A stretch of DNA of 64,000 bases from Bradyrhizobium sp. CCBAU 051011 (lineage in GTDB: Bacteria; Pseudomonadota; Alphaproteobacteria; Rhizobiales; Xanthobacteraceae). The translations under genes were made by a program, and so were the position numbers. The notes under the pieces were generated by a model that worked only from the letters and a program-made list of their open reading frames with translations, was not told the origin of the DNA and did not search any database. The stretch spans positions 6,490,501 to 6,554,500 of the forward strand of contig NZ_CP022222.1 of assembly GCF_009930815.1 (NCBI RefSeq). Reading direction: 5' to 3'. Below, piece by piece: positions 1-64,000 of the stretch; position 1 is the stretch's first letter, and each line of letters opens with the position of its first letter.

Positions 1-1
1 C

Positions 2-1483
2 ACCGGCTCTGCACATGGCCGCGACAGCCTGATCCGCGTTCGCCTTGGGCTTGATCGCGACGGCCGCTTGCTGGCACTCGAGACAAAAGTGTTCGCCAAT
101 CTCGGCGCCTATGTCTCCACGGTTGCGCCGGCCGTGCCGACCATGGCGATGGCAAGCGCGATGGGCGGAGTCTACGACATTCCGCTGATCGCATTCGAGA
201 CCAGGGGCGTGTTCACCAACACGACGCCGGTCGACGCCTATCGCGGCGCCGGCAAGCCGGAGGCGAACTATCTGATCGAGCGCTGCATCGACATCGCAGC
301 TCACCAGCTCGGGATGGATGCGCTGAAGCTGCGGCGCAAGAACATCATGCGGCGTTTTCCTTACGCGAGCGCGATGGGACTTAACGTCGAGCAGGGCAGC
401 TTTGCCCACGCGATCGATCACGCGGCCACGGCTGCGGAGGGCTTCAAGGCGCGCGCGAGAAGTTCGCGCAAGCAGGGGCGGCTGCGCGGTCTTGGGCTTG
501 CCTGCTTTCTTGAAACGGCGCGCGGCCAGCCCAATGAAGTGGCGAAGGTAGGTTTTGGCGAGGACGGGCTGATCGACCTGAAAGTTGGCACGCATTCGAG
601 CGGCCAGGGGCACGAGACCACTTACGCCCAGATCGCGGCCGATGCGCTCGGCCTGCCGCTGGATCGCTTCCGGTTTCGCCAGGGCGATACCAACGATCTC
701 GATTCCGGTGGCGGCCATGGCGGGGCGCGCTCGATGCACCAGGGCGGCACGGCGCTGTTGATGGCGGCGGAAGGGTTGATCGACAATGCGCGGCGCCTTG
801 CCGCCCGCCTGCTGCAGGCCGGCGTGGATGCGATTCAATACCAGGCAGGAATGTTGCGCGTGGCCGCGACGGGGCAGGAGATCAGCCTTGACGAGGTGGC
901 GCGCGCCTCCTTTCAGTCGGCCGGCGACGACGTTGCGCCCGGCCTGGCGCACAAGGCGACGCATCTATGCGACCGCTACACCTTTCCCAACGGCTGCCAT
1001 GTCGCCGAAGTCGAGATCGATCCGGCGACCGGCGAGGTCAGGCTCGATCGTTATGTCATCTTTGATGATTACGGTCGCCTGCTCGATCCGCGCCAGACGC
1101 TGGGACAGGTCCATGGCGGCGTCGTACAGGGCATCGGCCAGGCCTTGTTTGAGCAGGCGCTGTTCGATGCCGAGACGGGGCAGATCCTATCGGGCTCGCT
1201 GATGGATTATGCGCTGCCGCGCGCCGGCGATCTCCCCGCGTTCGAGGGCGATCTCACGCCTGATTTTCCGAGCCGCGCCAACCGCCTCGGGGTCAAGGGA
1301 AGCGGTCAGGCCGGCGCTATCGCAGCACCCGCGACCATCATGAACGCCGTGATGAACGCACTGGCGCCGCTCGGCGTGCAGCATCTCGACATGCCGGCCA
1401 CGCCCTCCCGCATCTGGCACGCGATCCAGACGGCGGCGCGCTCACCGAAAGCCAGAGTGGATGCGGCCGCGTCGGCGGACTGA
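2..1483 (+). CDS. Xanthine dehydrogenase-family molybdopterin-binding subunit (5' end cut by window)
   Basis: The reading frame is open from base 2, so the N-terminal part lies outside the window. What remains is the C-terminal half of a large molybdenum hydroxylase subunit (xanthine dehydrogenase, aldehyde oxidase or CO-dehydrogenase type), which oxidises aldehydes, heterocycles or CO at a Mo-cytosine-dinucleotide centre. The family signature DAYRGAGKPEANYLIER is near the start of the visible part, and GQGHETTYAQI and HQGGTALL follow. The motif that normally reads GEAG and carries the catalytic glutamate reads GSGQAG here (codon at 1307-1309), so the base is replaced by glutamine. The FAD and iron-sulfur subunits are not visible, and the substrate cannot be told. 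Confidence 0.88.
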   Translation, partial: TGSAHGRDSLIRVRLGLDRDGRLLALETKVFANLGAYVSTVAPAVPTMAMASAMGGVYDIPLIAFETRGVFTNTTPVDAYRGAGKPEANYLIERCIDIAAHQLGMDALKLRRKNIMRRFPYASAMGLNVEQGSFAHAIDHAATAAEGFKARARSSRKQGRLRGLGLACFLETARGQPNEVAKVGFGEDGLIDLKVGTHSSGQGHETTYAQIAADALGLPLDRFRFRQGDTNDLDSGGGHGGARSMHQGGTALLMAAEGLIDNARRLAARLLQAGVDAIQYQAGMLRVAATGQEISLDEVARASFQSAGDDVAPGLAHKATHLCDRYTFPNGCHVAEVEIDPATGEVRLDRYVIFDDYGRLLDPRQTLGQVHGGVVQGIGQALFEQALFDAETGQILSGSLMDYALPRAGDLPAFEGDLTPDFPSRANRLGVKGSGQAGAIAAPATIMNAVMNALAPLGVQHLDMPATPSRIWHAIQTAARSPKARVDAAASAD

Positions 1484-1488
1484 CGTGA

Positions 1489-1511
1489 TGTCCGCCGAGC
1501 TCTTGCGGACA
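1489..1511. terminator. Hairpin between convergent genes
   Basis: A 7-bp inverted repeat (TGTCCGC / GCGGACA) with a 9-nt loop fills the 29-nt gap between the molybdenum hydroxylase stop and the catalase stop. It has no clear U-tract. Its position between two convergent stops suggests a bidirectional terminator. Confidence 0.45.
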
Positions 1512-1512
1512 G

Positions 1513-2781
1513 TTAGACCCGCTCGATCGCAGCAGGCATCCTGGCGACCGACATCAGCGACCGCGCCACCTGATTGAGAAGCTGGTCGGCGTTTTCTTCT
1601 TCCGCCAGCGATTTCGACAGCAAGGCGACGATGGCGCTGTGGCGTAATTGCTGGGCCAGATTCTTCGCCGTCGTATATCCCGACATCTCGTAATGCTCGA
1701 CGCGTTGCGCGGCGCCGATCAATGCGAGATCGGCGGCGGCATCTTCCTTCTCTTCGCCTTCGGCCATGATCTCCCGGCCTTCCTCGACCAAACCCATCAT
1801 GCCCTTGCAGGGCTTGGCGCGGGCGGTCTTGCCGAGCAGCTCGAAGCACTCGTTGATGCGCTCGATCTGATTTTCCGTCTCGACCAGATGCTGCTCGAAC
1901 AGTTCGCGCAGTTGATCGAACCGTGCCGCCTCTGCCATCTTGGGCAATGCCTTGGTGAGCTGTTTTTCCGCATGCAGGATGTCGCGCAATTCGTCGATGA
2001 GCAGCTCATTGAGTCCGGCTTCATCGACCGGCGGCGAGCTTTCGGTGACGATCGCGGTCGCTGCTCCCGGGTCGCCAGCCTGGATGGCCGGAGATTCCGT
2101 GAATACCCAGCCGTTGCCTTCGTTCCAGGGGCCACGCGTGTCGATCTCGCCGTGTTCTCCGGTTCCTGTGGAATCGTTGAAGAACTGCTCGACAAGGCCG
2201 GGCGTCGGCGCGATGCGTCCGATGCTGAAGGCCGGCTTGCTCATGCTTTCGAGCGCCAGCGCAAACGCTTTCATATGGGTGATTTCACGCGTCATCAGGA
2301 ATTGCAGGGCATCCTTTGAGCCGGCGTCGTCGCAGAAATTGATCAGGCGCTCATAGACGATCTTGGCTCGTGCCTCGGCCGCGATGTTGCTGCGGAGATC
2401 GACGTCCAGCTCCCCGGTGATCTTGAGATAATCGGCGGTCCAGGGATTGCCTTGCGAGTTGAACAGGTTAACTCCGCCTCCGCCGGCGATGGCGATCAGC
2501 GGATCAGCTTCGGCGGCCTGACGGTCGAACTTGGAAGGCTTGAGGTGCATGCGCGCGAGGCAGCCGACGACTTCGAGATGGCTTAGTTCCTCGGTGCCGA
2601 TGTCCATCAACAGATCCTTGCGGGCGGGATCCTCGCAATTAAGGCCCTGTATCGAATATTGCATCGCGGCCGCCAACTCGCCATTGGCGCCGCCGAACTG
2701 CTCGAGCAGCATGTTGCCAAAACGAGGATCGGGTTCGTCGACTCGAACGGTGAACATCAGTTTCTTGACATGGTGGTACAT
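1513..2781 (-). CDS. Manganese catalase fused to a DUF892 (YciE/YciF) ferritin-like domain
   Basis: 422 aa. Residues 1-230 match manganese catalase, which breaks down hydrogen peroxide at a di-Mn centre. The expected ligands are all visible: E35 (GGANGELAAAMQY), E65 and H68 (GTEELSHLE), E136 (IAAEARA) and H169 (REITHMKAF). After a linker at about 230-252, residues 253-422 form a second four-helix ferritin-like unit of the DUF892 type (LLIDELRDILHAEKQL, then HLVETENQIERI). Mn-catalases usually run to about 270-300 aa without it. The gene stands alone, converges on the molybdenum hydroxylase, and lies 31 nt downstream of an EcfG-type promoter, which suggests general-stress control. The role of the second domain is unknown. 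Confidence 0.9.
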   Translation of the reverse strand: MYHHVKKLMFTVRVDEPDPRFGNMLLEQFGGANGELAAAMQYSIQGLNCEDPARKDLLMDIGTEELSHLEVVGCLARMHLKPSKFDRQAAEADPLIAIAGGGGVNLFNSQGNPWTADYLKITGELDVDLRSNIAAEARAKIVYERLINFCDDAGSKDALQFLMTREITHMKAFALALESMSKPAFSIGRIAPTPGLVEQFFNDSTGTGEHGEIDTRGPWNEGNGWVFTESPAIQAGDPGAATAIVTESSPPVDEAGLNELLIDELRDILHAEKQLTKALPKMAEAARFDQLRELFEQHLVETENQIERINECFELLGKTARAKPCKGMMGLVEEGREIMAEGEEKEDAAADLALIGAAQRVEHYEMSGYTTAKNLAQQLRHSAIVALLSKSLAEEENADQLLNQVARSLMSVARMPAAIERV

Positions 2782-2811
2782 GGGAGAGCCTCGCGAGGTT
2801 GAGAGATCTCG

Positions 2812-2836
2812 AACGGCACGCCATGTGGTTTGTTCC
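2812..2836 (-). promoter_or_regulatory. EcfG (general stress sigma) type promoter of the Mn-catalase gene
   Basis: Read on the minus strand, the sequence is GGAAC, a 16-nt spacer, then CGTT. This matches the alphaproteobacterial EcfG consensus GGAAC-N16/17-CGTT exactly. The -10 element ends 31 nt before the catalase start codon, which suits a short leader. Catalase-like and DUF892 genes are known members of EcfG regulons in rhizobia. Transcription from this site is inferred. Confidence 0.75.
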
Positions 2837-3331
2837 TAATTCGCGTGCTGGCTCGTCGCGTCGGACCAGAACAGAGAAAGAGCTCGGGCTCTTACAGCGC
2901 GGTCGGTGGGGCATCCTGCCGCAAGGCACAGAAGGCCGACAGTTTCGGCGTCAAAGTCGACGATGCATCTCGAAATCATCTGGCCGATCGGCGCGATGAC
3001 TATCACTGTGGTCGGGTATGGCCGGCAGTGGGCAGATGATTGTCGGAAGGGCGTCCATCCAGGGCAACAGAACCGACGATGTTTGTATCGGCTGGGGCGA
3101 GCCCTGTTCTTGCGCCAATGGCTATGTTTGCTGCATTTGAGCCGATCGTTATCCGTTCCCCGAAGGCGCGGCATTACGCGCAATTAAAGGTGTACGGCTA
3201 AGTAATCCACCGGACAGACCGTACGATTATGGCTGATACCGTTTTGTCGTCGCCGCGCGGCCCCTGAGGACAATCGGTGATGAGAACGCCCGATGCGCTC
3301 TCGCTGTCCTCCAACCGGAAACGAGCGGATC
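2837..3331. other. Intergenic region with no recognised gene
   Basis: About 500 nt between the catalase promoter and the small gene at 3332. Open frames exist on both strands but none has a convincing ribosome site, codon bias or family motif. No repeat or RNA gene was recognised. It should hold the promoter of the small downstream gene. Confidence 0.4.
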
Positions 3332-3535
3332 ATGCAAAAGCGGCGCCGTTTTAAACAGACAACCACTCTCGAAGAGCGCCTGGCCGAAGAAGCCAAGCAG
3401 TTGCGCGCGGAAGCAGGGATGCTGCCGCCAGGTCCCGTTCGGGACGGGTTGTTGCGGAGAGCCCGTCAGGACGAGACGGCCGCGCATATGACCGAGTGGT
3501 TGAACTCGCGGGGTTTGCAGCCCCCAAGAGGTTAA
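3332..3535 (+). CDS. Small conserved hypothetical protein
   Basis: 67 aa, basic at the N-terminus (MQKRRRFKQTTTLEERLAEE) and mostly helical and charged, with a conserved-looking segment GMLPPGPVRDGLLRRARQDETA. Proteins of this layout are common as single short genes in Bradyrhizobium and Rhodopseudomonas, and no function is known to me. The ATG at 3332 is preferred over an in-frame ATG at 3293 because the protein core begins there and a purine-rich stretch (GGAAACGAGCGG) precedes it. There is no membrane segment or signal peptide. It converges on the LysR gene. Confidence 0.7.
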   Translation: MQKRRRFKQTTTLEERLAEEAKQLRAEAGMLPPGPVRDGLLRRARQDETAAHMTEWLNSRGLQPPRG

Positions 3536-3590
3536 TGCTGTTCAAGCGAACGGCTTTGCGTACCGTTGCAGCACTTACGACGCCCGCAGA

Positions 3591-4568
3591 TCAATGGCGG
3601 GGCCGGTGGGCTCGCGTCGCCGCCTGTTGGTCGCGCCGTCCGTCTGCTTTTGTCGGCCATCGCTTGTCGCTGATGGCGGCATGGACGACCTCGATCATGG
3701 TCTTGCGCACCTCGAGGAAAGCTTTTGTCAGTGGCCGGTCCGCCAGCGAAACCAGCGCGAGTGCGCGCGTCAGCGGCGGATCGATAATGCGGCGCGCGTG
3801 ATATTTCTCCGCTTCGAGGTCGGCAAGCACGCTGGCGCGGGCGAGGATGGCGCAGCCTAATCCGGCCTCCAGCGCCATGCGCAGCGCAGACAGGGAACCG
3901 ACTTCGAGCGTGTCGCTCGGGATGATTTGATTGCGCAGAACCTGGGTCTGGATGATGGCGCGCGAAGCCGGCATCGGCGCCAGTCCGAGCACGCTTCGTT
4001 GCGGAATGGCGGAGAAGGCGACCGGACCGGATGATCGGCCGATCAGACTCGGATGCCCGACGAGATAGAGGTCTTCTTCCCCGAGCAACTCGACGTCCAG
4101 GCGGGCGTCCCTCGGCGGGTTATAGGCGAGCGCGAGATCGACGGTCCCTGAGAATACGCGCTCGATCAGCGCCGGCGACAGCGCCTCGACGACCGTCAGG
4201 TGCACGCCCGGAGATTTCGTTCGCACCGCCTTCATGACATCGAGCGCGACCATGGAGATCGCGGTGTGGCTGAGGCCGATGCAGACCGGACCGGCCGCGG
4301 CCTCGTTATAGGTCCGCACATCCTCTTCGGCCTTGCCGAGCGCCGACAGCACGGCGCTGGCGTGCTCGTAAAGCCGCCGGCCGGCCGCAGTCAGTGCGAT
4401 GCCGCGCGGCCGTCGCTCCAGCAGCTTGACGCCAAGATCGGTTTCGAGCGCGGCGATGTGGTGGCTTAGCGCCGATTGGGCGACATTGAGCGCCTCCGCG
4501 GCGCGCGACAATACGCCGGCGTCGGCGATGGCGATGAAATAGCGAAGCTGCCGCAATCCGAGCGCCAT
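3591..4568 (-). CDS. LysR-family transcriptional regulator
   Basis: 325 aa. The N-terminal winged helix-turn-helix (about residues 3-62: LRQLRYFIAIADAGVLSRAA, then SALSHHIAALE) and the effector-binding fold after residue 90 are typical of LysR regulators. The SHHIAALE helix resembles the Nac/Cbl-like group. About 25 extra basic residues follow the usual C-terminus. It is divergent from the lyase/CoA-transferase/hydratase cluster across a 121-nt gap. LysR proteins commonly control the operon they face, so it probably senses the substrate or an intermediate of that pathway. The ligand is unknown. Confidence 0.93.
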   Translation of the reverse strand: MALGLRQLRYFIAIADAGVLSRAAEALNVAQSALSHHIAALETDLGVKLLERRPRGIALTAAGRRLYEHASAVLSALGKAEEDVRTYNEAAAGPVCIGLSHTAISMVALDVMKAVRTKSPGVHLTVVEALSPALIERVFSGTVDLALAYNPPRDARLDVELLGEEDLYLVGHPSLIGRSSGPVAFSAIPQRSVLGLAPMPASRAIIQTQVLRNQIIPSDTLEVGSLSALRMALEAGLGCAILARASVLADLEAEKYHARRIIDPPLTRALALVSLADRPLTKAFLEVRKTMIEVVHAAISDKRWPTKADGRRDQQAATRAHRPRH

Positions 4569-4689
4569 TGAACCGCTCCTGCCATCGAATTATCAGAACA
4601 GAATGATCTTCATATTATATTTGTCAGATGTCTAGGCGCGCGGCAAGCTGGCCGGCAACCAAAGGGACTTTCAGGAGGAGCGCCGGCAC
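4569..4689. promoter_or_regulatory. Divergent control region between LysR gene and catabolic cluster
   Basis: 121 nt separate the two divergent start codons. An AT-rich block at about 4588-4630 stands out in GC-rich surroundings and should hold both promoters and the LysR binding site. A ribosome site (CAGGAGGAG) lies just before the lyase start. No single LysR box could be fixed with confidence. Confidence 0.45.
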
Positions 4690-5646
4690 ATGGATCTGCC
4701 CGATAGTGTCGTGATCACCGAGGAGGGGCCCCGCGAAGGCTTTCAGATCGAGCCCGGCCCGGTGGCCACCGCCGACAAGATCGCGCTGATCGACGCGCTC
4801 TCCGCCTGCGGGCTTCGCCGGATCCAGGCCGGCTCCTTCGTCAATCCTAAGCACGTTCCGGGCTGGGCCGACGCCGAGGCTGTGATGGAAGGATTCACTC
4901 CGCGTGAAGGCGTCGAATACTCCGCGCTGTGGTTCAACGAGAGCGGACTGCAGCGCGCGCTTGCCTTCAGGAGGAAGCTGACCCTTGCCGGCTTCATTTC
5001 GCTGAGCGCATCCGAACCGTTCGCAATCAGAAACCTCAACCGCGACCGCGCCGGACAAATTGAGGCGATGCGCAACTATGTGCGAGTGCACCGGGAAGCC
5101 GATGTACCGATTGCCAAAATCATCATTATGGCCGCGTTCGGCTGCAATTTTGCGGGCGACGTCTCGCCGGCGAAGGTCGTCGAGACGGTGGCGGACGGGC
5201 TTGCGATTGCGCGCGAAGCCGGCGTGGACGTGCGGGACATTTCGCTTGCGGACTCCATGGGCTGGGCCACGCCCTGGCGTGTAGCTGCCGCCATTGGCGC
5301 CGTTCGCGAGCGCTGGGGCGATATGCGGATCGCGCTGCACCTCCACGACACCCGCGGGCAGGGCATCGCCTGCGCTTACGAAGGCCTGCGGCTCGGCGTG
5401 ACTGCATTCGACGCGGCGGTGGCCGGGCTCGGCGGGTGTCCGTTTGCCGGCCAGCCAGGCGCGCCGGGCAACATCGCCACCGAAGAACTGGCCTTGCTCT
5501 GCGAGGAGATGGGCATCTCCACGGGCCTCGACATCGAGGCGCTGATCGAGGCCGGGCGGCTTGCCGAGCGGATCGTCGGACACCGACTGCCGAGCGCCGC
5601 GTTGCGATCGGGAACGCTCGCCGCATTCAGGAGACGGGCTGCATGA
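4690..5646 (+). CDS. Hydroxymethylglutaryl-CoA lyase family protein
   Basis: 318 aa DRE-TIM-type metallolyase. The HMG-CoA lyase pattern is complete: REG arginine at 15, DSMGW at 188-192, metal-binding HLHDTRGQG at 217-225, and the active-site cysteine C250 in GLGGCPFAG. Such enzymes cleave 3-hydroxy-3-methyl acyl-CoAs to acetyl-CoA plus a keto acid, or pyruvate plus acetyl-CoA for citramalyl-CoA-like substrates. It is the first gene of the cluster and overlaps the CoA-transferase by ATGA, so the product of one enzyme probably feeds the other. True HMG-CoA lyase of leucine breakdown normally sits with carboxylase genes. None is present here, so another 3-hydroxy-3-methyl acid is likely. Confidence 0.88.
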   Translation: MDLPDSVVITEEGPREGFQIEPGPVATADKIALIDALSACGLRRIQAGSFVNPKHVPGWADAEAVMEGFTPREGVEYSALWFNESGLQRALAFRRKLTLAGFISLSASEPFAIRNLNRDRAGQIEAMRNYVRVHREADVPIAKIIIMAAFGCNFAGDVSPAKVVETVADGLAIAREAGVDVRDISLADSMGWATPWRVAAAIGAVRERWGDMRIALHLHDTRGQGIACAYEGLRLGVTAFDAAVAGLGGCPFAGQPGAPGNIATEELALLCEEMGISTGLDIEALIEAGRLAERIVGHRLPSAALRSGTLAAFRRRAA

Positions 5647-6860
5647 CGACGTCCTCCAGGCCGCTTGCGGGGCTGAAAGTGCTCGATTTCGGCCACACCA
5701 TCATGGGGCCGTGCGCCGGCGTCCTGTTCGCCGATCTCGGCGCCGACGTCGTCAAGATCGAGCCGGCCGACGGCGATCCGACGCGGCGGTTGCCGGGCTT
5801 TGCCGCCGGTTTCTTCGCGACCTACAACCGCAACAAGCGCTCGATCGCGATCGACCTGAAGCGGCCGGAGGGGCAGGCGGTTGTGCATCGGCTGGTCAGA
5901 GATGCCGATGTCGTGCTGGAGAATTTCGGTCCAGGCACCATCGAACGTCTCAAATGCAGTTGGGAGGATCTGCGTCAGATCAATCCGCGCCTCGTCTATC
6001 TCTCGATGAAAGGTTTTCTGAAGGGACCGTACGAGAACCGTGGTGCGCTGGATGAAGTGGTGCAGATGCAGTCCGGGCTCGCCTACATGACCGGCCCTCC
6101 CGGCCGGCCGTTGCGCGCCGGCGCGCCTGTGATCGACATTCTCGGCGGCGTGTTCGGCGTCGTGGCCGCGTTGTCGGCGCTACGCGAGCGCGACGTCACC
6201 GGCATCGGGCAAAAGGTTGCGAGTTCGCTGTTTGAAAGCGCAACTTTCATGCTCGGCGCGGTCGTCGTCGGCAGCGCGGTGACGGGCGGGCCGATGCCGC
6301 CGATGCCGGCACGGAAAAATGCCTGGGGCGTGTATGACGTTTTCACCGCCTCCGACGGCGGTCAGGTCTTCATCGGCTGCACCTCGGATGGTCACTGGCA
6401 GCGCTTTTGCGATGCGTTCGGCTTCGACGAATGGCGCGACGATCCGAGGCTTACCGGCAACGCCAACCGCTGCGAGGCGCGGGAGTGGATGCTGCCCGAA
6501 CTGGAGCGGCGGATCAGCAAACTGCCGCTGAACGAAATCCTCCAAAAGTGCGAGGCGGCCCGCGTCGCCTATTCGCGGGTGGGGCGGCCCGATGAACTGT
6601 CGATCGATCCGCATCTGCTCGCCAATGGCGGGCTGCTTGCGACCGCCGTATCGGCATTCGGTGGCGGACCGCTGGTTGGAATTCCGGCCTTGCCTGTTGA
6701 ATTCGGCGAGGCGCGCGAAAGGCCGGGGCTCGTGCGGCAGCCACCGCGGGTCGGCGAGCACGCCGACGAAATTCTGCAGGCGGCCGGATATTCGGAGCGT
6801 GAAATTGCGGACTTGCGCTCGGCCGGTGTGCTGGGGGCGGTCGTGAGCGTGCCGGCATAG
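5643..6860 (+). CDS. CaiB/BaiF (class III) CoA-transferase
   Basis: 405 aa. Begins with the family hallmark PLAGLKVLDFGHTIMGPCAG and continues with LGADVVKIEP and NRNKRSIAIDLKRPEG. The likely catalytic aspartate is D137 in NRGALDEVVQMQSGLAYMTG. Class III enzymes move CoA between carboxylic acids. The ATG at 5643 overlaps the lyase stop and fits the family start; longer upstream extensions of the frame are overlap with the lyase gene. In this cluster it most simply makes the acyl-CoA that the lyase cleaves. The donor CoA ester is unknown. Confidence 0.92.
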   Translation: MTTSSRPLAGLKVLDFGHTIMGPCAGVLFADLGADVVKIEPADGDPTRRLPGFAAGFFATYNRNKRSIAIDLKRPEGQAVVHRLVRDADVVLENFGPGTIERLKCSWEDLRQINPRLVYLSMKGFLKGPYENRGALDEVVQMQSGLAYMTGPPGRPLRAGAPVIDILGGVFGVVAALSALRERDVTGIGQKVASSLFESATFMLGAVVVGSAVTGGPMPPMPARKNAWGVYDVFTASDGGQVFIGCTSDGHWQRFCDAFGFDEWRDDPRLTGNANRCEAREWMLPELERRISKLPLNEILQKCEAARVAYSRVGRPDELSIDPHLLANGGLLATAVSAFGGGPLVGIPALPVEFGEARERPGLVRQPPRVGEHADEILQAAGYSEREIADLRSAGVLGAVVSVPA

Positions 6861-6924
6861 CGGCGACTAAAAAGAGCGGTTCAACCGCCTTCGCGAAACA
6901 AAATAGTCAGGGAGGAGACGGAAC

Positions 6925-7911
6925 ATGATTTCCGACAGCCTGCTTCGAGCGAAAGCACCCATTCTCCGCGTCGCGATGGCGCTGGTTGCGATGGCGCCAA
7001 TTGCCAACGCGCAGCCATACCCATCGCGGTCGATTACCATGCTCGTCGGCTATTCCGCGGGCGGGCAGGCCGATGCGCTGGCCAGGATCATCGGCAAGCA
7101 GCTCGGCGAGAACCTCAAGGTATCCGTCGTCATTGAGAACAAGACGGGCGCCAACGGCATGATCGCGGCGCAGGCGGCAGCACGGTCCGAGCCCGACGGA
7201 TACACCGTCCTGATGGTGACGGATGCGATGGTCACCATCGATCCGCACCTCGCCACCAGCAACCATTTCGACCTTTCGACGGCGATGGAGCCGGTCGTCA
7301 ACGTGGCGTGGTCGCCGCTTCTGCTGGCCGCGGCCAACAATGTGCCGGCGAATTCGGTGGCCGAGCTGGTCGCGCTCGGCAAGCAGAAGACGCAGAATTT
7401 GAGTTTCGGCAGTCCGGGCAGCTCGACGCCGCACCGTCTCGCCGGCGAGATGCTACAGAAGTATGGCGGCTTCACCATGACCCATATTCCCTACAAGGGA
7501 ACGGCGGCCTCGGTGAACGACCTCCTGGGCGGGCAGATCCCGCTGCTGTTCGGCGCGCCCACGGCGGTGGAGCCGCTGGCGACCGCGGGGAAGATCAAGG
7601 TGCTCGGCGTCACCTCGGAGAAGCGCCATCCGCTGCTGCCCAACGTGCCCGCGATCAGCGAGACGTTCCCAGGGTTCAAGACCATCAGCTATATCGGCTT
7701 CATGCTGCCGAAGAAGACCCCGGCGCCCGTGATCGCGACCCTGAACAAGGAAGTGAACCAGATACTTGCATCAGACACGATGCGCGCCTGGCTGGACAAG
7801 CAGGGCATGGTCGCCGTCGGCGGCACGCCTGATGATTTCAAGCGCCAGATCGCGGTCGACTATCAGGCGCGCGGTGAACTGGTCCGCGCTCTCGGTATTA
7901 CCGCCGAGTGA
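6925..7911 (+). CDS. Bug-family (TctC-like) tripartite tricarboxylate transporter binding protein
   Basis: 328 aa. A signal peptide ends at about residue 29 (PIANAQPYPSRSI). The mature start YPSRSITMLVGYSAGGQAD and the segments ENKTGANGMIAAQAAA and HIPYKGTAASVNDLLGGQIP are typical of Bug periplasmic binding proteins, which capture di- and tricarboxylates. No TctA/TctB membrane genes are in the window, so it may serve a permease encoded elsewhere or act as a sensor. It is preceded by GGGAGGAG 64 nt after the CoA-transferase and followed by the hydratase after 14 nt, so it appears to belong to the same operon. Confidence 0.92.
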   Translation: MISDSLLRAKAPILRVAMALVAMAPIANAQPYPSRSITMLVGYSAGGQADALARIIGKQLGENLKVSVVIENKTGANGMIAAQAAARSEPDGYTVLMVTDAMVTIDPHLATSNHFDLSTAMEPVVNVAWSPLLLAAANNVPANSVAELVALGKQKTQNLSFGSPGSSTPHRLAGEMLQKYGGFTMTHIPYKGTAASVNDLLGGQIPLLFGAPTAVEPLATAGKIKVLGVTSEKRHPLLPNVPAISETFPGFKTISYIGFMLPKKTPAPVIATLNKEVNQILASDTMRAWLDKQGMVAVGGTPDDFKRQIAVDYQARGELVRALGITAE

Positions 7912-7925
7912 GAAAGGGTGGCATC

Positions 7926-9884
7926 GTGGCGACCGCATCGAACGAACAGGTCCGGTTTGACGGCCGCATCCTGTTTCTTTCTGAGAACGCCGACATGGTT
8001 GAGCGCCAATTGCATGGAGCGGATATTTCGCTGGCTGACGCGTTGCCGTTGCGCAGCGACGTGTCGACCGACGAAATCACGCCGGCCGCGATCTGCTACT
8101 ATTACGACGAGAAACTCGGGGATTATCCCTATCACGGCCTGAAATGCGGTCAGCGCCTGCCGGTGTCGGTGGGCAGCGTCAAGGCTGGCGGATTCGGTGT
8201 GACGGTGGCTGGACGCCGCTATGGCAAGGGCTCTTCGCGCGAGGCCAGCCCTTATGCCGAGTGGTGCGCCGGCATCCGGCTGGTGATTGCGGAAAGTTTT
8301 GAGCGCATCTATCGGCAGAACTGCCGTAATCTCGGCATCTACACCTCGACCGACTTCGGGTTGGTCGAACGCATCCGCCGCGGCGAGAGCATTCCGATCA
8401 GCGAGTTTACGCACGGGGAGGACGAACTCACCGCGGAGCTCATTCGCCGGGGAGGGCTGTTCAAGCTGACACGGGCACGAAAAGACGGATGGTCGCCGGC
8501 GGCGCACGTTACCGCATCGCGGCCGATGACCTATGCCGAAAAGATCATCGCGCGCGCTTCCACCGGCAATCGCGATGCGGTCTGTCCCGGCCAGGCCATC
8601 TTCGCGACGGCCGACTGGCGCTATGCCCATGAATACGTGACGCCGATGTGCGTCAGCTTTCTCGAGCGGGAAATGGGCGATCAGATTGCGTTGCACGACC
8701 GCGCGAGCATCGTCTGCTTCGGCGATCACTTGCCTTTCATTCATCGGAGCATGTCACCGGAGCGGCGTGCGCGGGGGCTGCTTGAAGCGGCGCAGGCCCT
8801 GGCCAAGGTCCAGCAGCAATTCTGCGAGACGCACGGGCTGCGCTTGCACGGCTACCTCGTGGACCGCGATGGTTCGGAAGGCATCAGCCACTCGATCATG
8901 GCCGAGCGCTACGTGAAACCGGGCCAATTGGTCGTCGGCACCGACTCCCATACGCCCCATTGCGGTGCCTTGGGCGCATTGGCGTTCGGCATCGGTACGA
9001 CCGAGATGGCGAATGCCTGGGTGACGGGAGAGGTGCGCGTCGAAGTGCCTCGGACCTGCCGCGTGCGGCTCAATGGCCGGATACCGGCAGGCGTCGAGGC
9101 AAAGGATATCGTCCTGCATTTGCTGCGCTTGCCGTACGTTCGCGGGGGAAAGGCGATCGGTCAGGTGATCGAGTATTGCGGCGAAGCGCTATCGAGCCTG
9201 TCCACCGACGAACGCGCAACCCTGACCAACATGGTGGCGGAGATAGGTGGTTTCAGCGGGATTGTGGTCCCCGACGAGGAGACGTGCCGATTTGTCAGGG
9301 AGCGCCGCGGTATCGAGCTGCAGCTTGAGCCGTGGATGTGTAGCGACGACGAGGCTGAGTTCGCGCAGCTCATCGACGTTGAATGCGACCGGCTAGAGCC
9401 GATGCTGGCGAGGCCCGGCGATCCCGGATACGGCGTCGCCATATCGGAGTTGGCTGAGACGGTGGGAATCGATATCGCCTATGGCGGCTCATGCACCGGC
9501 GGCAAGCGTGAGGATCTCTTGCATTACCATGCCGTGCTCGAATGGGCTGCAAAGCATGGCATGCGCGTTGCCTCGGGAACGCGGTTCTTCCTTCAGTTCG
9601 GCAGCCAGGATGTTCGCGACTATTGCCTGCAGCGCGGAATGCTCGACGTGTTCGAACGCGCCGGCGTCGAATTGATCGAGCCGGGATGTGGCGCCTGCGT
9701 GAATGCTGGTCCCGGTGTCTCGGAGCGCGCCGATCAGGTGACGGTGAGTGCGATCAATCGCAATTTCCCGGGACGCTCCGGACCGGGACAGGTCTGGCTG
9801 GCAAGCCCGTCGACGGTCGCGGCCAGCGCGATCGCCGGCCGGATCGTGAGCTTTGAGCAACTGCGTGCCCAGTTATCGTCCTGA
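7926..9884 (+). CDS. Aconitase/3-isopropylmalate dehydratase-family hydratase with N-terminal swivel domain
   Basis: 652 aa. Both parts of a LeuCD-type enzyme lie in one chain but in reverse order: a LeuD-like swivel domain first (YGKGSSREASPYAE at 99-112, SFERIYRQN at 124-132), then the catalytic part (GTDSHTP at 338-344, INRNFPGRSGPGQVWLASP near 610-628). Three cysteines are placed to bind the 4Fe-4S cluster: C523 in GGSCTGGK, and C588 and C591 in EPGCGACV. The usual SCTN is SCTG. The GTG at 7926 is chosen because AAAGGG sits 8 nt before it. The probable reaction is hydration or isomerisation of an unsaturated di- or tricarboxylate such as citraconate or an aconitate analogue. Confidence 0.85.
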   Translation: MATASNEQVRFDGRILFLSENADMVERQLHGADISLADALPLRSDVSTDEITPAAICYYYDEKLGDYPYHGLKCGQRLPVSVGSVKAGGFGVTVAGRRYGKGSSREASPYAEWCAGIRLVIAESFERIYRQNCRNLGIYTSTDFGLVERIRRGESIPISEFTHGEDELTAELIRRGGLFKLTRARKDGWSPAAHVTASRPMTYAEKIIARASTGNRDAVCPGQAIFATADWRYAHEYVTPMCVSFLEREMGDQIALHDRASIVCFGDHLPFIHRSMSPERRARGLLEAAQALAKVQQQFCETHGLRLHGYLVDRDGSEGISHSIMAERYVKPGQLVVGTDSHTPHCGALGALAFGIGTTEMANAWVTGEVRVEVPRTCRVRLNGRIPAGVEAKDIVLHLLRLPYVRGGKAIGQVIEYCGEALSSLSTDERATLTNMVAEIGGFSGIVVPDEETCRFVRERRGIELQLEPWMCSDDEAEFAQLIDVECDRLEPMLARPGDPGYGVAISELAETVGIDIAYGGSCTGGKREDLLHYHAVLEWAAKHGMRVASGTRFFLQFGSQDVRDYCLQRGMLDVFERAGVELIEPGCGACVNAGPGVSERADQVTVSAINRNFPGRSGPGQVWLASPSTVAASAIAGRIVSFEQLRAQLSS

Positions 9885-9905
9885 AAGGCTGTCGCCTCAG
9901 GCGCT

Positions 9906-10376
9906 CTACGATTTCTTCCGAGCGCGCGAGGTCGCTCTCGCTGATGTATTCAGCGCGGCGGCCTCGCGGATCAGCGCCTTCAACGCCTTCTCATCGATCT
10001 TGTCGCCCTGATGGAAATCGATGGCGCGTCGGGTGTTGCCTTCGAGGCTGGAGTTGAAGAGGTCCGTCGGGTCGTCCAGCGAGGCGCCCTTGGCGAAGGT
10101 CATCTTCACGACCGCCTTGTAGGTCTCGCCGGTGCAGATGATTCCGTCGTGCTCCCACACCGGAACGCCGCGCCACTTCCACTCTTCGACCACGTCGGGA
10201 ACGGCCCGCTTGATGATGCTTCTGATCCGCGCGAGCATCTCGCCTCGCCAATCGCCCAGCTCCTTGATACGCGCATCGATATTCTGAGAGGGAGAGCTTC
10301 CGCCTTTTGCTTCGCTCGCGCCGCTCTTCGTCATGCTTGTCGTCGCCTTCTTCATAGCTGTTGTCGTTCCGCTCAC
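9906..10376 (-). CDS. DUF1801 domain protein (first of a tandem pair)
   Basis: 156 aa. The DUF1801 core runs from about residue 32 (IDARIKELGDWRGEMLARIR) through EEWKWRGVPVWEHDGIICTG to the C-terminus. The family has a small mixed alpha/beta fold, often found next to SRPBCC and ArsR genes, with no proven activity. Both ends are rich in Lys, Ser and Ala. The GTG start overlaps the stop of the preceding gene (GTGA); an ATG seven codons in, at 10355, is a possible alternative. It is the last gene of the operon that begins with arsR at 11886. Confidence 0.8.
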   Translation of the reverse strand: MSGTTTAMKKATTSMTKSGASEAKGGSSPSQNIDARIKELGDWRGEMLARIRSIIKRAVPDVVEEWKWRGVPVWEHDGIICTGETYKAVVKMTFAKGASLDDPTDLFNSSLEGNTRRAIDFHQGDKIDEKALKALIREAAALNTSARATSRARKKS

Positions 10377-10867
10377 AATTGTTCGCCAGGCAGTTGGCTT
10401 GCCTGCTTCACCCAGGCAACGAACTGCGCTTCGTCAAGGGCGCCCTCATGGATGTCGAGATAACGCACTTCATTATGCTTGGATTCGCCTGAAGGGACAG
10501 GGCGCAGCGATGTACCGCGGAAGAATGTCACTTTGACGTACTTGGTGAAGCAATGAAAGCTGAGGAACCAGGGGCCCTGTTCCTCGACACCATAAAACGG
10601 CGAATTCCATTTGATCGCCTTGTGCACGCCGGGGACGGTGCGCACGATCAGCGCGTCGAGCTGGCGCCCGAGGTCGCGCTTCCAGCCCGGCATGGCCGCG
10701 ATGTAGGCCTGCACGGGGGCGTCGCCGTACCCCTTGGCGATCTGAGGGTTGCCGCCCGAGAGCAACACAGGCTTTGTGGCGGGCTGCTTGGCAACGGCCT
10801 TCTTGGCAGCGACCTTCTTGGCCGCCTTCGCCGGCCGTTTCGACGTCGTTTGCGCCATGGCGTTCAC
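10373..10867 (-). CDS. DUF1801 domain protein with histone-like Lys/Ala-rich N-terminus
   Basis: 164 aa. The first 35 residues are a Lys/Ala repeat (RPAKAAKKVAAKKAVAKQPA) like bacterial H1-type tails. The DUF1801 domain follows (YIAAMPGWKRDLGRQLDALI, then KAIKWNSPFYG). It is a paralogue of the downstream gene at 9906-10376 and is translationally coupled to it. The tail could bind nucleic acid or polyphosphate, which is an inference from composition only. The gene lies 14 nt below the small membrane protein gene. Confidence 0.82.
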   Translation of the reverse strand: MNAMAQTTSKRPAKAAKKVAAKKAVAKQPATKPVLLSGGNPQIAKGYGDAPVQAYIAAMPGWKRDLGRQLDALIVRTVPGVHKAIKWNSPFYGVEEQGPWFLSFHCFTKYVKVTFFRGTSLRPVPSGESKHNEVRYLDIHEGALDEAQFVAWVKQASQLPGEQL

Positions 10868-10881
10868 TCCCGTCCGGTGCT

Positions 10882-11088
10882 TCAGCCGCTACGCCATTTG
10901 GCGGCATAGGGCAATGCGAACATGTAGAGGCCGGTGACGAGGAGCAAGATGAGCGGAAGCAGCGCCAGCATGCCTACCCAGACGGCTGGTTGCCCTTGCA
11001 TCATGGCGACGACGTTGACGATGACAGCTACCGTGAAGGCAATGGATAGCCAACGGTGGATCTGCCGTATCCGATTGTTCCAGTTCAA
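10882..11088 (-). CDS. Small two-helix membrane protein
   Basis: 68 aa, starting at a TTG 4 nt behind a perfect ribosome site (GGGAGGT). A longer frame reaches 11241 but runs into the SRPBCC gene and has no such site. The sequence begins MNWNNRIRQIHRWLSIAFTV and has two hydrophobic segments (about 13-30 and 36-58) joined by QGQPAVW. The RQIHRWLS start resembles the first helix of PepSY-type or cytochrome-b-like small membrane proteins. Function is unknown. It sits inside the ArsR operon. Confidence 0.7.
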   Translation of the reverse strand: MNWNNRIRQIHRWLSIAFTVAVIVNVVAMMQGQPAVWVGMLALLPLILLLVTGLYMFALPYAAKWRSG

Positions 11089-11131
11089 TGAGACCTCCCT
11101 TTGAAGACGAGCATAAGGGCAACGCGGCGGT

Positions 11132-11566
11132 TCAGTCCGCCCGCGCCACCAGCTGTTCCAGCTTCTCGAAGAACTGCTTCCATCCGGCGTGGGCGCCGCC
11201 ATAGGCCTGCTTCTGATCCGGTCGGAAGCCGGTCTGCTCAACGCGAAGCAGCGTGCCTGCGCGCGTCGGCGTCAGCGTGAACGTCACCACGCTCTGCAGC
11301 GCGAAGGCCGCATCGTCATGGTTGAAATTCCACGTGTAGGACAGCGCCTTGTTCGGCTCGATGGCGAGAACCTCGCAGTCGAGCACGCCGCCCCATTCGC
11401 CGCGAAGATTGAACTGGTGGCCGACGACCGGCTTGAAGTCGTTCTTCATCAGCCACTCCTCCATCAAGTGCGGTTGGGTGAGCGCCCGCCAGAGCTTTTC
11501 CGGCGGATGAGGCATCTCGCGTTCGACGACGACGGAACGTGTTTCGGTCGCAGCACTATTGGTCAT
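11132..11566 (-). CDS. SRPBCC (AHSA1-type) domain protein
   Basis: 144 aa. SRPBCC ligand-pocket protein of the AHSA1 subgroup: VVVEREMPHPPEKLWRALTQ, then EEWLMKNDFKPVVGHQFNLR, and the C-terminal GWKQFFEKLEQLV. The ATG at 11566 overlaps the ArsR stop (ATGA), and the family begins here, so the longer frame to 11815 is overlap with arsR. ArsR plus SRPBCC is a recurring bacterial pair. The regulator probably controls the binding protein, whose small-molecule ligand is unknown. Confidence 0.9.
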   Translation of the reverse strand: MTNSAATETRSVVVEREMPHPPEKLWRALTQPHLMEEWLMKNDFKPVVGHQFNLRGEWGGVLDCEVLAIEPNKALSYTWNFNHDDAAFALQSVVTFTLTPTRAGTLLRVEQTGFRPDQKQAYGGAHAGWKQFFEKLEQLVARAD

Positions 11567-11886
11567 TGGTCCATCCGTTTGAGCAGGTCTTCGAGATCGT
11601 CGAACCGCCGCTGCCAGAACCCGGCCATCTCGCTGGTCCAGTCGATCAGCGGGGCGAGGGCACCGAGCTGTGCGCTGTAATGGGTCTGCCGGCCTTGATG
11701 ACGGTCGCGCACCAGCCCGGCCTGCTTCAGCACGCCGAGATGTTTTGAGACAGCCGGCTGCGAGATGCCGGCCCGGGCCGTCAGCGCCCCCACGGTCTGC
11801 TCGCCTTCGCGGCACAGGCGCTCGAAGATCGCCCGACGGGTCGGATCGGCGAGTGTTTTGAAGAGCACGTCGTGGGTGTTGGGCAT
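11563..11886 (-). CDS. ArsR-family winged-helix repressor
   Basis: 107 aa. Classic ArsR fold: LFKTLADPTRRAIFERLCRE, recognition helix AGISQPAVSKHLGVLKQAGL and the beta-wing DRHQGRQTHYSA. The metal-binding CxC of true arsenic sensors is absent, so it belongs to the non-metal group that accompanies SRPBCC genes. It heads a five-gene minus-strand operon with SRPBCC, the membrane protein and the two DUF1801 genes. A repeat resembling an operator lies just upstream, consistent with autorepression. Confidence 0.92.
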   Translation of the reverse strand: MPNTHDVLFKTLADPTRRAIFERLCREGEQTVGALTARAGISQPAVSKHLGVLKQAGLVRDRHQGRQTHYSAQLGALAPLIDWTSEMAGFWQRRFDDLEDLLKRMDQ

Positions 11887-11895
11887 CGGAGATCG

Positions 11896-11925
11896 ATAAC
11901 TTGCGGGTTATTGATTGTCTATAAC
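11896..11925. promoter_or_regulatory. Possible ArsR operator
   Basis: ATAAC, six nucleotides, then GTTAT form an inverted repeat 10 nt upstream of the arsR start, and a further ATAAC follows at 11921-11925. ArsR proteins bind short AT-rich inverted repeats overlapping their own promoter, so this is a reasonable autoregulatory site. Confidence 0.45.
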
Positions 11926-12126
11926 TACCGAGCTATGGGTCAGTCAAGCATGGAAACGCGTTTGCGCACCGCAGCCCCTTGCGCTGCGAAAATTGCGATT
12001 TGGCAGGGTTCCATCCGCGGCTAGCGGGGCACACCCGCTGGTTATGGATCATTTGCGGAATCTGATGCTCCGTTGTGCAGGACCGGGACGCTCATATATT
12101 GAACCTCCGCGATTGGGAGAGTTTCG

Positions 12127-12762
12127 ATGGACGCGGCCGGCCGCAAGGCCCATTGGGAGAACGTCTACACGACGAAGGGCGAGAGCGAGGTCAGCTGGTT
12201 TCAGCAAAGCGCGGCACCTTCGCTCGACCTGATCGTGCAGGCGGGCGCAACGCGTGAGTCCGCCATCATCGACATCGGCGGCGGCGCTTCGCGGCTGGTC
12301 GACAGTCTCGTCGAGCAGGGCTTTGAGGATGTCACGGTGCTCGATCTGTCCGCCGCAGCTTTGACCGTCGCGCGCAGCCGGCTTGAGAGTCATCTCGGCG
12401 CCAGCGCAGAGAAGGTCGGGTGGATCGTCGCTGATGTGACGACCTGGAAGCCGGCGCGGGCCTACGATATCTGGCATGACCGGGCGGCCTTCCACTTCCT
12501 CACCGACGCCAGCGATCGCGAAGCCTACATCGCCTGCCTCGGGTCTGGCCTGAGGATCGGCGGTCACGCCATCATCGCCACGTTCGCGCCCGACGGCCCG
12601 GAGAAATGCAGCGGCCTGCCGGTCTCGCGCTACGACAGCGCGAGCCTCGGCCAAACCCTCGGCGCAGCGTTCCAGCTGGTTGATACGCAGCGGCACGAGC
12701 ATTCCACGCCCTGGGGCGCGCGGCAGGCCTTTCAGTTCAGCATATTCCGGCGCGAGGGCTGA
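12127..12762 (+). CDS. Class I SAM-dependent methyltransferase
   Basis: 211 aa. The SAM-binding motif I is IIDIGGGASRLVDSLVEQGF, with VTVLDLSAAAL as motif II and DIWHDRAAFHFL further on. The opening HWENVYTTKGESEVSWFQ is typical of a widespread family annotated as SAM methyltransferase or thiopurine-methyltransferase-like. Substrate is unknown. A ribosome site (TTGGGAGAG) precedes the ATG. The gene stands alone between the divergent ArsR operon and the convergent copper-binding gene. Confidence 0.88.
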   Translation: MDAAGRKAHWENVYTTKGESEVSWFQQSAAPSLDLIVQAGATRESAIIDIGGGASRLVDSLVEQGFEDVTVLDLSAAALTVARSRLESHLGASAEKVGWIVADVTTWKPARAYDIWHDRAAFHFLTDASDREAYIACLGSGLRIGGHAIIATFAPDGPEKCSGLPVSRYDSASLGQTLGAAFQLVDTQRHEHSTPWGARQAFQFSIFRREG

Positions 12763-12781
12763 TCCGCGCCCGCGCCGCGCC

Positions 12782-13186
12782 CTAATGCGCCATGCCGCGC
12801 GCCAACTCCTGGCAGGCCTCCATGCAGCGGCGGCAGCTTTCGGCGCAGATGCGGCAATGTTCATGCATGGCGGCGTGCTTCTGGCATTCCTCTGCGCAGA
12901 GCCGGCAGGCGGCGGCGCAGACACTGAGCATGCGGCGCATCACTTCGTCGTCGGAGCCGGTCCGGCGGGTCATGATGCGGCCGGTGATGTTGCAGATGTC
13001 GGCGCAATCGAGATCCAGCCGGATGCACTGGGTCAGCTCCTGCACCATGCGCTCGGACAGGCAGGCATCCGCGCAGGAAGTGCAGATCTGGGCGCAGGAG
13101 TAGCATTCCTCGATGCAGCGGATCAGGGCGTCGTTGACCTGGCCCTGGACGGCCGGGTGGGTGCCGATCATTTCGCGGGCATGCAT
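12782..13186 (-). CDS. Cysteine-rich four-helix copper-storage (Csp/DUF326) protein
   Basis: 134 aa with 18 cysteines, many in CxxxC spacing along helices (RCIEECYSCAQICTSCADAC, later CRICAESCRRCMEAC). This matches the Csp family, four-helix bundles that hold many Cu(I) ions inside a cysteine-lined core. No signal peptide is present, so it should be a cytosolic store like Csp3 rather than the exported Csp1. It is divergent from the small exported protein, FixH-like and CusBA genes, which suggests that one metal signal controls both sides. Confidence 0.92.
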   Translation of the reverse strand: MHAREMIGTHPAVQGQVNDALIRCIEECYSCAQICTSCADACLSERMVQELTQCIRLDLDCADICNITGRIMTRRTGSDDEVMRRMLSVCAAACRLCAEECQKHAAMHEHCRICAESCRRCMEACQELARGMAH

Positions 13187-13402
13187 GGCTGGGCTCCTTG
13201 GCTGCGGGGCAGACCGCTAGCGGGGCGGTCACCCCTTCAAGTCGCGGCATCGAAAAATGTTCTGTCGGCGCTGAATTCCGGCCGCGGCTGGTTGATTCAT
13301 CGCGAATGCGACCTTCCACCGCCAGGATGTGTTAAGGAAACCCGCGACTTCGTGATGGAACTTCGCTTTCCATCGTGGGTCCTGATGTGCGAAACTGGCG
13401 CC

Positions 13403-13774
13403 GTGAAACGTTCGATCCATTTTAGCCGGCTGTTGGCGGTCCTCGTGATCGTTGGTCTCGTCATTGCCCCGCTCACGGCGCGGGCGAATACGAGTGGTAT
13501 GGCGATGGCGATGACGTCGATGGCCGATGACGCGGCCGCCATGGCCGACGACATGCCGTGCTGCCCGGATAAGTCGGCGCCCGCCGATTGCGACCAGTGC
13601 CCGTTGATGGCGCTGTGCGTGTCGACGACGTTGCAGGCGCCGCTGCCGGCCGCTGTCACCGAAATCCGGCCCGTGACGCTTCGCATGCTGCTCCCCGGCA
13701 GCGATCCCGAAACGGAAGGCGTTGGATACTCACCTCCGCCAAAACCTCCCCGATCCCTGGTCCTTTCGGCGTAA
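13403..13774 (+). CDS. Small exported Cys-rich protein preceding the Cus-type operon
   Basis: 123 aa from a GTG at 13403, chosen because it gives a clean signal peptide (KRSIHFSRLLAVLVIVGLVI, cleavage near ARA-NT). In-frame ATGs at 13355 and 13385 are possible, and the former has AGGAAA upstream. The mature part has Met-rich stretches (GMAMAMTSMADD) and two Cys motifs, MPCCPD and CDQCPLMALC, followed by a Pro-rich tail. Similar short proteins precede heavy-metal efflux operons in rhizobia. A periplasmic metal-binding role is likely but unproven. Confidence 0.7.
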   Translation: MKRSIHFSRLLAVLVIVGLVIAPLTARANTSGMAMAMTSMADDAAAMADDMPCCPDKSAPADCDQCPLMALCVSTTLQAPLPAAVTEIRPVTLRMLLPGSDPETEGVGYSPPPKPPRSLVLSA

Positions 13775-13851
13775 CGCCGAATCGTGCGCGGCGCCTTGCG
13801 GCGTGCGTGCCCATGCCGCCATGGCGGCTGGCCCAAGAGATCGAGGATACA

Positions 13852-14262
13852 ATGATGAAAGCTCTTCCGTTTTCGCGCGGCCTGCGGGTCGCGCTGACCG
13901 GCGTTGCCCTGAGCTGCGCCGTCACCGTCGCGTTTGCCGACATCAAGGATTACGAATTCAAACTGGTCGAGCCGACCGTCAAGGTCGGTCCCGGCCAGAC
14001 GATCGCGGTCAAGCTGGAAGACAAGCGGACGGGCAAGGCCATTCCCGACGCAGTGATCTTTGCGACGCGTCTCGATATGGCGCCGGATGCCATGCAGGAA
14101 ATGGTGAGCGAGTTGACGCCGCTGCCGGGATCGGAGCCGGGCACCTACCGCTTCAAGGCCGACTTCACCATGTCCGGCCGGTGGCAATTGTCGCTCGGTG
14201 CCAAAGTGCAGGGTGAAACCGGCACCGTCGACAACAAGCTCGTCATTCAGGCCGACAAATGA
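13852..14262 (+). CDS. FixH/YtkA-like exported protein
   Basis: 136 aa. The ATG at 13852 lies 5-6 nt after GAGGA. The signal peptide ends near residue 30 (AVTVAFADIKDYEF). The mature domain is an Ig-like beta sandwich of the FixH/YtkA type: VKVGPGQTIAVKLEDKRTGK, then GTYRFKADFTMSGRWQLSLG. Such proteins occur beside copper and cytochrome-oxidase assembly genes. It overlaps cusB by ATGA, so it is co-translated with the efflux pump and probably acts in the periplasm on the same metal. Confidence 0.82.
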   Translation: MMKALPFSRGLRVALTGVALSCAVTVAFADIKDYEFKLVEPTVKVGPGQTIAVKLEDKRTGKAIPDAVIFATRLDMAPDAMQEMVSELTPLPGSEPGTYRFKADFTMSGRWQLSLGAKVQGETGTVDNKLVIQADK

Positions 14263-15662
14263 AGCCGTCAGCTCAGATTGCGATTGCTGCTGCCGTGACG
14301 GCGGCCGTGGTCGCCGGCGTTATCGCGCGCCCCTATCTCTGGCCGGGCGGAGAGACGAAGCATGCGCATGTCGTGGGCCAGGCGAGCGCTCCGGCGGGCC
14401 CCGCGATCTACTATCAGGATCCGGACGGCAAGCCGTTCTACTCGCTGACACCGAAGAAGACGGCGGATGGCCGCGATTACCGTGCCGTCCCTCGGGGCGC
14501 TGACATCAGTTTTGACGATCCCGAGGAGAGCGCGGCGGCGGCACCCACCGGCCGCAAGATCAAGTACTACCGCAATCCGATGGGTCTGCCGGATGTCTCT
14601 TCGACGCCGAAGAAGGATTCGATGGGGATGGATTACATCCCCGTCTATGAGGGCGAGGACAGCGACGACGGATCGGTCAAGGTCTCGCCGGGCAAGATCC
14701 AGCGCACCGGAGTCAAGTCGGAGCCGGCCGCCCGTCGCGTGATCCGTACGACAGTTCGCGCCCCCGGCACCATCCAGCTCGATGAGCGCCGCGTCTCCGT
14801 GATCGCGATGCGCGCCGAAAGCTATGTCCAAAAGGTCGCTGATGTCACGACCGGCGCGCATGTCGTCAAGGGTCAGCCGCTGATGGAGATCTACAGTCCT
14901 GCGATATCGTCTGCTGCGGCGGAATACATCTCGACGCTCAATTCCAAGGTCACCGGCGGAGGTGAAGGAGCCTACGGCAGGGGATCGCGCCAGCGGCTGA
15001 TGAATCTCGACGTGCCGGAAGCGGCCATCGTTACCATCGAGAAAGGCCGCAACGTTCCGATCGGGATCGAATGGACCTCGCCGCGCGACGGCATCGTGCT
15101 TGAACGCAACGTGGTCGAGGGCATGCGCGCCCAACCGGGCGAGACTTTATTCCGAATTGCCGATCACTCGGTGATGTGGGCGATCATCGACGTCGCCGAG
15201 CGCGATCTCGGGGCCATGGCCGTCGGCCAGCGCGTCGTGGTGCGCGCACGAAGTTTTCCGGGCCGGGAGTTCTCGGGCAAGATCAGTGTGATCTATCCGC
15301 AGATCATCAAGGAGACGCGGACGGCGCGCGTGCGCGTCGAACTCTCCAATCCGGAGCTGCTGCTGATCCACGACATGTATGTCGACGCCGAAATCGAGAC
15401 CGGCAGCGGGGCGGCCGTGCTGGCCGTTCCGGAAAGCGCGGTCATGGATACCGGCAGCCGGCAGGCGGTGCTGGTCGACAAGGGGGAAGGGCGGTTCGAG
15501 CCGCGCGAGGTCAAGCTCGGCCATCGCGGCGAGGGCTATGTGGAGATCCGCGAGGGGCTTGCCGATAACGATCCGGTGGTGACGTCGGCCAACTTCCTGA
15601 TCGATGCCGAAAGCAATCTGAAGGCGGCGCTGAAAGGCTTTGCCGAGGGGACCCAGCCATGA
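14259..15662 (+). CDS. cusB: Heavy-metal efflux RND periplasmic adaptor (CusB-like)
   Basis: 467 aa. An N-terminal membrane anchor (IAIAAAVTAAVVAGVIARPY) is followed by two heavy-metal-binding-domain-like units without cysteines: YYQDPDGKPFYSLTPKK, and YYRNPMGLPDVSSTPKKDSM with MGMDYIPV. Then come the barrel-sandwich and beta-barrel domains of membrane-fusion proteins (GTIQLDERRVSVIAMRAESY, HVVKGQPLMEIYSPAISSAA, VVEGMRAQPGETLFRIADHS). In CusB, Met residues pass Cu(I)/Ag(I) to the pump. The stop overlaps cusA by ATGA. The symbol rests on family likeness; the metal could also be another soft metal. Confidence 0.92.
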   Translation: MKPSAQIAIAAAVTAAVVAGVIARPYLWPGGETKHAHVVGQASAPAGPAIYYQDPDGKPFYSLTPKKTADGRDYRAVPRGADISFDDPEESAAAAPTGRKIKYYRNPMGLPDVSSTPKKDSMGMDYIPVYEGEDSDDGSVKVSPGKIQRTGVKSEPAARRVIRTTVRAPGTIQLDERRVSVIAMRAESYVQKVADVTTGAHVVKGQPLMEIYSPAISSAAAEYISTLNSKVTGGGEGAYGRGSRQRLMNLDVPEAAIVTIEKGRNVPIGIEWTSPRDGIVLERNVVEGMRAQPGETLFRIADHSVMWAIIDVAERDLGAMAVGQRVVVRARSFPGREFSGKISVIYPQIIKETRTARVRVELSNPELLLIHDMYVDAEIETGSGAAVLAVPESAVMDTGSRQAVLVDKGEGRFEPREVKLGHRGEGYVEIREGLADNDPVVTSANFLIDAESNLKAALKGFAEGTQP

Positions 15663-18600
15663 TCGCCCGTCTCATCGCGTGGTCGGCGCGCAACATTGTG
15701 CTGGTGTTCTTCGGCACCGGCTTTGCTGCCGCCGCCGGTCTCTACGCGCTCGCGCATCTGCCGCTCGACGCCATTCCTGATCTCTCGGATACCCAGGTGA
15801 TTGTCTACACCGAATATCCGGGCCAGGCGCCGCAGGTGATCGAGGACCAGGTCACCTATCCCCTGACCACGGCGATGCTCACGGTGCCGCGCTCCAAGGT
15901 GGTGCGCGGGTTTTCGTTCTTCGGCGTGTCGTTCGTCTATGTCATCTTCGAGGACGGCACCGACATCTACTGGGCGCGCTCGCGCGTGCTGGAATTCCTC
16001 AACGGCGCGGCCTCGCGGCTGCCGGCCGGCGTGACGCCGACCATCGGCCCCGATGCCACCGGTGTCGGCTGGGTCTACCAATATGCCGTGATATCGAAGG
16101 AGCTGAACCTCTCCGACACGCGCGCCATCCAGGACTGGAACCTGAAATTCGCGCTGGCGAAAGCGGAAGGCGTCGCCGAGGTCGCGAGCGTCGGCGGCTT
16201 CGTGCGGCAATACAACGTCGTGCTCGATCCGCAGCGGATGCGGGATCTCGGCATCACCATGCAGAAGATGCGCGATGCGATCCGCGCCAGCAACGCCGAT
16301 GTCGGCGGCCGCACCGTCGAACTCTCCGAATTCGAATACGTCATCCGCGGCAAAGGCTATCTGAAGGGAATCAACGATCTCGGCAATATCGTGCTCAAGG
16401 CCAGTAACGGCACGCCGGTGCTGCTCAAGGACATCGCCCGCGTCGAGCTCGGGCCGGACGAGCGCCGCGGCGTAGGCGAACTCAACGGCGAGGGCGAAGC
16501 GGCCAGCGGCATCGTGCTGCAGCGTTTTGGCGTCAATGCGCTGGATGTGATTCACAACGTCAAGAAGCGGTTTGCGGAGATCGCAAGCAGCCTGCCGAAA
16601 TCGGTCGAGATCGTGCCGGTCTATGATCGCTCCAACCTGATCAATGCGGCCATTGCCACGCTCAAGAACACGTTGCTGGAGGAGTGCATCATCGTCGCAT
16701 TGGTATGCATTGTGTTCCTGCTGCACGTCCGCAGCGCGCTGGTCGCGATCCTGATGCTGCCGGTCGGTGTGCTGATGGCGTTCGGCGCGATGAAGCTGCT
16801 CGGCATCGGTTCCAACATCATGAGCCTGGGCGGGATCGCAATTGCGATCGGCGCAATGGTCGATGCTGCCATCGTCATGATCGAGAATGCCCACAAGCAT
16901 CTGGAGCGGGCGGAACCCGGCCAATCCCGCGTGACAATCCTGATCGAGGCGGCATCGCAGGTCGGGCCGGCGCTGTTCTTCAGCCTGTTGATCATCACCG
17001 TCTCGTTCATGCCGATCTTCACGCTGGAGTCGCAGGAGGGGCGGCTGTTCAGCCCGCTCGCCTTCACCAAGACCTTTGCGATGGCGGCGGCGGCGCTGTT
17101 GTCGGTGACGCTGGTGCCGGCGCTGATGGTGCTGTTCGTGCGCGGCAAGATCATTCCGGAGCACCGAAATCCGATCAACCGTTTCCTGATCTGGATCTAT
17201 CGTCCGGTCATCAAGGGCGTGATGCGCGCGAAAATACTGGTGATCCTGATCGCGGTCGGCATTCTGGCCGCAACGGTGTGGCCGGCCCGGCAGCTCGGCA
17301 CCGAGTTCATGCCGAACCTGAACGAGGGCACGCTGCTCTATATGCCGACCACGCTGCCCGGCCTTTCCGTCACCAAGGCCAGCGAATTGCTGCAGGTGCA
17401 GGACCGGATCATCCGCAGCTTTCCGGAGGTGGACTCGGTGTACGGCAAGGCCGGCCGTGCCGCGACTGCGACCGATCCGGCGCCGACCGAGATGTTCGAG
17501 ACCATCATCAACCTGAAACCGAAATCCGAATGGCGGGCAGGGCTGACGCTGGAAAGCCTGACGGCGGAGATGGACAAGGCGTTGCAGTTTCCCGGCGTCT
17601 CCAACGCCTGGACGCAGCCGATCAAGGCGCGCATCGACATGCTCTCGACCGGTATCCGCACCCCGATCGGCGTCAAGGTGATCGGCACTGATCTGGTCGA
17701 GATCGACCGCCTGGCCAAACAGGTCGAGCAGGTGCTGCGGACGGTGCCGGGCACATCATCGGCCTATGCCGAACGCGGCATCGGCGGCTACTATCTCGAT
17801 ATCGTGCCGGACCGCGCGGCGCTGGCGCGTTACGGCATCATGGTGCAGGACGTGCAGGATGTCATCGCCACCGCGCTCGGCGGCCAGACCGTGACGACCA
17901 CGGTCGAGGGCCGGCAACGCTTCTCCGTTAACATGCGCTATCCCCGCGACCTGCGCAGCGATCCCACCGCCATCGCGCGCGACGTCCTGGTGCCGATGCC
18001 CGCAGGCGGCGCGGTGCCGCTTGGCGAGGTCGCAAAAGTCTCGCCCGCGCGCGGGCCGACCTCGATCCGGACCGAGAACGGCCAGCTCGCGGTCTATGTC
18101 TATGTCGATATCAGGGATCGCGATATCGGCGGTTATGTCGCGGATGCGCAGGCGGCGGTGAAGACCAGCATCGAGTTTCCGCCCGGTGCCTACGTCATGT
18201 GGAGCGGGCAATACGAATATCTGGAGCGGGCCACGGCGCGGCTCAAGATCGTGGTGCCCGTGACGCTCGCGATCATCTTCCTCTTACTCTATCTCAACTT
18301 TCGCTCGCTGACGGAAACGTTGATCGTGATGCTGTCGCTGCCGTTCGCGCTGGTCGGCGGCCTCTGGCTGATGTGGTGGCTCGGCTTCAATCTGTCGGTC
18401 GCTGTCGTGGTCGGCTTCATCGCGCTGGCCGGCGTTGCCGCCGAGACCGGTGTGGTGATGCTGATCTACCTCGACCAGGCGCTCGACCAGCGACGGGCGC
18501 GCAAGGCGGCCGAAGGCGGTGCGCTGACGCGCGCCGATCTCTACGACGCCATCATGGAGGGCGCGGTGGAGCGGGTGCGTCCGAAGATGATGACGGTGGT

Positions 18601-18820
18601 CGCCATCATGGCGGGCCTGTTGCCGATCATGTGGAGCACCGGCGCCGGCTCGGAGATCATGCAGCGCATCGCCGTGCCGATGATCGGCGGCATGATTTCG
18701 TCGACGCTGCTGACGCTGATCGTGATCCCCGCGATCTACGCGCTGGTCAAAGGGGCGGGGATCGGAAAGGTGTCTGTAACGAAAGTTGAGCCCGGACAAG
18801 CAGGAGCCGCTGTAACCTAG
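15659..18820 (+). CDS. cusA: Heavy-metal efflux RND inner-membrane pump (CusA-like)
   Basis: 1053 aa, full length for the HME branch of RND pumps. Visible hallmarks are the N-terminal DAIPDLSDTQVIVYTEYPGQ, the proton-relay aspartate in IAIGAMVDAAIVMIENAHKH, and the Met-containing segments EFMPNLNEGTLLYMPTTLPG and KARIDMLSTGIRTPIGVKVI that carry the Cu(I)/Ag(I) site of CusA. Twelve membrane helices are expected. It moves metal from periplasm or cytoplasm through CusB to an outer-membrane channel. No CusC/TolC-type gene follows, so a channel encoded elsewhere must be used. Confidence 0.95.
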   Translation: MIARLIAWSARNIVLVFFGTGFAAAAGLYALAHLPLDAIPDLSDTQVIVYTEYPGQAPQVIEDQVTYPLTTAMLTVPRSKVVRGFSFFGVSFVYVIFEDGTDIYWARSRVLEFLNGAASRLPAGVTPTIGPDATGVGWVYQYAVISKELNLSDTRAIQDWNLKFALAKAEGVAEVASVGGFVRQYNVVLDPQRMRDLGITMQKMRDAIRASNADVGGRTVELSEFEYVIRGKGYLKGINDLGNIVLKASNGTPVLLKDIARVELGPDERRGVGELNGEGEAASGIVLQRFGVNALDVIHNVKKRFAEIASSLPKSVEIVPVYDRSNLINAAIATLKNTLLEECIIVALVCIVFLLHVRSALVAILMLPVGVLMAFGAMKLLGIGSNIMSLGGIAIAIGAMVDAAIVMIENAHKHLERAEPGQSRVTILIEAASQVGPALFFSLLIITVSFMPIFTLESQEGRLFSPLAFTKTFAMAAAALLSVTLVPALMVLFVRGKIIPEHRNPINRFLIWIYRPVIKGVMRAKILVILIAVGILAATVWPARQLGTEFMPNLNEGTLLYMPTTLPGLSVTKASELLQVQDRIIRSFPEVDSVYGKAGRAATATDPAPTEMFETIINLKPKSEWRAGLTLESLTAEMDKALQFPGVSNAWTQPIKARIDMLSTGIRTPIGVKVIGTDLVEIDRLAKQVEQVLRTVPGTSSAYAERGIGGYYLDIVPDRAALARYGIMVQDVQDVIATALGGQTVTTTVEGRQRFSVNMRYPRDLRSDPTAIARDVLVPMPAGGAVPLGEVAKVSPARGPTSIRTENGQLAVYVYVDIRDRDIGGYVADAQAAVKTSIEFPPGAYVMWSGQYEYLERATARLKIVVPVTLAIIFLLLYLNFRSLTETLIVMLSLPFALVGGLWLMWWLGFNLSVAVVVGFIALAGVAAETGVVMLIYLDQALDQRRARKAAEGGALTRADLYDAIMEGAVERVRPKMMTVVAIMAGLLPIMWSTGAGSEIMQRIAVPMIGGMISSTLLTLIVIPAIYALVKGAGIGKVSVTKVEPGQAGAAVT

Positions 18821-18950
18821 GCGCTGTTTGCAGCGTGGCGATGACCTTTTGGCGGGATTCCCGCCCCAAACCTGTGATGCGTTTCACCATCGCCGCAAAA
18901 AAGATCGGATAGGCTCGGCTACCCGGCTGGGCCGGGCGTACGCGTCCGTT

Positions 18951-19000
18951 GATCCATTTTGGATCGCATCCATTCTGGGGTCCCATCCATTTTGGGTCCC
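18951..19000. repeat. Three tandem 16-17-nt repeats with an embedded palindrome
   Basis: Three head-to-tail units, at 18952-18967, 18968-18984 and 18985-19000, all begin ATCCATTYTGG and differ mainly at their 3' ends. The first lies in a perfect palindrome, GATCCA-TTT-TGGATC (18951-18965). The array ends 29 nt before the start codon of the FAD oxidoreductase, so it could be a multi-site operator. Confidence 0.75.
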
Positions 19001-19029
19001 ATTTGCATACTGCGTTCCGGGAGGAAAAT

Positions 19030-20355
19030 GTGCCAGATGCTGCAAGAAGTCATGCCGTGGTTATTGGGGCCGGCATGGCTGGCCTTACGGCCGCTCAGGC
19101 GATCTCCAGGCATTTCGGAAAGGTCACGGTCATCGAGCGGGACGTGCTTCCCGCCGAGGCCGAGCCGCGGAGGGGGACACCGCAATGCCAGCACGCCCAC
19201 ATGCTGCTCGCGGGTGGGCTGAAGGCGCTGCAGACGCTGTTTCCGGGGTTTGAGAACGATCTAGCGGAAGCTGGCGCGGTGAAGATCCGTGCCGGGAAGG
19301 ACCTCCGCTTCGAACGCCCCGGCTTCGATCCATTCCCCATTCGCGATCTCGGCTTCGATATTTTCAGCATGTCACGCCCGCTGCTCGAAGCCGTTACGCG
19401 GCGACGGGTCCTACAGGCCCCGAACATAGGCATTTGCATGCGCTCCCGCGTGACCGGACTTGTCGCCGCGCGCGATGCGACTCGGATCGAGGCGATCCGT
19501 TATGAAAGCGGGGATGGTCCTGCTGTAACTGTTGAAGCCGACCTGGTGGTTGAGGCCTCCGGCCGCTGCGGCCTGACGCTGCAACTGCTCGAGGAGCTCT
19601 CTCTCAAGAGGCCCGAAGAAACCGAGATCGGCATTGATCAAGCGTATGCGAGCACGATCGTCGAGCGGCCGCTCGATCGCAATGCCGACTGGCTCGGCAA
19701 TATCGTCCTGCCGTCCGCACCCGACAGCAGCCGCGGGGCGTTCCTGTTTCCGATCGAGAAGCAGCGATGGCTGCTTTCCATCGGAGGCAATCATGGCGAT
19801 GCGCCTCCGGACGACCGCGCGGGATTTATGGATTTCGTCAGGAGCCTGCGCACTTCGACGATCTATGACGCGGTCAAAGACGCGCGTCCGCTGACGGATA
19901 TCGTCCGCTACCAGTTGCCGTGCAGCATACGGCGCCATTTCGAGCGGCTGGAGTCGTTCCCGGCAGGATTGCTTGCGATTGGCGATTCCGTTTGCCGCTT
20001 TAATCCGGTTTTCGGCCAGGGCATGAGCGTGGCGGCGCAGGAAGCCGTGATCCTGGGCCGGTTGCTGGCGGAAGATGTCCCGATAGACCGGCTGGCGCGC
20101 GACTTCTTTGCCGCCATCCAGGACACCATCGCAACGCCGTGGGGCGTTGCCGTCTCCGATTTCGTCTACCCCGCCACGCGCGGCGTTCGGCCCGCCGATC
20201 TAGCGCAGCGCTTGCAATACGGTATGGCCCTGACCAAACTCGCCGCTGACGATCCCGAGGTACACCGGCTGACGACGGAAGTCTCGCAATTGCTCAAGCC
20301 GCAGGCCGCCTTGCGCGAGCCGGCGCTCGCGGCGCGCGTGATGTCGCTGATGTGA
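19030..20355 (+). CDS. FAD-dependent oxidoreductase (monooxygenase-like)
   Basis: 441 aa from a GTG 5 nt after GGGAGGAAA; the longer frame runs through the upstream repeat array. Residues 9-20 hold the FAD dinucleotide motif (AVVIGAGMAGLTAAQA). The second FAD site, GDSVCRFNPVFGQGMSVAAQ, is that of aromatic hydroxylases and halogenases. GTPQCQHAHMLLAGG resembles the start of geranylgeranyl-reductase and monooxygenase relatives. It lies 22 nt before an epoxide-hydrolase-like gene, so the pair may epoxidise or hydroxylate a substrate and then hydrolyse it. The substrate is unknown. Confidence 0.85.
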   Translation: MPDAARSHAVVIGAGMAGLTAAQAISRHFGKVTVIERDVLPAEAEPRRGTPQCQHAHMLLAGGLKALQTLFPGFENDLAEAGAVKIRAGKDLRFERPGFDPFPIRDLGFDIFSMSRPLLEAVTRRRVLQAPNIGICMRSRVTGLVAARDATRIEAIRYESGDGPAVTVEADLVVEASGRCGLTLQLLEELSLKRPEETEIGIDQAYASTIVERPLDRNADWLGNIVLPSAPDSSRGAFLFPIEKQRWLLSIGGNHGDAPPDDRAGFMDFVRSLRTSTIYDAVKDARPLTDIVRYQLPCSIRRHFERLESFPAGLLAIGDSVCRFNPVFGQGMSVAAQEAVILGRLLAEDVPIDRLARDFFAAIQDTIATPWGVAVSDFVYPATRGVRPADLAQRLQYGMALTKLAADDPEVHRLTTEVSQLLKPQAALREPALAARVMSLM

Positions 20356-20377
20356 CGGGCAAGGGTGGGGGACCGTG

Positions 20378-21331
20378 ATGGACTTTGTCACCGTGAAGAA
20401 CGGAGCGATCGAACTTAATGTAGCCGTCAGCGGCTCGGGCCCGCTGATCGTCTGCGTCCACGGTTTCCCGGAACTCTGGTACTCCTGGCGGCACCAGATC
20501 GCGCACTTCGCGGCACGGGGGTTTCGGGTGGCAGCCCTCGACGTGCGTGGCTATGGGCGAAGCTCGAAGCCAGTAGAAATTGCGGCCTATACGCTGCGTC
20601 ATCTCGCATCCGACGTCGTTGCCGTGATTGAGCACATCGGAGATGGCCCGGCCGTTCTGTTCGGCCACGACTGGGGGGCGCCCATCGTGTGGCACACCGC
20701 ACTGCTTCACCCCGACAAGATCAGGGCGGTAGCTGGCCTTAGCGTCCCGTACCGGCCGCGCGGACCTGCGCCTTTCATCGAGCTCGCGCGATCCGTCTAC
20801 AAGGGACAATTCTTCTATCAGATCTACTTCCAGGAAGAGGGCGTCGCGGAAGCCGAACTGGAGGCCGACATCGCAGGCGCCCTGCGCAAGGTGTATTTCG
20901 CGCTGTCTGGGGCGGCGCCTTACAACAAGTGGCTCGAGCCGAAGCCTCCGGAGGCAAAGGTGCTCGATGGGCTCGTCGATCCGGAGTCTTTTCCAGGCTG
21001 GATGGATGAGGCCGATATGGCCGTCTATGTCGATGCCTTCAGGGCCGGTGGCTTCCGCGGTCCGCTCAACCGGTACCGCGCGCAAACAATCGACTTCGCC
21101 GAACTGGCCGAATTGAGCGGGCGCAATGTTGCGCAGCCGTCGGTCTTCATCGCCGGCGAACGCGACCCCGTGCGCGCCTTCGTCCCGGGCGTCGACCTTT
21201 ACGCCGACCCCGGAATCGCTTGCTCAGATTTTCGCGGGTCCACCATCATCCCAGGTATCGGACATTGGGTGCAGCAGGAAGCGCCAAGAGAAACTAACGC
21301 GGCGCTCGAAGCGTTTGTGCGCGGACTGTAG
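20378..21331 (+). CDS. Alpha/beta hydrolase, epoxide-hydrolase type
   Basis: 317 aa. The oxyanion loop HGFPELWYSWRHQIAHFA, nucleophile D98 in FGHDWGAPIVWH, acid in AGERDPVRAF and the catalytic histidine in GIGHWVQQEAP match epoxide hydrolases, where an aspartate nucleophile is diagnostic against esterases. It has no signal peptide. A GTG three bases upstream is an equally possible start. It is likely co-transcribed with the FAD oxidoreductase. Confidence 0.9.
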   Translation: MDFVTVKNGAIELNVAVSGSGPLIVCVHGFPELWYSWRHQIAHFAARGFRVAALDVRGYGRSSKPVEIAAYTLRHLASDVVAVIEHIGDGPAVLFGHDWGAPIVWHTALLHPDKIRAVAGLSVPYRPRGPAPFIELARSVYKGQFFYQIYFQEEGVAEAELEADIAGALRKVYFALSGAAPYNKWLEPKPPEAKVLDGLVDPESFPGWMDEADMAVYVDAFRAGGFRGPLNRYRAQTIDFAELAELSGRNVAQPSVFIAGERDPVRAFVPGVDLYADPGIACSDFRGSTIIPGIGHWVQQEAPRETNAALEAFVRGL

Positions 21332-21549
21332 CGCAGGCGGCGCCTTGCGCGACAAGTTTCGCCGAGCGTGGATGTCGGATCTAGAGAGATATCGTCTAAC
21401 GCTTCTCGCCACACGTTCCACGTGCTGGCGTCGGCAGGATCGACGCCGTCAACAGCAGCGGTAACTCCGTTGGCGTACCCCGCGCAAAGAGCACAACGCA
21501 GCCTGCCGGCGCTTGCTGCGGCCAGAAAGCAAGATGACAACTTGAGGCG
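21332..21549. other. Intergenic region before TRAP operon
   Basis: About 220 nt between the hydrolase stop and the Trp-rich short frame. It should hold the TRAP operon promoter. No repeat, RNA gene or convincing frame was seen. Confidence 0.35.
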
Positions 21550-21657
21550 ATGGTGGCAGAATGGTGGCAGACGTGGTTTGAAGACCAGGCGACTAAGAAC
21601 AACGAAGAAAAAGCGATCGCCGAAGTCACGTCGTCCAAGGGAGGAGATAGCTCATGA
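21550..21657 (+). CDS. Possible 35-residue Trp-rich peptide overlapping the TRAP binding-protein gene
   Basis: An ATG 3 nt after TTGAGGC opens a 35-codon frame beginning MVAEWWQTWFEDQATKNNEE, and its TGA overlaps the dctP-like ATG as ATGA. It is acidic, has three tryptophans near the N-terminus and no membrane segment. The overlap, the ribosome site and the position suggest a leader or small partner of the transporter. An 11-nt direct repeat (ATGGTGGCAGA twice) at its start is odd. It may also be chance, since nothing identifies a family. Confidence 0.4.
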   Translation: MVAEWWQTWFEDQATKNNEEKAIAEVTSSKGGDSS

Positions 21658-22760
21658 AACGCTTGTTTCTGGGGTTGATCGCCGTTGCCCTGATCGCTTC
21701 GGCGTTTGTCGTATCTACCACTGCAGTCATGGCGCAGACGAAGGTGCTGAAGATGCAGGCCTCATGGCCGGCATCGCTCACGCTCTATGATAACTTCACC
21801 TACTTCGCCGAGCGGGTGAACAAACTGTCCGCCGGCACGCTGAAGATCGACGCGATGCCCGCCGGCCAGGTCGTGCCGGCCTTCGAGGTGCTGGACGCGA
21901 CCCACAAGAAGGTGCTCGACGGCTCGCATGCGTGGGCCGGTTACTGGACCGGCAAGAACAAGACCGCGATCCTTTTCACCGGTGGTCCCGGCGGCACCTT
22001 CGGCATGGACTACATGGACGTGATGGGCTGGTTCTATCATGGCGGCGGGCTCGAGCTTTACAACGACTTTTATCAGAAGGAGCTCAAGCTCAACGTCGTC
22101 GTGTTCCCCATCCTGCCTGCAGGGCCGCAGGCGTTCGGCTGGTTCAAGAAGCCGATCCAGACGGTCGAGGACATGAAGGGAATGAAATGCCGCCAGACCG
22201 GCATGGCCGGCGAAGTCTGGCAGGCGCTCGGCTTTACGGTGGTCAACATGCCGGGCGGCGAGATCATTCCCTCCGCGCAGCGCGGCGTGATCGATTGTGC
22301 GGAATGGGTCGGCGGCATCGAGGACATGCAGCTCGGCTTCCACAACGTCTGGAAGTACCACTATTCGCCCGGCCTGCACGAGAACGTGACGGTCGGCGAA
22401 ATCGTGATCAATGGCGACGTGTGGAAGGAGCTCAGCCCGCAGCACCAGGAGATCATCAAGTCGGCGGCCAACGAGACATTTCTCGTCTGGTGGACCAAGT
22501 GGCAGCGTCAGAACGCCGATGCGCTGATTGAGATGCAGCAGAAGCACGGCGTACAGATCCTGCGCACGCCGACCGAGATCCTGCTGGTCTTCATCAAGAA
22601 GTGGGACGAGATCGCGGCGGCCGAGGGCGCCAAGAACCCGTTCTTCAAGAAAGTGCACGACTCGCAAAAGGCCTATGCCAGCGCTGTGGTGCCGTACAAG
22701 CGGTCCTATTTCCCGCCATACTCCTTCATGGCGAACTACTACTTCCCGGTCGAGAAATAG
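21654..22760 (+). CDS. TRAP transporter substrate-binding protein (DctP family), system 1
   Basis: 368 aa. A signal peptide precedes AVMAQTKVLKMQASWPAS. Family landmarks are AERVNKLSAGTLKIDAMPAG, MKGMKCRQTGMAGEVWQALG and MPGGEIIPSAQRGVIDCAEW, where the arginine and the Gly-Gly-Glu loop hold the carboxylate of the ligand. The protein is longer than succinate-type DctP and of the type that binds 2-oxo or lactate-like acids, sometimes as dimers. A strong ribosome site (GGGAGGAG) precedes the ATG. It heads an operon with the small and large permease genes. Confidence 0.93.
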   Translation: MKRLFLGLIAVALIASAFVVSTTAVMAQTKVLKMQASWPASLTLYDNFTYFAERVNKLSAGTLKIDAMPAGQVVPAFEVLDATHKKVLDGSHAWAGYWTGKNKTAILFTGGPGGTFGMDYMDVMGWFYHGGGLELYNDFYQKELKLNVVVFPILPAGPQAFGWFKKPIQTVEDMKGMKCRQTGMAGEVWQALGFTVVNMPGGEIIPSAQRGVIDCAEWVGGIEDMQLGFHNVWKYHYSPGLHENVTVGEIVINGDVWKELSPQHQEIIKSAANETFLVWWTKWQRQNADALIEMQQKHGVQILRTPTEILLVFIKKWDEIAAAEGAKNPFFKKVHDSQKAYASAVVPYKRSYFPPYSFMANYYFPVEK

Positions 22761-22864
22761 GGCTTCGTCCGAGGGCGGCCGGTGGGCCGCCCTCCATTCG
22801 CGCGCGGGCGGCCTGCGTCACGCCGCCGTGCGCGCCGCACGAACGATCGGCGGTAGGGGGAGGG

Positions 22865-23428
22865 ATGGCTGAGGCAACAGACAGGCAGTCGCCGGCGCTG
22901 CTGGCCATGATCCGGATCATCGACGGCTTCACGGATCGGACCGGCACGATCATCTCGTGGCTGGCGGTGCCGCTGGTTCTGGCCGTCGCCTACGAGGTTG
23001 GCGCGCGCTACCTGTTCAACGCTCCGACCGTATGGGCCTACGACGCAACCTACATGCTCTACGGCTCGCTGTTCATGCTCGGCGCCGCTTACGCGCTGCA
23101 CAAGGGCGCTCACATCCGCACCGACTTCTTCTGGGAGAAGTTCTCCATCCGCAGGAAGGGTTTTATCGACACGATCTCCTATATCGTTTTCTTCTTCCCA
23201 AGCCTGATCATGCTGTTGCTGATCAGCTGGAACGAGTTTCATTACTCCTGGCAGATCAACGAGATGTCAGACCAGACACCGTGGCGGCCGGTGCTGTGGC
23301 CGTTCAAGTTCGTCGTGCCGCTCGCCTGCCTGTTGCTGCTGATCCAGGGCGTGTCCGAATTGATCAAGAGCATCTACATGGTGCGCACCGGCGTCGAGCT
23401 CGAGCACAAGGAGAAGGTCGAGATATGA
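22865..23428 (+). CDS. TRAP transporter small permease (DctQ family), system 1
   Basis: 187 aa with four membrane helices (from about residue 31: ISWLAVPLVLAVAYEVGARY). The DctQ pattern includes FMLGAAYALHKGAHIRTDFFW. The ATG at 22865 follows GGGGGAGGG directly. A frame extending to 22601 overlaps the binding-protein gene and is not used. The C-terminus ELEHKEKVEI is nearly identical to that of the second small permease at 47.5 kb. It overlaps the large permease by ATGA. Confidence 0.93.
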   Translation: MAEATDRQSPALLAMIRIIDGFTDRTGTIISWLAVPLVLAVAYEVGARYLFNAPTVWAYDATYMLYGSLFMLGAAYALHKGAHIRTDFFWEKFSIRRKGFIDTISYIVFFFPSLIMLLLISWNEFHYSWQINEMSDQTPWRPVLWPFKFVVPLACLLLLIQGVSELIKSIYMVRTGVELEHKEKVEI

Positions 23429-24849
23429 CCGCGGAAGCGCTCATCGGCCTCATCATGCTCCTGGTGCTGCTCGGAGCGATTTTCATCGGCGTGCCGATCT
23501 CGTTCACGCTGCTGTTTCTCGCGTTTGCGTTCGGCTACCTTGGCATAGGCGCGACGGTCTTCGACCTTGCCTACTTCCAGACCATCGGCCTGATGAAGGA
23601 GGAACTGCTGGCCGCCGTGCCGCTATTCATCTTCATGGGTTTCATCACCGAACAGGCGGGGCTGATGGAGCGCCTGTTCACGGCGTTCCGCATGCTGCTT
23701 GCGCCGGTGCGCGGCGCACTCTTCCTCGTCGTCATCCTGACCTCGACCGTGTTCGCGATGGCGACGGGCATCGTCGGAGCAGCCGTCACCGTTCTTGGCA
23801 TCATGGCCTCGCCGATCATGACGAAGGCGGGTTATGACGCCAAGCTTTCAGCGGGCACCATCACTGCGGGCGGCACGCTCGGCATTCTCATCCCCCCGTC
23901 GGTCATGCTGATCGTGATGGGGCCGGTGCTCGGGGTGTCGGTCGCCGATCTCTATGCTGCAGCTTTCGGGCCGGGCTTCCTGCTGGCCGGCCTCTACATC
24001 GTCTATCTGATGGGCCGCGCCTTCATGAACCCTAAACTCGGGCCGCCGGTGCCAAAGGACGAGCGGATCTACTCGGCGGGGTACATTGCGCGCGAGGTGA
24101 TCGTCGGCACGCTGCCCCTGATCGGGCTCATTACTGCGACGCTCGGCTCGATCATCGGGGGTCTTGCGACGCCGACGGAGGCCGCCGGCATCGGCAGCGT
24201 CGGCGCGGTGATCCTGGCCATCGCATATCGCAGGTTCTCGCTCGGCGGACTGCAACGAGCGCTGATCTCGACGATGGCGACGTCGAGCATGGTCCTGCTG
24301 CTGGCGGTCACGTCGAACATTTTCGGTGCAGTGTTCGCCCGCCTCGGCTCGGCGAACTGGATCACCGAGACGATGCTCGGCCTCCAGTTGCCGCCAAGCC
24401 TCATGCTGATTGTCGTGCTGTTCCTCATTTTCCTGCTGGGTTGGCCGTTTGAGTGGCCAGCCATTATCCTGGTGTTCCTGCCGATCTTCTACCCCGTCGT
24501 GAAGGGCATGGGCATCGACCTCATATGGTTCGGCGCATTGGTTGCGGTGGTGCTGCAGACTGCCTTCCTGTCGCCGCCGGTCGCCATGTCAGCGTACTAT
24601 CTCAAGCAGGTGGTCAAGGGCTGGAGTCTCGCGACGATTTACGCCGGCATGTTCCAGTTCATGATCCTGCAAGTGATCTGCGTCGGGCTGATGATCGCCT
24701 TCCCGGGCATTGCGACCTGGTTTCCGCATACACTGCACGAGGCATCGCGCAGTCAGGTGATCCCTGAGGAGCACAGGAAAATCCTGGAACAGCAGAAGCG
24801 GGCGCCGTCCCTGGAAGACGACGACTGGCTGACGCCAAAAAAGAAGTAG
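23425..24849 (+). CDS. TRAP transporter large permease (DctM family), system 1
   Basis: 474 aa, about 12 membrane helices. It is the Na+-driven transport subunit of the TRAP system. Landmarks are IGVPISFTLLFLAFAFGYLG, AGGTLGILIPPSVMLIVMGP, FLLGWPFEWPAIILVFLPIF and QTAFLSPPVAMSAYYLKQVV. The FEWP and LSPPVAMSAYYLK segments mark the subgroup that pairs with mannitol/chloroaromatic or 2-oxo-acid binding proteins. Start and stop are set by the ATGA overlap and a hairpin just after the TAG. Confidence 0.94.
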   Translation: MTAEALIGLIMLLVLLGAIFIGVPISFTLLFLAFAFGYLGIGATVFDLAYFQTIGLMKEELLAAVPLFIFMGFITEQAGLMERLFTAFRMLLAPVRGALFLVVILTSTVFAMATGIVGAAVTVLGIMASPIMTKAGYDAKLSAGTITAGGTLGILIPPSVMLIVMGPVLGVSVADLYAAAFGPGFLLAGLYIVYLMGRAFMNPKLGPPVPKDERIYSAGYIAREVIVGTLPLIGLITATLGSIIGGLATPTEAAGIGSVGAVILAIAYRRFSLGGLQRALISTMATSSMVLLLAVTSNIFGAVFARLGSANWITETMLGLQLPPSLMLIVVLFLIFLLGWPFEWPAIILVFLPIFYPVVKGMGIDLIWFGALVAVVLQTAFLSPPVAMSAYYLKQVVKGWSLATIYAGMFQFMILQVICVGLMIAFPGIATWFPHTLHEASRSQVIPEEHRKILEQQKRAPSLEDDDWLTPKKK

Positions 24850-24850
24850 C

Positions 24851-24879
24851 CGGGCGTTGTGCGTACCGGGTGACGCCCG
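24851..24879 (+). terminator. Hairpin after TRAP operon 1
   Basis: CGGGCGT (24851-24857) pairs with ACGCCCG (24873-24879) across a 15-nt loop, directly after the large permease stop. There is no strong U-tract, so termination strength is uncertain. Confidence 0.45.
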
Positions 24880-25227
24880 CACGGCTCCAAAAGCCGGCTG
24901 TGGCGAAAAGGGCGACGAACGGAAGCGGTATTGCGACCAATCGATCGGATCGTAATGCAGTCGACGACGATCCATTTTCCTCCAATCCTGGCCAGGTCGG
25001 AGAAGGACGATCGGGTGGTTCCGCCAGCCATGTTGACCTAGATCAAACTTCGCGTCGCGGTCCAGGCGTTCGCTGCCGGCATGACCGCTGAGCCTACGGC
25101 CGGCTTGGCGGCATGCAGCTCGGCGAGGCTGAGAATGCGGCCTTGGCCGAACATTCCGGCGCTCCCGGGGTTTAACAGGCCTGATCGGCCAAACACCGAC
25201 TGAAACACAGATGTCACGGAGGCCAAA
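24880..25227. other. Intergenic region with a FixK/FNR-type box
   Basis: Nearly 350 nt before the YidB gene. It holds the TTGA-N6-TCAA box at 25033-25046. A 62-codon minus-strand frame (25038-25226) and a 39-codon plus-strand frame were seen but have no ribosome site or family match and are not called. Confidence 0.45.
25033..25046 (+). promoter_or_regulatory. FixK/FNR-type binding box
   Basis: TTGACCTAGATCAA is a near-perfect palindrome matching the TTGA-N6-TCAA anaerobox recognised by FNR and bradyrhizobial FixK proteins. A class II site would place the transcript start near 25080, giving a leader of about 150 nt for the YidB-like gene. Oxygen-responsive control of YidB and GlsB is inferred. 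Confidence 0.55.
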
Positions 25228-25686
25228 ATGAGCCGCGGAATGCCATCGATGACTGCACTCCTTGGGATGCTTGCCCTTGCGGGATATCAAAATCGCGACA
25301 AGCTCGCGGAAATATTCAACAGCGCTGTGGGATCCCCTTCCAAACCCGAAGGCGGCAAACAGCCGCCGGGGCAAAGTGATGTGCTGAGTAACATGCTGGG
25401 CGGTGCGGGTATCGGAGGCCTGCTTGGTGGCGGTCTCGGCGAATTATTCGAACAATTCAAGAAGAACGGTCAAGGCGAGGCTGCGGAATCGTGGATCGGC
25501 CACGGCCCCAATAAGGAGATTTCGCCTCCCGAGCTCAAGCAAGCCATCGGTCAGGATGTTTTGGCGACGTTGACGCAGCAGACGGGGCTTTCGCAAGAAG
25601 AAATTCTCGACCGACTTTCGCGAGAACTGCCAACAGCCGTCGACAAATACACGCCGGACGGTCGTCTACCTCCGCGCGACGCTTAA
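25228..25686 (+). CDS. YidB family (DUF937) protein
   Basis: 152 aa. Gly/Leu-rich region [20 protein letters not shown] and the C-terminal domain ([20 protein letters not shown], then [17 protein letters not shown]) are the YidB hallmark. The family is common in proteobacteria and has no established function, and a link to stress or envelope maintenance is only suggested. A ribosome site (CACGGAGG) precedes the ATG. It is followed after 26 nt by the GlsB gene. Confidence 0.88.
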
Positions 25687-25712
25687 TTCATCGAGCACAG
25701 GGAAATGGTAGG

Positions 25713-25973
25713 ATGAGCATAATCTGGACCATCATTATCGGATTTTTGGCGGGTGTCGTTGCAAAGTTTATCATGCCCGGAAACAATGAGCCGTCAGGGT
25801 TCATTATGACGACCATTCTGGGCATCGTAGGCGCGTTCGTCGCCTCCTATCTCGGGCAAGCTCTCGGTTGGTACAACACGGGCGAGGGGGCCGGTTTCAT
25901 TGGTGCTGTCGTCGGGGCGATCATCGTGCTGCTGATATATGGGTTCTTTGCTGGGAGGCAGCGAGCGGTTTGA
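25713..25973 (+). CDS. GlsB/YeaQ/YmgE-family stress-response membrane protein
   Basis: 86 aa with three hydrophobic segments (IIWTIIIGFLAGVVAKFIMP, GFIMTTILGIVGAFVASYLG and GAVVGAIIVLLIYGFF). Gly-rich small membrane proteins of this family (Transgly-associated) are induced by stress in many bacteria and their mechanism is unknown. It is probably co-transcribed with the YidB gene and converges on ppx. Confidence 0.92.
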   Translation: MSIIWTIIIGFLAGVVAKFIMPGNNEPSGFIMTTILGIVGAFVASYLGQALGWYNTGEGAGFIGAVVGAIIVLLIYGFFAGRQRAV

Positions 25974-26024
25974 GCGCTCTGCTCAATTGGATGCCGCGTT
26001 ATCGACGCGAGAGACCAACGTTCA

Positions 26025-27524
26025 CTACCGCACGATCGATCCGGCGCGCCCGACCAGGCGCGCCAATTGCTTGAAGCGGCTGCCGACGCGGTCGGCGACG
26101 AGGTCGACCATGCGATGCTCGAACACCAGCATCAGCTTGCGGCCCTGGGTGCGGAAGTGGGTCGCGGGCAACACGCCGGTGCGCGCCGCCGAGATCAGGT
26201 GCGCGACGCGGAAGGCGGCGCCGAGAATGCGAGCGCGTTCGTCCATCGCCGGCGGCACCAGCTCGCGGATGCGCTCCGGCGGCTCGTTTTCCTCGCTGAG
26301 GCCTGCGTAGCGATAAAACACTGACAGCGCGACGAAGGCGCGGCCCTGATGGCTGATCGAGCCGAAATTGCCGTTGGTGATCAGGCTCAGCGTCTCCTCG
26401 CCGCGATGATCGGGATGCACGCGCCAGCCGATGTCGGAAAGCAGGCAGGCGGCATGGCGCAGCCTTCGGTCTTCGTCGGTCTCACGCAGCCTCACCACGC
26501 GCACCAGCCGATCGGTCCAGCCGACCAGTTCTTCGGCGTGGCGGGCCGAGCGCGACAGCAGCCCGTTCAGGGTTTGGGCGGCACAGATAAAACCGTCCTT
26601 GGCGCGCTCCTGTTGCGGGAGCATTTCATAGAGCAGGCCTTCACGGACGCCGAAGGTCGAGAACACGATCGTCTTCGGCCGGCCGACAAGGATGATGTAT
26701 TCGAGAACCAGCGCCGCGTAGGTCAGCAGCGGCCGCCGCGCATCGGCGACTACCTCGATATCGGCGAGCATGTTGGCGGCCGCGAGCCGGCGCAAGCGTC
26801 GGGCGAAATCAAGCGCGTCGGCGGCGGGTATCGAATAGCCGTGCATCACGCGCAGCGGATAGCCGCTTTGGACGATGTGGATGCGCGCCAGTGCGCGCCA
26901 GGTGCCGCCGACGGCGTAAAAGGTGCGGCCGCGGGCGGCCTTGAGCTGGGCAACACCGGACAGATCGTCGCGCACGATGCGTTCGGCGCGCTTCAACGAT
27001 TTGTCGGACAGGTCCTGCAGCGCAAGGCTTCCGAGCGGCAACGTGACGCCGCTGTGAACCCGGCTTTTCTGCACGTCGATCAATTCAAGCGAGCCGCCGC
27101 CGAGGTCGCCGACGATGCCGTCGGGATTGTGGATTCCAGAGACGACACCGAGCGCGGAAAGCTTTGCTTCGCGCGGTCCCGATAGGATTTGAATCGGTGT
27201 GCCGCAGATACGCTCGGCCTTGGCGATGAAGTCAGGACCGTTCTTGGCGTCGCGGCAGGCGGCAGTCGCAATGGCGAAGACGCGTCCCACCTGCTGGATA
27301 CGGCACAGCGCCCGGAATCGCCTGAGCGCCGTCAGCGCCCTGGCAACGGCATCCTCGGCCATCAGACCGGTGCTCTGCACCTCGCGGCCGAGCCCGCACA
27401 GCGCCTTCTCATTGAAGATGGTGACAAGGCTGCGCGCCATCGTCTCATAGACGACGAGACGAACCGAGTTCGAACCGATGTCGATGACGGCGACGCTGGA
27501 AGCGCGCTTTCGCGGCCGCTTCAC
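26025..27524 (-). CDS. ppx: Exopolyphosphatase / guanosine pentaphosphatase family (Ppx/GppA)
   Basis: 499 aa, the size of alphaproteobacterial Ppx. The actin-like ATPase-fold motifs are present: VAVIDIGSNSVRLVVYETMA, ATAACRDAKNGPDFI, and GIVGDLGGGSLELIDV for phosphate binding. The C-terminal HD-type helical domain begins near 320 (RHAEELVGWTDRLVRVVRLR). It removes phosphate from polyphosphate ends or converts pppGpp. It lies 12 nt below ppk, so synthesis and breakdown of polyphosphate are encoded together. Confidence 0.93.
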   Translation of the reverse strand: MKRPRKRASSVAVIDIGSNSVRLVVYETMARSLVTIFNEKALCGLGREVQSTGLMAEDAVARALTALRRFRALCRIQQVGRVFAIATAACRDAKNGPDFIAKAERICGTPIQILSGPREAKLSALGVVSGIHNPDGIVGDLGGGSLELIDVQKSRVHSGVTLPLGSLALQDLSDKSLKRAERIVRDDLSGVAQLKAARGRTFYAVGGTWRALARIHIVQSGYPLRVMHGYSIPAADALDFARRLRRLAAANMLADIEVVADARRPLLTYAALVLEYIILVGRPKTIVFSTFGVREGLLYEMLPQQERAKDGFICAAQTLNGLLSRSARHAEELVGWTDRLVRVVRLRETDEDRRLRHAACLLSDIGWRVHPDHRGEETLSLITNGNFGSISHQGRAFVALSVFYRYAGLSEENEPPERIRELVPPAMDERARILGAAFRVAHLISAARTGVLPATHFRTQGRKLMLVFEHRMVDLVADRVGSRFKQLARLVGRAGSIVR

Positions 27525-27536
27525 AGCCGCGGCCCC

Positions 27537-29771
27537 TTATGACGATGGTTGGCGCTCGTTACGGCGCGTGAGCCGGCGCGGCGAAGATTCCTTGAGAGAC
27601 TTTCCACGACCAGACAGGCTCGGATTCGTCATGAAGTAATTGTGCAAGTTGAACGGCTCTTCGCCTTTCGCGGCCTTCATACGCGTTGAGGACCCATCCG
27701 GCAACAACTGCCAGCTCTGCTCGGTATCCTTCAGGTTCGCGACCATGATCTGTTCGAGAACCTGCTGATGTACCGTGGGATTTTGCAGTGGACAGAGCAC
27801 TTCGACGCGGCGGTCGAGGTTCCGCGGCATCATGTCGGCGGACGAGATATACACAGCCGACTTCGGGCCGGGCAGGCCTTGCCCCATACCAAAGCAGTAG
27901 ATTCGGCCGTGCTCAAGGAAGCGGCCGATGATCGATTTGACCCGAATGTTCTCGGAAAATCCGGGAATGCCCGGCCGCAGGCAGCAGATGCCACGCACCA
28001 CCAGGTCGATCGACACGCCGGCCTGCGACGCTTCGTACAGCGCGTCGATGACATCGGGGTCGACCAGCGAGTTCATCTTCATCCAGATCGCTCCCGGCTT
28101 GCCGTGTCGGGCGTGATTGGTCTCGCCTTTGATATGTTCGATGATGCGCTTGCGCAGCGTCAGCGGCGACACCGCCATCCGCTCGATGTCGCTCGGCTCG
28201 GCATAGCCGGTGATGTAGTTGAACACCCGCGCCGCATCGCGGCCGATGATGGGGTCCGAGGTGAAGTAGGAGAGGTCGGTATAGATGCGTGCGGTGACCG
28301 GATGATAATTGCCGGTGCCGGTATGCACATAGGTCGTGAGGTTACCACCCTCGCGCCGCACCACCATCGAAAGCTTCGCGTGCGTCTTCAGTTCGAGGAA
28401 GCCGTACACGACCTGCACGCCGGCGCGTTCGAGGTCGCGCGCCCAGCGGATATTGGCCTCCTCGTCGAACCGCGCCTTCAACTCGATCAGCGCCGTCACC
28501 GACTTGCCGGCCTCGGCGGCCTCGGCCAGCGCGCGCACGATCGGTGAATTGTTCGAGGTGCGATAGAGCGTCTGCTTGATGGCGACGACGTCAGGATCGC
28601 GCGCCGCCTGCTGCAGGAACTGCACGACGACGTCGAAGGATTCATAGGGGTGATGGACGATCAGGTCCTTTTGCCGGATCGCCGCGAAGATGTCGCCGCC
28701 ATGGTCGCGCACCCGCTCGGGATGCCGCGGCACATAGGGTGTGAATTCGAGGTCGGGCCGGTCGAGCCGCGTGAGCTGCGAGAGCTCGTTCATCGCCAGC
28801 ACGCCATCGACCAGAAACACTTCGTCGTCCGCCGCCGAAAGCGCTTGCCGCACAAAGGCGCACAGCTCTTCGGGCATCTTGGCTTCCATCTCCAGCCGGA
28901 TCACCGAGCCGCGCCGCCGCCGCTTCAACGCGGTCTCGAACAGGCGGACCAGGTCTTCGGCCTCTTCCTCGATTTCGAGTTCGGAGTCTCTGATGATGCG
29001 GAAAGCGCCTTGGCCCTTCACGGTGTAGCCGGGGAACAGGCGGCCGATGAACAGGCCGGTGGCCTGCTCCAGCGGGATCAGATGCACGGCGCCATCGCCG
29101 GTCGGAGGCATGCGGATGAAGCGGTCGATCTTGCCGGGCATGCGGATCAGCGCGTTCATCGCCTTGCCGTCGGAAGTCCGCGCCAATTGCAGCGCGATGG
29201 TGAAGCCGAGGCTCGGGATGAAGGGGAAGGGGTGCGCCGGATCGATCGCCAGCGGCGTCAGCAGCGGGAAGATGTTACGGAGGAAGTGATCCTCGAGCCA
29301 GCCGCGCTCCGTCTTGGTGAAGTCGTGGCCGTCGACCAGCTTGATGCCGGCATCCGAAAGCATGGCGCGCAGATCGCGCCAGATCGCCTGCTGGTCGGAA
29401 GCGAGCTCCGAAACCGTCTTGTTGATGAGGGAGAGCTGCTCGGACGGCGTGAGCCCGTCGGGGCTGCGTTCGGCAATGCCTTCGCGGACCTGTGCCTTGA
29501 TACCGGCGACGCGGACCATGAAGAACTCATCAAGGTTATTGGCGGAAATCGACAGGAACCGCACCCGCTCCAGCGCGGGATGGCCGGGATTGACCGATTC
29601 CTCGAGCACCCGACGGTTGAAATGCAGCCAGGATAGTTCCCGGTTGATGAACCGCTCGGGGCTGGTGGCAATCGCGGGAGGCGCCTCGGCAATTTGTTCT
29701 TTTTCTTTGATATCAATAACTTGGGCCGATTCCATGAGGCTTTGATCCATCTCGGGCTGGGGCGCCGGCAT
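27537..29771 (-). CDS. ppk: Polyphosphate kinase 1
   Basis: 744 aa. Makes polyphosphate from ATP by way of a phosphohistidine. Recognisable stretches are the N-terminal [40 protein letters not shown], the PLD-like core [20 protein letters not shown] with the catalytic histidine, and [20 protein letters not shown]. The first 40 residues are variable, so the start could be the ATG at 29771 or the Met seven codons in. A Pho-box-like sequence lies about 40 nt upstream. The operon continues into ppx. Confidence 0.95.
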
Positions 29772-29810
29772 TTATTTAAGCGAATGCCGCCCAAACCATG
29801 TGATATTCCG

Positions 29811-29828
29811 ATGACGTTTCAATGACAT
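29811..29828 (-). promoter_or_regulatory. Pho-box-like direct repeat upstream of ppk
   Basis: On the minus strand ATGTCAT-TGAA-ACGTCAT has the 7-4-7 layout of a Pho box (CTGTCAT-N4-CTGTCAT), with 6/7 and 5/7 matches. It lies 40 nt before the ppk start. PhoB control of ppk under phosphate limitation is known in other bacteria. A GGAAC element (29833-29837), 16 nt ahead of a CGTC, partly overlaps it and could be a weak EcfG site. Confidence 0.5.
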
Positions 29829-29886
29829 TGATGTTCCGCCCAATGCCGCCGTCAAGGCGACAGGACGCAGCACGCACCCTCGCCCT

Positions 29887-30564
29887 TCAGGCGTTCCGCA
29901 GCAGTTCTGCGGCCAGGGCCCGGGTCACGGGCCGGCCGAGCCGCAGCGCCTCGGTATCCAGAAGCTCGATCGCCCGGCGGGCGGCGGCATAGGAGCGCTC
30001 GATCCGGCTGGCGAGATAGCTCACAACCGTCTCGTCGATGCTCAACTGGCGGTCGGCGCAGAATTTGACGATCAGGCCGCGAAACAACAGGTCGTCGGGC
30101 GGCAACAGCGACACGGCGGGTGCGGCGCGCAGCCGCGACCTGAGATCGCGCAATTCGAGCTCGAACGAAGCCGGCGGAACGCGAGCCGTGATCAGGATGA
30201 AAGCCCCGTCCTCGCGCGCCAGATTCAGGAGGTGAAACATTGCGCGCTCATCGAAGTCGGCCGGCTTCAGGTCTTCGACCACCAATGCCCCGGTTGTGAG
30301 CGCACCGGGGACGGAAGCGGGGGTAAGCGCGTGTGCCGATATCGAGCGCGCGCCGGCCTGTTCGGCCCAGATCGCGGCGAGGTGGCTCTTGCCGGAGCCC
30401 TCCGGTCCCATCAGCACCATCACGCGGTTCGGCCAGTCCGGCCAGCTTTCGATCAGCGCGAGCGCGGCTTCATTGGCAGGCCCTTCCAGGAAATTGTCGC
30501 GGGTCAGGCTCTCCGCATGCGGCAGCGAGAAAGCAAGCTGACGAGGTTGAACGCGAACTGCCAC
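29887..30564 (-). CDS. hdaA: DnaA-related regulatory ATPase HdaA
   Basis: 225 aa from the GTG at 30564, which has GGAG 6 nt before it; the longer frame to 30594 has no such site. The family start QPRQLAFSLPHAESLTRDNF is followed by Walker A GPEGSGKSHLA, a Walker B-like LVVEDLKPADFDE and a C-terminal lid with YLASRIERSYAAARRAIELL. It lacks the DnaA DNA-binding domain. HdaA works with the sliding clamp to hydrolyse ATP on DnaA and so prevents re-initiation of replication. It sits between the phosphatidyltransferase gene and ppk on the same strand. Confidence 0.88.
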   Translation of the reverse strand: MAVRVQPRQLAFSLPHAESLTRDNFLEGPANEAALALIESWPDWPNRVMVLMGPEGSGKSHLAAIWAEQAGARSISAHALTPASVPGALTTGALVVEDLKPADFDERAMFHLLNLAREDGAFILITARVPPASFELELRDLRSRLRAAPAVSLLPPDDLLFRGLIVKFCADRQLSIDETVVSYLASRIERSYAAARRAIELLDTEALRLGRPVTRALAAELLRNA

Positions 30565-30661
30565 GCAAGTCTCCAGGCCGGGATTCCAGGGCATTCATAG
30601 CGTTTTCAAGCGAAATGGCTACGGGTTCGCGTGAGGAAAACGCATCAAATAAAGGAAGAAG

Positions 30662-31204
30662 CTAGCGCGCTTCGATCGTGCTCATGTGCCGAACCCACTC
30701 GACGAGATAGAGCGAGACCGAAACCAAAGTAAAGACTGTAACAAAACCCATCAGGATCACGTCATAGGGCGCCGGCTTGAAATTGAAACCGAGCGAGGCC
30801 AGCACCAGCGCTGCGAACGCCACCTGCGCCACCGTGTTGAGCTTCGACACCATCAGGGGTTTCATTGGGATCGGCTTGTCGAACAGCCATGACACGATCA
30901 CCGCCGTGACGATCATGATGTCGCGCGACACCACCAGGATGACGAGCCAGCGCGGAACCGCGCCCCAGATGCCGAGCGCCACGAAGATCGAAACCAGGAG
31001 CGCCTTGTCGGCGAGCGGGTCGAGCAGGGCGCCGAGCTCGCTCGACATGTTGAAGCGCTTGGCGAGAAAGCCATCGACGGCGTCGCTGACGCCTGCAACG
31101 ACGAAGATCGCAAACGCAATTTCCATCTGGCTGGAAACGATCGCCCAGACGATGACCGGGACCAGAATGATGCGCCCCAGCGTAATGATGTTCGGAATAC
31201 TCAA
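30662..31204 (-). CDS. CDP-alcohol phosphatidyltransferase (PgsA-like)
   Basis: 180 aa, about five membrane helices. The metal-binding signature is present: [20 protein letters not shown] followed by LADK, which holds the D-G-x2-A-x-R, G and paired aspartates. The size and opening [20 protein letters not shown] fit phosphatidylglycerophosphate synthase or the small cardiolipin-synthase type. It makes membrane phospholipid from CDP-diacylglycerol. It is divergent from purM and upstream of hdaA. Confidence 0.9.
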
Positions 31205-31354
31205 CTCGGTCGCTTCCCGGCTCCCGGCCTTAGATCCGGCCCCTGGCGGGTTCAGCCGGCTCTTATCTACATAGTATATGCGCCAAGCGCTTGCGAGCCA
31301 TTGCAGGATCGCGGAATTCCTCGTAACCAGCGGTCATCATACTGGAATTTGGGC

Positions 31355-32428
31355 ATGAACGACCGCAAAAACGGGCTGACTTACGCGGATTCGGGGGTCG
31401 ATATCGACGCAGGCAACCGCCTGGTCGACCTCATCAAGCCGATGGTGCGCGCCACCGCCCGGGCCGGCGCCGACGCCGAAATCGGCGGATTCGGCGGGCT
31501 GTTCGACCTCAAGGCGGCGGGGTTCAAGGACCCCGTCCTGGTGGCGGCGACCGACGGCGTCGGCACCAAGGTCAAGATCGCGATCGAGACCGGGCTGCAT
31601 GGCGGCATCGGCATCGACCTGGTGGCGATGTCGGTCAACGACCTCGTGGTGCAGGGCGCGGAACCGCTGTTCTTCCTCGACTATTTTGCCTGCGGCAAGC
31701 TCGACCCCGAGGCCGCGGCGGCCATCGTGGCCGGCGTCGCCGAGGGCTGCCGGGAGTCCGGTTGCGCCCTGATCGGCGGCGAGACCGCCGAGATGCCGGG
31801 CCTCTACAAGGACGGCGATTACGACCTCGCGGGCTTTGCGGTCGGGGCTGCCGAGCGCGGCACGCTGTTGCCGAGCGCGGATATCGCGGTGGGCGACGCC
31901 GTGATCGGACTGGCCTCGTCGGGCGTTCACTCCAACGGCTTTTCGCTGGTCCGCAAGATCGTGGAAAACTCCGGCCTCGGCTTCGGTGCGCCGGCGCCGT
32001 TCTCGCCGGTCATGACGCTGGGCGGCGCGCTGCTGGCGCCGACGCGGCTCTATGTGAAATCGTGCCTGCGCGCGATCCGCGAGACCGGCGCGATCAAAGG
32101 CCTCGCCCACATCACCGGCGGCGGCTTCACCGACAACATTCCGCGCGTGCTGCCAAAACATCTCGGCGTCGGCATCGATCTGGCGCGGCTGCCGGTATTG
32201 CCGGTGTTCAAATGGCTGGCCGAGCAGGGCGGTATCGCCGAGCTCGAATTGCTGCGCACCTTCAACTGCGGCATCGGCATGATCGCAATCGTCAAGCCGG
32301 ATGCGGTCGAGAAGGTAACGGAGATCCTCACCGAAAGCGGCGAGACCGTCGCCTTGCTCGGCGAAGTGATCCCGGCGTCGGGCGAACATCGCGTAGTCTA
32401 TAACGGCCATCTCGATCTCGCCCCATGA
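31355..32428 (+). CDS. purM: Phosphoribosylformylglycinamidine cyclo-ligase (AIR synthetase)
   Basis: 357 aa. Closes the imidazole ring in purine synthesis using ATP. Motifs are [59 protein letters not shown] and [20 protein letters not shown]. The ATG at 31355 gives the usual N-terminus, and the frame upstream to 31301 is not used. It overlaps purN by ATGA. Confidence 0.97.
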
Positions 32429-33078
32429 AACGCCGTGTCGCCATCCTGATCTCGGGGCGCGGATCGAACATGGCCGCGCTGATCGATGCGGCGAAAGCTG
32501 CCGACTTTCCGGCCGAGATCGTCGCCGTCATCTCCAACCGGGGCGATGCGCTGGGGCTAGAGCGGGCGGCTGCGAACGGCGTCCCGACGATCGTCATCGA
32601 GAGTAAGCCGTTCGGCAAGGATCGCGCCGGCTTCGAAGCGGTGCTGCAGCGGGCGCTCGAAGAACGGAAGGTCGAACTGATCTGCCTCGGCGGCTTCATG
32701 CGCCTGTTCACCGCGGAGTTCGTGCAGCGCTGGTACGGCAAGATGCTCAACATCCATCCCTCGCTGCTGCCGTCCTTTCCGGGCCTCGATCCGCACGGCC
32801 AGGCGTTGCAGGCCGGGGTGAAGATCTCGGGCGCCGCCGTGCATTTCGTGATTCCTGAAACCGACGCCGGCCCGATCGTGATGCAGGGCGCGGTTGAAGT
32901 GGCCGATGACGATACGCCGGAGGCGCTATCGCAGCGCATCCTTGGCATCGAGCATCGCATCTATCCCGAGGCGCTGCGTTTGCTTGCGAGCGGCAAGCTT
33001 CGCCTCGAAGGCGACATCTGCAAGACCGCCGGCGGGTCCGACCGCGACGGCACCCTGATTTCGCCGCGGACGATCTGA
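32425..33078 (+). CDS. purN: Phosphoribosylglycinamide formyltransferase
   Basis: 217 aa. Transfers the formyl group from 10-formyltetrahydrofolate to GAR. Visible are the substrate loop [37 protein letters not shown] with the catalytic histidine region, [20 protein letters not shown] and the active-site aspartate within it. It is translationally coupled to purM, the usual arrangement in alphaproteobacteria. Confidence 0.97.
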
Positions 33079-33143
33079 TATTATCTGCCGATGTGCGCGA
33101 ACGAGCGCGAGAGCCGCGCCCCGCAAGATACATCGAGGGTTCC

Positions 33144-33875
33144 ATGATCACGCTCTATGGCTCCGGGCCCAATTTTGGCCTTCCCGACGCAAGCCCCTTC
33201 GTGACCAAGGCCGAGACCTTGCTGCGGATGTCGAAGCTGCCGTTCGAAAAGGCGCTGATGAGTTTTTCGAAGGCGCCGAAGGGCAAGATTCCCTACATCG
33301 AGGATGACGGCCAGTTGCTCGGCGACTCCACCTTGATCCGCTGGCACCTCGAAAAGAAATACGGCATCGATTTCGATCAGGGACTCAGTGCCGAGCAGCT
33401 CGCCGTCGCCTGGGCCTTCGAGAAGATGGCGGAGGATAATTTATACTGGGCGAGCGTCTACTTCCGCTGGATGATCGACGACAATTTCCGCAAAGGGCCG
33501 GTCAACTTCTTCAAGGGCGTGCCTGCGCCGGTCCGGCCCGTCGTCGTCTCGATGATCCGCCGCCGCCTGCGCAAGACGCTGCACGGGCAGGGGATCGGCC
33601 GTCACTCCGCCGACGAGATCACCGCGATTGGAATCCGCTCGATCGATGCGATGGCGGCCTATCTCGGCGACAAGCTGTTCTTCATGGGCAAGGAGCCCAC
33701 CGGCATCGACGCCACGATATTCGCCTTCGCGGTCAGTGCGATCTGTCCGCTGTTCGAATCGGATTTGCAGCGGGCGGCGGCGGGCCACGCCAATTTGCGG
33801 CGCTATGTCAGCCGGATGACTGCGCGATTCTATCCGGAACTCCGAGAGATCGCGGGCTGCGAGGCGGCGGCCTAA
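33144..33875 (+). CDS. Glutathione S-transferase-like protein (Fax/metaxin type)
   Basis: 243 aa. A thioredoxin-like N-terminal domain (ITLYGSGPNFGLPDASPFVT, then KGKIPYIEDDGQLLGDSTLI) is followed by an all-helical domain (FFMGKEPTGIDATIFAFAVS). It belongs to the divergent GST branch related to failed-axon-connections and metaxin proteins rather than classical detoxifying enzymes. The ATG at 33144 has GAGG upstream. It follows purN by 65 nt and ends at a strong hairpin facing the cold-shock gene. Substrate unknown. Confidence 0.88.
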   Translation: MITLYGSGPNFGLPDASPFVTKAETLLRMSKLPFEKALMSFSKAPKGKIPYIEDDGQLLGDSTLIRWHLEKKYGIDFDQGLSAEQLAVAWAFEKMAEDNLYWASVYFRWMIDDNFRKGPVNFFKGVPAPVRPVVVSMIRRRLRKTLHGQGIGRHSADEITAIGIRSIDAMAAYLGDKLFFMGKEPTGIDATIFAFAVSAICPLFESDLQRAAAGHANLRRYVSRMTARFYPELREIAGCEAAA

Positions 33876-33896
33876 GTTCAGGGCAAAAGCAAAATC

Positions 33897-33915
33897 CCCC
33901 GGCGAGGCCGGGGGC
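33897..33915. terminator. Bidirectional hairpin terminator between GST and cold-shock genes
   Basis: CCCCCGGC-GAG-GCCGGGGG is a perfect 8-bp stem with a 3-nt loop, flanked by short T-rich tracts on both strands. It sits between two convergent genes, so it should stop transcription both ways. Confidence 0.85.
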
Positions 33916-33934
33916 AATTTGCGTGGATGGAGTC

Positions 33935-34144
33935 TTAAGTGACCTTGAGGTTTTCCGCGGACGTCTTGCCGCGGTTTTCGACAAGGTCGTACTCAATGTG
34001 CTGGTTCTCGTTGAGAGTGGTGAGTCCCGCGCGCTCGACGGCCGAGATGTGGACGAACACGTCCTTCTCGCCGACCGCCGGCTTGATGAACCCATACCCC
34101 TTGGTGGGGTTGAACCACTTGACGCTGCCCTTCTGCATCGCCAT
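33935..34144 (-). CDS. Cold-shock-domain protein (CspA family)
   Basis: 69 aa. A single cold-shock domain with both RNA-binding motifs, KGYGFIKP (RNP1) and VFVHISAV (RNP2). It binds single-stranded RNA or DNA and acts as an RNA chaperone. GGAGACAGG precedes the ATG. The region upstream is long enough for a regulated 5' leader, though none can be shown from one sequence. Confidence 0.97.
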   Translation of the reverse strand: MAMQKGSVKWFNPTKGYGFIKPAVGEKDVFVHISAVERAGLTTLNENQHIEYDLVENRGKTSAENLKVT

Positions 34145-34502
34145 CGCCTGTCTCCAAGTTTAGACTAGATACAAAAAAGACGCGGCCACGTTCTCCACGT
34201 GCCACGCCACAAACGGGCTCCCCGGTAGCTGCTAGATTTCCTGGTCGCGAAACGCACAGTCGAACGGCCTGAATCCGATTGTGCGTCGGATTGCAACACG
34301 AAATTTTGGCGTTCGCAAGAGTTCTGGCGCGCGACGAAACTTGGTCACGATGTCGCGCGAGCTGTGGCAGCCGAACAACAATGACGCGTATTCGGTGACG
34401 GGCTGGGGGGCTGACCGATTGACCCTTCGGGTGAACCGGGTGCAAATCGCTGCAGTTGATCGGGATTTTGCGCATTTTCGGGCCGCGCTTCTGCCCTTGG
34501 GA
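34145..34502. other. Divergent intergenic region of cold-shock and autotransporter genes
   Basis: About 360 nt. It should carry the cold-shock gene promoter and leader on the minus strand and the autotransporter promoter on the plus strand. The autotransporter frame stays open back to 34281 but no ribosome site or signal peptide supports that extension. No repeat was recognised. Confidence 0.4.
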
Positions 34503-35651
34503 ATGGATTGCATGCGCTGCTCATGGCGGCTTTCGCGGGCACGAAGAAGGGGGGCCTGTTGCGCGCTCGCGCGGCTGCTTGCGATGGTGGCCGTTCTTGT
34601 CGTCGTGATGTCGACAGCGCAGGCGCAATCGCCGACGCCCACGCCCACCCCGACCCCCATGCCTTCGCCGACGCCGAGCCCGACACCGACGGTGATCAAC
34701 TCGGCGGTCTCGTCCGGCGCGGCGCTGACCAATCTCGGCAGCAATTTCCTGGAGCGGCTGGGCAATCAGTCGAGCAACGGCTTCAACCGCCTGCAGCGGA
34801 CCAATCCGGGCGGCGGCGGCGCTTCCGAGAGCACGGAAGCGCCGCGCTACCGGACCTGGTTCGAGGCTTATGGGAACTCGACCCGGAACGGCGCGGTCGG
34901 CGATTTCGTCGGCGATAACCGAAAGACCTGGGGCGGCGTAGCCGGGATCGGGGCGCGGGTGGCGCCGGGCATCAATATCGGCTTCTCGGTCGATCAGAGC
35001 CGATCGTCAATCGACATTCCGCTGGCGCTGCAATCGGCGACGATCGACCTGACCCAGCTTGGTTTCACCGCCTCCGTCGACAGCGGGCCGTGGACCTGGG
35101 CCAGCGCGGTGGTGCACGGGTTCGGCAACGTCAACTCGCGCCGCGATACCGGCCTTGGGCTGGCGACCGCCGGATACAATGCGCGGCTCGACGGCGTCCT
35201 GAGCGAGATCAGCTATTACTGGTCAAAGGATCAGGGCCGCATCGTGCCGAAGGGCGCGTTCGAATATGTCCGCGCCCAGACCGGGGCGTTGCAGGAGATC
35301 GGCGGCCTCGATCCCGTAACGGCGACCGGCGCCACCGTGCAGCGGGCGCGGCTCCTGATCGGCGCCGAGATCGGCCATTACTGGATCCTCGACGGCAAGA
35401 TTCTCGACCTGTCAGGTTACGGCAAGTTCGTCGACAACCTCGTGCAGAATTTCTCCGATATCACCGTCAGCCAGGGCGTGCAGAGTATTACGTTCCAGGG
35501 CATCGGCGAGAGCCGATACGGCGCCGATGCCGGTGCTTCGGCCTCGCTGAGCCTGACCAATACCGCGCGGCTATATGTGAACTACGACGCCAAGGTCCGC
35601 GCCGCGATGCAGTCGCATCAGGGCACGGTGGGGCTGGAGTTGAAGTGGTAG
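34503..35651 (+). CDS. Small autotransporter-type outer-membrane beta-barrel protein
   Basis: 382 aa. A long basic signal peptide (RLSRARRRGACCALARLLAM) ends near AQAQ, then a Thr/Pro stalk (SPTPTPTPTPMPSPTPSPTP), a 50-residue linker that could form the helix inside the barrel, and a beta barrel of about 270 residues ending in aromatic LELKW, as outer-membrane proteins do. FEAYGNSTRNGAVGDFVGDN and FSVDQSRSSIDIPLALQ are typical of the autotransporter domain. There is no passenger domain of normal size. The start is uncertain between the ATGs at 34503 and 34512. Confidence 0.85.
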   Translation: MDCMRCSWRLSRARRRGACCALARLLAMVAVLVVVMSTAQAQSPTPTPTPTPMPSPTPSPTPTVINSAVSSGAALTNLGSNFLERLGNQSSNGFNRLQRTNPGGGGASESTEAPRYRTWFEAYGNSTRNGAVGDFVGDNRKTWGGVAGIGARVAPGINIGFSVDQSRSSIDIPLALQSATIDLTQLGFTASVDSGPWTWASAVVHGFGNVNSRRDTGLGLATAGYNARLDGVLSEISYYWSKDQGRIVPKGAFEYVRAQTGALQEIGGLDPVTATGATVQRARLLIGAEIGHYWILDGKILDLSGYGKFVDNLVQNFSDITVSQGVQSITFQGIGESRYGADAGASASLSLTNTARLYVNYDAKVRAAMQSHQGTVGLELKW

Positions 35652-35654
35652 TTA

Positions 35655-35687
35655 TTCTCCCTCGCCCCGCTCTTGCGGCGGAGAGGT
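35655..35687. terminator. Imperfect hairpin between convergent genes
   Basis: The stretch around CCCCGCTCTTGCGGCGG, with flanking CTCCCTC and GAGAGG, can form an imperfect stem-loop between the autotransporter and rnd stops. Sequences of this type recur between genes in bradyrhizobia. Terminator function is inferred. Confidence 0.4.
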
Positions 35688-35698
35688 TAAGAGCCAGC

Positions 35699-36847
35699 CT
35701 ACGCCCGATCGACCCTGACGACGCGGCCTTTTTCGATCGCGAGCGCTAGCCTGCCGTGCTTAAGCGCAATCGCGGCTTCGCCGAACAATTCGCGGCGCCA
35801 TCCGTGCAGGGCCGGAACGTCGGCGTGGTCGTCGGCGGCGATCTGGTCGAGGTCGTCGACGGTGGCGATCACCTTGCTGGCCACGGCGTGCCGCTCCGAG
35901 GTCATCCGCAGCAGCACCTTCAACAATTCGACAGTCGCTGCGCCGTTCGAATTGCCGCGCGGCTTTTCGATCTTCGGTAGCGTGTGCGGATCGCGGGCGA
36001 GGCCGCGCTGGACGGCTGCGATGATGTCGGTGCCCCATTTCGAGCGGTCAAAGCCCTTCGGTAGCGAGCGCAGGCTGGCGAGACGTTCGAGCGAGGTCGG
36101 GGCGTGGGTGGCGATGTCGCCGACCGCATCGTCTTTCATGACGCGTGAGCGCGGCACGTCGCGGCTTTGCGCTTCCTGCTCTCGCCAGGCCGCGACTTCC
36201 ATCAGCACCGCGAGTTCCTTCGGCTTGCGCACCCGCGTCTTCAGCCGCTCCCAGGCCCGCTCGGGGTGGAAATCGTAGGTCTTGGGCGAGGTCAAAACTT
36301 CCATCTCCTCGCTGACCCAGTCGTTGCGGCCGCGCTTCTTCAGATCGGCGTCGAGCGCTGCGAACACATCGCGCAAATGGGTGACGTCAGAGACAGCGTA
36401 ATGCATCTGCTCGGGCGTCAGCGGGCGGCGCGACCAGTCGGTGAAGCGGTGGGTCTTGTCGGGCCGGTGGCCGGTGACGCGTTCGACGAGCTGGTCATAG
36501 GCGATGCTGTCGCCATAGCCCAGCACCATGGCGGCGACCTGGGTATCGAAGATCGGATGTGGAATGGTGCCGGACTGATGCCAGACGATTTCGATGTCCT
36601 GGCGGGCGGCGTGGAACACCTTCAGCACCGCTTCGTTCCCCATCAGCTCGAAGAACGGCTTGAGGTCGATGCCGGGCGCCAGCGTGTCAATGACGACGGC
36701 TTCGTCCGGGCTCGCCATCTGCACGACGCAGAGCAGGGGATAGTAGGTCGTCTCGCGCAGGAACTCGGTGTCGACCGTGATGACCTTGTGCTGGGCGAGC
36801 CGGGAGCAGGCGGCGGCGAGGTCGGGAGTGGTAGTAATCAGATCCAT
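35699..36847 (-). CDS. rnd: Ribonuclease D
   Basis: 382 aa. The 3'-5' exonuclease DEDD motifs are all visible: [35 protein letters not shown] and [20 protein letters not shown]. The C-terminal part has HRDC-like helices ([20 protein letters not shown]). It trims tRNA and other stable RNA precursors. An ATG two codons upstream (36853) is an alternative start. Confidence 0.95.
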
Positions 36848-37028
36848 GAACAATCCATGACGCGTCGGGACAGGCGTTCTGCCGAAAACGCTGATATGTC
36901 AAGGGTGTCGCGGTGGATTTGAGCCCTGCATTTGAGCCTGGGCATGGCTTTTTTGCGTCCCAACGGGGGCCGGGAGACGTCCTGTAGCCATTCCGGTCGT
37001 CAGGCGTCGGCCGGACGGTAAAAACTGC

Positions 37029-37139
37029 TCACTCGTAACGGATGTGCCGCGACCGGCGTCGGCCCGACGGGATCGCGAGCACAGCGAGACAGAGGGCAAT
37101 CATCACCATTCCCATGAATGCGAAAGCAAAGGCGTCCAC
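37029..37139 (-). CDS. 36-residue single-span membrane protein
   Basis: A GTG 5 nt after GGGAGA opens a 36-codon frame: MDAFAFAFMGMVMIALCLAV, then LAIPSGRRRSRHIRYE. It has one hydrophobic segment (about 3-23) and a strongly basic tail, so the tail should face the cytoplasm. The ribosome site, the clean layout and the lack of any other gene in the 530-nt gap support a real small protein. Function unknown. Confidence 0.6.
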   Translation of the reverse strand: MDAFAFAFMGMVMIALCLAVLAIPSGRRRSRHIRYE

Positions 37140-37270
37140 GGCAATTCTCCCGCGATAAACCGTTAGATTTGTGGGGAGCGCGTTGACGGGTTCTTAATTT
37201 ATGTAACCTGGCGAGGCGTGCATGCGCAGATGGTGGATAGGCGCTTAACGAGTTGGGTTAACGGCAGCCC

Positions 37271-37351
37271 GTAGGACCGGTAGAGCGAAGCGAAAGCCAT
37301 CAGCCCCCGCGCGAGACATTGATGGGTTTCGCTTCGCTCTACCCATCCTAC
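37271..37351. repeat. Long imperfect palindromic repeat (REP-like)
   Basis: Arms of 32 nt (37271-37302 and 37320-37351) pair with three mismatches around a 17-nt loop. The arms carry the GTAGAGCGAAGCGAAA core that is scattered between genes of bradyrhizobial genomes. It lies beyond the selO stop codon and may end or stabilise its transcript. Confidence 0.8.
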
Positions 37352-37381
37352 AATCCATCTGCGCGAGGAGAAGATCTCGCC

Positions 37382-38854
37382 TCACGTCCCGCAGAATGTC
37401 CGCAGCACGCGCTGATCGGGAAGCGGCGGCTCTGTGTAGGCCGCGAACTCCGGTTGATCCTCATACGGCTTCGACAGCACCGTCAGCAATTCCTCGAATG
37501 GCGCGTAGTCGTTGTTGACGGCGGCAGCGATCACGGCTTCGACGCGGTGGTTGCGGGGGATGAAGGCTGGATTGACGGCGCGCATCGCCGCCTGTCGCTC
37601 CGTGGCGGATTGTGGCTCCTCGGTCAGGCGCTTGCGCCATCGCACGGCCCATTCGTCGAACGCGGCGGGGTCTGTGAACTGCGCCCTCACGCTGTCGTCG
37701 TCGGCATCCGCGGCGGCATCGCTCAGGCGGCGGAAGGTGAGGGTGAAGTCGGCCGCATTCTTTGCCATCGCGTCCAGCAAGTCCTGGATCAACGCTTCAT
37801 CGCCATCGTGAGTGGTAAAGAGCCCGATCTTTTTGCGCAGGCCCGCCTGATAGGCAGTGGTGAACTTTTCGGCGAAGTCGCCGAGGATGAATTGCGCCTG
37901 TTCGATCGCCTTGTCCTGGTCGTCGGAGAACAGCGGCAGCAGGCATTCGGCGAGCCGCGTCAAATTCCACAGCGCGATGCGGGGTTGGTTGGCGTAGGCG
38001 TAGCGGCCCAGTTCGTCGATCGAGGAGAACACCTGCGCGGGGTTGTATTCGTCCATGAAGGCGCAGGGGCCGTAATCGATGGTCTCGCCAGAGATCGAAG
38101 TGTTGTCGGTGTTCATCACGCCGTGGATGAAGCCGACCAGAAGCCAGCGCGCGACGAGATCGGCCTGGCGGGCGACGACGCCTTCGAGCAGGGCGTGATA
38201 GGGACGTTCGGCGTTTGCCACCTCCGGATAGTGCCTGGCGATGACATGATCTGCGAGCGCGCGCACGCCGTCGGTGTCGCCGCGCGCGGCGAAGAACTGG
38301 AATGTGCCGACACGGATATGGCTTGCGGCCACACGGGTGAGCACAGCGCCGGGAAGCATGGTCTCGCGCTGCACGCGCTCACCCGAGGTCACGGCAGCCA
38401 GCGAGCGGGTGGTGGGAATACCCAATGCAAACATCGCCTCGCTGACGATGTATTCGCGCAGGACCGGGCCGAGCGCGGCGCGGCCATCGCCGCGGCGCGA
38501 GAACGGGGTCGGCCCGCTGCCTTTAAGCTGGATGTCGCGGCGAACGCCGTCCTTGTCGATGACCTCGCCGAGCAGGATGGCCCGGCCATCGCCGAGCTGA
38601 GGCACGAACTGGCCGAACTGGTGGCCGGCATAGGCCATGGCGATGGGGTCGGCGCCCTCGGGGAGGCGCTTTCCGGCGAGGATTTCCGCGCCCTCAGGGC
38701 TGTCCAGCAGGTCCGGATCCAGCCCGAGATGGACGGCCAGCGCCCGGTTCAGCTTGATCAGCCGGGGGCTGGCGACGGGTGTCGGCGCCACCCGTGCGAA
38801 AAAGTTCGCTGGCAGGGCAGAATAGGTGTTCTGGAACGGGAAATGGACGGTCAT
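37382..38854 (-). CDS. selO: Protein adenylyltransferase SelO (YdiU/UPF0061)
   Basis: 490 aa pseudokinase-fold enzyme that transfers AMP to Ser, Thr or Tyr of redox proteins. Key parts are [20 protein letters not shown], the nucleotide-binding [20 protein letters not shown], and [20 protein letters not shown] with the metal-binding Asn/Asp. The C-terminus RTFCGT is the usual ending, with the conserved redox cysteine. It is in the canonical size range. A palindromic repeat follows the stop. Confidence 0.95.
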
Positions 38855-39046
38855 GGCCTAAAGATAGGCGCGGGGAGGGAATAGGCAAACGGTTCGGATA
38901 CGGTCTTGCCGAAATGGCCGTTTTTGAGCCGAAAACAGCCCCGCCATTGGTTGCCGCCCCCGGCGGTGTCGGGTAAACCCTCCGCAACTTCGGACCGGCT
39001 TTGGCCTCCGATTCCTGACCTCCGACATCCTTTTTTTGGGACTTCC

Positions 39047-40819
39047 ATGCATCGCTACCGGTCACATACATGCGGCGCGCTCCGCGACAGCGACATCGGG
39101 CAGACCGCCCGCCTTTCCGGCTGGTGCCATCGCATCCGCGACCATGGCGGCGTGCTGTTTATCGACCTGCGCGACCACTACGGCATCACCCAATGCGTGG
39201 CCGACCCGGATTCGCCGGCGTTCAAGGAAGTGGAAAAGTTCCGCTCGGAATGGGTGGTGCGGATCGACGGCAAGGTGCGCAAGCGTCCCGAGGGTACCGA
39301 TAATCCGGAACTGCCGACCGGCGCGGTGGAAGTTTACGTCAGCGAGATCGAGGTGCTGGGACCTGCCGGCGAACTGCCGCTGCCGGTGTTCGGCGAGCAG
39401 GAATACCCTGAAGACATCAGGCTCAAGTACCGCTTCCTCGACCTCCGCCGCGAGAAGCTGCACCAGAACATCATGACCCGCGGCGCCATCGTCGATTCCA
39501 TGCGCAAGCGGATGAAGGAGCAGGGCTTCTTCGAGTTCCAGACCCCGATCCTGACGGCGTCCTCGCCGGAAGGCGCGCGCGACTTCCTGGTGCCGTCGCG
39601 CATTCATCCCGGCAAGTTCTATGCGCTGCCGCAGGCGCCGCAGCAGTACAAGCAGCTCCTGATGATGTCGGGCTTCGACCGCTACTTCCAGATCGCGCCC
39701 TGCTTCCGCGACGAGGACCCGCGCGCCGACCGCCTGCCGGGCGAGTTCTACCAGCTCGATGTCGAGATGAGCTTCGTCACGCAGGAGGACGTGTTTGCGG
39801 CGATGGAGCCTGTTGTCACCGGTGTGTTCGAGGAGTTTGCCAAGGGCAAGCCGGTCACCAAAGGCTGGCCGCGGATTCCGTTTGCGGAAGCCCTGCGCAA
39901 ATACGGCACCGACAAGCCGGACCTGCGCAACCCGATCGTGATGCAGGACGTCTCCGAGCACTTCCGCGGCTCTGGTTTCAAGGTGTTCGCGCGGATGCTG
40001 GAAGACCCGAAGAACCAGGTCTGGGCGATCCCCGGACCTACGGGCGGCAGCCGCGCCTTCTGCGACCGCATGAATTCGTGGGCGCAAGGCGAGGGACAGC
40101 CAGGCCTCGGCTACATCATGTGGCGCGAGGGCGGCGAAGGTGCGGGCCCGCTTGCCAACAACATCGGCGCGGAGCGGACGGCGGCGATTCGTGCGCAGCT
40201 CGGCTTGAAGGAGGGCGATGCGGCGTTCTTCGTCGCCGGCGATCCGGAAAAATTCTGGAAGTTTTCAGGCCTCGCCCGCACCAAGGTGGGCGAGGAATTG
40301 AACCTGATTGACAAGGACCGGTTCGAGCTCGCCTGGATCGTCGACTTCCCGATGTACGAGTACAACGAGGAAGACAAGAAGGTCGACTTCTCGCACAACC
40401 CGTTCTCGATGCCGCAGGGTGGCCTCGATGCGCTCAAGGGGCAGGACCCGCTGACCATCAAGGCTTTCCAGTACGACATCACCTGCAACGGCTACGAGAT
40501 CGCCTCCGGCGGCATCCGCAACCACAAGCCGGAAGCGATGGTGAAGGCGTTCGAGATCGCGGGCTATGGCGAGAAGGATGTCGTCGAGCGTTTCGGCGGC
40601 ATGTATCGCGCGTTCCAGTACGGCGCCCCGCCGCATGGCGGCATGGCGGCCGGCGTCGACCGCATCGTGATGCTGCTCTGCGGCACCACGAACCTGCGCG
40701 AAATCTCGCTGTTCCCGATGAACCAGCAGGCCGTGGACCTGCTGATGGGGGCGCCATCGGAGGTCACCACCAAGCAGCTTCGCGAGCTTCACATCCGGCT
40801 CAATCTGCCGGACAAGTAG
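39047..40819 (+). CDS. aspS: Aspartyl-tRNA synthetase
   Basis: 590 aa class II synthetase of bacterial type with the GAD insertion. Motif 2 is [20 protein letters not shown], motif 3 [20 protein letters not shown], with [20 protein letters not shown] between. Alphaproteobacteria often use a relaxed enzyme that also charges tRNA-Asn for GatCAB to amidate, but the sequence alone does not settle that here. The start ATG at 39047 gives the family N-terminus [13 protein letters not shown]. The stop is one base from the stop of the convergent gene. A decayed copy of its 3' end lies 2.2 kb downstream. Confidence 0.97.
40786..40810 (+). repeat. 25-nt direct repeat, copy 1 (inside aspS 3' end)
   Basis: Identical to 42965-42989 over 25 nt, encoding the LHIRLNLP part of the synthetase C-terminus. 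Both copies are followed within a few bases by a stop codon and TTCACA. Together they bracket the AsmA-like gene. Confidence 0.9.
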
Positions 40820-40820
40820 T

Positions 40821-42803
40821 TCACAGCGCCGTGGTGCTCTCGATCCGGAACTTCGAGAGCGCATCGAGCGGGTCGGTCTTCAACGCCTGGAAGAGCTGCA
40901 TTGCCGGCACCTTGCCGAGCGGCGTGAGCTTGAGCGTCAGCGTCGTCCGCGGCGTTTCGATGAAGCGCGCCAGCGCCTCGGCAGCGGCCACGGCATCGGC
41001 GTTGCTTGTGCCCGACGTCGCTGCGCTGCTTCTGATGTCCTCAACGATCGCTTGTCGTGCTGCGTCGCGGCTGACGTTCTGCGTCCTTGCATAATGGGCG
41101 ACCGCGAGATCGACGACGCCCAAATCGCGCACCGTGAGCTCGATGGTGCCCGCCTCAATCAGGGTTGCCACGGCGACTGCCTGAAGCGGATTGATCGAGA
41201 ACGCCTCGCGCGGCACGTTGGCGAGCGAAATTCTTGCGGACGCTTTCAGCATGCCGCCAAGCTCGACCGTCACAGGCTCCAGCACGAATGAGCGTGATGC
41301 TTCGGTCCATGCCGTGCCGAGGTCGAGATCGATCGCCATCTTGTCGAGGCCCGCGGCGATCAGCATTCGCTGGCCGGGATGGGTTGCGTCAAGTGGGCCG
41401 GACATCTTGGCGGTCAGCCGAGCCTTGCTCGGGATAGGCCCGACGAACTGCCCCCAGTCCAGACTGACAAGGTCCACGTTGATCGGCCTGCCCGTGTTCT
41501 TGTAAGGCGCAGCGAAGCCCTTCAGTTCGGCGCCCTCGAGCAGGGCGATCATGCCGAGCGCCTGGTCGGGCGCCGGCGGTTGCGCTGGGTTCGAAAACAG
41601 CGCGGTCATACGCAACAGACCGGCGATATCCACGCTCTTGAGGGCGAAGCGGGCGAGCTTGACGGGACCCTGCGGTGTGCGGCCGTCAAAACCTTCGACC
41701 GCAAATTCGCCGGTCTTTCCGTTCTCCAGACTGAAGCGCAGCGAGGCGAGCTTGAAGCCACCCTCCGGCATATCCATCGAAAGGCCGCGCATCTCGGCGC
41801 TTCCAATGCGCACGCCCTCATAGATCCTGGCCATCCTCTCCATCATTTCGCGGGCCTGCGCCGGCGTGGGCTGGGCCGTACCTGATGGTATCGTTGCCAG
41901 CAGCGCGGCCAGTTGCAGCCGCGAGGGCCGTGCCCCGATATCATCGGCCGTCAGCCCGTCGATACGCACCGCCGGACCTTGCCCTGAGGTGATCGTATAG
42001 GCGCCGGCGGTAACCTGCCGGTAGACGCGGTAGTATTGTTCGTCGTTGGAGCGCTGAGGATCGAGGATGGCTGCGGCGGCGACCATATCGACGTCCTGCA
42101 CCGCGAGATTGGCGAGGTCCCCGGTGACCTTCTCGGGCTTGCCCTTCGGCTGCGAGGTCGCTGTGAAGGTCATTCGGTCGAGAGTGACGGCGGCGATCTT
42201 GCCGGCCTTGATGTCGCGCACCGCCAGGTTGGAATAGGCGAATTCGCCGTTCCCCAGTGCCGGGTTTCCGGAGTTCATGGTACCGGCGACACTGGGTGCC
42301 GTGATCGAGGAGGCGGTGACTGCACCAAGCTGTTCGATGACCAGCCGATATAGGTCGATCACCGAGGAGGTTGCCGGCGGCCGCGGCAGGTTTGCCGGTC
42401 CGGAAAAATCCTTCGCCGTGATCCGCGGCACCTTGTAGGTGACTTGCCAATCTGCCCCTGCAGGCATCCTGGTGTTGAGCTCGAGATCGCTCGCCTCGAT
42501 GGCATCGGCCGAGAAGCGCGTCGCGTCCGGCTGACCGACACCGAGCGCGGTGAAGCTGCCAATCTTGAGGGTTACCGGCGGCTGCGACGCCGATTCAGTG
42601 GTAATGTCGGCAATCCTGAGCGTTCGGCTTTTCAGATCGAACGACACCTTGCCATGGCTTGCCTTGCCGCCGCCGGCTCTGATCTGCTCGAACGCGGTCT
42701 CGACCTCGCTGGCAATCCGGTGCTGCGTGTAAAACTCGAAGCCGAAGAAGCCGCCCACCGCGATCACGACCGCGGCGACCAGACCCAGCAGTATCTTTAC
42801 CAT
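40821..42803 (-). CDS. Large AsmA/DUF945-like envelope protein of unknown function
   Basis: 660 aa. One N-terminal membrane helix (MVKILLGLVAAVVIAVGGFF) followed by a long beta-rich periplasmic part with repeated patterns such as GKVSFDLKSRTLRIADITTE, GNGEFAYSNLAVRDIKAG and AVRIDGLTADDIGARPS, which recall AsmA or DUF945 proteins. The C-terminal TLTLKLTPLGKVPAMQLFQA is also of that kind. The ATG at 42803 follows GGAG by 8 nt; the longer frame to 42851 lacks a site. It could be a lipid-transport or envelope-organisation factor. It abuts aspS tail to tail with one base between the stops, and lies between two copies of the aspS 3' end. Confidence 0.75.
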   Translation of the reverse strand: MVKILLGLVAAVVIAVGGFFGFEFYTQHRIASEVETAFEQIRAGGGKASHGKVSFDLKSRTLRIADITTESASQPPVTLKIGSFTALGVGQPDATRFSADAIEASDLELNTRMPAGADWQVTYKVPRITAKDFSGPANLPRPPATSSVIDLYRLVIEQLGAVTASSITAPSVAGTMNSGNPALGNGEFAYSNLAVRDIKAGKIAAVTLDRMTFTATSQPKGKPEKVTGDLANLAVQDVDMVAAAAILDPQRSNDEQYYRVYRQVTAGAYTITSGQGPAVRIDGLTADDIGARPSRLQLAALLATIPSGTAQPTPAQAREMMERMARIYEGVRIGSAEMRGLSMDMPEGGFKLASLRFSLENGKTGEFAVEGFDGRTPQGPVKLARFALKSVDIAGLLRMTALFSNPAQPPAPDQALGMIALLEGAELKGFAAPYKNTGRPINVDLVSLDWGQFVGPIPSKARLTAKMSGPLDATHPGQRMLIAAGLDKMAIDLDLGTAWTEASRSFVLEPVTVELGGMLKASARISLANVPREAFSINPLQAVAVATLIEAGTIELTVRDLGVVDLAVAHYARTQNVSRDAARQAIVEDIRSSAATSGTSNADAVAAAEALARFIETPRTTLTLKLTPLGKVPAMQLFQALKTDPLDALSKFRIESTTAL

Positions 42804-42917
42804 TAGTTGTGCTCCGGACGCCGGCATTCGCTGGAGGCAAAATTGCCACAATGTCAGTCAAGGGGACGGGGTAGGGAGGATATTATGCTACCGGCTTTGA
42901 CGCGTTGCGTCGATGCC

Positions 42918-42998
42918 CCCTGTTGATGGGAAAGCTCTCGGATGTTGCATCCAAGCGGTTGCCCGTGCTTCACATCCGGCTCAATCTGCCGCAAAGCT
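42918..42998 (+). pseudogene. Decayed fragment of the aspS 3' end
   Basis: In one frame this stretch encodes 26 residues ending in [10 protein letters not shown] and a stop. The intact synthetase ends in [10 protein letters not shown] with the same LLMG motif 22 residues before the end, and 16 of 26 residues are identical. Nothing upstream in the same frame matches aspS, so only the tail was copied. It lies between the AsmA-like gene and the malic enzyme gene. Confidence 0.75.
42965..42989 (+). repeat. 25-nt direct repeat, copy 2
   Basis: Exact match to 40786-40810 inside the aspS gene. The spacing of 2,179 nt encloses the end of aspS and the whole AsmA-like gene. Confidence 0.9.
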
Positions 42999-43063
42999 AA
43001 CGGTTCACATGAAGACCGGCCTCGGCACGTAATTCGGGGTCGTTGAAGCCCGTGGGGGAGTGT

Positions 43064-45373
43064 ATGTCGTCCTATTCTGAAGAGCTCCATTCCGCGGCGC
43101 TTGCGTATCACCGGCTGCCGCGCCCCGGCAAACTCGAGATCCAGGCGACCAAGCCGCTCGCCAACCAGCGCGACCTCGCGCTGGCCTATTCGCCCGGGGT
43201 TGCGGCCGCCTGCACTGAAATTGCCAACAATCCGGCGGAAGCGGCAGCGCTGACCTCCCGTGCGAATCTGGTGGCCGTGGTTTCCAACGGTACCGCGGTG
43301 TTGGGGCTTGGCAACATCGGCCCGCTCGCCTCGAAGCCCGTCATGGAGGGCAAGGCGGTCCTGTTCAAGAAATTCGCTGGGATCGACGTCTTCGACATCG
43401 AAATCGCCGCCGACACCATCGAGCGCGTGGTCGAGACGGTGGCCGCGCTGGAGCCGACCTTCGGCGGAATCAACCTCGAGGACATCAAGGGACCGGAATG
43501 CTTCGAGATCGAGGCGCAACTCAAGGAGCGCATGAAGATCCCGGTGTTCCATGACGACCAGCATGGCACGGCGATCATCGTGGGAGCCGCCATCGTCAAC
43601 GGCCTGCTGCTAAACGGCAAGAAGCTATCGGATGTGAAGATCGTCTGCTCCGGCGCCGGGGCTGCGGCGATCGCGTGCCTCAATCTCTTGGTATCGATGG
43701 GCGCGCAGCGCAAGAACATCTGGGTCTGCGACATCGACGGCGTCGTGCACGAGGGACGCAACACGCTGATGGATCGCTGGAAGGCGGTCTACGCGCAGAA
43801 GACGAGCGCGCGCGTGCTGGCGGACGTGATCGGCGGTGCCGATATTTTCCTGGGGCTTTCGGCGCCGAACGTGCTGAAGCCCGAGATGGTCCAGTCGATG
43901 GCCGACAATCCGCTGGTGATGGCGCTGGCCAACCCGGTCCCGGAAATCATGCCGGACGAGGCGCGGAAAGCGCGCCCCGACGCGATGATCTGCACCGGAC
44001 GCTCCGACTTTCCGAACCAGGTCAACAACGTCCTGTGTTTCCCGTTCATATTCCGCGGAGCGCTCGATGTCGGCGCCACCGGGATCAACGAGGCAATGAA
44101 ACATGCGGCCGTCGAAGCGATCGCGCAGCTCGCACGCGATCCGCCGTCGGATGCGGTGGCCCAGGGTTTCGACAGCGGCGAGACGCAAGGGTTTGGCCCG
44201 GGCTCGCTGATCCCGAGCCCGTTCGATCCGCGGCTGATCCTGCGCATCGCGCCGGCGGTGGCGAGGGCTGCCATGGAATCCGGCGTGGCGACGCGTCCGA
44301 TCAAGAATTTCGAGGAATATACCGCGCTGCTGGAGCGCTTCGCGTTCCGCTCCGGCCTGACCATGAAGCCGGTGTTCGCCAAGGCGAAGACCCAACCGGT
44401 CCGCGTGATCTATGCCGAAGGCGAGGACCAGCGCGTGCTGCGCGCGACGCAAGTGGTGCTGGAAGAGAAACTGGCGCGGCCGATCCTGGTCGGGCGACCT
44501 TCCGTGGTCGAAGCGCGGATCAAGCGGTTCGGCCTTTCGATCAAGGCCGGCAAGGACTTCGACCTCGTCAATCCCGAGGACGATCCGCGCTACCGCTCCT
44601 ATGTGCAGACCTATATCGACGTCGCCGGGCGGCGCGGCGTCACGCCCGAGGCGGCGCGTACCGTGGTTCGCACCAACAACACCGTGATCGCCGCCCTTGC
44701 AGTGATGCGCGGCGAGGCCGACGCCATGATATGTGGCGTCGAAGGCCGCTATATGAGCCATCTGCGCCATGTCCGCGAGATCATCGGCTTCCTTCCCGGC
44801 GTCAGCGATTTCGCGGCGCTGGCGATGATGATCACCAGCAAGGGTTCCTACTTCATTGCCGATACGCAGGTGCGCCCCAATCCGAGCGCCGAAGAACTCG
44901 CGGAGGTCGCCTCGCTGGCTTCGATCCATGTGCAGCGATTCAACATGAAGCCGCGCATCGCGTTCGTGTCACATTCCGACTTCGGAAGTTATGATAGCGA
45001 CTCCTCGCGCAAGATGCGCCGCGCCACCGCGCTTCTGAAGGAAAAGCATCCGGAGATCGAGGCCGACGGCGAGATGCAGGGCGACACCGCGCTCTCGGCC
45101 GCCGCGCGAAAACTCGTGCTGCCGCATTCGAAGCTGGAAGGCGACGCCAATATCCTGATCATGCCGAGCCTCGATACCGCCAACGTCGCCTACCAGATGA
45201 TCAAGACGCTGGCGGACGCGCTGCCGGTGGGCCCGATCCTGATCGGTCCGGCGCGCCCGGCGCATATCCTCACCCCCGGCGTGACGGCGCGCGGCGTGCT
45301 CAACATGACGGCGGTGGCCGCCGTCGAAGCCCAGGAGCGCGCCGGCCGTCAGCAGCCGACCCTGTTCGGGTAG
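43064..45373 (+). CDS. maeB: NADP-type malic enzyme with phosphotransacetylase-like C-terminal domain
   Basis: 769 aa. Residues 1-430 are malic enzyme ([60 protein letters not shown] and the nucleotide site [15 protein letters not shown]), which decarboxylates malate to pyruvate. The rest resembles phosphate acetyltransferase ([20 protein letters not shown]), which in this class acts as a regulatory domain without transferase activity. In rhizobia such enzymes supply pyruvate during growth on dicarboxylates. The ATG at 43064 follows GGGGGAG. A hairpin follows the stop. Confidence 0.95.
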
Positions 45374-45405
45374 ATCCCAATTCAGATTGAATCAAAAATT
45401 GGGAT
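45374..45405 (+). terminator. Hairpin terminator of the malic enzyme gene
   Basis: ATCCCAATT pairs with AATTGGGAT (9 bp, 14-nt loop) directly after the maeB stop and is followed by a T-rich stretch (TTTAGCCTTTTGTT), which fits a Rho-independent terminator. Confidence 0.75.
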
Positions 45406-45663
45406 TTAGCCTTTTGTTCTGACGCGCTTTCTTCGAGCGAAATCCCGCCGCCCCGGCTCAAGTCCGGGGAGGCATGCGTTGCGCGAAACGCTATCATCAA
45501 GAAAGCGCCTTGGTTCTGCTTCTATCGGTAGGTCTGGTGGAGCCGCGCGCAGGTCCCTGCGTGGACGGTTTCGATTTGAGCGTTTGAAAAGCGGACACGA
45601 AACGCCCATAATCGTTTCGCGCCGCCTGCTATCTTTTGCAAGCTATTCAGTGAGGCCGATCCC

Positions 45664-46116
45664 ATGCCAGCGTTAGTTACCTTCGGGCGAGTCCTGTTCG
45701 CCGTGCTCTTCATGTACACGGGAGCGACCAAGCTTTTCGCGATTCAAGCGACGGCGGACTTCATCGCATCCAAGGTAGCCATTCCGACGGTGCTTGTGCC
45801 CTATACCTCGCAGCTCGAAACCATGACCGGCGTGCCGATGCCGCAATTGCTGGCGATGGGCGTCGGCGGCTTCGAGATCCTCGCCGGGCTGATGATCGCA
45901 GTCAATTTCGGCGCACGCTTCTTCGCGATCCTGCTGATCTTCTTCGTGATCGCCACGACGTTCTACTTCCATGATTTCTGGAATCAGCCGGCGCCCGAAA
46001 ATGCCAAGACGCTGATCGAAGCCCTGAAAAACCTGTCGATCATCGGTGCCCTGTTCATGATCGCGGGCTACGGCAAGGGTCCGCGGCCGAATGAGCCGGC
46101 CTACGGGGACATCTGA
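45664..46116 (+). CDS. DoxX-family membrane protein
   Basis: 150 aa, four membrane helices. DoxX pattern: VTFGRVLFAVLFMYTGATKL at the start, GVPMPQLLAMGVGGFEILAG in the middle, and NLSIIGALFMIAGYGKGPRP at the end. DoxX proteins are linked with quinone-dependent thiosulfate oxidation or with redox and thiol stress complexes, but many have no assigned role. GAGG lies about 9 nt before the ATG. It converges on the second TRAP operon with only 7 nt between the stops. Confidence 0.9.
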   Translation: MPALVTFGRVLFAVLFMYTGATKLFAIQATADFIASKVAIPTVLVPYTSQLETMTGVPMPQLLAMGVGGFEILAGLMIAVNFGARFFAILLIFFVIATTFYFHDFWNQPAPENAKTLIEALKNLSIIGALFMIAGYGKGPRPNEPAYGDI

Positions 46117-46123
46117 GCCGAGA

Positions 46124-47542
46124 TCAAAAATTCCGGATCGCCACCCGTGAACCGTCGAGCGTCGCGGCCGCATTTTGCGGCGGCGCGACGTACTCGATCT
46201 GCGCGGTGCGTGCCGCTATCCGGCGCGCCTGCAGCCAATTCGGGAACCACATCGCGATCGCGGGAAAGATCAGCACCAACGCCACGCAAGCGACCTGCAG
46301 CACCATGAAGTCGGCCATGCCACGGTAAATCAGCCGCAGATTCCATTCCTTGACGACCTGCTTGAGATAATAGGCCGACATCGCGACCGGCGGTGACAGG
46401 AAGGCGGTCTGCAGCACGACCGCGACGATGCAGCCGAACCAGACCATGTCGTAGCCGAGGCCCTTCGCCACCGGTGCCAGCATCGGCAGGAAAATGAAAA
46501 CGATGGCGGGCCATTCGAACGGCCAGCCAAGCAGGAATATCAGGGTCAGGAGCAGGGACATCGTGCCCCAGGCAGGCAACGGCGAGGCCAGCAAGGCCTT
46601 GGTCATCCAGGTCGCGGTGCCGAGCCATGAGAAGACGGCGCCGAATACGTTGGAGGCGACGGCAAGCAACAGCACCATGCTGGTCGTTGCCAGTGTGGCA
46701 TAGCAGGCATCCAGCAGCCCGCGCCATGTGAACCGGCCGTAGGCAATGACGAGGAGGATCGCCCCCAGTGCGCCGACCGCCGCTGCTTCCGCGGCGGTCG
46801 TGATACCGGCGAGGATGGCGCCGAGGGTCAGAATCGTCAGGACGGTCACCGGCACGAGGCCGACCAAGCACTCCCACAGCACGATCCGCACCGAATCCGG
46901 CCGGTCCTCGACAGGCACCGGCGGGCCGAGCTTCGGATTGAAATAACAACGGATCAAGGTATAGGCGATGAACATCGCGGACAGCAGGAAGCCCGGACCG
47001 AACGCGGCCGCATAGAGATCGATGATCGAGATATCGAGCACGGGCGCCATCACAACCAGCATCACCGACGGCGGGATCAAGATACCCAGCGTGCCGCCGG
47101 CCGCAATGGCGCCGGCCGACATCCGCACATCGTAGCCCGCGCGGATCATCATCGGCCCCGCCATGATGCCGAGCAGCGCGACCGTTGCGCCGACGGTCCC
47201 CGCAGCGATCCCGAACAGCGTCGCCGTGAGGATGACAACCACATAGAGCGCGCCATTGAGCGGCGCAAACAGGTCGCGGAACGCTTTGAACAGCCGTTCC
47301 ATCAGTCCGGCCTGGTCGCAGACAAATCCCATCAGGATGAACATCGGCACCGCGACAAGTTCGTCCTGCTTCATGAGGCCGATGGTCTGCAGGTAGGCGA
47401 GATTGAACACGCGCTCGCCCATGCCGACATAGCCGAACGACAGCGCCAGGAACAGCAGCGTGAAGCTGATCGGCAGGCCGATGAAGATCGCCCCCAGCAT
47501 CACGAGGAGCATGACAACTCCGAGCAGTTCGACTCCGGTCAT
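46124..47542 (-). CDS. TRAP transporter large permease (DctM family), system 2
   Basis: 472 aa, about 12 membrane helices. It closely matches the permease at 23.4 kb: IGLPISFTLLFLALSFGYVG, AGGTLGILIPPSVMLVVMAP, FLLGWPFEWPAIVFIFLPML and QTAFLSPPVAMSAYYLKQVV. The ATG at 47542 overlaps the small-permease stop as ATGA; the frame to 47599 is overlap. It imports an organic acid with sodium together with the two upstream genes. It is the last gene of its operon. Confidence 0.94.
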   Translation of the reverse strand: MTGVELLGVVMLLVMLGAIFIGLPISFTLLFLALSFGYVGMGERVFNLAYLQTIGLMKQDELVAVPMFILMGFVCDQAGLMERLFKAFRDLFAPLNGALYVVVILTATLFGIAAGTVGATVALLGIMAGPMMIRAGYDVRMSAGAIAAGGTLGILIPPSVMLVVMAPVLDISIIDLYAAAFGPGFLLSAMFIAYTLIRCYFNPKLGPPVPVEDRPDSVRIVLWECLVGLVPVTVLTILTLGAILAGITTAAEAAAVGALGAILLVIAYGRFTWRGLLDACYATLATTSMVLLLAVASNVFGAVFSWLGTATWMTKALLASPLPAWGTMSLLLTLIFLLGWPFEWPAIVFIFLPMLAPVAKGLGYDMVWFGCIVAVVLQTAFLSPPVAMSAYYLKQVVKEWNLRLIYRGMADFMVLQVACVALVLIFPAIAMWFPNWLQARRIAARTAQIEYVAPPQNAAATLDGSRVAIRNF

Positions 47543-48132
47543 ATCTCGATCTTTTCCTTGTGCTCGAACTCGCGTCCGAATTGGACCTGGTACCAGCACT
47601 TAAGTACCTCGGACACGCCCTGGATCATGAGAAGGAGGGCTGCCAGCGGGACCGTGGCCCGGAAGGGCCACATGATCGCGCGCCAAACGCTTTCCTGCGA
47701 CCGTTCACCGGTGTCATAGGAGTGCAAGGCATCGTCATAGCTGATCAGCATGAACGTGATCATGGCCGGATAGAAAAACAACAGATAGGAGACGAGGTCG
47801 ACGATACCCTTCTTCCGCTCCGAGTAATTCTCCCAATAGATGTCGGTGCGAACATGCGCGCCCTTCAACAGCGCGTATCCAGATCCGAGCATGAAGGCCG
47901 CGCCGTTGACCATGAAGCTGGATTCGTAGACCCAAACTGTTGGCGCGCCGAACCCATAGCGCATGACGACCTCGTAGGAGATCGTCACCACCAGAAACAA
48001 CATCGACATGGCAATGAGTTTGCCGGTCACATCCGTAAAGCCATCGATCGCCCGAATGATCGAGTAAAAAGCGCGCGGGAATTCGCCGCCCGGATTGCTG
48101 GCGACCGAAGCACTGCTGGTGTCCGCGGACAT
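47539..48132 (-). CDS. TRAP transporter small permease (DctQ family), system 2
   Basis: 197 aa with four membrane helices. FMLGSGYALLKGAHVRTDIYWEN and the end EFEHKEKIEI parallel the system 1 protein. It connects the binding protein with the large permease. It lies 73 nt downstream of the binding-protein gene and overlaps the large-permease gene, so translation of the two permeases is coupled. Confidence 0.93.
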   Translation of the reverse strand: MSADTSSASVASNPGGEFPRAFYSIIRAIDGFTDVTGKLIAMSMLFLVVTISYEVVMRYGFGAPTVWVYESSFMVNGAAFMLGSGYALLKGAHVRTDIYWENYSERKKGIVDLVSYLLFFYPAMITFMLISYDDALHSYDTGERSQESVWRAIMWPFRATVPLAALLLMIQGVSEVLKCWYQVQFGREFEHKEKIEI

Positions 48133-48205
48133 GATCGCTCCTCTTCAGACAGTGCTGGCGTCCGGCGGTTCGGACGCCAGCAGCTTCGCTAGCTGCGAAG
48201 AGAGA

Positions 48206-49327
48206 TCACTTCTTGGTCAGGTAGATCTTGTTCTTCCAGTAGTACTCGCCGGCGAAACTGTACGGCGGGAACCAGGAGAGCTTGAACGGCACGATCTGCT
48301 CCGCATAGGCCTTCTGGCTGTCGATCACCTTCCGGTAGAAGGGATTCTTTGCCGCGTGCTCGGCCTGAATCTTCTCCCACTCGTCGAGGAAGTTCTTCAG
48401 GACTTCGTCGGGCGTGCGATGCATCTGGACGCCTGCCTTGAGCAGTTCCTGGCAAGCGTGCGCCGTTTCGCGGTTGAAGGCGAAGTTGCGCTGCGTCGTT
48501 GCATAGACACTCGCCACCTTGATGATTTCCTGCAAGTCGGGCGTGAGCTTCTTCCAGACATCGCCGTTGATCATCAACTGGCCGCCGGTGACGGGCTCAT
48601 GCATGCCCGGCGTGTAGTAGTGCTTGGCGACCTGGTGCAGACCGAGCTTCTTGTCCTCTTCGCAGTTGATCCATTCGGCGCCTTCGATCACGCCGCGCTC
48701 CATTGCGGGCACGATCTCGCCGCCGGGAATGGTGACAACCGAGACGCCGAGCCGGCCGTAGGTTTCCGCACCGATGCCGTAGATGCGGTACTTCAAGCCC
48801 TTGAGGTCGGCCAGGCTGTTGATCTCTTTCTTGAACCAGCCCATTCCCTGCGGGTAATCGGTCGGGATCGGGAAACCGACAACATTCAGCTTGAGGACGT
48901 CCTTGTAGAACTCATCGAGCAGCTTCATGCCGCCGCCGTCATAATACCAGGCCCAGTAGTCCGAGCCGTCCATGCCGTACAGCGGACCATGCGACATCGG
49001 TATCGTCGCGGTGTTGCGACCGAGAATGTAGCCGAAAGGCCCCATGCCGACATCGAGCACGTTCTTGGAGGTGGCGTCGAACACCTCGAACGGAGGCACG
49101 ATCGCGCCCGCCGGAAGCGTCTCGATCTTGAGACGTCCGGCCGTCATCTTTTCGACGGTCTCCGCCCACAATTTGAAGATGAGATGGAAGTTCGAGGATG
49201 CGGGGTGGGTCGACTGACCCTTCAGTACTAGCGGCTTTTCAGTAGTTTGAGCATGAGCCGGCTCAGCCAAAACGGTGACCAATCCAAGAGTCACCGTTGC
49301 AAGCATAGTTGAAGCGTACCTCAACAT
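48206..49327 (-). CDS. TRAP transporter substrate-binding protein (DctP family), system 2
   Basis: 373 aa with a signal peptide ending at AHAQ. Landmarks are AETVEKMTAGRLKIETLPAG, DLKGLKYRIYGIGAETYGRL (the conserved Arg that grips the ligand carboxylate) and IPGGEIVPAMERGVIEGAEW. It shares layout and C-terminus (SFAGEYYWKNK versus SFMANYYFPVEK) with the system 1 protein but differs in the pocket loops, so its ligand is probably related but not the same. GGGAGGACC precedes the ATG. It is the first gene of the operon. Confidence 0.93.
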   Translation of the reverse strand: MLRYASTMLATVTLGLVTVLAEPAHAQTTEKPLVLKGQSTHPASSNFHLIFKLWAETVEKMTAGRLKIETLPAGAIVPPFEVFDATSKNVLDVGMGPFGYILGRNTATIPMSHGPLYGMDGSDYWAWYYDGGGMKLLDEFYKDVLKLNVVGFPIPTDYPQGMGWFKKEINSLADLKGLKYRIYGIGAETYGRLGVSVVTIPGGEIVPAMERGVIEGAEWINCEEDKKLGLHQVAKHYYTPGMHEPVTGGQLMINGDVWKKLTPDLQEIIKVASVYATTQRNFAFNRETAHACQELLKAGVQMHRTPDEVLKNFLDEWEKIQAEHAAKNPFYRKVIDSQKAYAEQIVPFKLSWFPPYSFAGEYYWKNKIYLTKK

Positions 49328-49452
49328 GTTGTGGTCCTCCCGATGATGATAAGTGTTTTTTTCTTTTCAGGGTGGAACCGCGCTCGCGTACTGTCAAGCG
49401 ATCTCTGGCCGAGGCTGGCTTCGGCGAGGCTGATTGTACGAAAGAATGACGC

Positions 49453-50007
49453 CTAGGCGCCGCGCCGCCACGGCGTGACGGTCACTTCATGGGCGGCGTC
49501 GAGCATCTGGGGCTCGCCGGCACGTAAGCCATGCGCGGCCAGGATATCCTGCGGCGAACGGGCTGGCACGCCTGGGAAGCATGGCTCGCCACCGGGCAGG
49601 CGGACATGCGGCGCGGTCGACAGCCAGAACTCGTCGTAGCAGTCCATGAACATGCCGAACACGCCGGGGCCGCCGATCACGGCGACGGTGCCGGTATCCA
49701 CGCCGGCATGCTGGCAGGCGGCTTCGAAGGACGCGCCCGCGGGATTCCACAGCGTCGCTTTCGGATTGGACGGATCGGGCGCGACCGCAGCTACCGTCCG
49801 CGTCAGGATGACCCGTTTGCGCCCCGGCGAATTTGGCTGGTCTTCGTAGGAATTGCGCCCGTGCAGGATCAGGTCGGCGCGGTCGAGGGCGGCGGTGAAA
49901 AACGCCTTGTCGCCCTCGAACTTCAATTCGTCAGGCATGACGTTGCGCGCATCCGCCAGCATGCCGTCGGCGGAAACGATGACATAGCCTTCGATGCGCA
50001 GCGCCAC
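49453..50007 (-). CDS. Dihydrofolate-reductase/RibD-C-type protein
   Basis: 184 aa. The fold is DHFR-like: RIEGYVIVSADGMLADARNV, LILHGRNSYEDQPNSPGRKR with the Arg/Lys that bind NADPH phosphate, and VAVIGGPGVFGMFMDCYDEF. Relatives are called dihydrofolate reductase family or RibD C-terminal domain proteins, most of uncertain substrate. The folate-binding residues of true FolA are not clear here. It is followed on the same strand, after 18 nt from the deacetylase gene, as the second gene of that pair. Confidence 0.78.
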   Translation of the reverse strand: MALRIEGYVIVSADGMLADARNVMPDELKFEGDKAFFTAALDRADLILHGRNSYEDQPNSPGRKRVILTRTVAAVAPDPSNPKATLWNPAGASFEAACQHAGVDTGTVAVIGGPGVFGMFMDCYDEFWLSTAPHVRLPGGEPCFPGVPARSPQDILAAHGLRAGEPQMLDAAHEVTVTPWRRGA

Positions 50008-50025
50008 CTGTGCGTCGCGCCGCTT

Positions 50026-50982
50026 TTATTCCGAGACCGTCTGCACGACGCTGGAAACCGGGCGCGAGCTCACGGTCGGCAGCTTCAGGTCCTTGACGAT
50101 CTCTTCGTCATATTGCGCGATGGTCTGCACCGGCGTCTTGGCCCGCATCGCGACCACCTTGTAGCCGCCGGCCTTCAGCTTCTTCAGAAGTTCGGGCAGG
50201 GCTTCGGCGGTGTGTTTCTGGAAGTCGTGCATCAGGATAATGCCCTTGCCGTTTTTCTCGACCTTGCGCATCACGTTGTCGATGATCGTCTGCGCCTTGC
50301 TCGCCTTGAAGTCGAAGGAATCGAGGTCGCAGGAGAAGATCCCGATGTTGCGCTCGCCGAGATAGGTGACCATTTCCGGCGGGTGCTGCAGCGCGGGGAA
50401 GCGGAAGAACGGCGCCGGCGCCTTGCCGCCGAGCGCCCATTTCACGGCGCTGAAGCCCTTTTCGATTTCCTCCTTGCGCTGCTGATCCGTCAGCTTCTTG
50501 TTGACGAGCGCGGCATGCGACCAGGTGTGCGACCCGATCGAATGGCCGCCCGCCATCACCTGCTTGAGGATCTCAGGATAATAGGTGGCGTGCTTGCCGA
50601 TCGGGAAGAAGATGCCGGTGGTGCATTCCTCCGCGAGCGTCTTCAGCACCGCAGGCGTATTCACCGGCCACGGGCCGTCATCGAAGGTCAGCACCACCTC
50701 CTTGTCGCGCAGGAAGTCGAGCTCCTTGAAATGCTCGAAGCCAAAGCCTGGACCGCCCGTGGTGTCGATCTCGACGGTACGGCCGATGCCGAGCGCGTTC
50801 GGATTGTTGCAGGGCGGACGGGTCGAGACCGGTGCTGGCGGCGGGGCGGGGGCTGGCGCCGCCGCGGGAGTGGCCTGGGGAGCCGCCGTCGCGCCCTTGG
50901 TGGGTATCGCCTGCGACCACGCCGCGCTTGATGCCAACAGCGAAACCGCGCCTGCAAAGATCATCCCTGCCGCAACACGCAT
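50026..50982 (-). CDS. Exported polysaccharide deacetylase family protein
   Basis: 318 aa from an ATG 4 nt after AAGGAAAA. A signal peptide (RVAAGMIFAGAVSLLASSAA) is followed by an Ala/Pro-rich linker and a NodB-type domain: VVLTFDDGPWPVNTPAVLKT with the catalytic Asp pair, and GHSIGSHTWSHAALVN with the metal histidines. It removes acetyl groups from peptidoglycan or another glycan in the periplasm. The C-terminus HDFQKHTAEALPELLKKLKA holds the late conserved His. Its neighbours are also envelope enzymes. Confidence 0.92.
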   Translation of the reverse strand: MRVAAGMIFAGAVSLLASSAAWSQAIPTKGATAAPQATPAAAPAPAPPPAPVSTRPPCNNPNALGIGRTVEIDTTGGPGFGFEHFKELDFLRDKEVVLTFDDGPWPVNTPAVLKTLAEECTTGIFFPIGKHATYYPEILKQVMAGGHSIGSHTWSHAALVNKKLTDQQRKEEIEKGFSAVKWALGGKAPAPFFRFPALQHPPEMVTYLGERNIGIFSCDLDSFDFKASKAQTIIDNVMRKVEKNGKGIILMHDFQKHTAEALPELLKKLKAGGYKVVAMRAKTPVQTIAQYDEEIVKDLKLPTVSSRPVSSVVQTVSE

Positions 50983-51139
50983 CTTGTTTTCCTTAAATTT
51001 GAATCCCGCACCCGGTCGCGGCGCTTCGGCCGTCCGGTCTGCCTCCATTCCCCGAAGCAGATAGTAGCCTAGTTGGAGTGCTCGCGCCAACGCAACCGTT
51101 GCGATCACGCGCAGCGAATTTGTCCCCGAGCCGGTTAAT

Positions 51140-51712
51140 TCAGGAAGCGGCCAGTGCCCGAGCGATAGCGGTTTTTACCCGTGTATCCACGGGGTCGACG
51201 GATTCCGGGAAGACCTCGGCGATGTAGCCGTCGCGGCCGATCAGGTATTTATGGAAGTTCCAGCGTGGAACATCCTTCGGCCGCGCCTCTGCCGCCCATT
51301 TGTAGAACGGATGCGCGTTAGGTCCCTTGACGACGGCCTTCGCGGCGATCGGGAAGGAGACGTGGTGATTTTGCGTGGTCGCGGTGATTTCGGTCGCGCC
51401 GCCCGGCTCCTGGCCGCCGAAATCGTTGGACGGAATGCCGACGATCATCAGGCCGCGGCCGCCGAATTCGGTCCACAATTCCTGCAAGCCACCATATTGC
51501 GGCGTGTAACCGCAGAGCGAAGCGGTGTTGACGATCAGGATCGGCCGGCCGGCAAATTCCGAAAGCCTGATATCGCCGCCGGAAAGTCCCGGAAACGAAA
51601 ACGCGTAGGCCGTGATCCGGCTCATGCCGGCCTGCGCCAGGGATTGCCTGCTCGAGGCGGCGGCTGCGATCGCGGCCAGCGCCGCTGATATCACGCTCCT
51701 GCGGTCGATCAT
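51140..51712 (-). CDS. Exported glutathione-peroxidase family protein
   Basis: 190 aa. The signal peptide begins MIDRRSVISAALAAIAAAAS; the twin arginine suggests Tat export. The peroxidase motifs are IVNTASLCGYTPQYGGLQEL with the catalytic cysteine, and GIPSNDFGGQEPG and RWNFHKYLI with the conserved Asn, Gln and Trp. The usual NVAS is NTAS. It reduces peroxides, probably with thioredoxin-type reductants rather than glutathione in the periplasm. The start at 51712 is preferred over an upstream in-frame codon because the signal peptide begins there. Confidence 0.88.
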   Translation of the reverse strand: MIDRRSVISAALAAIAAAASSRQSLAQAGMSRITAYAFSFPGLSGGDIRLSEFAGRPILIVNTASLCGYTPQYGGLQELWTEFGGRGLMIVGIPSNDFGGQEPGGATEITATTQNHHVSFPIAAKAVVKGPNAHPFYKWAAEARPKDVPRWNFHKYLIGRDGYIAEVFPESVDPVDTRVKTAIARALAAS

Positions 51713-51784
51713 GAAACGCCTCGGCTGTGGTTCAACAGCGCAAAGCATAGCGCAACGTCCGGACGGTCGCCGCTCAACAAGCCG

Positions 51785-53470
51785 TTATGGCCGGATCGCG
51801 CGCAGAGGAACGATGAAATCGGTGCCTTCGCCGGTCTCGCCGCCCTGGTTGATGCTGTGATCGGACACAATGATCGAGCCGCCGGTGGTCAGGACCTCCG
51901 CGATCCGCACGAGCGCGTCCTGCGGGATCGTGATGCGGTCCAGCGCCTCGGCCGGGCTGTTCTGAGCCGGCAGCGGCTTCGCCTCGGTGGCTGAACCGCC
52001 GGCCGGCCTGCGCCGAACAGGACGTTCGTCCTCGCTGACGGGAACTGCGTTGCGGGCCGCCGGCAGCGACACCACCGACCAGCGCAGCAGGTTGGGATCG
52101 TTCTTGTCGGCCTCCGCAGTGAAGACATGCGTGCCCAGCGGCCGGTCGCCCGGCGCGATCGTTACGGGAACGTCGAACTGCGGCTTGAAGTTCTCGCGGA
52201 CGTAGAGCTTGGCGTCCTTGCGGCTGACGAACACGGCGATCTGACCGGCACGCCGGGGCGCTTCGACCTTGGCAGCCTTTTCCGCACCACCGGGCAGACG
52301 CGTCGTATCTTTCTTCGCGTCAGGTGCAATGGCCTGTGCATCGGTGACCGCCTTGACGGGCTCTGTCGGCTTTTCGGTCACCTTCGATTCAGTAGCGTTG
52401 GATTCCGCCGCTTCGACCTTGGCAGGCTCCGCATTGACGATCGCGGCCGTCGGGGCCTCGCTGTTCACCTCATCGGACTTTGTTTCCGACTTCGCTTCGA
52501 CTTTCGCCTCGCCGGACTTGTCCCAGGCCTCCGTGTTCGCCGTATCGCCGGCCGGCTGCGCCTTGGCTGCAGACGGTGCTGCATCGGACATGACCGCGTT
52601 CTTCGCCGCCAGCGCGCGGCTGGCATCGGCTGTATGGGTTTGTTCGCGCAACGGGGCGGTGTGGCCAACGGTGGATCTGAGATCGAGACTTGGCTCCGAG
52701 TTCGCCAGGCCGGCATTCTCCGGCTTGGTCGCGCGGCCGGCGTCCGCGCCCTTGTCGCTCTTTATCGCGGGCGCATCGAGCTTGGGGTCGTCGGCGATCA
52801 GGGGCTGCGGCACGACCTTCTGCGCCACCAGCAAGGGGTGCGCGATACTGGCCGGCGTGATCTGGCCGGGCGTGATGATGACGCGCGCGCCCATCCTCGT
52901 CCAATTCCACATCTTCACGGCAAAGGCCGTCGGCATGCGGATGCAGCCGTGCGACGCCGGATAGCCCGGCAGCACGCCGGCATGCAGCGCAACACCCGAC
53001 CAGGTGATGCGTTGCATGTAAGGCATCGGTGCGCCGCTGTAGATGTTGGAGCGGTGCATCTTGTGCTTCTGGATGACGCTGAACACGCCCATCGGGGTCG
53101 AGTGACCTTTCATGCCCGTCGAAACCGGGCTTTCGGCGAACAACCCGTTGGCGTCGTAGACGCGGAGCTTCTGCTGCTCGATCGAGATCGCGATGATCAG
53201 CGGACCCTGCGGCTTGGCTTTGGATTCCTTGACGGCCGCCTCGACCTTGGCCGAAGGCCGGCGTGCCTTTGGCTTGCGCGGCTGCGCCGGCGGCATGGGC
53301 CGGTAATAGCTCGGATCGGAATCCTGCCAGTAGAAGAGGGCTGCGGCATCTGCATTGGAAGCGGCGGCGACGGCACCGGCCGCGGTCAAAATCGCTATCT
53401 GCCAAAATCGCTGTTTGGAAATCTTGCCCGCACCACTCGCACTGAAAAATCGATGCCCGTTCACGCGCAT
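51785..53470 (-). CDS. L,D-transpeptidase (YkuD) with long disordered linker
   Basis: 561 aa. After a signal segment (QIAILTAAGAVAAASNADAA) and a basic stretch comes the YkuD domain (about 90-215) with the catalytic HAGVLPGYPASHGCIRMPT. Residues about 235-410 are an Ala/Glu/Lys-rich low-complexity linker, and a second folded part (about 415-555: GQIAVFVSRKDAKLYVRENF) resembles a degenerate second YkuD-like domain ending in ALVRIAEVLTTGGSIIVSDH. The enzyme makes 3-3 peptidoglycan cross-links or attaches outer-membrane proteins. The YkuD domain near the N-terminus and the length are unusual for the family. Confidence 0.88.
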   Translation of the reverse strand: MRVNGHRFFSASGAGKISKQRFWQIAILTAAGAVAAASNADAAALFYWQDSDPSYYRPMPPAQPRKPKARRPSAKVEAAVKESKAKPQGPLIIAISIEQQKLRVYDANGLFAESPVSTGMKGHSTPMGVFSVIQKHKMHRSNIYSGAPMPYMQRITWSGVALHAGVLPGYPASHGCIRMPTAFAVKMWNWTRMGARVIITPGQITPASIAHPLLVAQKVVPQPLIADDPKLDAPAIKSDKGADAGRATKPENAGLANSEPSLDLRSTVGHTAPLREQTHTADASRALAAKNAVMSDAAPSAAKAQPAGDTANTEAWDKSGEAKVEAKSETKSDEVNSEAPTAAIVNAEPAKVEAAESNATESKVTEKPTEPVKAVTDAQAIAPDAKKDTTRLPGGAEKAAKVEAPRRAGQIAVFVSRKDAKLYVRENFKPQFDVPVTIAPGDRPLGTHVFTAEADKNDPNLLRWSVVSLPAARNAVPVSEDERPVRRRPAGGSATEAKPLPAQNSPAEALDRITIPQDALVRIAEVLTTGGSIIVSDHSINQGGETGEGTDFIVPLRAIRP

Positions 53471-53744
53471 ACCCTCAATCCAGCTACTCGAATCTACTGT
53501 CCTGCCAATTCATTTGTTGTCGCAGAGGCGAAAAGCGTTCACCAGCGTAAGCCTTCTAATTTCAGTGCTTTTCGCCCTAATCGTAGCAAAAAAGCCTCAC
53601 ATTCCGTTAAACCGCGTCGGCTCGATCTGACGCCATCCATAAGGCGGTACTTGGGCCTGTACTTGGGCCCACCAATCTTCCCGTGGCCTTCCTGTGTGAC
53701 ATTCCGGCACTACATAGGCGATGAGCCCTTCATCGGAGATATCA

Positions 53745-54293
53745 ATGACATCCAAGGCCGTCGTTACGTGTGACAAGAAGTGGAAGATTCTGGCCTTGGT
53801 GGTAGTGGTGCTGGCGTTGTGGCAGGCCGGCCCGGCCTTTGCCGCTGATGAGCCCGATCTGATTTTTCGCCGGTCGACGGTGTTCAAATGGCTGAGCCCG
53901 AACGACAAGCTCGCAACCTACGCCGTCGACGATCCCGAGGTCGACGGGGTGGCCTGTCACTTCACGGTGCCGGAAAAGGGCGGTTTCAAGGGCTGGCTTG
54001 GCCTCGCCGAGGAGGTCTCGGATATCTCGTTGGCCTGCCGCCAGATCGGCCCCGTCAAGTTCAAGCACAAGCTGGAGCAGGGCGATGACATGTTTCGCCA
54101 GCGCCGCTCGCTGTTCTTCAAGAAGATGCAGATCGTTCGCGGCTGCGACGCCAAGCGCAACGTGTTGGTCTACATGGTCTATTCGGACAGGCTGATCGAA
54201 GGTTCACCCAAGAACTCGACCTCCTCGGTGCCGATCATGCCCTGGGGGACGACCGACGCCGCGGTTCAGAAATGCGGTGAATTCATCCAGTAA
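53745..54293 (+). CDS. creA: CreA family protein
   Basis: 182 aa from the ATG at 53745, which has GGAG 6 nt before it. A membrane or signal segment (WKILALVVVVLALWQAGPAF) precedes the conserved domain: YAVDDPEVDGVACHFTVPEK, GWLGLAEEVSDISLACRQIG, FKKMQIVRGCDAKRNVLVYM and the end SVPIMPWG. CreA is a small periplasmic protein found across proteobacteria beside or apart from creBCD, with no known activity. Three cysteines are conserved-looking. Confidence 0.9.
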   Translation: MTSKAVVTCDKKWKILALVVVVLALWQAGPAFAADEPDLIFRRSTVFKWLSPNDKLATYAVDDPEVDGVACHFTVPEKGGFKGWLGLAEEVSDISLACRQIGPVKFKHKLEQGDDMFRQRRSLFFKKMQIVRGCDAKRNVLVYMVYSDRLIEGSPKNSTSSVPIMPWGTTDAAVQKCGEFIQ

Positions 54294-54337
54294 GCCCCGA
54301 TGGCCTCCCGCGTCCGGGATGGGGGTTTTGGGCTTAC
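54290..54337. terminator. Symmetrical hairpin spanning the ends of creA and a minus-strand frame
   Basis: GTAAGCCC (54290-54297) pairs with GGGCTTAC (54330-54337), and an inner TCCCG/CGGGA stem lies between. The arms carry the stop codons of creA (plus) and of the short minus-strand frame at 54334, so the element looks like a shared bidirectional terminator. Confidence 0.5.
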
Positions 54338-54468
54338 CGTTTGAGCGGATTGGAATATTGGCGGGCCTCCGGGCCGGGAACGACCTTGCGGTCGCGGCAA
54401 CCGACCAGATGCACCAATTTCTGCGGCGCCGAAACATTGCCGCGGAATTCGCTGCCTTGCTGCGACAT
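54334..54468 (-). CDS. Possible 44-residue protein or remnant
   Basis: A frame with high-GC third positions reads MSQQGSEFRGNVSAPQKLVH, then LVGCRDRKVVPGPEARQYSN and PLKR. Its stop lies within a hairpin arm opposite the creA stop, which is how real convergent genes end. No clear ribosome site precedes the ATG and the family is unknown to me. It may be the C-terminal remnant of a larger gene, since the frame continues upstream to 54681. Confidence 0.35.
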   Translation of the reverse strand: MSQQGSEFRGNVSAPQKLVHLVGCRDRKVVPGPEARQYSNPLKR

Positions 54469-55010
54469 CGCACCACAAACGCTTGACGGATGCGCTGAGG
54501 CTTTTTCCTGGTGCTTCAGGGAAGGATCGATCCGCGAGTTACTCCCGGACAAATTTCCAACAACCGGCTGGCCGGGTTTGCGGGTCGGGGTGTCATTGCC
54601 AACATCGATGTTGCGATGGCCCACGACTGCTGTCCTTTGTTGAGGAGGGGTCGAAACGCACGAGCCCGCGCAAAGTTGCACGGTGTCCGGTTGAGTCGGC
54701 CGGACCGAAGCTTCGGTTCATCCGGTAAGCCTGCGAACGAGACGTTCCTCGTCCACTGGACGAGGGTCAAAGCGGTTCCAATGGCCGGCTTGCAGTGTTC
54801 AGCCGGAACATCTGAAGCGAGGGCGGCCTGGCTGAATTCATTGGGCTTTTCCCGCCATTGTTTCGTCGGGCAGCGGCGACGAAACAATTCTCCTGTGTGA
54901 CGAAACCATTTTTCGTTTTCGGCGCAGAGGTCCGGAAACGGCCCGCGGCTATCCAGATTGGCAACGAGACGGCGGCGGCTAGCGGCCACCGACAACCGGA
55001 GACAGTTCAG
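54469..55010. other. Long intergenic region without a confident gene
   Basis: About 540 nt. Overlapping frames of 80-236 codons occur on both strands, none with a ribosome site, motif or consistent codon bias. It may be a decayed gene or a long control region for the small exported genes that follow. Confidence 0.4.
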
Positions 55011-55172
55011 ATGCGGAACCTCAGCTTCATCCTCGCCTTTGCCTTCGTTCTGGCGGGTCCCTCGATGGCTGGTTCCTCCGATCAGGCCCTGCCGGGCGTC
55101 GGCACCTTTGCCTATAGCGGCTCGCCGGTTGCGACCACGGCCGATCAGCAGATGGTCTTGGCCGCCAAGTAA
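55011..55172 (+). CDS. Small exported protein
   Basis: 53 aa. GGAG precedes the ATG by 9 nt. A typical signal peptide (MRNLSFILAFAFVLAGPSMA) leaves a mature peptide of about 33 residues, SSDQALPGVGTFAYSGSPVA plus TTADQQMVLAAK. No family is recognised. It is followed after 44 nt by another exported protein gene, so the two may share a transcript. Confidence 0.6.
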   Translation: MRNLSFILAFAFVLAGPSMAGSSDQALPGVGTFAYSGSPVATTADQQMVLAAK

Positions 55173-55216
55173 GCGTGGCGTATCCGTTGCAACGAGATCG
55201 CCGATAAAGGCCCTGC

Positions 55217-55615
55217 ATGCTGGCACGTATCTGTTTGACCGTAATTCTGACGTCCCTCCTTCTCAGCGGTGCGGCGCAGGCTCAGGTCCAGTTTCAGCCG
55301 CCGCAGACCTCATTCCGTTCGCTCTTCAAGGTGCCTGACCCGCGCGGCGAGTTCGTGCGGCTCTGCGCGCCCCATATGGTCGGACGCTGGGCCCATCCCG
55401 AAAGCGTCTGCGGCTGCCTGCATGATTACGCCGCCGCGACCGTGGAAGATGCCGACCTGCGCGAAGCGCTGCTGCGCGGCATCAGCGAGACCGGGGTGCC
55501 GACGATCGAAACCGCATGGGTCCCGGCGTCGAAGCAAGCCCTGATCGGCCCGACCTTCACCAAGATCGCCAAGCCGACGCTGCAATGCATGTTCGAGCCG
55601 GCGACGAACCAGTAA
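55217..55615 (+). CDS. Exported hypothetical protein with a conserved Cys cluster
   Basis: 132 aa. The signal peptide MLARICLTVILTSLLLSGAA ends near AQAQ. The mature part has FVRLCAPHMVGRWAHPESVC with a following GCLHDYAAATV, and a last cysteine in TLQCMFEP. The spacing suggests disulfides rather than haem attachment, since no CxxCH is present. The family is common in bradyrhizobia as a hypothetical protein. Role unknown. Confidence 0.72.
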   Translation: MLARICLTVILTSLLLSGAAQAQVQFQPPQTSFRSLFKVPDPRGEFVRLCAPHMVGRWAHPESVCGCLHDYAAATVEDADLREALLRGISETGVPTIETAWVPASKQALIGPTFTKIAKPTLQCMFEPATNQ

Positions 55616-55715
55616 CGTCGGCGTTACTTAGTCTCCTACAATTCCCTCAGTCTCGACACGCCGACAACGCCCATTGTAAGCAACGGTCGGTCGACGATCT
55701 GTGCGGGGCCTGTCA

Positions 55716-56942
55716 ATGCAGCCCGGACGAATCCTGCTCTCATGCGCGGTGCTTCTCGTGCTGGGCGTGCCAGCCGCCGCTGCGCCCGATGAGGACCTGT
55801 TGGGAAAGGCGGCCGGCTACCCGATCGGCTCGCGCGCCAACTGGTTTTATGACGAGCATGTCCGGGTCGGATCGTTCAGCCACCTCGACAGCATCCTGCC
55901 GCACTACACGCTGAAGAAGGCGGCTTCTCCGCGGCCGCTACGGAAAGTTTCCACCGAGCCGAAGATCGACTATCGGTTCGAACAGCAGACCTATACGCTT
56001 GACGACTTTCTCAACCATCAGCGCGTCACCGGCTTTCTGCTGATCAAGGACGGCGAACTCCTGGCCGAACGCTATCAGTACCATCGCAATGCGGACCACC
56101 GTCTCGTTTCGCATTCGATGGCGAAGTCCATTGTCAGCATTGCAGTGGGGATGGCGCTGGCCGAAAAGAAGATTGCCTCGCTCGACGACACCATCGCCCA
56201 ATACGTGCCAGGGCTTGCCGGCAATCCCTATGGCGAGACGACGATCCGCAACATGCTGCGGATGGCGTCCGGCGTGCCGTTCCAGGAAATCTATGACGGC
56301 AAGGACGATCTGGCGAAATTCAACAGGATCCGCCTGACGCAGGACTCGGTCGCGGCGCTGCGCGCGTTTACGACGCGCGAGGTCGAGCAGGGGACGCGCT
56401 TTCACTATGCGTCCAACCAGACCGTTGCTCTCACGCTGTTGGTCCGCGCGGTGACTGGCACGTCGGTGAGCGAATATCTGACGACGCGCCTGTGGCAGCC
56501 GATGGGCGCGGAGGCTGATGCGACCTGGGTCAGGATCAAGGACGGCACCGAAACCGGCTCGGGGAGTTTCAATGCGGTCCTGCGCGACTATGGCCGCCTG
56601 GGCTTATTGCTGGCGAACGACGGCGCCCTGGGCGACAGGCAGATCGTGCCGAAGGATTATCTGCTCGACGCCACCGACTGGCACCGCCAGCCCGAGGCGT
56701 TCACGCCGCGCAAGGCCACGCCCTATTTCGGCTATGGCTACCAGTTCTGGCTGTTTCCGGGCGAGAAGCGGCGGTTCGCGCTGCTCGGCGTCTACGGCCA
56801 GTCGATCTTCGTCGATCCCGAGCTCAAGCTGGTGATGGTCATTACCGCGGCGGCGAAGAACGCCAGTGTCGGCAAGGAGCTGTTCGCGCGCGAGCGCGAT
56901 GCGCTGTGGCGCGGGGTCGTCGCCAAATATGGCAGCTGGTAG
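55716..56942 (+). CDS. Serine hydrolase, beta-lactamase/PBP4-like fold
   Basis: 408 aa. A signal peptide (RILLSCAVLLVLGVPAAAAP) precedes a class C beta-lactamase-type domain: catalytic SxxK in LVSHSMAKSIVSIAVG, YxN in RFHYASNQTVALTL, and FGYGYQFWLFPGEKRRFALL, then GVYGQ, in place of the KTG/HxG box. Such proteins are esterases, peptidases or 6-aminohexanoate-dimer-hydrolase relatives rather than true beta-lactamases. The ATG at 55716 is chosen over a GTG five codons upstream since the signal peptide starts there. Confidence 0.9.
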   Translation: MQPGRILLSCAVLLVLGVPAAAAPDEDLLGKAAGYPIGSRANWFYDEHVRVGSFSHLDSILPHYTLKKAASPRPLRKVSTEPKIDYRFEQQTYTLDDFLNHQRVTGFLLIKDGELLAERYQYHRNADHRLVSHSMAKSIVSIAVGMALAEKKIASLDDTIAQYVPGLAGNPYGETTIRNMLRMASGVPFQEIYDGKDDLAKFNRIRLTQDSVAALRAFTTREVEQGTRFHYASNQTVALTLLVRAVTGTSVSEYLTTRLWQPMGAEADATWVRIKDGTETGSGSFNAVLRDYGRLGLLLANDGALGDRQIVPKDYLLDATDWHRQPEAFTPRKATPYFGYGYQFWLFPGEKRRFALLGVYGQSIFVDPELKLVMVITAAAKNASVGKELFARERDALWRGVVAKYGSW

Positions 56943-56982
56943 GCTGGGCTCAACATCGAACAGATAGCACAGGGGAAAGACC

Positions 56983-57432
56983 ATGCGATCCATCATCATC
57001 GGGCTTATCAGCATATTGCCGTTCGTTGTGTCTCCGGCTTCGGCCGCCGACGCGGCCAGTGAGGAAGCCAACAAAAAGGCAGTACTCGAATTCTACGATG
57101 CGGCGCTGAACCGGAAGGACTTTGACGCCGCCGCGAAGTATTTCGGACCGCACTATATCCAGCACAATCCGACGGCGCCTGATGGCATCGAAGGTTTCAA
57201 GACCTTCCTCGGTTTCCTCAAGGAGAAGTTTCCGGACTCCCGCAGCGAGATCAAGCGTGTCTTTGCCGACGGTGACTACGTGATCCTGCACGTCCACAGC
57301 GTACGCGAAAAGGGCACGCGCGGCCGCGCCATCGTCGACATTTTCAGGCTCGAGAACGGCAAGATCGTCGAGCACTGGGATGTTATCCAGGAAGTGCCGG
57401 AGAAGGCCGCCAACACCAACGGCATGTTCTAG
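56983..57432 (+). CDS. Exported SnoaL/NTF2-like protein
   Basis: 149 aa. A signal peptide (IIIGLISILPFVVSPASAAD) is followed by a SnoaL-like cone fold: NKKAVLEFYDAALNRKDFDA, YFGPHYIQHNPTAPDGIEGF and VDIFRLENGKIVEHWDVIQE. The His and Asp of YIQHNP and EHWDV match the SnoaL polyketide-cyclase group, whose exported members have no proven role. It follows the serine hydrolase by 40 nt and may share its transcript. Confidence 0.9.
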   Translation: MRSIIIGLISILPFVVSPASAADAASEEANKKAVLEFYDAALNRKDFDAAAKYFGPHYIQHNPTAPDGIEGFKTFLGFLKEKFPDSRSEIKRVFADGDYVILHVHSVREKGTRGRAIVDIFRLENGKIVEHWDVIQEVPEKAANTNGMF

Positions 57433-57450
57433 CGCCTCGCGAGCGCGCCG

Positions 57451-57678
57451 CTATCGTTTCTTCGTCCCCAGCCGCGGAATGCACTTGCGCGTGCGCACCA
57501 CGCCAGACGTCGTCATCTGCGAGCCCTGGACTTCCTTGATCTGTCCCGCCGGGCACGATCCGTCGTCGACCAGAACACGCTGGCCGAGCCTGAGGTCGAC
57601 GATGTCCTGCTCGCGCGAGACCGCTTGAGCGAACGCAGGCGTGGCGAGCAACGACAGAACGAGGGCGGCGGCTTTCAT
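57451..57678 (-). CDS. Small exported conserved hypothetical protein
   Basis: 75 aa from the ATG at 57678. A signal peptide (KAAALVLSLLATPAFAQ) precedes REQDIVDLRLGQRVLVDDGS, then CPAGQIKEVQGSQM and a basic Cys-containing tail (RTRKCIPRLGTKKR). Two cysteines may form a disulfide. A TTG at 57687 with AGGA upstream and a GTG at 57702 overlapping the preceding stop are alternative starts. It is cotranscribed with the 50-residue membrane protein just upstream. Function unknown. Confidence 0.7.
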   Translation of the reverse strand: MKAAALVLSLLATPAFAQAVSREQDIVDLRLGQRVLVDDGSCPAGQIKEVQGSQMTTSGVVRTRKCIPRLGTKKR

Positions 57679-57698
57679 CGGCGTCAAATCGGTCTTCC

Positions 57699-57851
57699 TC
57701 ACTTGGTCTTGATCTTCAGCCCGTCGGGACCGACATTGATCTGCAGGCCCTCGGGTTCTTGCTTGGCCTTATAGAGATTGTAGCTGAGCGCGCCGACCGC
57801 GACGATCAACACGCCGATAATGAGATAGAGGACGTTGCGATTGCCAGGCAT
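57699..57851 (-). CDS. 50-residue single-span membrane protein
   Basis: The frame reads MPGNRNVLYLIIGVLIVAVG, ALSYNLYKAK, QEPEGLQINVGPDGLKIKTK. One hydrophobic helix (about 7-24) is followed by a short polar tail. The layout is that of a small membrane protein often seen in bradyrhizobial genomes. Its stop overlaps the first possible start of the next gene. A purine-rich stretch (GGTGGAAATGG) precedes the ATG. Function unknown. Confidence 0.65.
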   Translation of the reverse strand: MPGNRNVLYLIIGVLIVAVGALSYNLYKAKQEPEGLQINVGPDGLKIKTK

Positions 57852-57938
57852 CCGCCATTTCCACCGTGACATTGATTTGAGGCATTGAGCTTAGTGACGC
57901 GGCGGCGATTCTGATAGAGCGCCGGCCGGCCGGAGCGG

Positions 57939-59438
57939 TCAGCTCGCGGCTTTCCGCTGTTTGCCTCGATCGGTTCCGCGGGCCTTGCGAGCTGCCTGCA
58001 ACGCGGCGAGCGATGACTTCGCCAGCCGTTCGGCCGAGGCGACCAGTTGCGGCAGCTTGTGGCCGGCAAATCCCAGCACAAAGCCGGGGAGCGGCCGCGC
58101 GCGAAAATAGGTTTCCGCCAACAGCCAGCCTGCGACACCGGCATCCGCCTTTGCCTTTGCGGCAACCAGCGGATCGGTCGATGGATCGAACCGCGCGACC
58201 AGATGCAGGCCCTGCGAGGGCACCGGCACCGAGAGCATTCCCTGCGATGCCGCCGACAGGGTCGAGGCCAGCACATCGCGCGCTTCGCGGTAGATCCCGC
58301 GCACCTTGCGCAGGTTGGCCGCGAACGCGCCGGAATTGAGCATGTCCGCCACGGCGCCTTCGAGCAGCGTGCCGGGAAAGCGATCGAGCGCAGCGCGGGC
58401 GGTCGTCACCGGCCCGACCAGCCGCTCGGGCAGCGCGCAATAGCCGATGCGCAATCCGGGAAACAATGTCTTGGCAAACGTGCCCATGTAGATGACGCGC
58501 GAGAGGTGGTCGATGCCGGCGAGCGACAGCAGTGGTGCGCCGTCGTATCGAAACTCGCTGTCGTAATCGTCCTCGATCACGAAGGCGCCGGCGTCCCTGG
58601 CCCAGTCGAGCAGCTCCAGCCGCCGCGGCATCGACATCTGCACGCCCAGCGGAAACTGGTGCGACGGGGTCACGTAGGCCGCGCCCGCCGTAGCAGCGAG
58701 AGCCCGGCCCCGGGCCACGATCATGCCTGATACATCGACAGCCACGGCGACGGGACGCAGGCCGCAATGTCCGATCGCTCGTCTTGCGGCGGGATAGCCG
58801 GGGTCCTCGCACCAGATCTGATCGCCAGGCTTGAGGATCGCGCTGAGCACGATCCGCAACGCGTGCTGCGTTCCCGACGTCAGCATGATCTGGTCCGGAT
58901 CGCAGCGCAGCCCGCGCGCCGACAGCAGGTGATCGGCAATCGCGGCGCGGAGTTCATGGCTGCCTCGCGGGTCTCCATAGTGAAGGTGCTCGGTGCCGAA
59001 GGCGCGCATGCGCCGGCCGGCAAACGCCCGGAAGCGCTGCAGCGCCCGCTCGTCGATATGCGTGCAGCCGAGCGCCAGCGGGCCCTGCTGCTGCAGCTCG
59101 ACCGCGATCTTGGTCTTGCGTGCCTCGTTGGCTGGGGCAGGGATGCGCGCGGCGACGAAGGTGCCGGAGCCGACGGTGGCCACGGCAAAGCCATCCGCGA
59201 TCAGCCGCTCATAAGCCGAGGTGACGGCGTTGCGGCGGAAACCGGTCTGTTTTGCAAGGGTGCGCGACGGCGGCAGCGGCTCGCCGGGTTTTGCGATCCC
59301 GCCCGTGATGGCGTGACACAGCGCCTGATAGAGCCGGTGCTGGGAAGAGGCGCCCGGCGTGACGTGCGCACCCGAGAGATCGAGCGCGAGCTCGGCCTTG
59401 CGTCGCGGCGGCGGCAAATTGGTCGGAATGTTTCGCAT
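57939..59438 (-). CDS. MocR-type GntR regulator with aminotransferase domain
   Basis: 499 aa. An N-terminal GntR winged helix (HRLYQALCHAITGGIAKPGE, then LAKQTGFRRNAVTSAYERLI) is joined to a fold-type I aminotransferase domain. The PLP lysine lies in VIYMGTFAKTLFPGLRIGYC, with CEDPGYPAARRAIGHCGLRP and EDDYDSEFRYDGAPLLSLAG before it. MocR proteins use PLP as an effector instead of catalysing transamination. It is divergent from a pyridoxamine-phosphate-oxidase-family gene, which suggests a PdxR-like role in vitamin B6 metabolism. The ATG at 59438 gives the better N-terminus than 59492. Confidence 0.92.
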   Translation of the reverse strand: MRNIPTNLPPPRRKAELALDLSGAHVTPGASSQHRLYQALCHAITGGIAKPGEPLPPSRTLAKQTGFRRNAVTSAYERLIADGFAVATVGSGTFVAARIPAPANEARKTKIAVELQQQGPLALGCTHIDERALQRFRAFAGRRMRAFGTEHLHYGDPRGSHELRAAIADHLLSARGLRCDPDQIMLTSGTQHALRIVLSAILKPGDQIWCEDPGYPAARRAIGHCGLRPVAVAVDVSGMIVARGRALAATAGAAYVTPSHQFPLGVQMSMPRRLELLDWARDAGAFVIEDDYDSEFRYDGAPLLSLAGIDHLSRVIYMGTFAKTLFPGLRIGYCALPERLVGPVTTARAALDRFPGTLLEGAVADMLNSGAFAANLRKVRGIYREARDVLASTLSAASQGMLSVPVPSQGLHLVARFDPSTDPLVAAKAKADAGVAGWLLAETYFRARPLPGFVLGFAGHKLPQLVASAERLAKSSLAALQAARKARGTDRGKQRKAAS

Positions 59439-59500
59439 GGAATTGGCACTATCGCAGACCAAATTGGCCGGTACAACTGTCAACGACCGCACTCAATTGG
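59417..59500. promoter_or_regulatory. Four AATTGG direct repeats between MocR and PNPOx genes
   Basis: AATTGG occurs at 59417-59422, 59441-59446, 59462-59467 and 59495-59500, all in the same direction, at 24, 21 and 33 nt intervals. MocR regulators bind direct repeats spaced by about two helical turns, so this is a likely operator. The first copy lies within the start of the MocR gene. Confidence 0.5.
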
Positions 59501-60238
59501 ATGGGGACTGCCGTGACCGACGCCGTGACCGCCGACGCGTATCCGTTATCGCCGCGAAACCAGGTGAAGCGGCGCCACGATCGCGGCTTCTACGACCATG
59601 CCACGGTCCATCGCCTGCTCGACGCCTCGATGCTGTGCCACGTCTCCTATGTGATCGACGGCCAGCCCTATTGCACGCCGACGTTCTTCTGGCGCGAGGG
59701 CAGCAAACTGTACTGGCACGGCAGCAGCGCCAGCCGCATGCTGCGCAACCAGTCGGAGGGCGAGCGGGTCTGTCTTACGGTCGCACATCTCGACAGCCTG
59801 GTGCTGGCCCGCTGCGGCTTCAACCATTCGGCGGACTACCGCGCCGTGATGGCGTTCGGCACGGCATACCTCGTCACCGATCCGATCGAGAAGGAACGCG
59901 CACTGGTCGCCATGGTCGACCGCTTCTTTCCTGACCGCACCGCGAGCTTGCGACAAAGCACGGTGCAGGAGATCAAGGCGACATCGGTCATCGCGATGGA
60001 GATCGAGCAGGCGTCCGCCAAGATCAGGTCGAAGGGCGTCGCCGACGACGATGAGGACTATGAGCTGCCAATCTATGCCGAGCGGATTCCGGTGCGCACA
60101 GTGCTGGGGCGGCCGGAACCCTGTCCGCGGCTGCTCGACGGCGTCGAGCGCCCGGCGTCGCTGCGCGGCTATTCGGAAGGCCGCCTGCTCGAAGATGCAT
60201 TGCGGGATGCGCATTTTGCGCATTACGCCGGCGGCTGA
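59501..60238 (+). CDS. Pyridoxamine 5'-phosphate oxidase-family protein
   Basis: 245 aa. The split-barrel flavin fold is visible in LLDASMLCHVSYVIDGQPYC, PTFFWREGSKLYWHGSSASR and ERVCLTVAHLDSLVLARCGF, with NHSADYRAVMAFGTAYLVTD following. This group (often called PNPOx-like or Nim-like) binds FMN or haem and is not always a B6 oxidase. The ATG at 59501 is used; a GTG at 59513 is possible. It is divergent from and probably regulated by the MocR protein. It precedes the peptidase gene by 52 nt. Confidence 0.9.
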   Translation: MGTAVTDAVTADAYPLSPRNQVKRRHDRGFYDHATVHRLLDASMLCHVSYVIDGQPYCTPTFFWREGSKLYWHGSSASRMLRNQSEGERVCLTVAHLDSLVLARCGFNHSADYRAVMAFGTAYLVTDPIEKERALVAMVDRFFPDRTASLRQSTVQEIKATSVIAMEIEQASAKIRSKGVADDDEDYELPIYAERIPVRTVLGRPEPCPRLLDGVERPASLRGYSEGRLLEDALRDAHFAHYAGG

Positions 60239-60290
60239 GATCGGGGTAGGGTGGACGCTCCTTCCTCGATTTGCTGACTGGAGCCGCCGC

Positions 60291-61568
60291 ATGACGACCG
60301 ATCCGCAACAAAGAATCCTCGACGCCGTTGACGCCGGCTTTGACGCGCAACTGGCGACGACACGGGATTTCGTTGCGATCCCCTCGACCCGCGGCGCTGA
60401 AGGGCCGTGTCAGGACATGATCGGCGATCTCCTGCGCCAACGCGGCTATGAGGTCGATGACTGGCATATCGATGTCGAGGATTTGAAGGGTCTGCGCGGC
60501 TTCGGCCCGATCGAACATGATTTCTCCAAGGCACGCACAGTGGTCGGTACCTACCGTCCCTCCAATAATGCCGGCAGATCGCTGATCCTGCAGGGCCATT
60601 GCGACGTCGTTCCGGCAGGTCCCCTCGACATGTGGGAGACGCCGCCGTTCTCGCCCACGATCAAGGATGGCAGGATGTACGGCCGCGGCGCCTGCGACAT
60701 GAAGTCCGGCACCATCGGCGCGCTCTATGCGCTGGATGCGATCAAGGCCGCGGGACTGAAGCCTACGGCGCGCATCCATTTTCAGTCCGTGATTGAGGAA
60801 GAGAGCACTGGCGTCGGCGCGCTCTCGACCCTGCAGCGCGGTTATCGCGCGGACGCCTGTTTCATCCCGGAGCCGACCGGCGAGACCATGGTCCGCTCGC
60901 AGGTCGGCGTGATCTGGTTTCGGCTGAAGGTGCGCGGCTTCCCGGTGCACGTCTTCGAGGCCGGCGCGGGCGCCAATGCGATCATGGCGGCCTATCACTT
61001 GATCCACGCGCTGCAAAAACTCGAGGCTGACTGGAACGAGCGCGCCAAGGCGGACCGCCATTTCAAGGCAGTCAGCCATCCGCTCAACTTCAACCCCGGC
61101 ATCATCAAGGGCGGCGATTGGGCCTCCAGCGTGCCGGCCTGGTGCGACGTCGATTGCCGCATCGCGGTCCTGCCAGGCTGGTCGATCGCCGAATGCCAGA
61201 AGGAGATTTTGGCCTGCGTGTCGGCGGCCGCGCGCGATCATCGCTTCTTGTCCAACAATCCGCCGCAGGTCGAATGGTCGGGTTTCTTGTCGGAGGGCTA
61301 TGAACTGACGAACTCTGCCGAACCGGAAGCCGCTTTTGCGAAAGCGTTTGGCGCGGTCTATGGCGGCACGGTGCCGGATCGGGCGTTCACCGCGCTGACC
61401 GATACGCGGTTCTACGGGTTGAACTACAACATCCCGAGCCTCTGCTTCGGCGCGAAGGGTGCCGCGATGCACGGCTTCAACGAATATGTCGAACTGGATT
61501 CGCTGCGGAAGTCGACGAAAGCGACTGCGCTGTTCATTGCAGAATGGTGTGGGGTGGAGAGGGTGTAG
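60291..61568 (+). CDS. ArgE/DapE-family M20 deacylase
   Basis: 425 aa. Zinc-binding M20 motifs are GHCDVVPAGPLDMWETPPFS, GRGACDMKSGTIGALYALDA, and EEESTGVGALSTLQ with the catalytic Glu pair. The dimerisation domain follows (GVIWFRLKVRGFPVHVFEAG), and FGAKGAAMHGFNEYVELDSL holds the last ligand His. It cleaves an N-acyl amino acid, which one is unknown. The ATG at 60291 has GGAG 7 nt upstream; the frame back to 60051 overlaps the PNPOx gene and is not used. Confidence 0.92.
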   Translation: MTTDPQQRILDAVDAGFDAQLATTRDFVAIPSTRGAEGPCQDMIGDLLRQRGYEVDDWHIDVEDLKGLRGFGPIEHDFSKARTVVGTYRPSNNAGRSLILQGHCDVVPAGPLDMWETPPFSPTIKDGRMYGRGACDMKSGTIGALYALDAIKAAGLKPTARIHFQSVIEEESTGVGALSTLQRGYRADACFIPEPTGETMVRSQVGVIWFRLKVRGFPVHVFEAGAGANAIMAAYHLIHALQKLEADWNERAKADRHFKAVSHPLNFNPGIIKGGDWASSVPAWCDVDCRIAVLPGWSIAECQKEILACVSAAARDHRFLSNNPPQVEWSGFLSEGYELTNSAEPEAAFAKAFGAVYGGTVPDRAFTALTDTRFYGLNYNIPSLCFGAKGAAMHGFNEYVELDSLRKSTKATALFIAEWCGVERV

Positions 61569-61580
61569 GAGCCGCGCTGC

Positions 61581-61673
61581 CGTAGGGTGGGCAAAGCGAA
61601 GCGTGCCCACCATGACTTGCATCGGATGCTAGAATGGTGGGCACGTCGCTGACGCTCCATTGCCCACCCTACG
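61581..61673. repeat. Long palindromic repeat (REP-like)
   Basis: Arms beginning CGTAGGGTGGGCAA and ending GTGCCCACCAT (61581-61613) pair with 61634-61673, which has a 7-nt insertion in the middle. It ends both the deacylase and the BtuF-like gene and contains the stop codon of the latter. The GTAGGGTGGGCAAAGCG core recurs between bradyrhizobial genes. Confidence 0.8.
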
Positions 61674-62460
61674 ACACCGGCGAAGGCCACAACGCCTTCA
61701 CGATCGCGTCCAGCCCATCCGTCAGCGCCGCCGGGCCGGGCTGCAGGATGATCGTCGACTTGATCTCGACGATGCGGTTGTTGCGCACGGCCGGGATATC
61801 GCTCCAGCCGGGACGCTGGCGGATACGATCCGGCACCACCTTCTTGCCGCACCAGGAGGCGAGGATCACATCGGGCGCCGCGTCGCGCACCGCATCAGGC
61901 GAAATGATCCGGTCCTTGGCCGCCTGCTGAAACCGCAAGTTCGGCAGCGCGTCCTCGCCGCCGGCGATCTCAATCAGTTCGGACACCCACCCGATGCCGG
62001 AGATCAGTGGATCGTCCCATTCCTCGAAATAGACCTTTGGCTTCGGCGCGGGCCGGGGCGTCGCCGCGATGCGTGCGAGGCGCTCTTCGAAGTTTCTCGC
62101 GAGTTGATCTGCGTGCCCCGCCGCCCCGACCATAGCACCGAGCGTGCGGACCATCGCGAGAATGCCGGCGATGTCGCGCTGGTTGAAGACGTGGATGGCG
62201 ATCCCGGCGCGCACCAGATCGGCGACGATGTCCGCCTGAAGGTCGGAGAAGGCCAGCACGAGATCCGGCTCGAGCGCCAAAATCTTCGGAATGTCGGCGG
62301 AGATGAAGGCGGCGACCCGCGGCTTCTCGCGGCGGACCTGCGGCGGCCGCACCGCATAGCCGGAGACGCCGACGATGCGGTCCTGCTCGCCGAGCAGGTA
62401 CAGCGTCTCAACGGTCTCTTCGGTGAGGCAAACGATCCGGCGGGGTGGGAACTGGCGCAT
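61669..62460 (-). CDS. BtuF-like cobalamin/iron-siderophore binding protein without signal peptide
   Basis: 263 aa. The class III periplasmic-binding fold is clear: RRIVCLTEETVETLYLLGEQ, then DRIVGVSGYA, IPKILALEPDLVLAFSDLQA, VFNQRDIAGILAMVRTLGAM and DVILASWCGKKVVPDRIRQR. Relatives bind cobalamin or metal chelates. The chain begins MRQFPPRRIVCLTEETVE with no signal peptide, so it may be cytoplasmic or the export signal may be lost. No ABC permease or ATPase genes are adjacent. The stop codon falls inside a palindromic repeat. Confidence 0.85.
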   Translation of the reverse strand: MRQFPPRRIVCLTEETVETLYLLGEQDRIVGVSGYAVRPPQVRREKPRVAAFISADIPKILALEPDLVLAFSDLQADIVADLVRAGIAIHVFNQRDIAGILAMVRTLGAMVGAAGHADQLARNFEERLARIAATPRPAPKPKVYFEEWDDPLISGIGWVSELIEIAGGEDALPNLRFQQAAKDRIISPDAVRDAAPDVILASWCGKKVVPDRIRQRPGWSDIPAVRNNRIVEIKSTIILQPGPAALTDGLDAIVKALWPSPVS

Positions 62461-62583
62461 GCCGGAGAATGCCGAATTTCGGCCCGCATGTCACGGCAGC
62501 CATTACCTCGGAGGTCATTGCCTCATTTACCGGCAGCCGCCATTCTGCCCGGGAAATCACGTCGAAGAAAGGCCGGAGGACGA

Positions 62584-62982
62584 ATGACGCCGCTCGAGAA
62601 AATCCAGTCGATGAGAATGCCGTTCGCGGAACTGAAGGGCGTGACCTTCACGGAAGCAGGACAGGATCGGGTGGTAGCAAAGATGCTGGTGCGGCCAGAT
62701 CTCTGCACGCTGCGGAACACGATTCACGGCGGCGCTGTGATGGCGTTGGCGGATTCGGTTGGCGCAGCGGCGACCGTCATCAACCTGCCGGCGGACGCCA
62801 AGGGCACGACCACGATCGAGAGCAAGACCAATTTCATCGGCGGCGCCAAGGAAGGATCGACCGTAATCGCCACCGCCACGCCGGTGCATCGGGGACGCCG
62901 CACCCAGGTCTGGCAGACGCGGCTGGAAACCGAGGACGGCAAGCTGGTCGCGATCGTCACCCAAACCCAGATGGTGCTGTAG
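62584..62982 (+). CDS. PaaI-type hotdog thioesterase
   Basis: 132 aa. The hotdog fold shows in PFAELKGVTFTEAGQDRVVA, LCTLRNTIHGGAVMALADSV with the catalytic Asp region and HGG, and ESKTNFIGGAKEGSTVIATA. PaaI-like enzymes hydrolyse aryl- or acyl-CoA. The ATG at 62584 follows GGAGGAC; the long frame back to 61660 is overlap with the opposite gene. No phenylacetate genes are adjacent, so the substrate is unknown. Confidence 0.92.
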   Translation: MTPLEKIQSMRMPFAELKGVTFTEAGQDRVVAKMLVRPDLCTLRNTIHGGAVMALADSVGAAATVINLPADAKGTTTIESKTNFIGGAKEGSTVIATATPVHRGRRTQVWQTRLETEDGKLVAIVTQTQMVL

Positions 62983-63003
62983 CGTCAGCGCCTGGCGCAA
63001 GTT

Positions 63004-63093
63004 CGTCATGCCCGGCCTTGTGCCGGGCATCCACGTCTTTGCTTCAATGAAGTTAGAAAAACGTGGATGGCCGGGACAAGCCCGGCCATGACG
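63004..63093. repeat. Nested palindromic repeat with compensated arms
   Basis: Arms of 33 nt (63004-63036 and 63061-63093) pair with four differences, and each arm is itself a hairpin (GCCCGGC..GCCGGGC and GGCCGGG..CCCGGCC). The differing positions fall so that each arm keeps its own stem. It separates the thioesterase stop from the aldoxime-dehydratase stop. Confidence 0.85.
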
Positions 63094-63113
63094 GCTGCAT
63101 TCTCACGGGGGTC

Positions 63114-64000
63114 TCAGGCCGCTTCCACCGCGTTCAGCATTCCGGTTTGCGGGTGACAATCGACATATTCGAAAAGCTGCTCGTCGGCGCGGGCGATGGT
63201 GACCTCGTGGTAGAGCCGCAGTTTTGCGGCCGGCCCGAGCGTCGACAGGTATTTCATGGCGGCGCCAAAAATCCTGACATGGGTCGGGTGCGATTCCGCC
63301 CAACGTTCGAGCGCCGACAGGCTTTTCCACCAGCTCATGCCGTAGGATTTTTCGGTCGCCGCGCCGTCGGGGCCAACCACCGTCATGTAGCGGTTGGCGT
63401 AGCAGCCGATCGAGCGGCCATGGTCGCGCAGGAAATCCATGCCCTCGCGCAGCACCGGCTCGACATCGCCGAGATACATCTTGCGTTCGGCGGCTTCGGT
63501 GTCGCCCCAATCCTGGCCAGAGCGGATCAGGCAGACATTGTCGTGCGGGATGATGCGGACGCGTGCGCCATCACGAACGGCGCGGGCCGAGCCTGATGGC
63601 GCCATCTCGCTGGTTTGCGACAACGGGATGCGGTCGCGCATGCCGCCCCAATAGGCGTGCTCCAACACTTCGCCGCTCATGCCGTCGGCGAGAACGGCGA
63701 CGCCCTCCGGCCTGCCGAGGGAAGAGAACAACGTCTCATAGCCTTCCACGGAGGGGTAAAGCGCCTCGATGAAAGTGCCGAACCCGTCATTGGTTCGCTC
63801 GCCGCCGGTCCAGCGCTCGCGCGTGGGCAGAAACCAGCGATCGAATGTTTGCCGATCGTCCCAATAGGCCACCGTGACCGCGTTGGTGAAACCGGCCTCG
63901 TCAACATAGCGCGCGCGGTCCCAATGCGTCGGGCCGTCCTTGGCCGCGAAATCCGAGGCAAGCCGGGCCAGCGCCTGCTCGGCAGCGATCGATGGCGTTC
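63114..64000 (-). CDS. Phenylacetaldoxime dehydratase family protein (5' end cut by window)
   Basis: The frame stays open from 63114 to the window edge, so about 296 residues are visible and the N-terminus is missing. Landmarks are VAYWDDRQTFDRWFLPTRER, YETLFSSLGRPEGVAVLADG, GYANRYMTVVGPDGAATEKS with the equivalent of the haem-facing region, and KLRLYHEVTIARADEQLFEY. The family dehydrates aldoximes to nitriles at a haem. A neighbouring nitrilase or nitrile hydratase, usual for this pathway, is not visible. The GTG at 63872 is not the start, since GPTHWDRARYVDEAGFTNAV, conserved in the family, lies upstream of it. Confidence 0.85.
   Translation of the reverse strand, partial: TPSIAAEQALARLASDFAAKDGPTHWDRARYVDEAGFTNAVTVAYWDDRQTFDRWFLPTRERWTGGERTNDGFGTFIEALYPSVEGYETLFSSLGRPEGVAVLADGMSGEVLEHAYWGGMRDRIPLSQTSEMAPSGSARAVRDGARVRIIPHDNVCLIRSGQDWGDTEAAERKMYLGDVEPVLREGMDFLRDHGRSIGCYANRYMTVVGPDGAATEKSYGMSWWKSLSALERWAESHPTHVRIFGAAMKYLSTLGPAAKLRLYHEVTIARADEQLFEYVDCHPQTGMLNAVEAA

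Follow-up and report, generated by a model that had tools for sequence, protein, structure and literature searches.

A LysR-linked gene run in Bradyrhizobium that may cleave imported 2-substituted malates

Introduction

Four adjacent genes divergent from a lysR gene in Bradyrhizobium sp. CCBAU 051011 raise the question of which acid they break down. A preliminary description proposed that an imported citraconate or citramalate-like acid is hydrated, activated with CoA and cleaved to acetyl-CoA plus a 2-oxo acid. Here we weigh gene families, gene order, an operator-like block, catalytic motifs, recurrence and aromatic neighbours, from which we infer all reactions, the substrate and the regulation. 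We see an even chance that the run is an operon under LysR control for the catabolism of a 2-substituted malate taken up by the cell, the best candidate being a 2-(hydroxybenzyl)malate of the eucomate type.

Results

The open reading frames of the window (the whole 64,000-nucleotide stretch of DNA analysed) bear out the described layout of four same-strand genes and a divergent lysR (Table 1). An ATGA at 5643-5646 combines the lyase stop codon with the transferase ATG, and gaps of 64 nt (absent from the preliminary description) and 14 nt precede the Bug and hydratase genes, respectively; with another in-frame GTG, at 7908, as its start, the hydratase gene would overlap the stop codon of the Bug gene. 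Scans of the window for Rfam families and tRNAs were empty, and promoter and terminator scans gave only chance-level matches.

Table 1. Coordinates of the regulator, the intergenic block and the four-gene run within the window.
Feature	Position	Strand	Assignment	Evidence
lysR	3591-4568	-	LysR-type regulator, divergent from the run	PF00126 82 bits, PF03466 103 bits
Conserved intergenic block	4584-4629		putative operator/promoter	alignment of 8 Bradyrhizobium loci; LysR-box-like dyad by eye
Lyase	4690-5646	+	HMGL-like lyase	PF00682; PRK05692
CoA-transferase	5643-6860	+	class III (CaiB/BaiF) CoA-transferase	PF02515 348 bits
Bug protein	6925-7911	+	Bug/TctC periplasmic solute-binding protein	PF03401 189.5 bits
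Hydratase	7926-9884	+	fused aconitase-family hydratase/isomerase	GTG start; PF00694 then PF00330

The intergenic block is strongly conserved across the aligned loci, which include two without the hydratase (L187, L188), and lysR is retained in Bradyrhizobium loci. The block is a putative operator and promoter with a LysR-box-like dyad; its one sigma-70-like match is at chance level (1.1 expected). The Bug protein has Bug27, the terephthalate-binding protein and BugD as relatives in the PDB.

The whole run, lysR included, is retained in six Bradyrhizobium loci (L004, L005, L006, L008, L014, L023), and the four genes also in a MAG locus (L007) whose contig lacks the lysR end. Among samples of 242 genomes of the genus, a close hydratase was found in nine, with the lyase ∼3.25 kb away in all nine. 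An orthologous lyase was found in 29 sampled Bradyrhizobium genomes, 9 with the fused hydratase and 20 without it (E <= 1e-90), and hydration, though part of the proposed order, is therefore not an obligatory step; LeuC/LeuD-like genes fill the hydratase slot in 3 of 17 other genomes read (L220, L226, L227). Lyase, transferase and hydratase also occur together in Paraburkholderia, Caballeronia, Roseomonas and Microvirga, there accompanied by different transporters, and in Roseomonas a lyase-transferase fusion adjoins the hydratase. This recurrence gives good support to the earlier view of one regulated-looking unit in which an imported acid would be converted by CoA-transferase and HMGL-type lyase to acetyl-CoA and a 2-oxo acid. 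No lyase lies near 58 of 71 representative hydratases (in this tally the overlooked lyase of L142 happens to be offset by an edge fragment included for L149, so that the lyase total is unchanged). The codon-based gene caller recovered 58 of 58 annotated genes, which were also its training set.

The lyase belongs to the HMG-CoA lyase fold family (PF00682, 94.6 bits, cut-off 29) and scores 256.2 bits against the HMG-CoA lyase subfamily model PRK05692, 10 bits above its cut-off of 246. Like MvaB/HMGCL it retains the Arg, HxH, Cys and Asn (R15, H217/H219, C250, N261), but R15-E16 (in its PREGFQ motif) and Q46 replace the Arg-Asp and Glu of the catalytic DRE motif, and the Cys loop is two residues longer. 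E16 and Q46 occupy the positions of the metal-ligand Asp and a conserved Glu, and both substitutions recur in all seven orthologues aligned as well as in L187 and L188. Lyases now annotated as HMG-CoA lyase appear to include a distinct Bradyrhizobium clade with Glu at the metal-ligand position. In keeping with the reported absence of a leucine gene set, the window has no leucine-type HMG-CoA lyase and the run no leucine-degradation gene, but the genome does encode such a lyase (L002; 34% identical to the window lyase), directly behind an ORF judged by eye to be a biotin-carboxylase subunit.

The transferase has Asp165 at the catalytic-Asp position of class III enzymes and matches the succinate-HMG CoA-transferase structure 9br7 (E 1.3e-45). 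Its scores against all seven NCBIfam models matched were below the cut-offs. It is 45-52% identical to transferases adjoining other fused hydratases.

In the hydratase, PF00694 (residues 92-138) does precede PF00330 (from residue 229), giving a swivel domain at residues ∼1-190 ahead of a [4Fe-4S] core at ∼200-646 that retains Cys 523, 588 and 591. The top Foldseek matches of its predicted structure (mean pLDDT 90.1) were isopropylmalate-isomerase and homoaconitase large subunits. Because E. coli AcnB, also swivel-first, covers most of the predicted chain (TMq 0.70), the domain order equals that of an AcnB core; AcnB carries a HEAT domain that the window enzyme lacks. LeuCD isopropylmalate isomerase and AcnB share its [4Fe-4S] aconitase fold, but the window hydratase is a single chain with a different loop after TDEITP. 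HphCD is likewise a fused aconitase, and the aconitase fold, three cluster Cys and active-site motifs of an HphCD-like benzylmalate isomerase are all present; hphA/hphB-like genes are absent from the four-gene run, though seen in Streptomyces (L193), and a set of 33 plasmid matches included no cyanobacterial record. The absence of the itaconate set, also reported earlier, was confirmed, in that the lyase is of the PF00682 type rather than CitE-like and the hydratase is of the PF00330 type rather than an itaconyl-CoA hydratase; in the itaconate pathway Ccl has a CitE-like fold, and the fold of Ich differs from that of aconitase.

Assignment of the lyase as a leucine-type HMG-CoA lyase, or of the hydratase as a housekeeping LeuC or aconitase, was rejected because genes fitting these roles occur elsewhere in the genome, those for LeuC and aconitase being named by size and score only. 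A maleate hydratase paired with D-malate dehydrogenase was considered, given two tartrate/D-malate-dehydrogenase matches above cut-off in the genome and a LeuB-like gene that overlaps the hydratase in L113. We do not favour it, since it would leave the transferase and lyase without a task.

Matches to the fused aconitase occur in 126 of 398 genomes sampled from a single family, which shared contigs suggest is Burkholderiaceae. Nearby genes include RraA-like or LeuB-like genes in some cases, and indolepyruvate-ferredoxin-oxidoreductase-like genes near 19 of 109 hydratases, or 10 when only the 71 representatives are counted.

No aromatic genes occur in the window's own run, but related clusters contain such genes or lie close to them. 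Five clusters whose hydratase is related encode 4-hydroxyphenylpyruvate dioxygenase (HPPD) together with lyase and transferase. The clade that holds the window hydratase (support 0.999) includes Burkholderiaceae-type lyase-transferase-HPPD-MFS-hydratase clusters (L026, L027, L093); HPPD cluster L010 is >90% identical to a tree representative, whereas L088 has HPPD within its lyase-transferase run but a hydratase of another clade. The dioxygenase of L026 is a genuine HPPD by its matches to 1cjx, an enzyme of the P. fluorescens type (E 2e-187), and to TIGR01263 (391 bits, cut-off 277), the HPPD of L027 was called in two pieces, and the genome of L093 (G789) has a further HPPD above cut-off elsewhere. 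The window hydratase is 75-78% identical to those of the HPPD clusters and the transferase 45-47%, but the HPPD-linked lyases only ∼35%; the hydratase loop common to the window and these clusters is also present in clusters without a lyase.

A second aromatic link lies within Bradyrhizobium, where in two genomes (G439, G489; loci L213-L216) a lyase and transferase 82% and 80%, and 86% and 85%, identical to those of the window lie near homoprotocatechuate genes. HpaD scored 414 bits against 321 in both and HpaE 768 against 638 (tested in L214). An HpaG-like gene scored below its cut-off, as did a StyD-like dehydrogenase (703 against 850; tested in L216), and the neighbours also include a TPP enzyme (tested in L213 and L216). 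These loci lack the hydratase and Bug genes and carry an MFS carrier instead. Because the hpa genes are encoded on the opposite strand and separated from the lyase-transferase pair by a further gene (a chemoreceptor in L214), we regard them as neighbours of the pair and not as one operon with it. By match positions, G490 and G581 also have HpaD within ∼5 kb of a lyase, giving 4 of the 11 genomes searched, probably one lineage. The MFS genes of L213, L214, L216, L217 and L219 are 50-54% identical to that of an HPPD cluster, and the window genome itself has an HPPD and an HpaD above cut-offs.

Discussion

The occurrence of HPPD in five related clusters and of hpaD and hpaE near the orthologous pair in two Bradyrhizobium genomes points to an arylpyruvate as the product, and hence to 2-(hydroxybenzyl)malate, for example plant eucomic acid, as the probable substrate. 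The Bug protein would capture the acid, the class III CoA-transferase would add CoA to its CH2-COOH arm, and the HMGL-like lyase would split the thioester to acetyl-CoA and an arylpyruvate, which could then pass into the homogentisate (HPPD) or homoprotocatechuate route, whose genes lie elsewhere in the genome. Dispensable for this core, the fused aconitase-family enzyme may convert a 3-substituted malate (the regio-isomer) or an unsaturated acid to the 2-substituted malate needed by the transferase; the earlier suggestions that it feeds transferase and lyase, and that the substrate may be new, are supported. Because TIM-barrel HMG-CoA lyases are described as using (S)-HMG-CoA, with (S)-citramalyl corresponding to (R)-HMG (PMC6689899, in part), (R)-malates are the expected substrates. 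Natural eucomic acid is given as (R) (PMC3213623, in part), by CIP reasoning the same spatial sense. Further points in favour of this reading are the MFS similarity to an HPPD cluster, the indolepyruvate-ferredoxin-oxidoreductase-like genes near some hydratases, the L193 arrangement described below, and the HPPD and HpaD of the window genome. On the other side, the window's run has no aromatic gene, the HPPD link to it depends on the hydratase and, weakly, on the transferase, the hpa link runs by way of lyase and transferase in loci that lack hydratase and Bug, and most representative hydratases have no nearby lyase. We found no literature report of bacterial growth on eucomate, and the arylmalate reading leaves the need for a hydratase on eucomate itself unexplained.

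Catabolism of citraconate or (R)-citramalate, in which the hydratase would form (R)-citramalate, the transferase (R)-citramalyl-CoA and the lyase pyruvate and acetyl-CoA, is unlikely. In its favour, Chloroflexus Sct and Ccl offer a precedent, and isopropylmalate/citramalate isomerases occur, by PDB names, among LeuC-type enzymes. Its stereochemistry would suit an HMGL-type lyase (PMC6689899), and the niche is open because P. putida equipped with the itaconate cluster of P. aeruginosa used neither compound (PMC9875883, in part). We nevertheless do not favour this substrate, since a pyruvate product would not call for the HPPD or homoprotocatechuate genes of related clusters, which it leaves unexplained. 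The same three-enzyme logic permits any side chain, and RraA-like or LeuB-like neighbours might suit another 2-alkylmalate (such as 2-isopropylmalate) or a benzyltartrate (piscidate type), but we found nothing that positively ties the run to alkylmalates, and a benzyltartrate would yield glycolyl-CoA, so that we consider these rather improbable.

Salvage of free 3-hydroxy-3-methylglutarate is doubtful. The match to 9br7 and the PRK05692 score would fit it, whereas the Glu and Gln substitutions in the lyase, the standard HMG-CoA lyase elsewhere (L002) and the fact that aconitase-family chemistry is not expected on HMG count against it. That four independent metabolic genes are adjacent by chance is very improbable: hydratases often lack a lyase and most sampled lyase genomes lack a close hydratase, but close coupling, the constant linkage in the genus sample, the Roseomonas fusion beside a hydratase and the LeuC/LeuD-like genes in the hydratase slot all argue against it.

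Cleavage of an arylmalate, if true, would show how bacteria can break down plant acids of the benzylmalate type, put a name to the lyase clade now annotated as HMG-CoA lyase, and assign a substrate class to the fused aconitase. The homogentisate and homoprotocatechuate routes, known pathways outside the window operon, are the likely downstream users of its product. The itaconate/(S)-citramalate pathway (Ict, Ich, Ccl) likewise has CoA transfer followed by a lyase, yielding acetyl-CoA and pyruvate, but with (S) stereochemistry (PMC12290011, in part). HphA, HphCD and HphB of Nostoc punctiforme, acting in the order A, CD, B with HphCD isomerizing benzylmalates, homologate Phe and Tyr through the same C-C bond, arylpyruvate to acetyl unit (PMC12961565, in part), and a Streptomyces locus (L193) in which genes of the LeuA and IPM-dehydrogenase families flank the fused enzyme parallels that order. 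The Hph system works in the biosynthetic direction and has neither CoA-transferase nor HMGL-type lyase. We suggest, at slightly less than even chances, that soil and plant-associated bacteria run homophenylalanine/homotyrosine homologation backwards, importing plant benzylmalates such as eucomic acid, activating them by a dedicated class III CoA-transferase and cleaving them by HMGL-like lyases (in Bradyrhizobium those of the Glu-bearing clade) to acetyl-CoA and hydroxyphenylpyruvate, with the fused swivel-first isomerase as an optional feeder.

Organization of the gene run

The run proposed in the preliminary description, a lysR gene plus four further genes, was borne out by open reading frames and family assignments in a genome of 9.1 Mb (one contig). 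The close spacing it had described was also recovered, with ATGA common to the lyase stop and the transferase start and 14 nt separating Bug from the hydratase; transferase and Bug are 64 nt apart. An alignment of eight loci, including two without a hydratase, shows a strongly conserved block in the 121-bp divergent gap; within this block lies a dyad of the T-N11-A type, a putative LysR box. The closest named relatives of the window hydratase are from Bradyrhizobium (B. jicamae, 94%), and the host is accordingly described as Bradyrhizobium-like.

Features of the window run and its surroundings
Feature	Position	Strand	Basis
lysR	3591-4568	-	ORF and family assignment
Lyase (HMGL-like)	4690-5646	+	ORF and family assignment
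CoA-transferase (class III)	5643-6860	+	ORF and family assignment
Bug binding protein	6925-7911	+	ORF and family assignment
Hydratase (fused aconitase family)	7926-9884	+	ORF and family assignment
Conserved block, 46 bp	4584-4629		Alignment of eight loci
Candidate molybdenum hydroxylase large subunit	68-1483		ORF resemblance, by eye only

A housekeeping role for the window lyase and hydratase was rejected, since a likely leucine-pathway lyase and putative LeuC and aconitase A proteins are encoded elsewhere in the genome. The genome has six PF00682 matches. With the window lyase as query, two relatives were found (37-38% identical); one of these, at locus L002, lies directly 3′ of an ORF that by eye resembles a biotin-carboxylase subunit and is likely the leucine-pathway enzyme. 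PF00330 matches number three: the window copy and two better-scoring proteins, judged by size to be LeuC and aconitase A. Elsewhere in the genome, a third HMGL-like lyase (L003, 1477-2424) is 41-45% identical to the cluster lyases of Burkholderiaceae, Roseomonas and Microvirga, to which the window lyase is less close.

Association of lyase, transferase and hydratase

The lyase, CoA-transferase and hydratase belong together. Among lyase-bearing hydratase loci the carrier differs: Bradyrhizobium has Bug, Paraburkholderia and Caballeronia an MFS carrier, and Microvirga (L030) an ABC transporter. On two Roseomonas plasmids lyase and transferase are fused into a single protein, of 751 residues at L029 and, judged from coordinates, of 755 at L209; the fusion gene overlaps the hydratase gene. 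Hydratase-linked transferases are 45-62% identical across contexts and more so within a context, versus 27-36% to other transferases of the same stretches (L033_14, a lyase picked up through the length filter, was excluded).

These neighbourhoods come from a non-random sample of 110 stretches (L004-L033 plus 80 hand-picked from longer match lists), a few loci having been fetched twice (e.g. L019/L138, L009/L091). With L024 and L085 left out as having unusable hydratases, 109 rows including the window remained, or 71 representatives at 90% identity. Within 8 kb of the representative hydratases we found a lyase in 13 (one lyase being missed and one edge fragment counted), a transferase in 21, Bug in 21, an MFS carrier in 27, an indolepyruvate-ferredoxin oxidoreductase (IOR)-like gene in 10, RraA in 5 and 4-hydroxyphenylpyruvate dioxygenase (HPPD) in 4. 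The 58 of 71 for which no lyase was found within 8 kb count against the hydratase being specific to this pathway. Of the 109 loci, 19 have IOR-like genes in the neighbourhood of the fused hydratase (e.g. L113, L109, L138); at L113 a LeuB-like gene and an MFS carrier belong to the same run. In Bradyrhizobium hereditatis (L024, 10001-10508) the C-terminal part of the hydratase was found only as broken pieces.

Within Bradyrhizobium, the hydratase is optional to the lyase-transferase core. Each enzyme was searched in 242 genus genomes, apparently the same set: the lyase matched at E ≤ 1e-110 in 33 (29 at ≥80% identity) and the hydratase at E ≤ 1e-90 in 11 (nine at ≥85%, two at 54%). All nine genomes with a close hydratase have a lyase ∼3.25 kb away, start to start. 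Twenty lyase genomes lack a close hydratase, and loci were examined in 17 (leaving out G479, G490 and G581). Twelve of these keep LysR-lyase-transferase-Bug with no hydratase found; three (L220, L226, L227) have LeuC-like and LeuD-like genes directly after Bug, by profile score in L220 (leuC 579.7 against a cut-off of 560, leuD 163 against 116) and by similarity only in L226 and L227; and two (L214, L216) fall in a neighbourhood with homoprotocatechuate genes.

Aromatic neighbours and the lyase product

HPPD is present at five of 109 hydratase loci (L010, L026, L027, L088, L093). It is a standard HPPD at L026, from its match to 1cjx, and was called as two pieces at L027, where the record annotates no gene. 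In the genome of L088 (G231) no HPPD other than the cluster copy is above cut-off; that of L093 (G789) has an additional one above it elsewhere. In genomes G439 and G489, lyase (82%, 80%) and transferase (86%, 85%) lie near HpaD, above cut-off in both, near HpaE, above cut-off in G439, where it was tested, and near an HpaG-like protein that falls below cut-off. Also nearby are a TPP enzyme from an unnamed subfamily and an aldehyde dehydrogenase that, tested in G489, best matches the model for phenylacetaldehyde dehydrogenase StyD, below its cut-off. The G439 row begins with a LysR 61% identical to that of the window. Because these genes lie on the strand opposite the lyase and are separated from it by a chemoreceptor gene (G439) or a short gene (G489), we count them as neighbours of the lyase and transferase rather than as one operon with them. 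HpaD was above cut-off in all 11 chosen genomes; four of these (G439, G489, G490, G581) have it within ∼5 kb of a lyase, and the other seven do not. MFS carriers of the HPPD and Hpa contexts are 50-54% identical. The evidence reaches the window via the hydratase for HPPD, and via lyase and transferase for Hpa. If the lyase's 2-oxo acid product passes to HPPD in one lineage, and in another to a TPP enzyme, an aldehyde dehydrogenase and homoprotocatechuate dioxygenase, it would most simply be a hydroxyphenylpyruvate.

In the window lyase and its orthologues PREGFQ replaces PRDGLQ, the third DRE position holds Gln in place of Glu, and the Cys loop has two extra residues. Plasmid proteins of Variovorax, Diaphorobacter, Polaromonas and roseobacters share the Glu of PREGFQ and likewise carry an insertion; they sometimes adjoin acyl-CoA carboxylase genes and vary at the third DRE position. 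HPPD-cluster lyases keep the ordinary Asp and Glu, so that, if our reading is right, one chemistry would be shared by two lyase clades. At L178, L180-L183 and L186, E-type lyases that carry an HMG-CoA lyase annotation have TPP enzymes, MmgE/PrpD proteins or acyl-CoA carboxylases as neighbours.

Candidate substrate and comparison with known systems

If the lyase yields acetyl-CoA and an arylpyruvate, the transferase substrate would be a 2-(arylmethyl)malate. From sequence, we consider the core chemistry, a 2-substituted malate giving acetyl-CoA and a 2-oxo acid, to be quite probable; the chances that the side chain is aryl are about even, and eucomate itself is a more tentative prediction. Eucomic acid, 2-(4-hydroxybenzyl)malate, is described as a plant product, taken as (R) (PMC3213623), and is reported in orchids (PMC9477820). 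TIM-barrel HMG-CoA lyases are described as acting on (S)-HMG-CoA, with (S)-citramalyl matching (R)-HMG (PMC6689899), so an HMGL-type lyase is expected to accept (R)-malates, a preference that CIP reasoning would extend to eucomate. Isopropylmalate isomerase is described as having a region for substrate recognition (PMC7308503), to which the hydratase loop after TDEITP may map. This loop reads ICYYYDEK in the window, and HPPD clusters of this hydratase clade have an identical or almost identical one; such loops also occur in clusters lacking a lyase, including Acidobacteria, Gemmatimonadetes and Planctomycetes loci, and are thus weak evidence for the substrate.

The gene families are ordinary and the run is real; their combination is unusual and probably undescribed so far. 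A limited literature check of titles and abstract openings found no description of the pathway or of bacterial eucomate use. P. putida carrying the itaconate cluster is reported to use neither citraconate nor (R)-citramalate (PMC9875883). An NRPS/PKS region of Streptomyces sp. KN37 encodes a fused enzyme, 44% identical, whose gene is flanked by one of the LeuA family and one of the IPM-dehydrogenase family; these genes and the fused aconitase (plasmid locus L193, 10689-14957) form a probable 2-oxo-acid chain-extension cassette. The benzylmalate homologation pathway is described as consisting of enzymes of these kinds (PMC12961565), and, given the Streptomyces neighbours, the hydratase family would fit a benzylmalate-type substrate.
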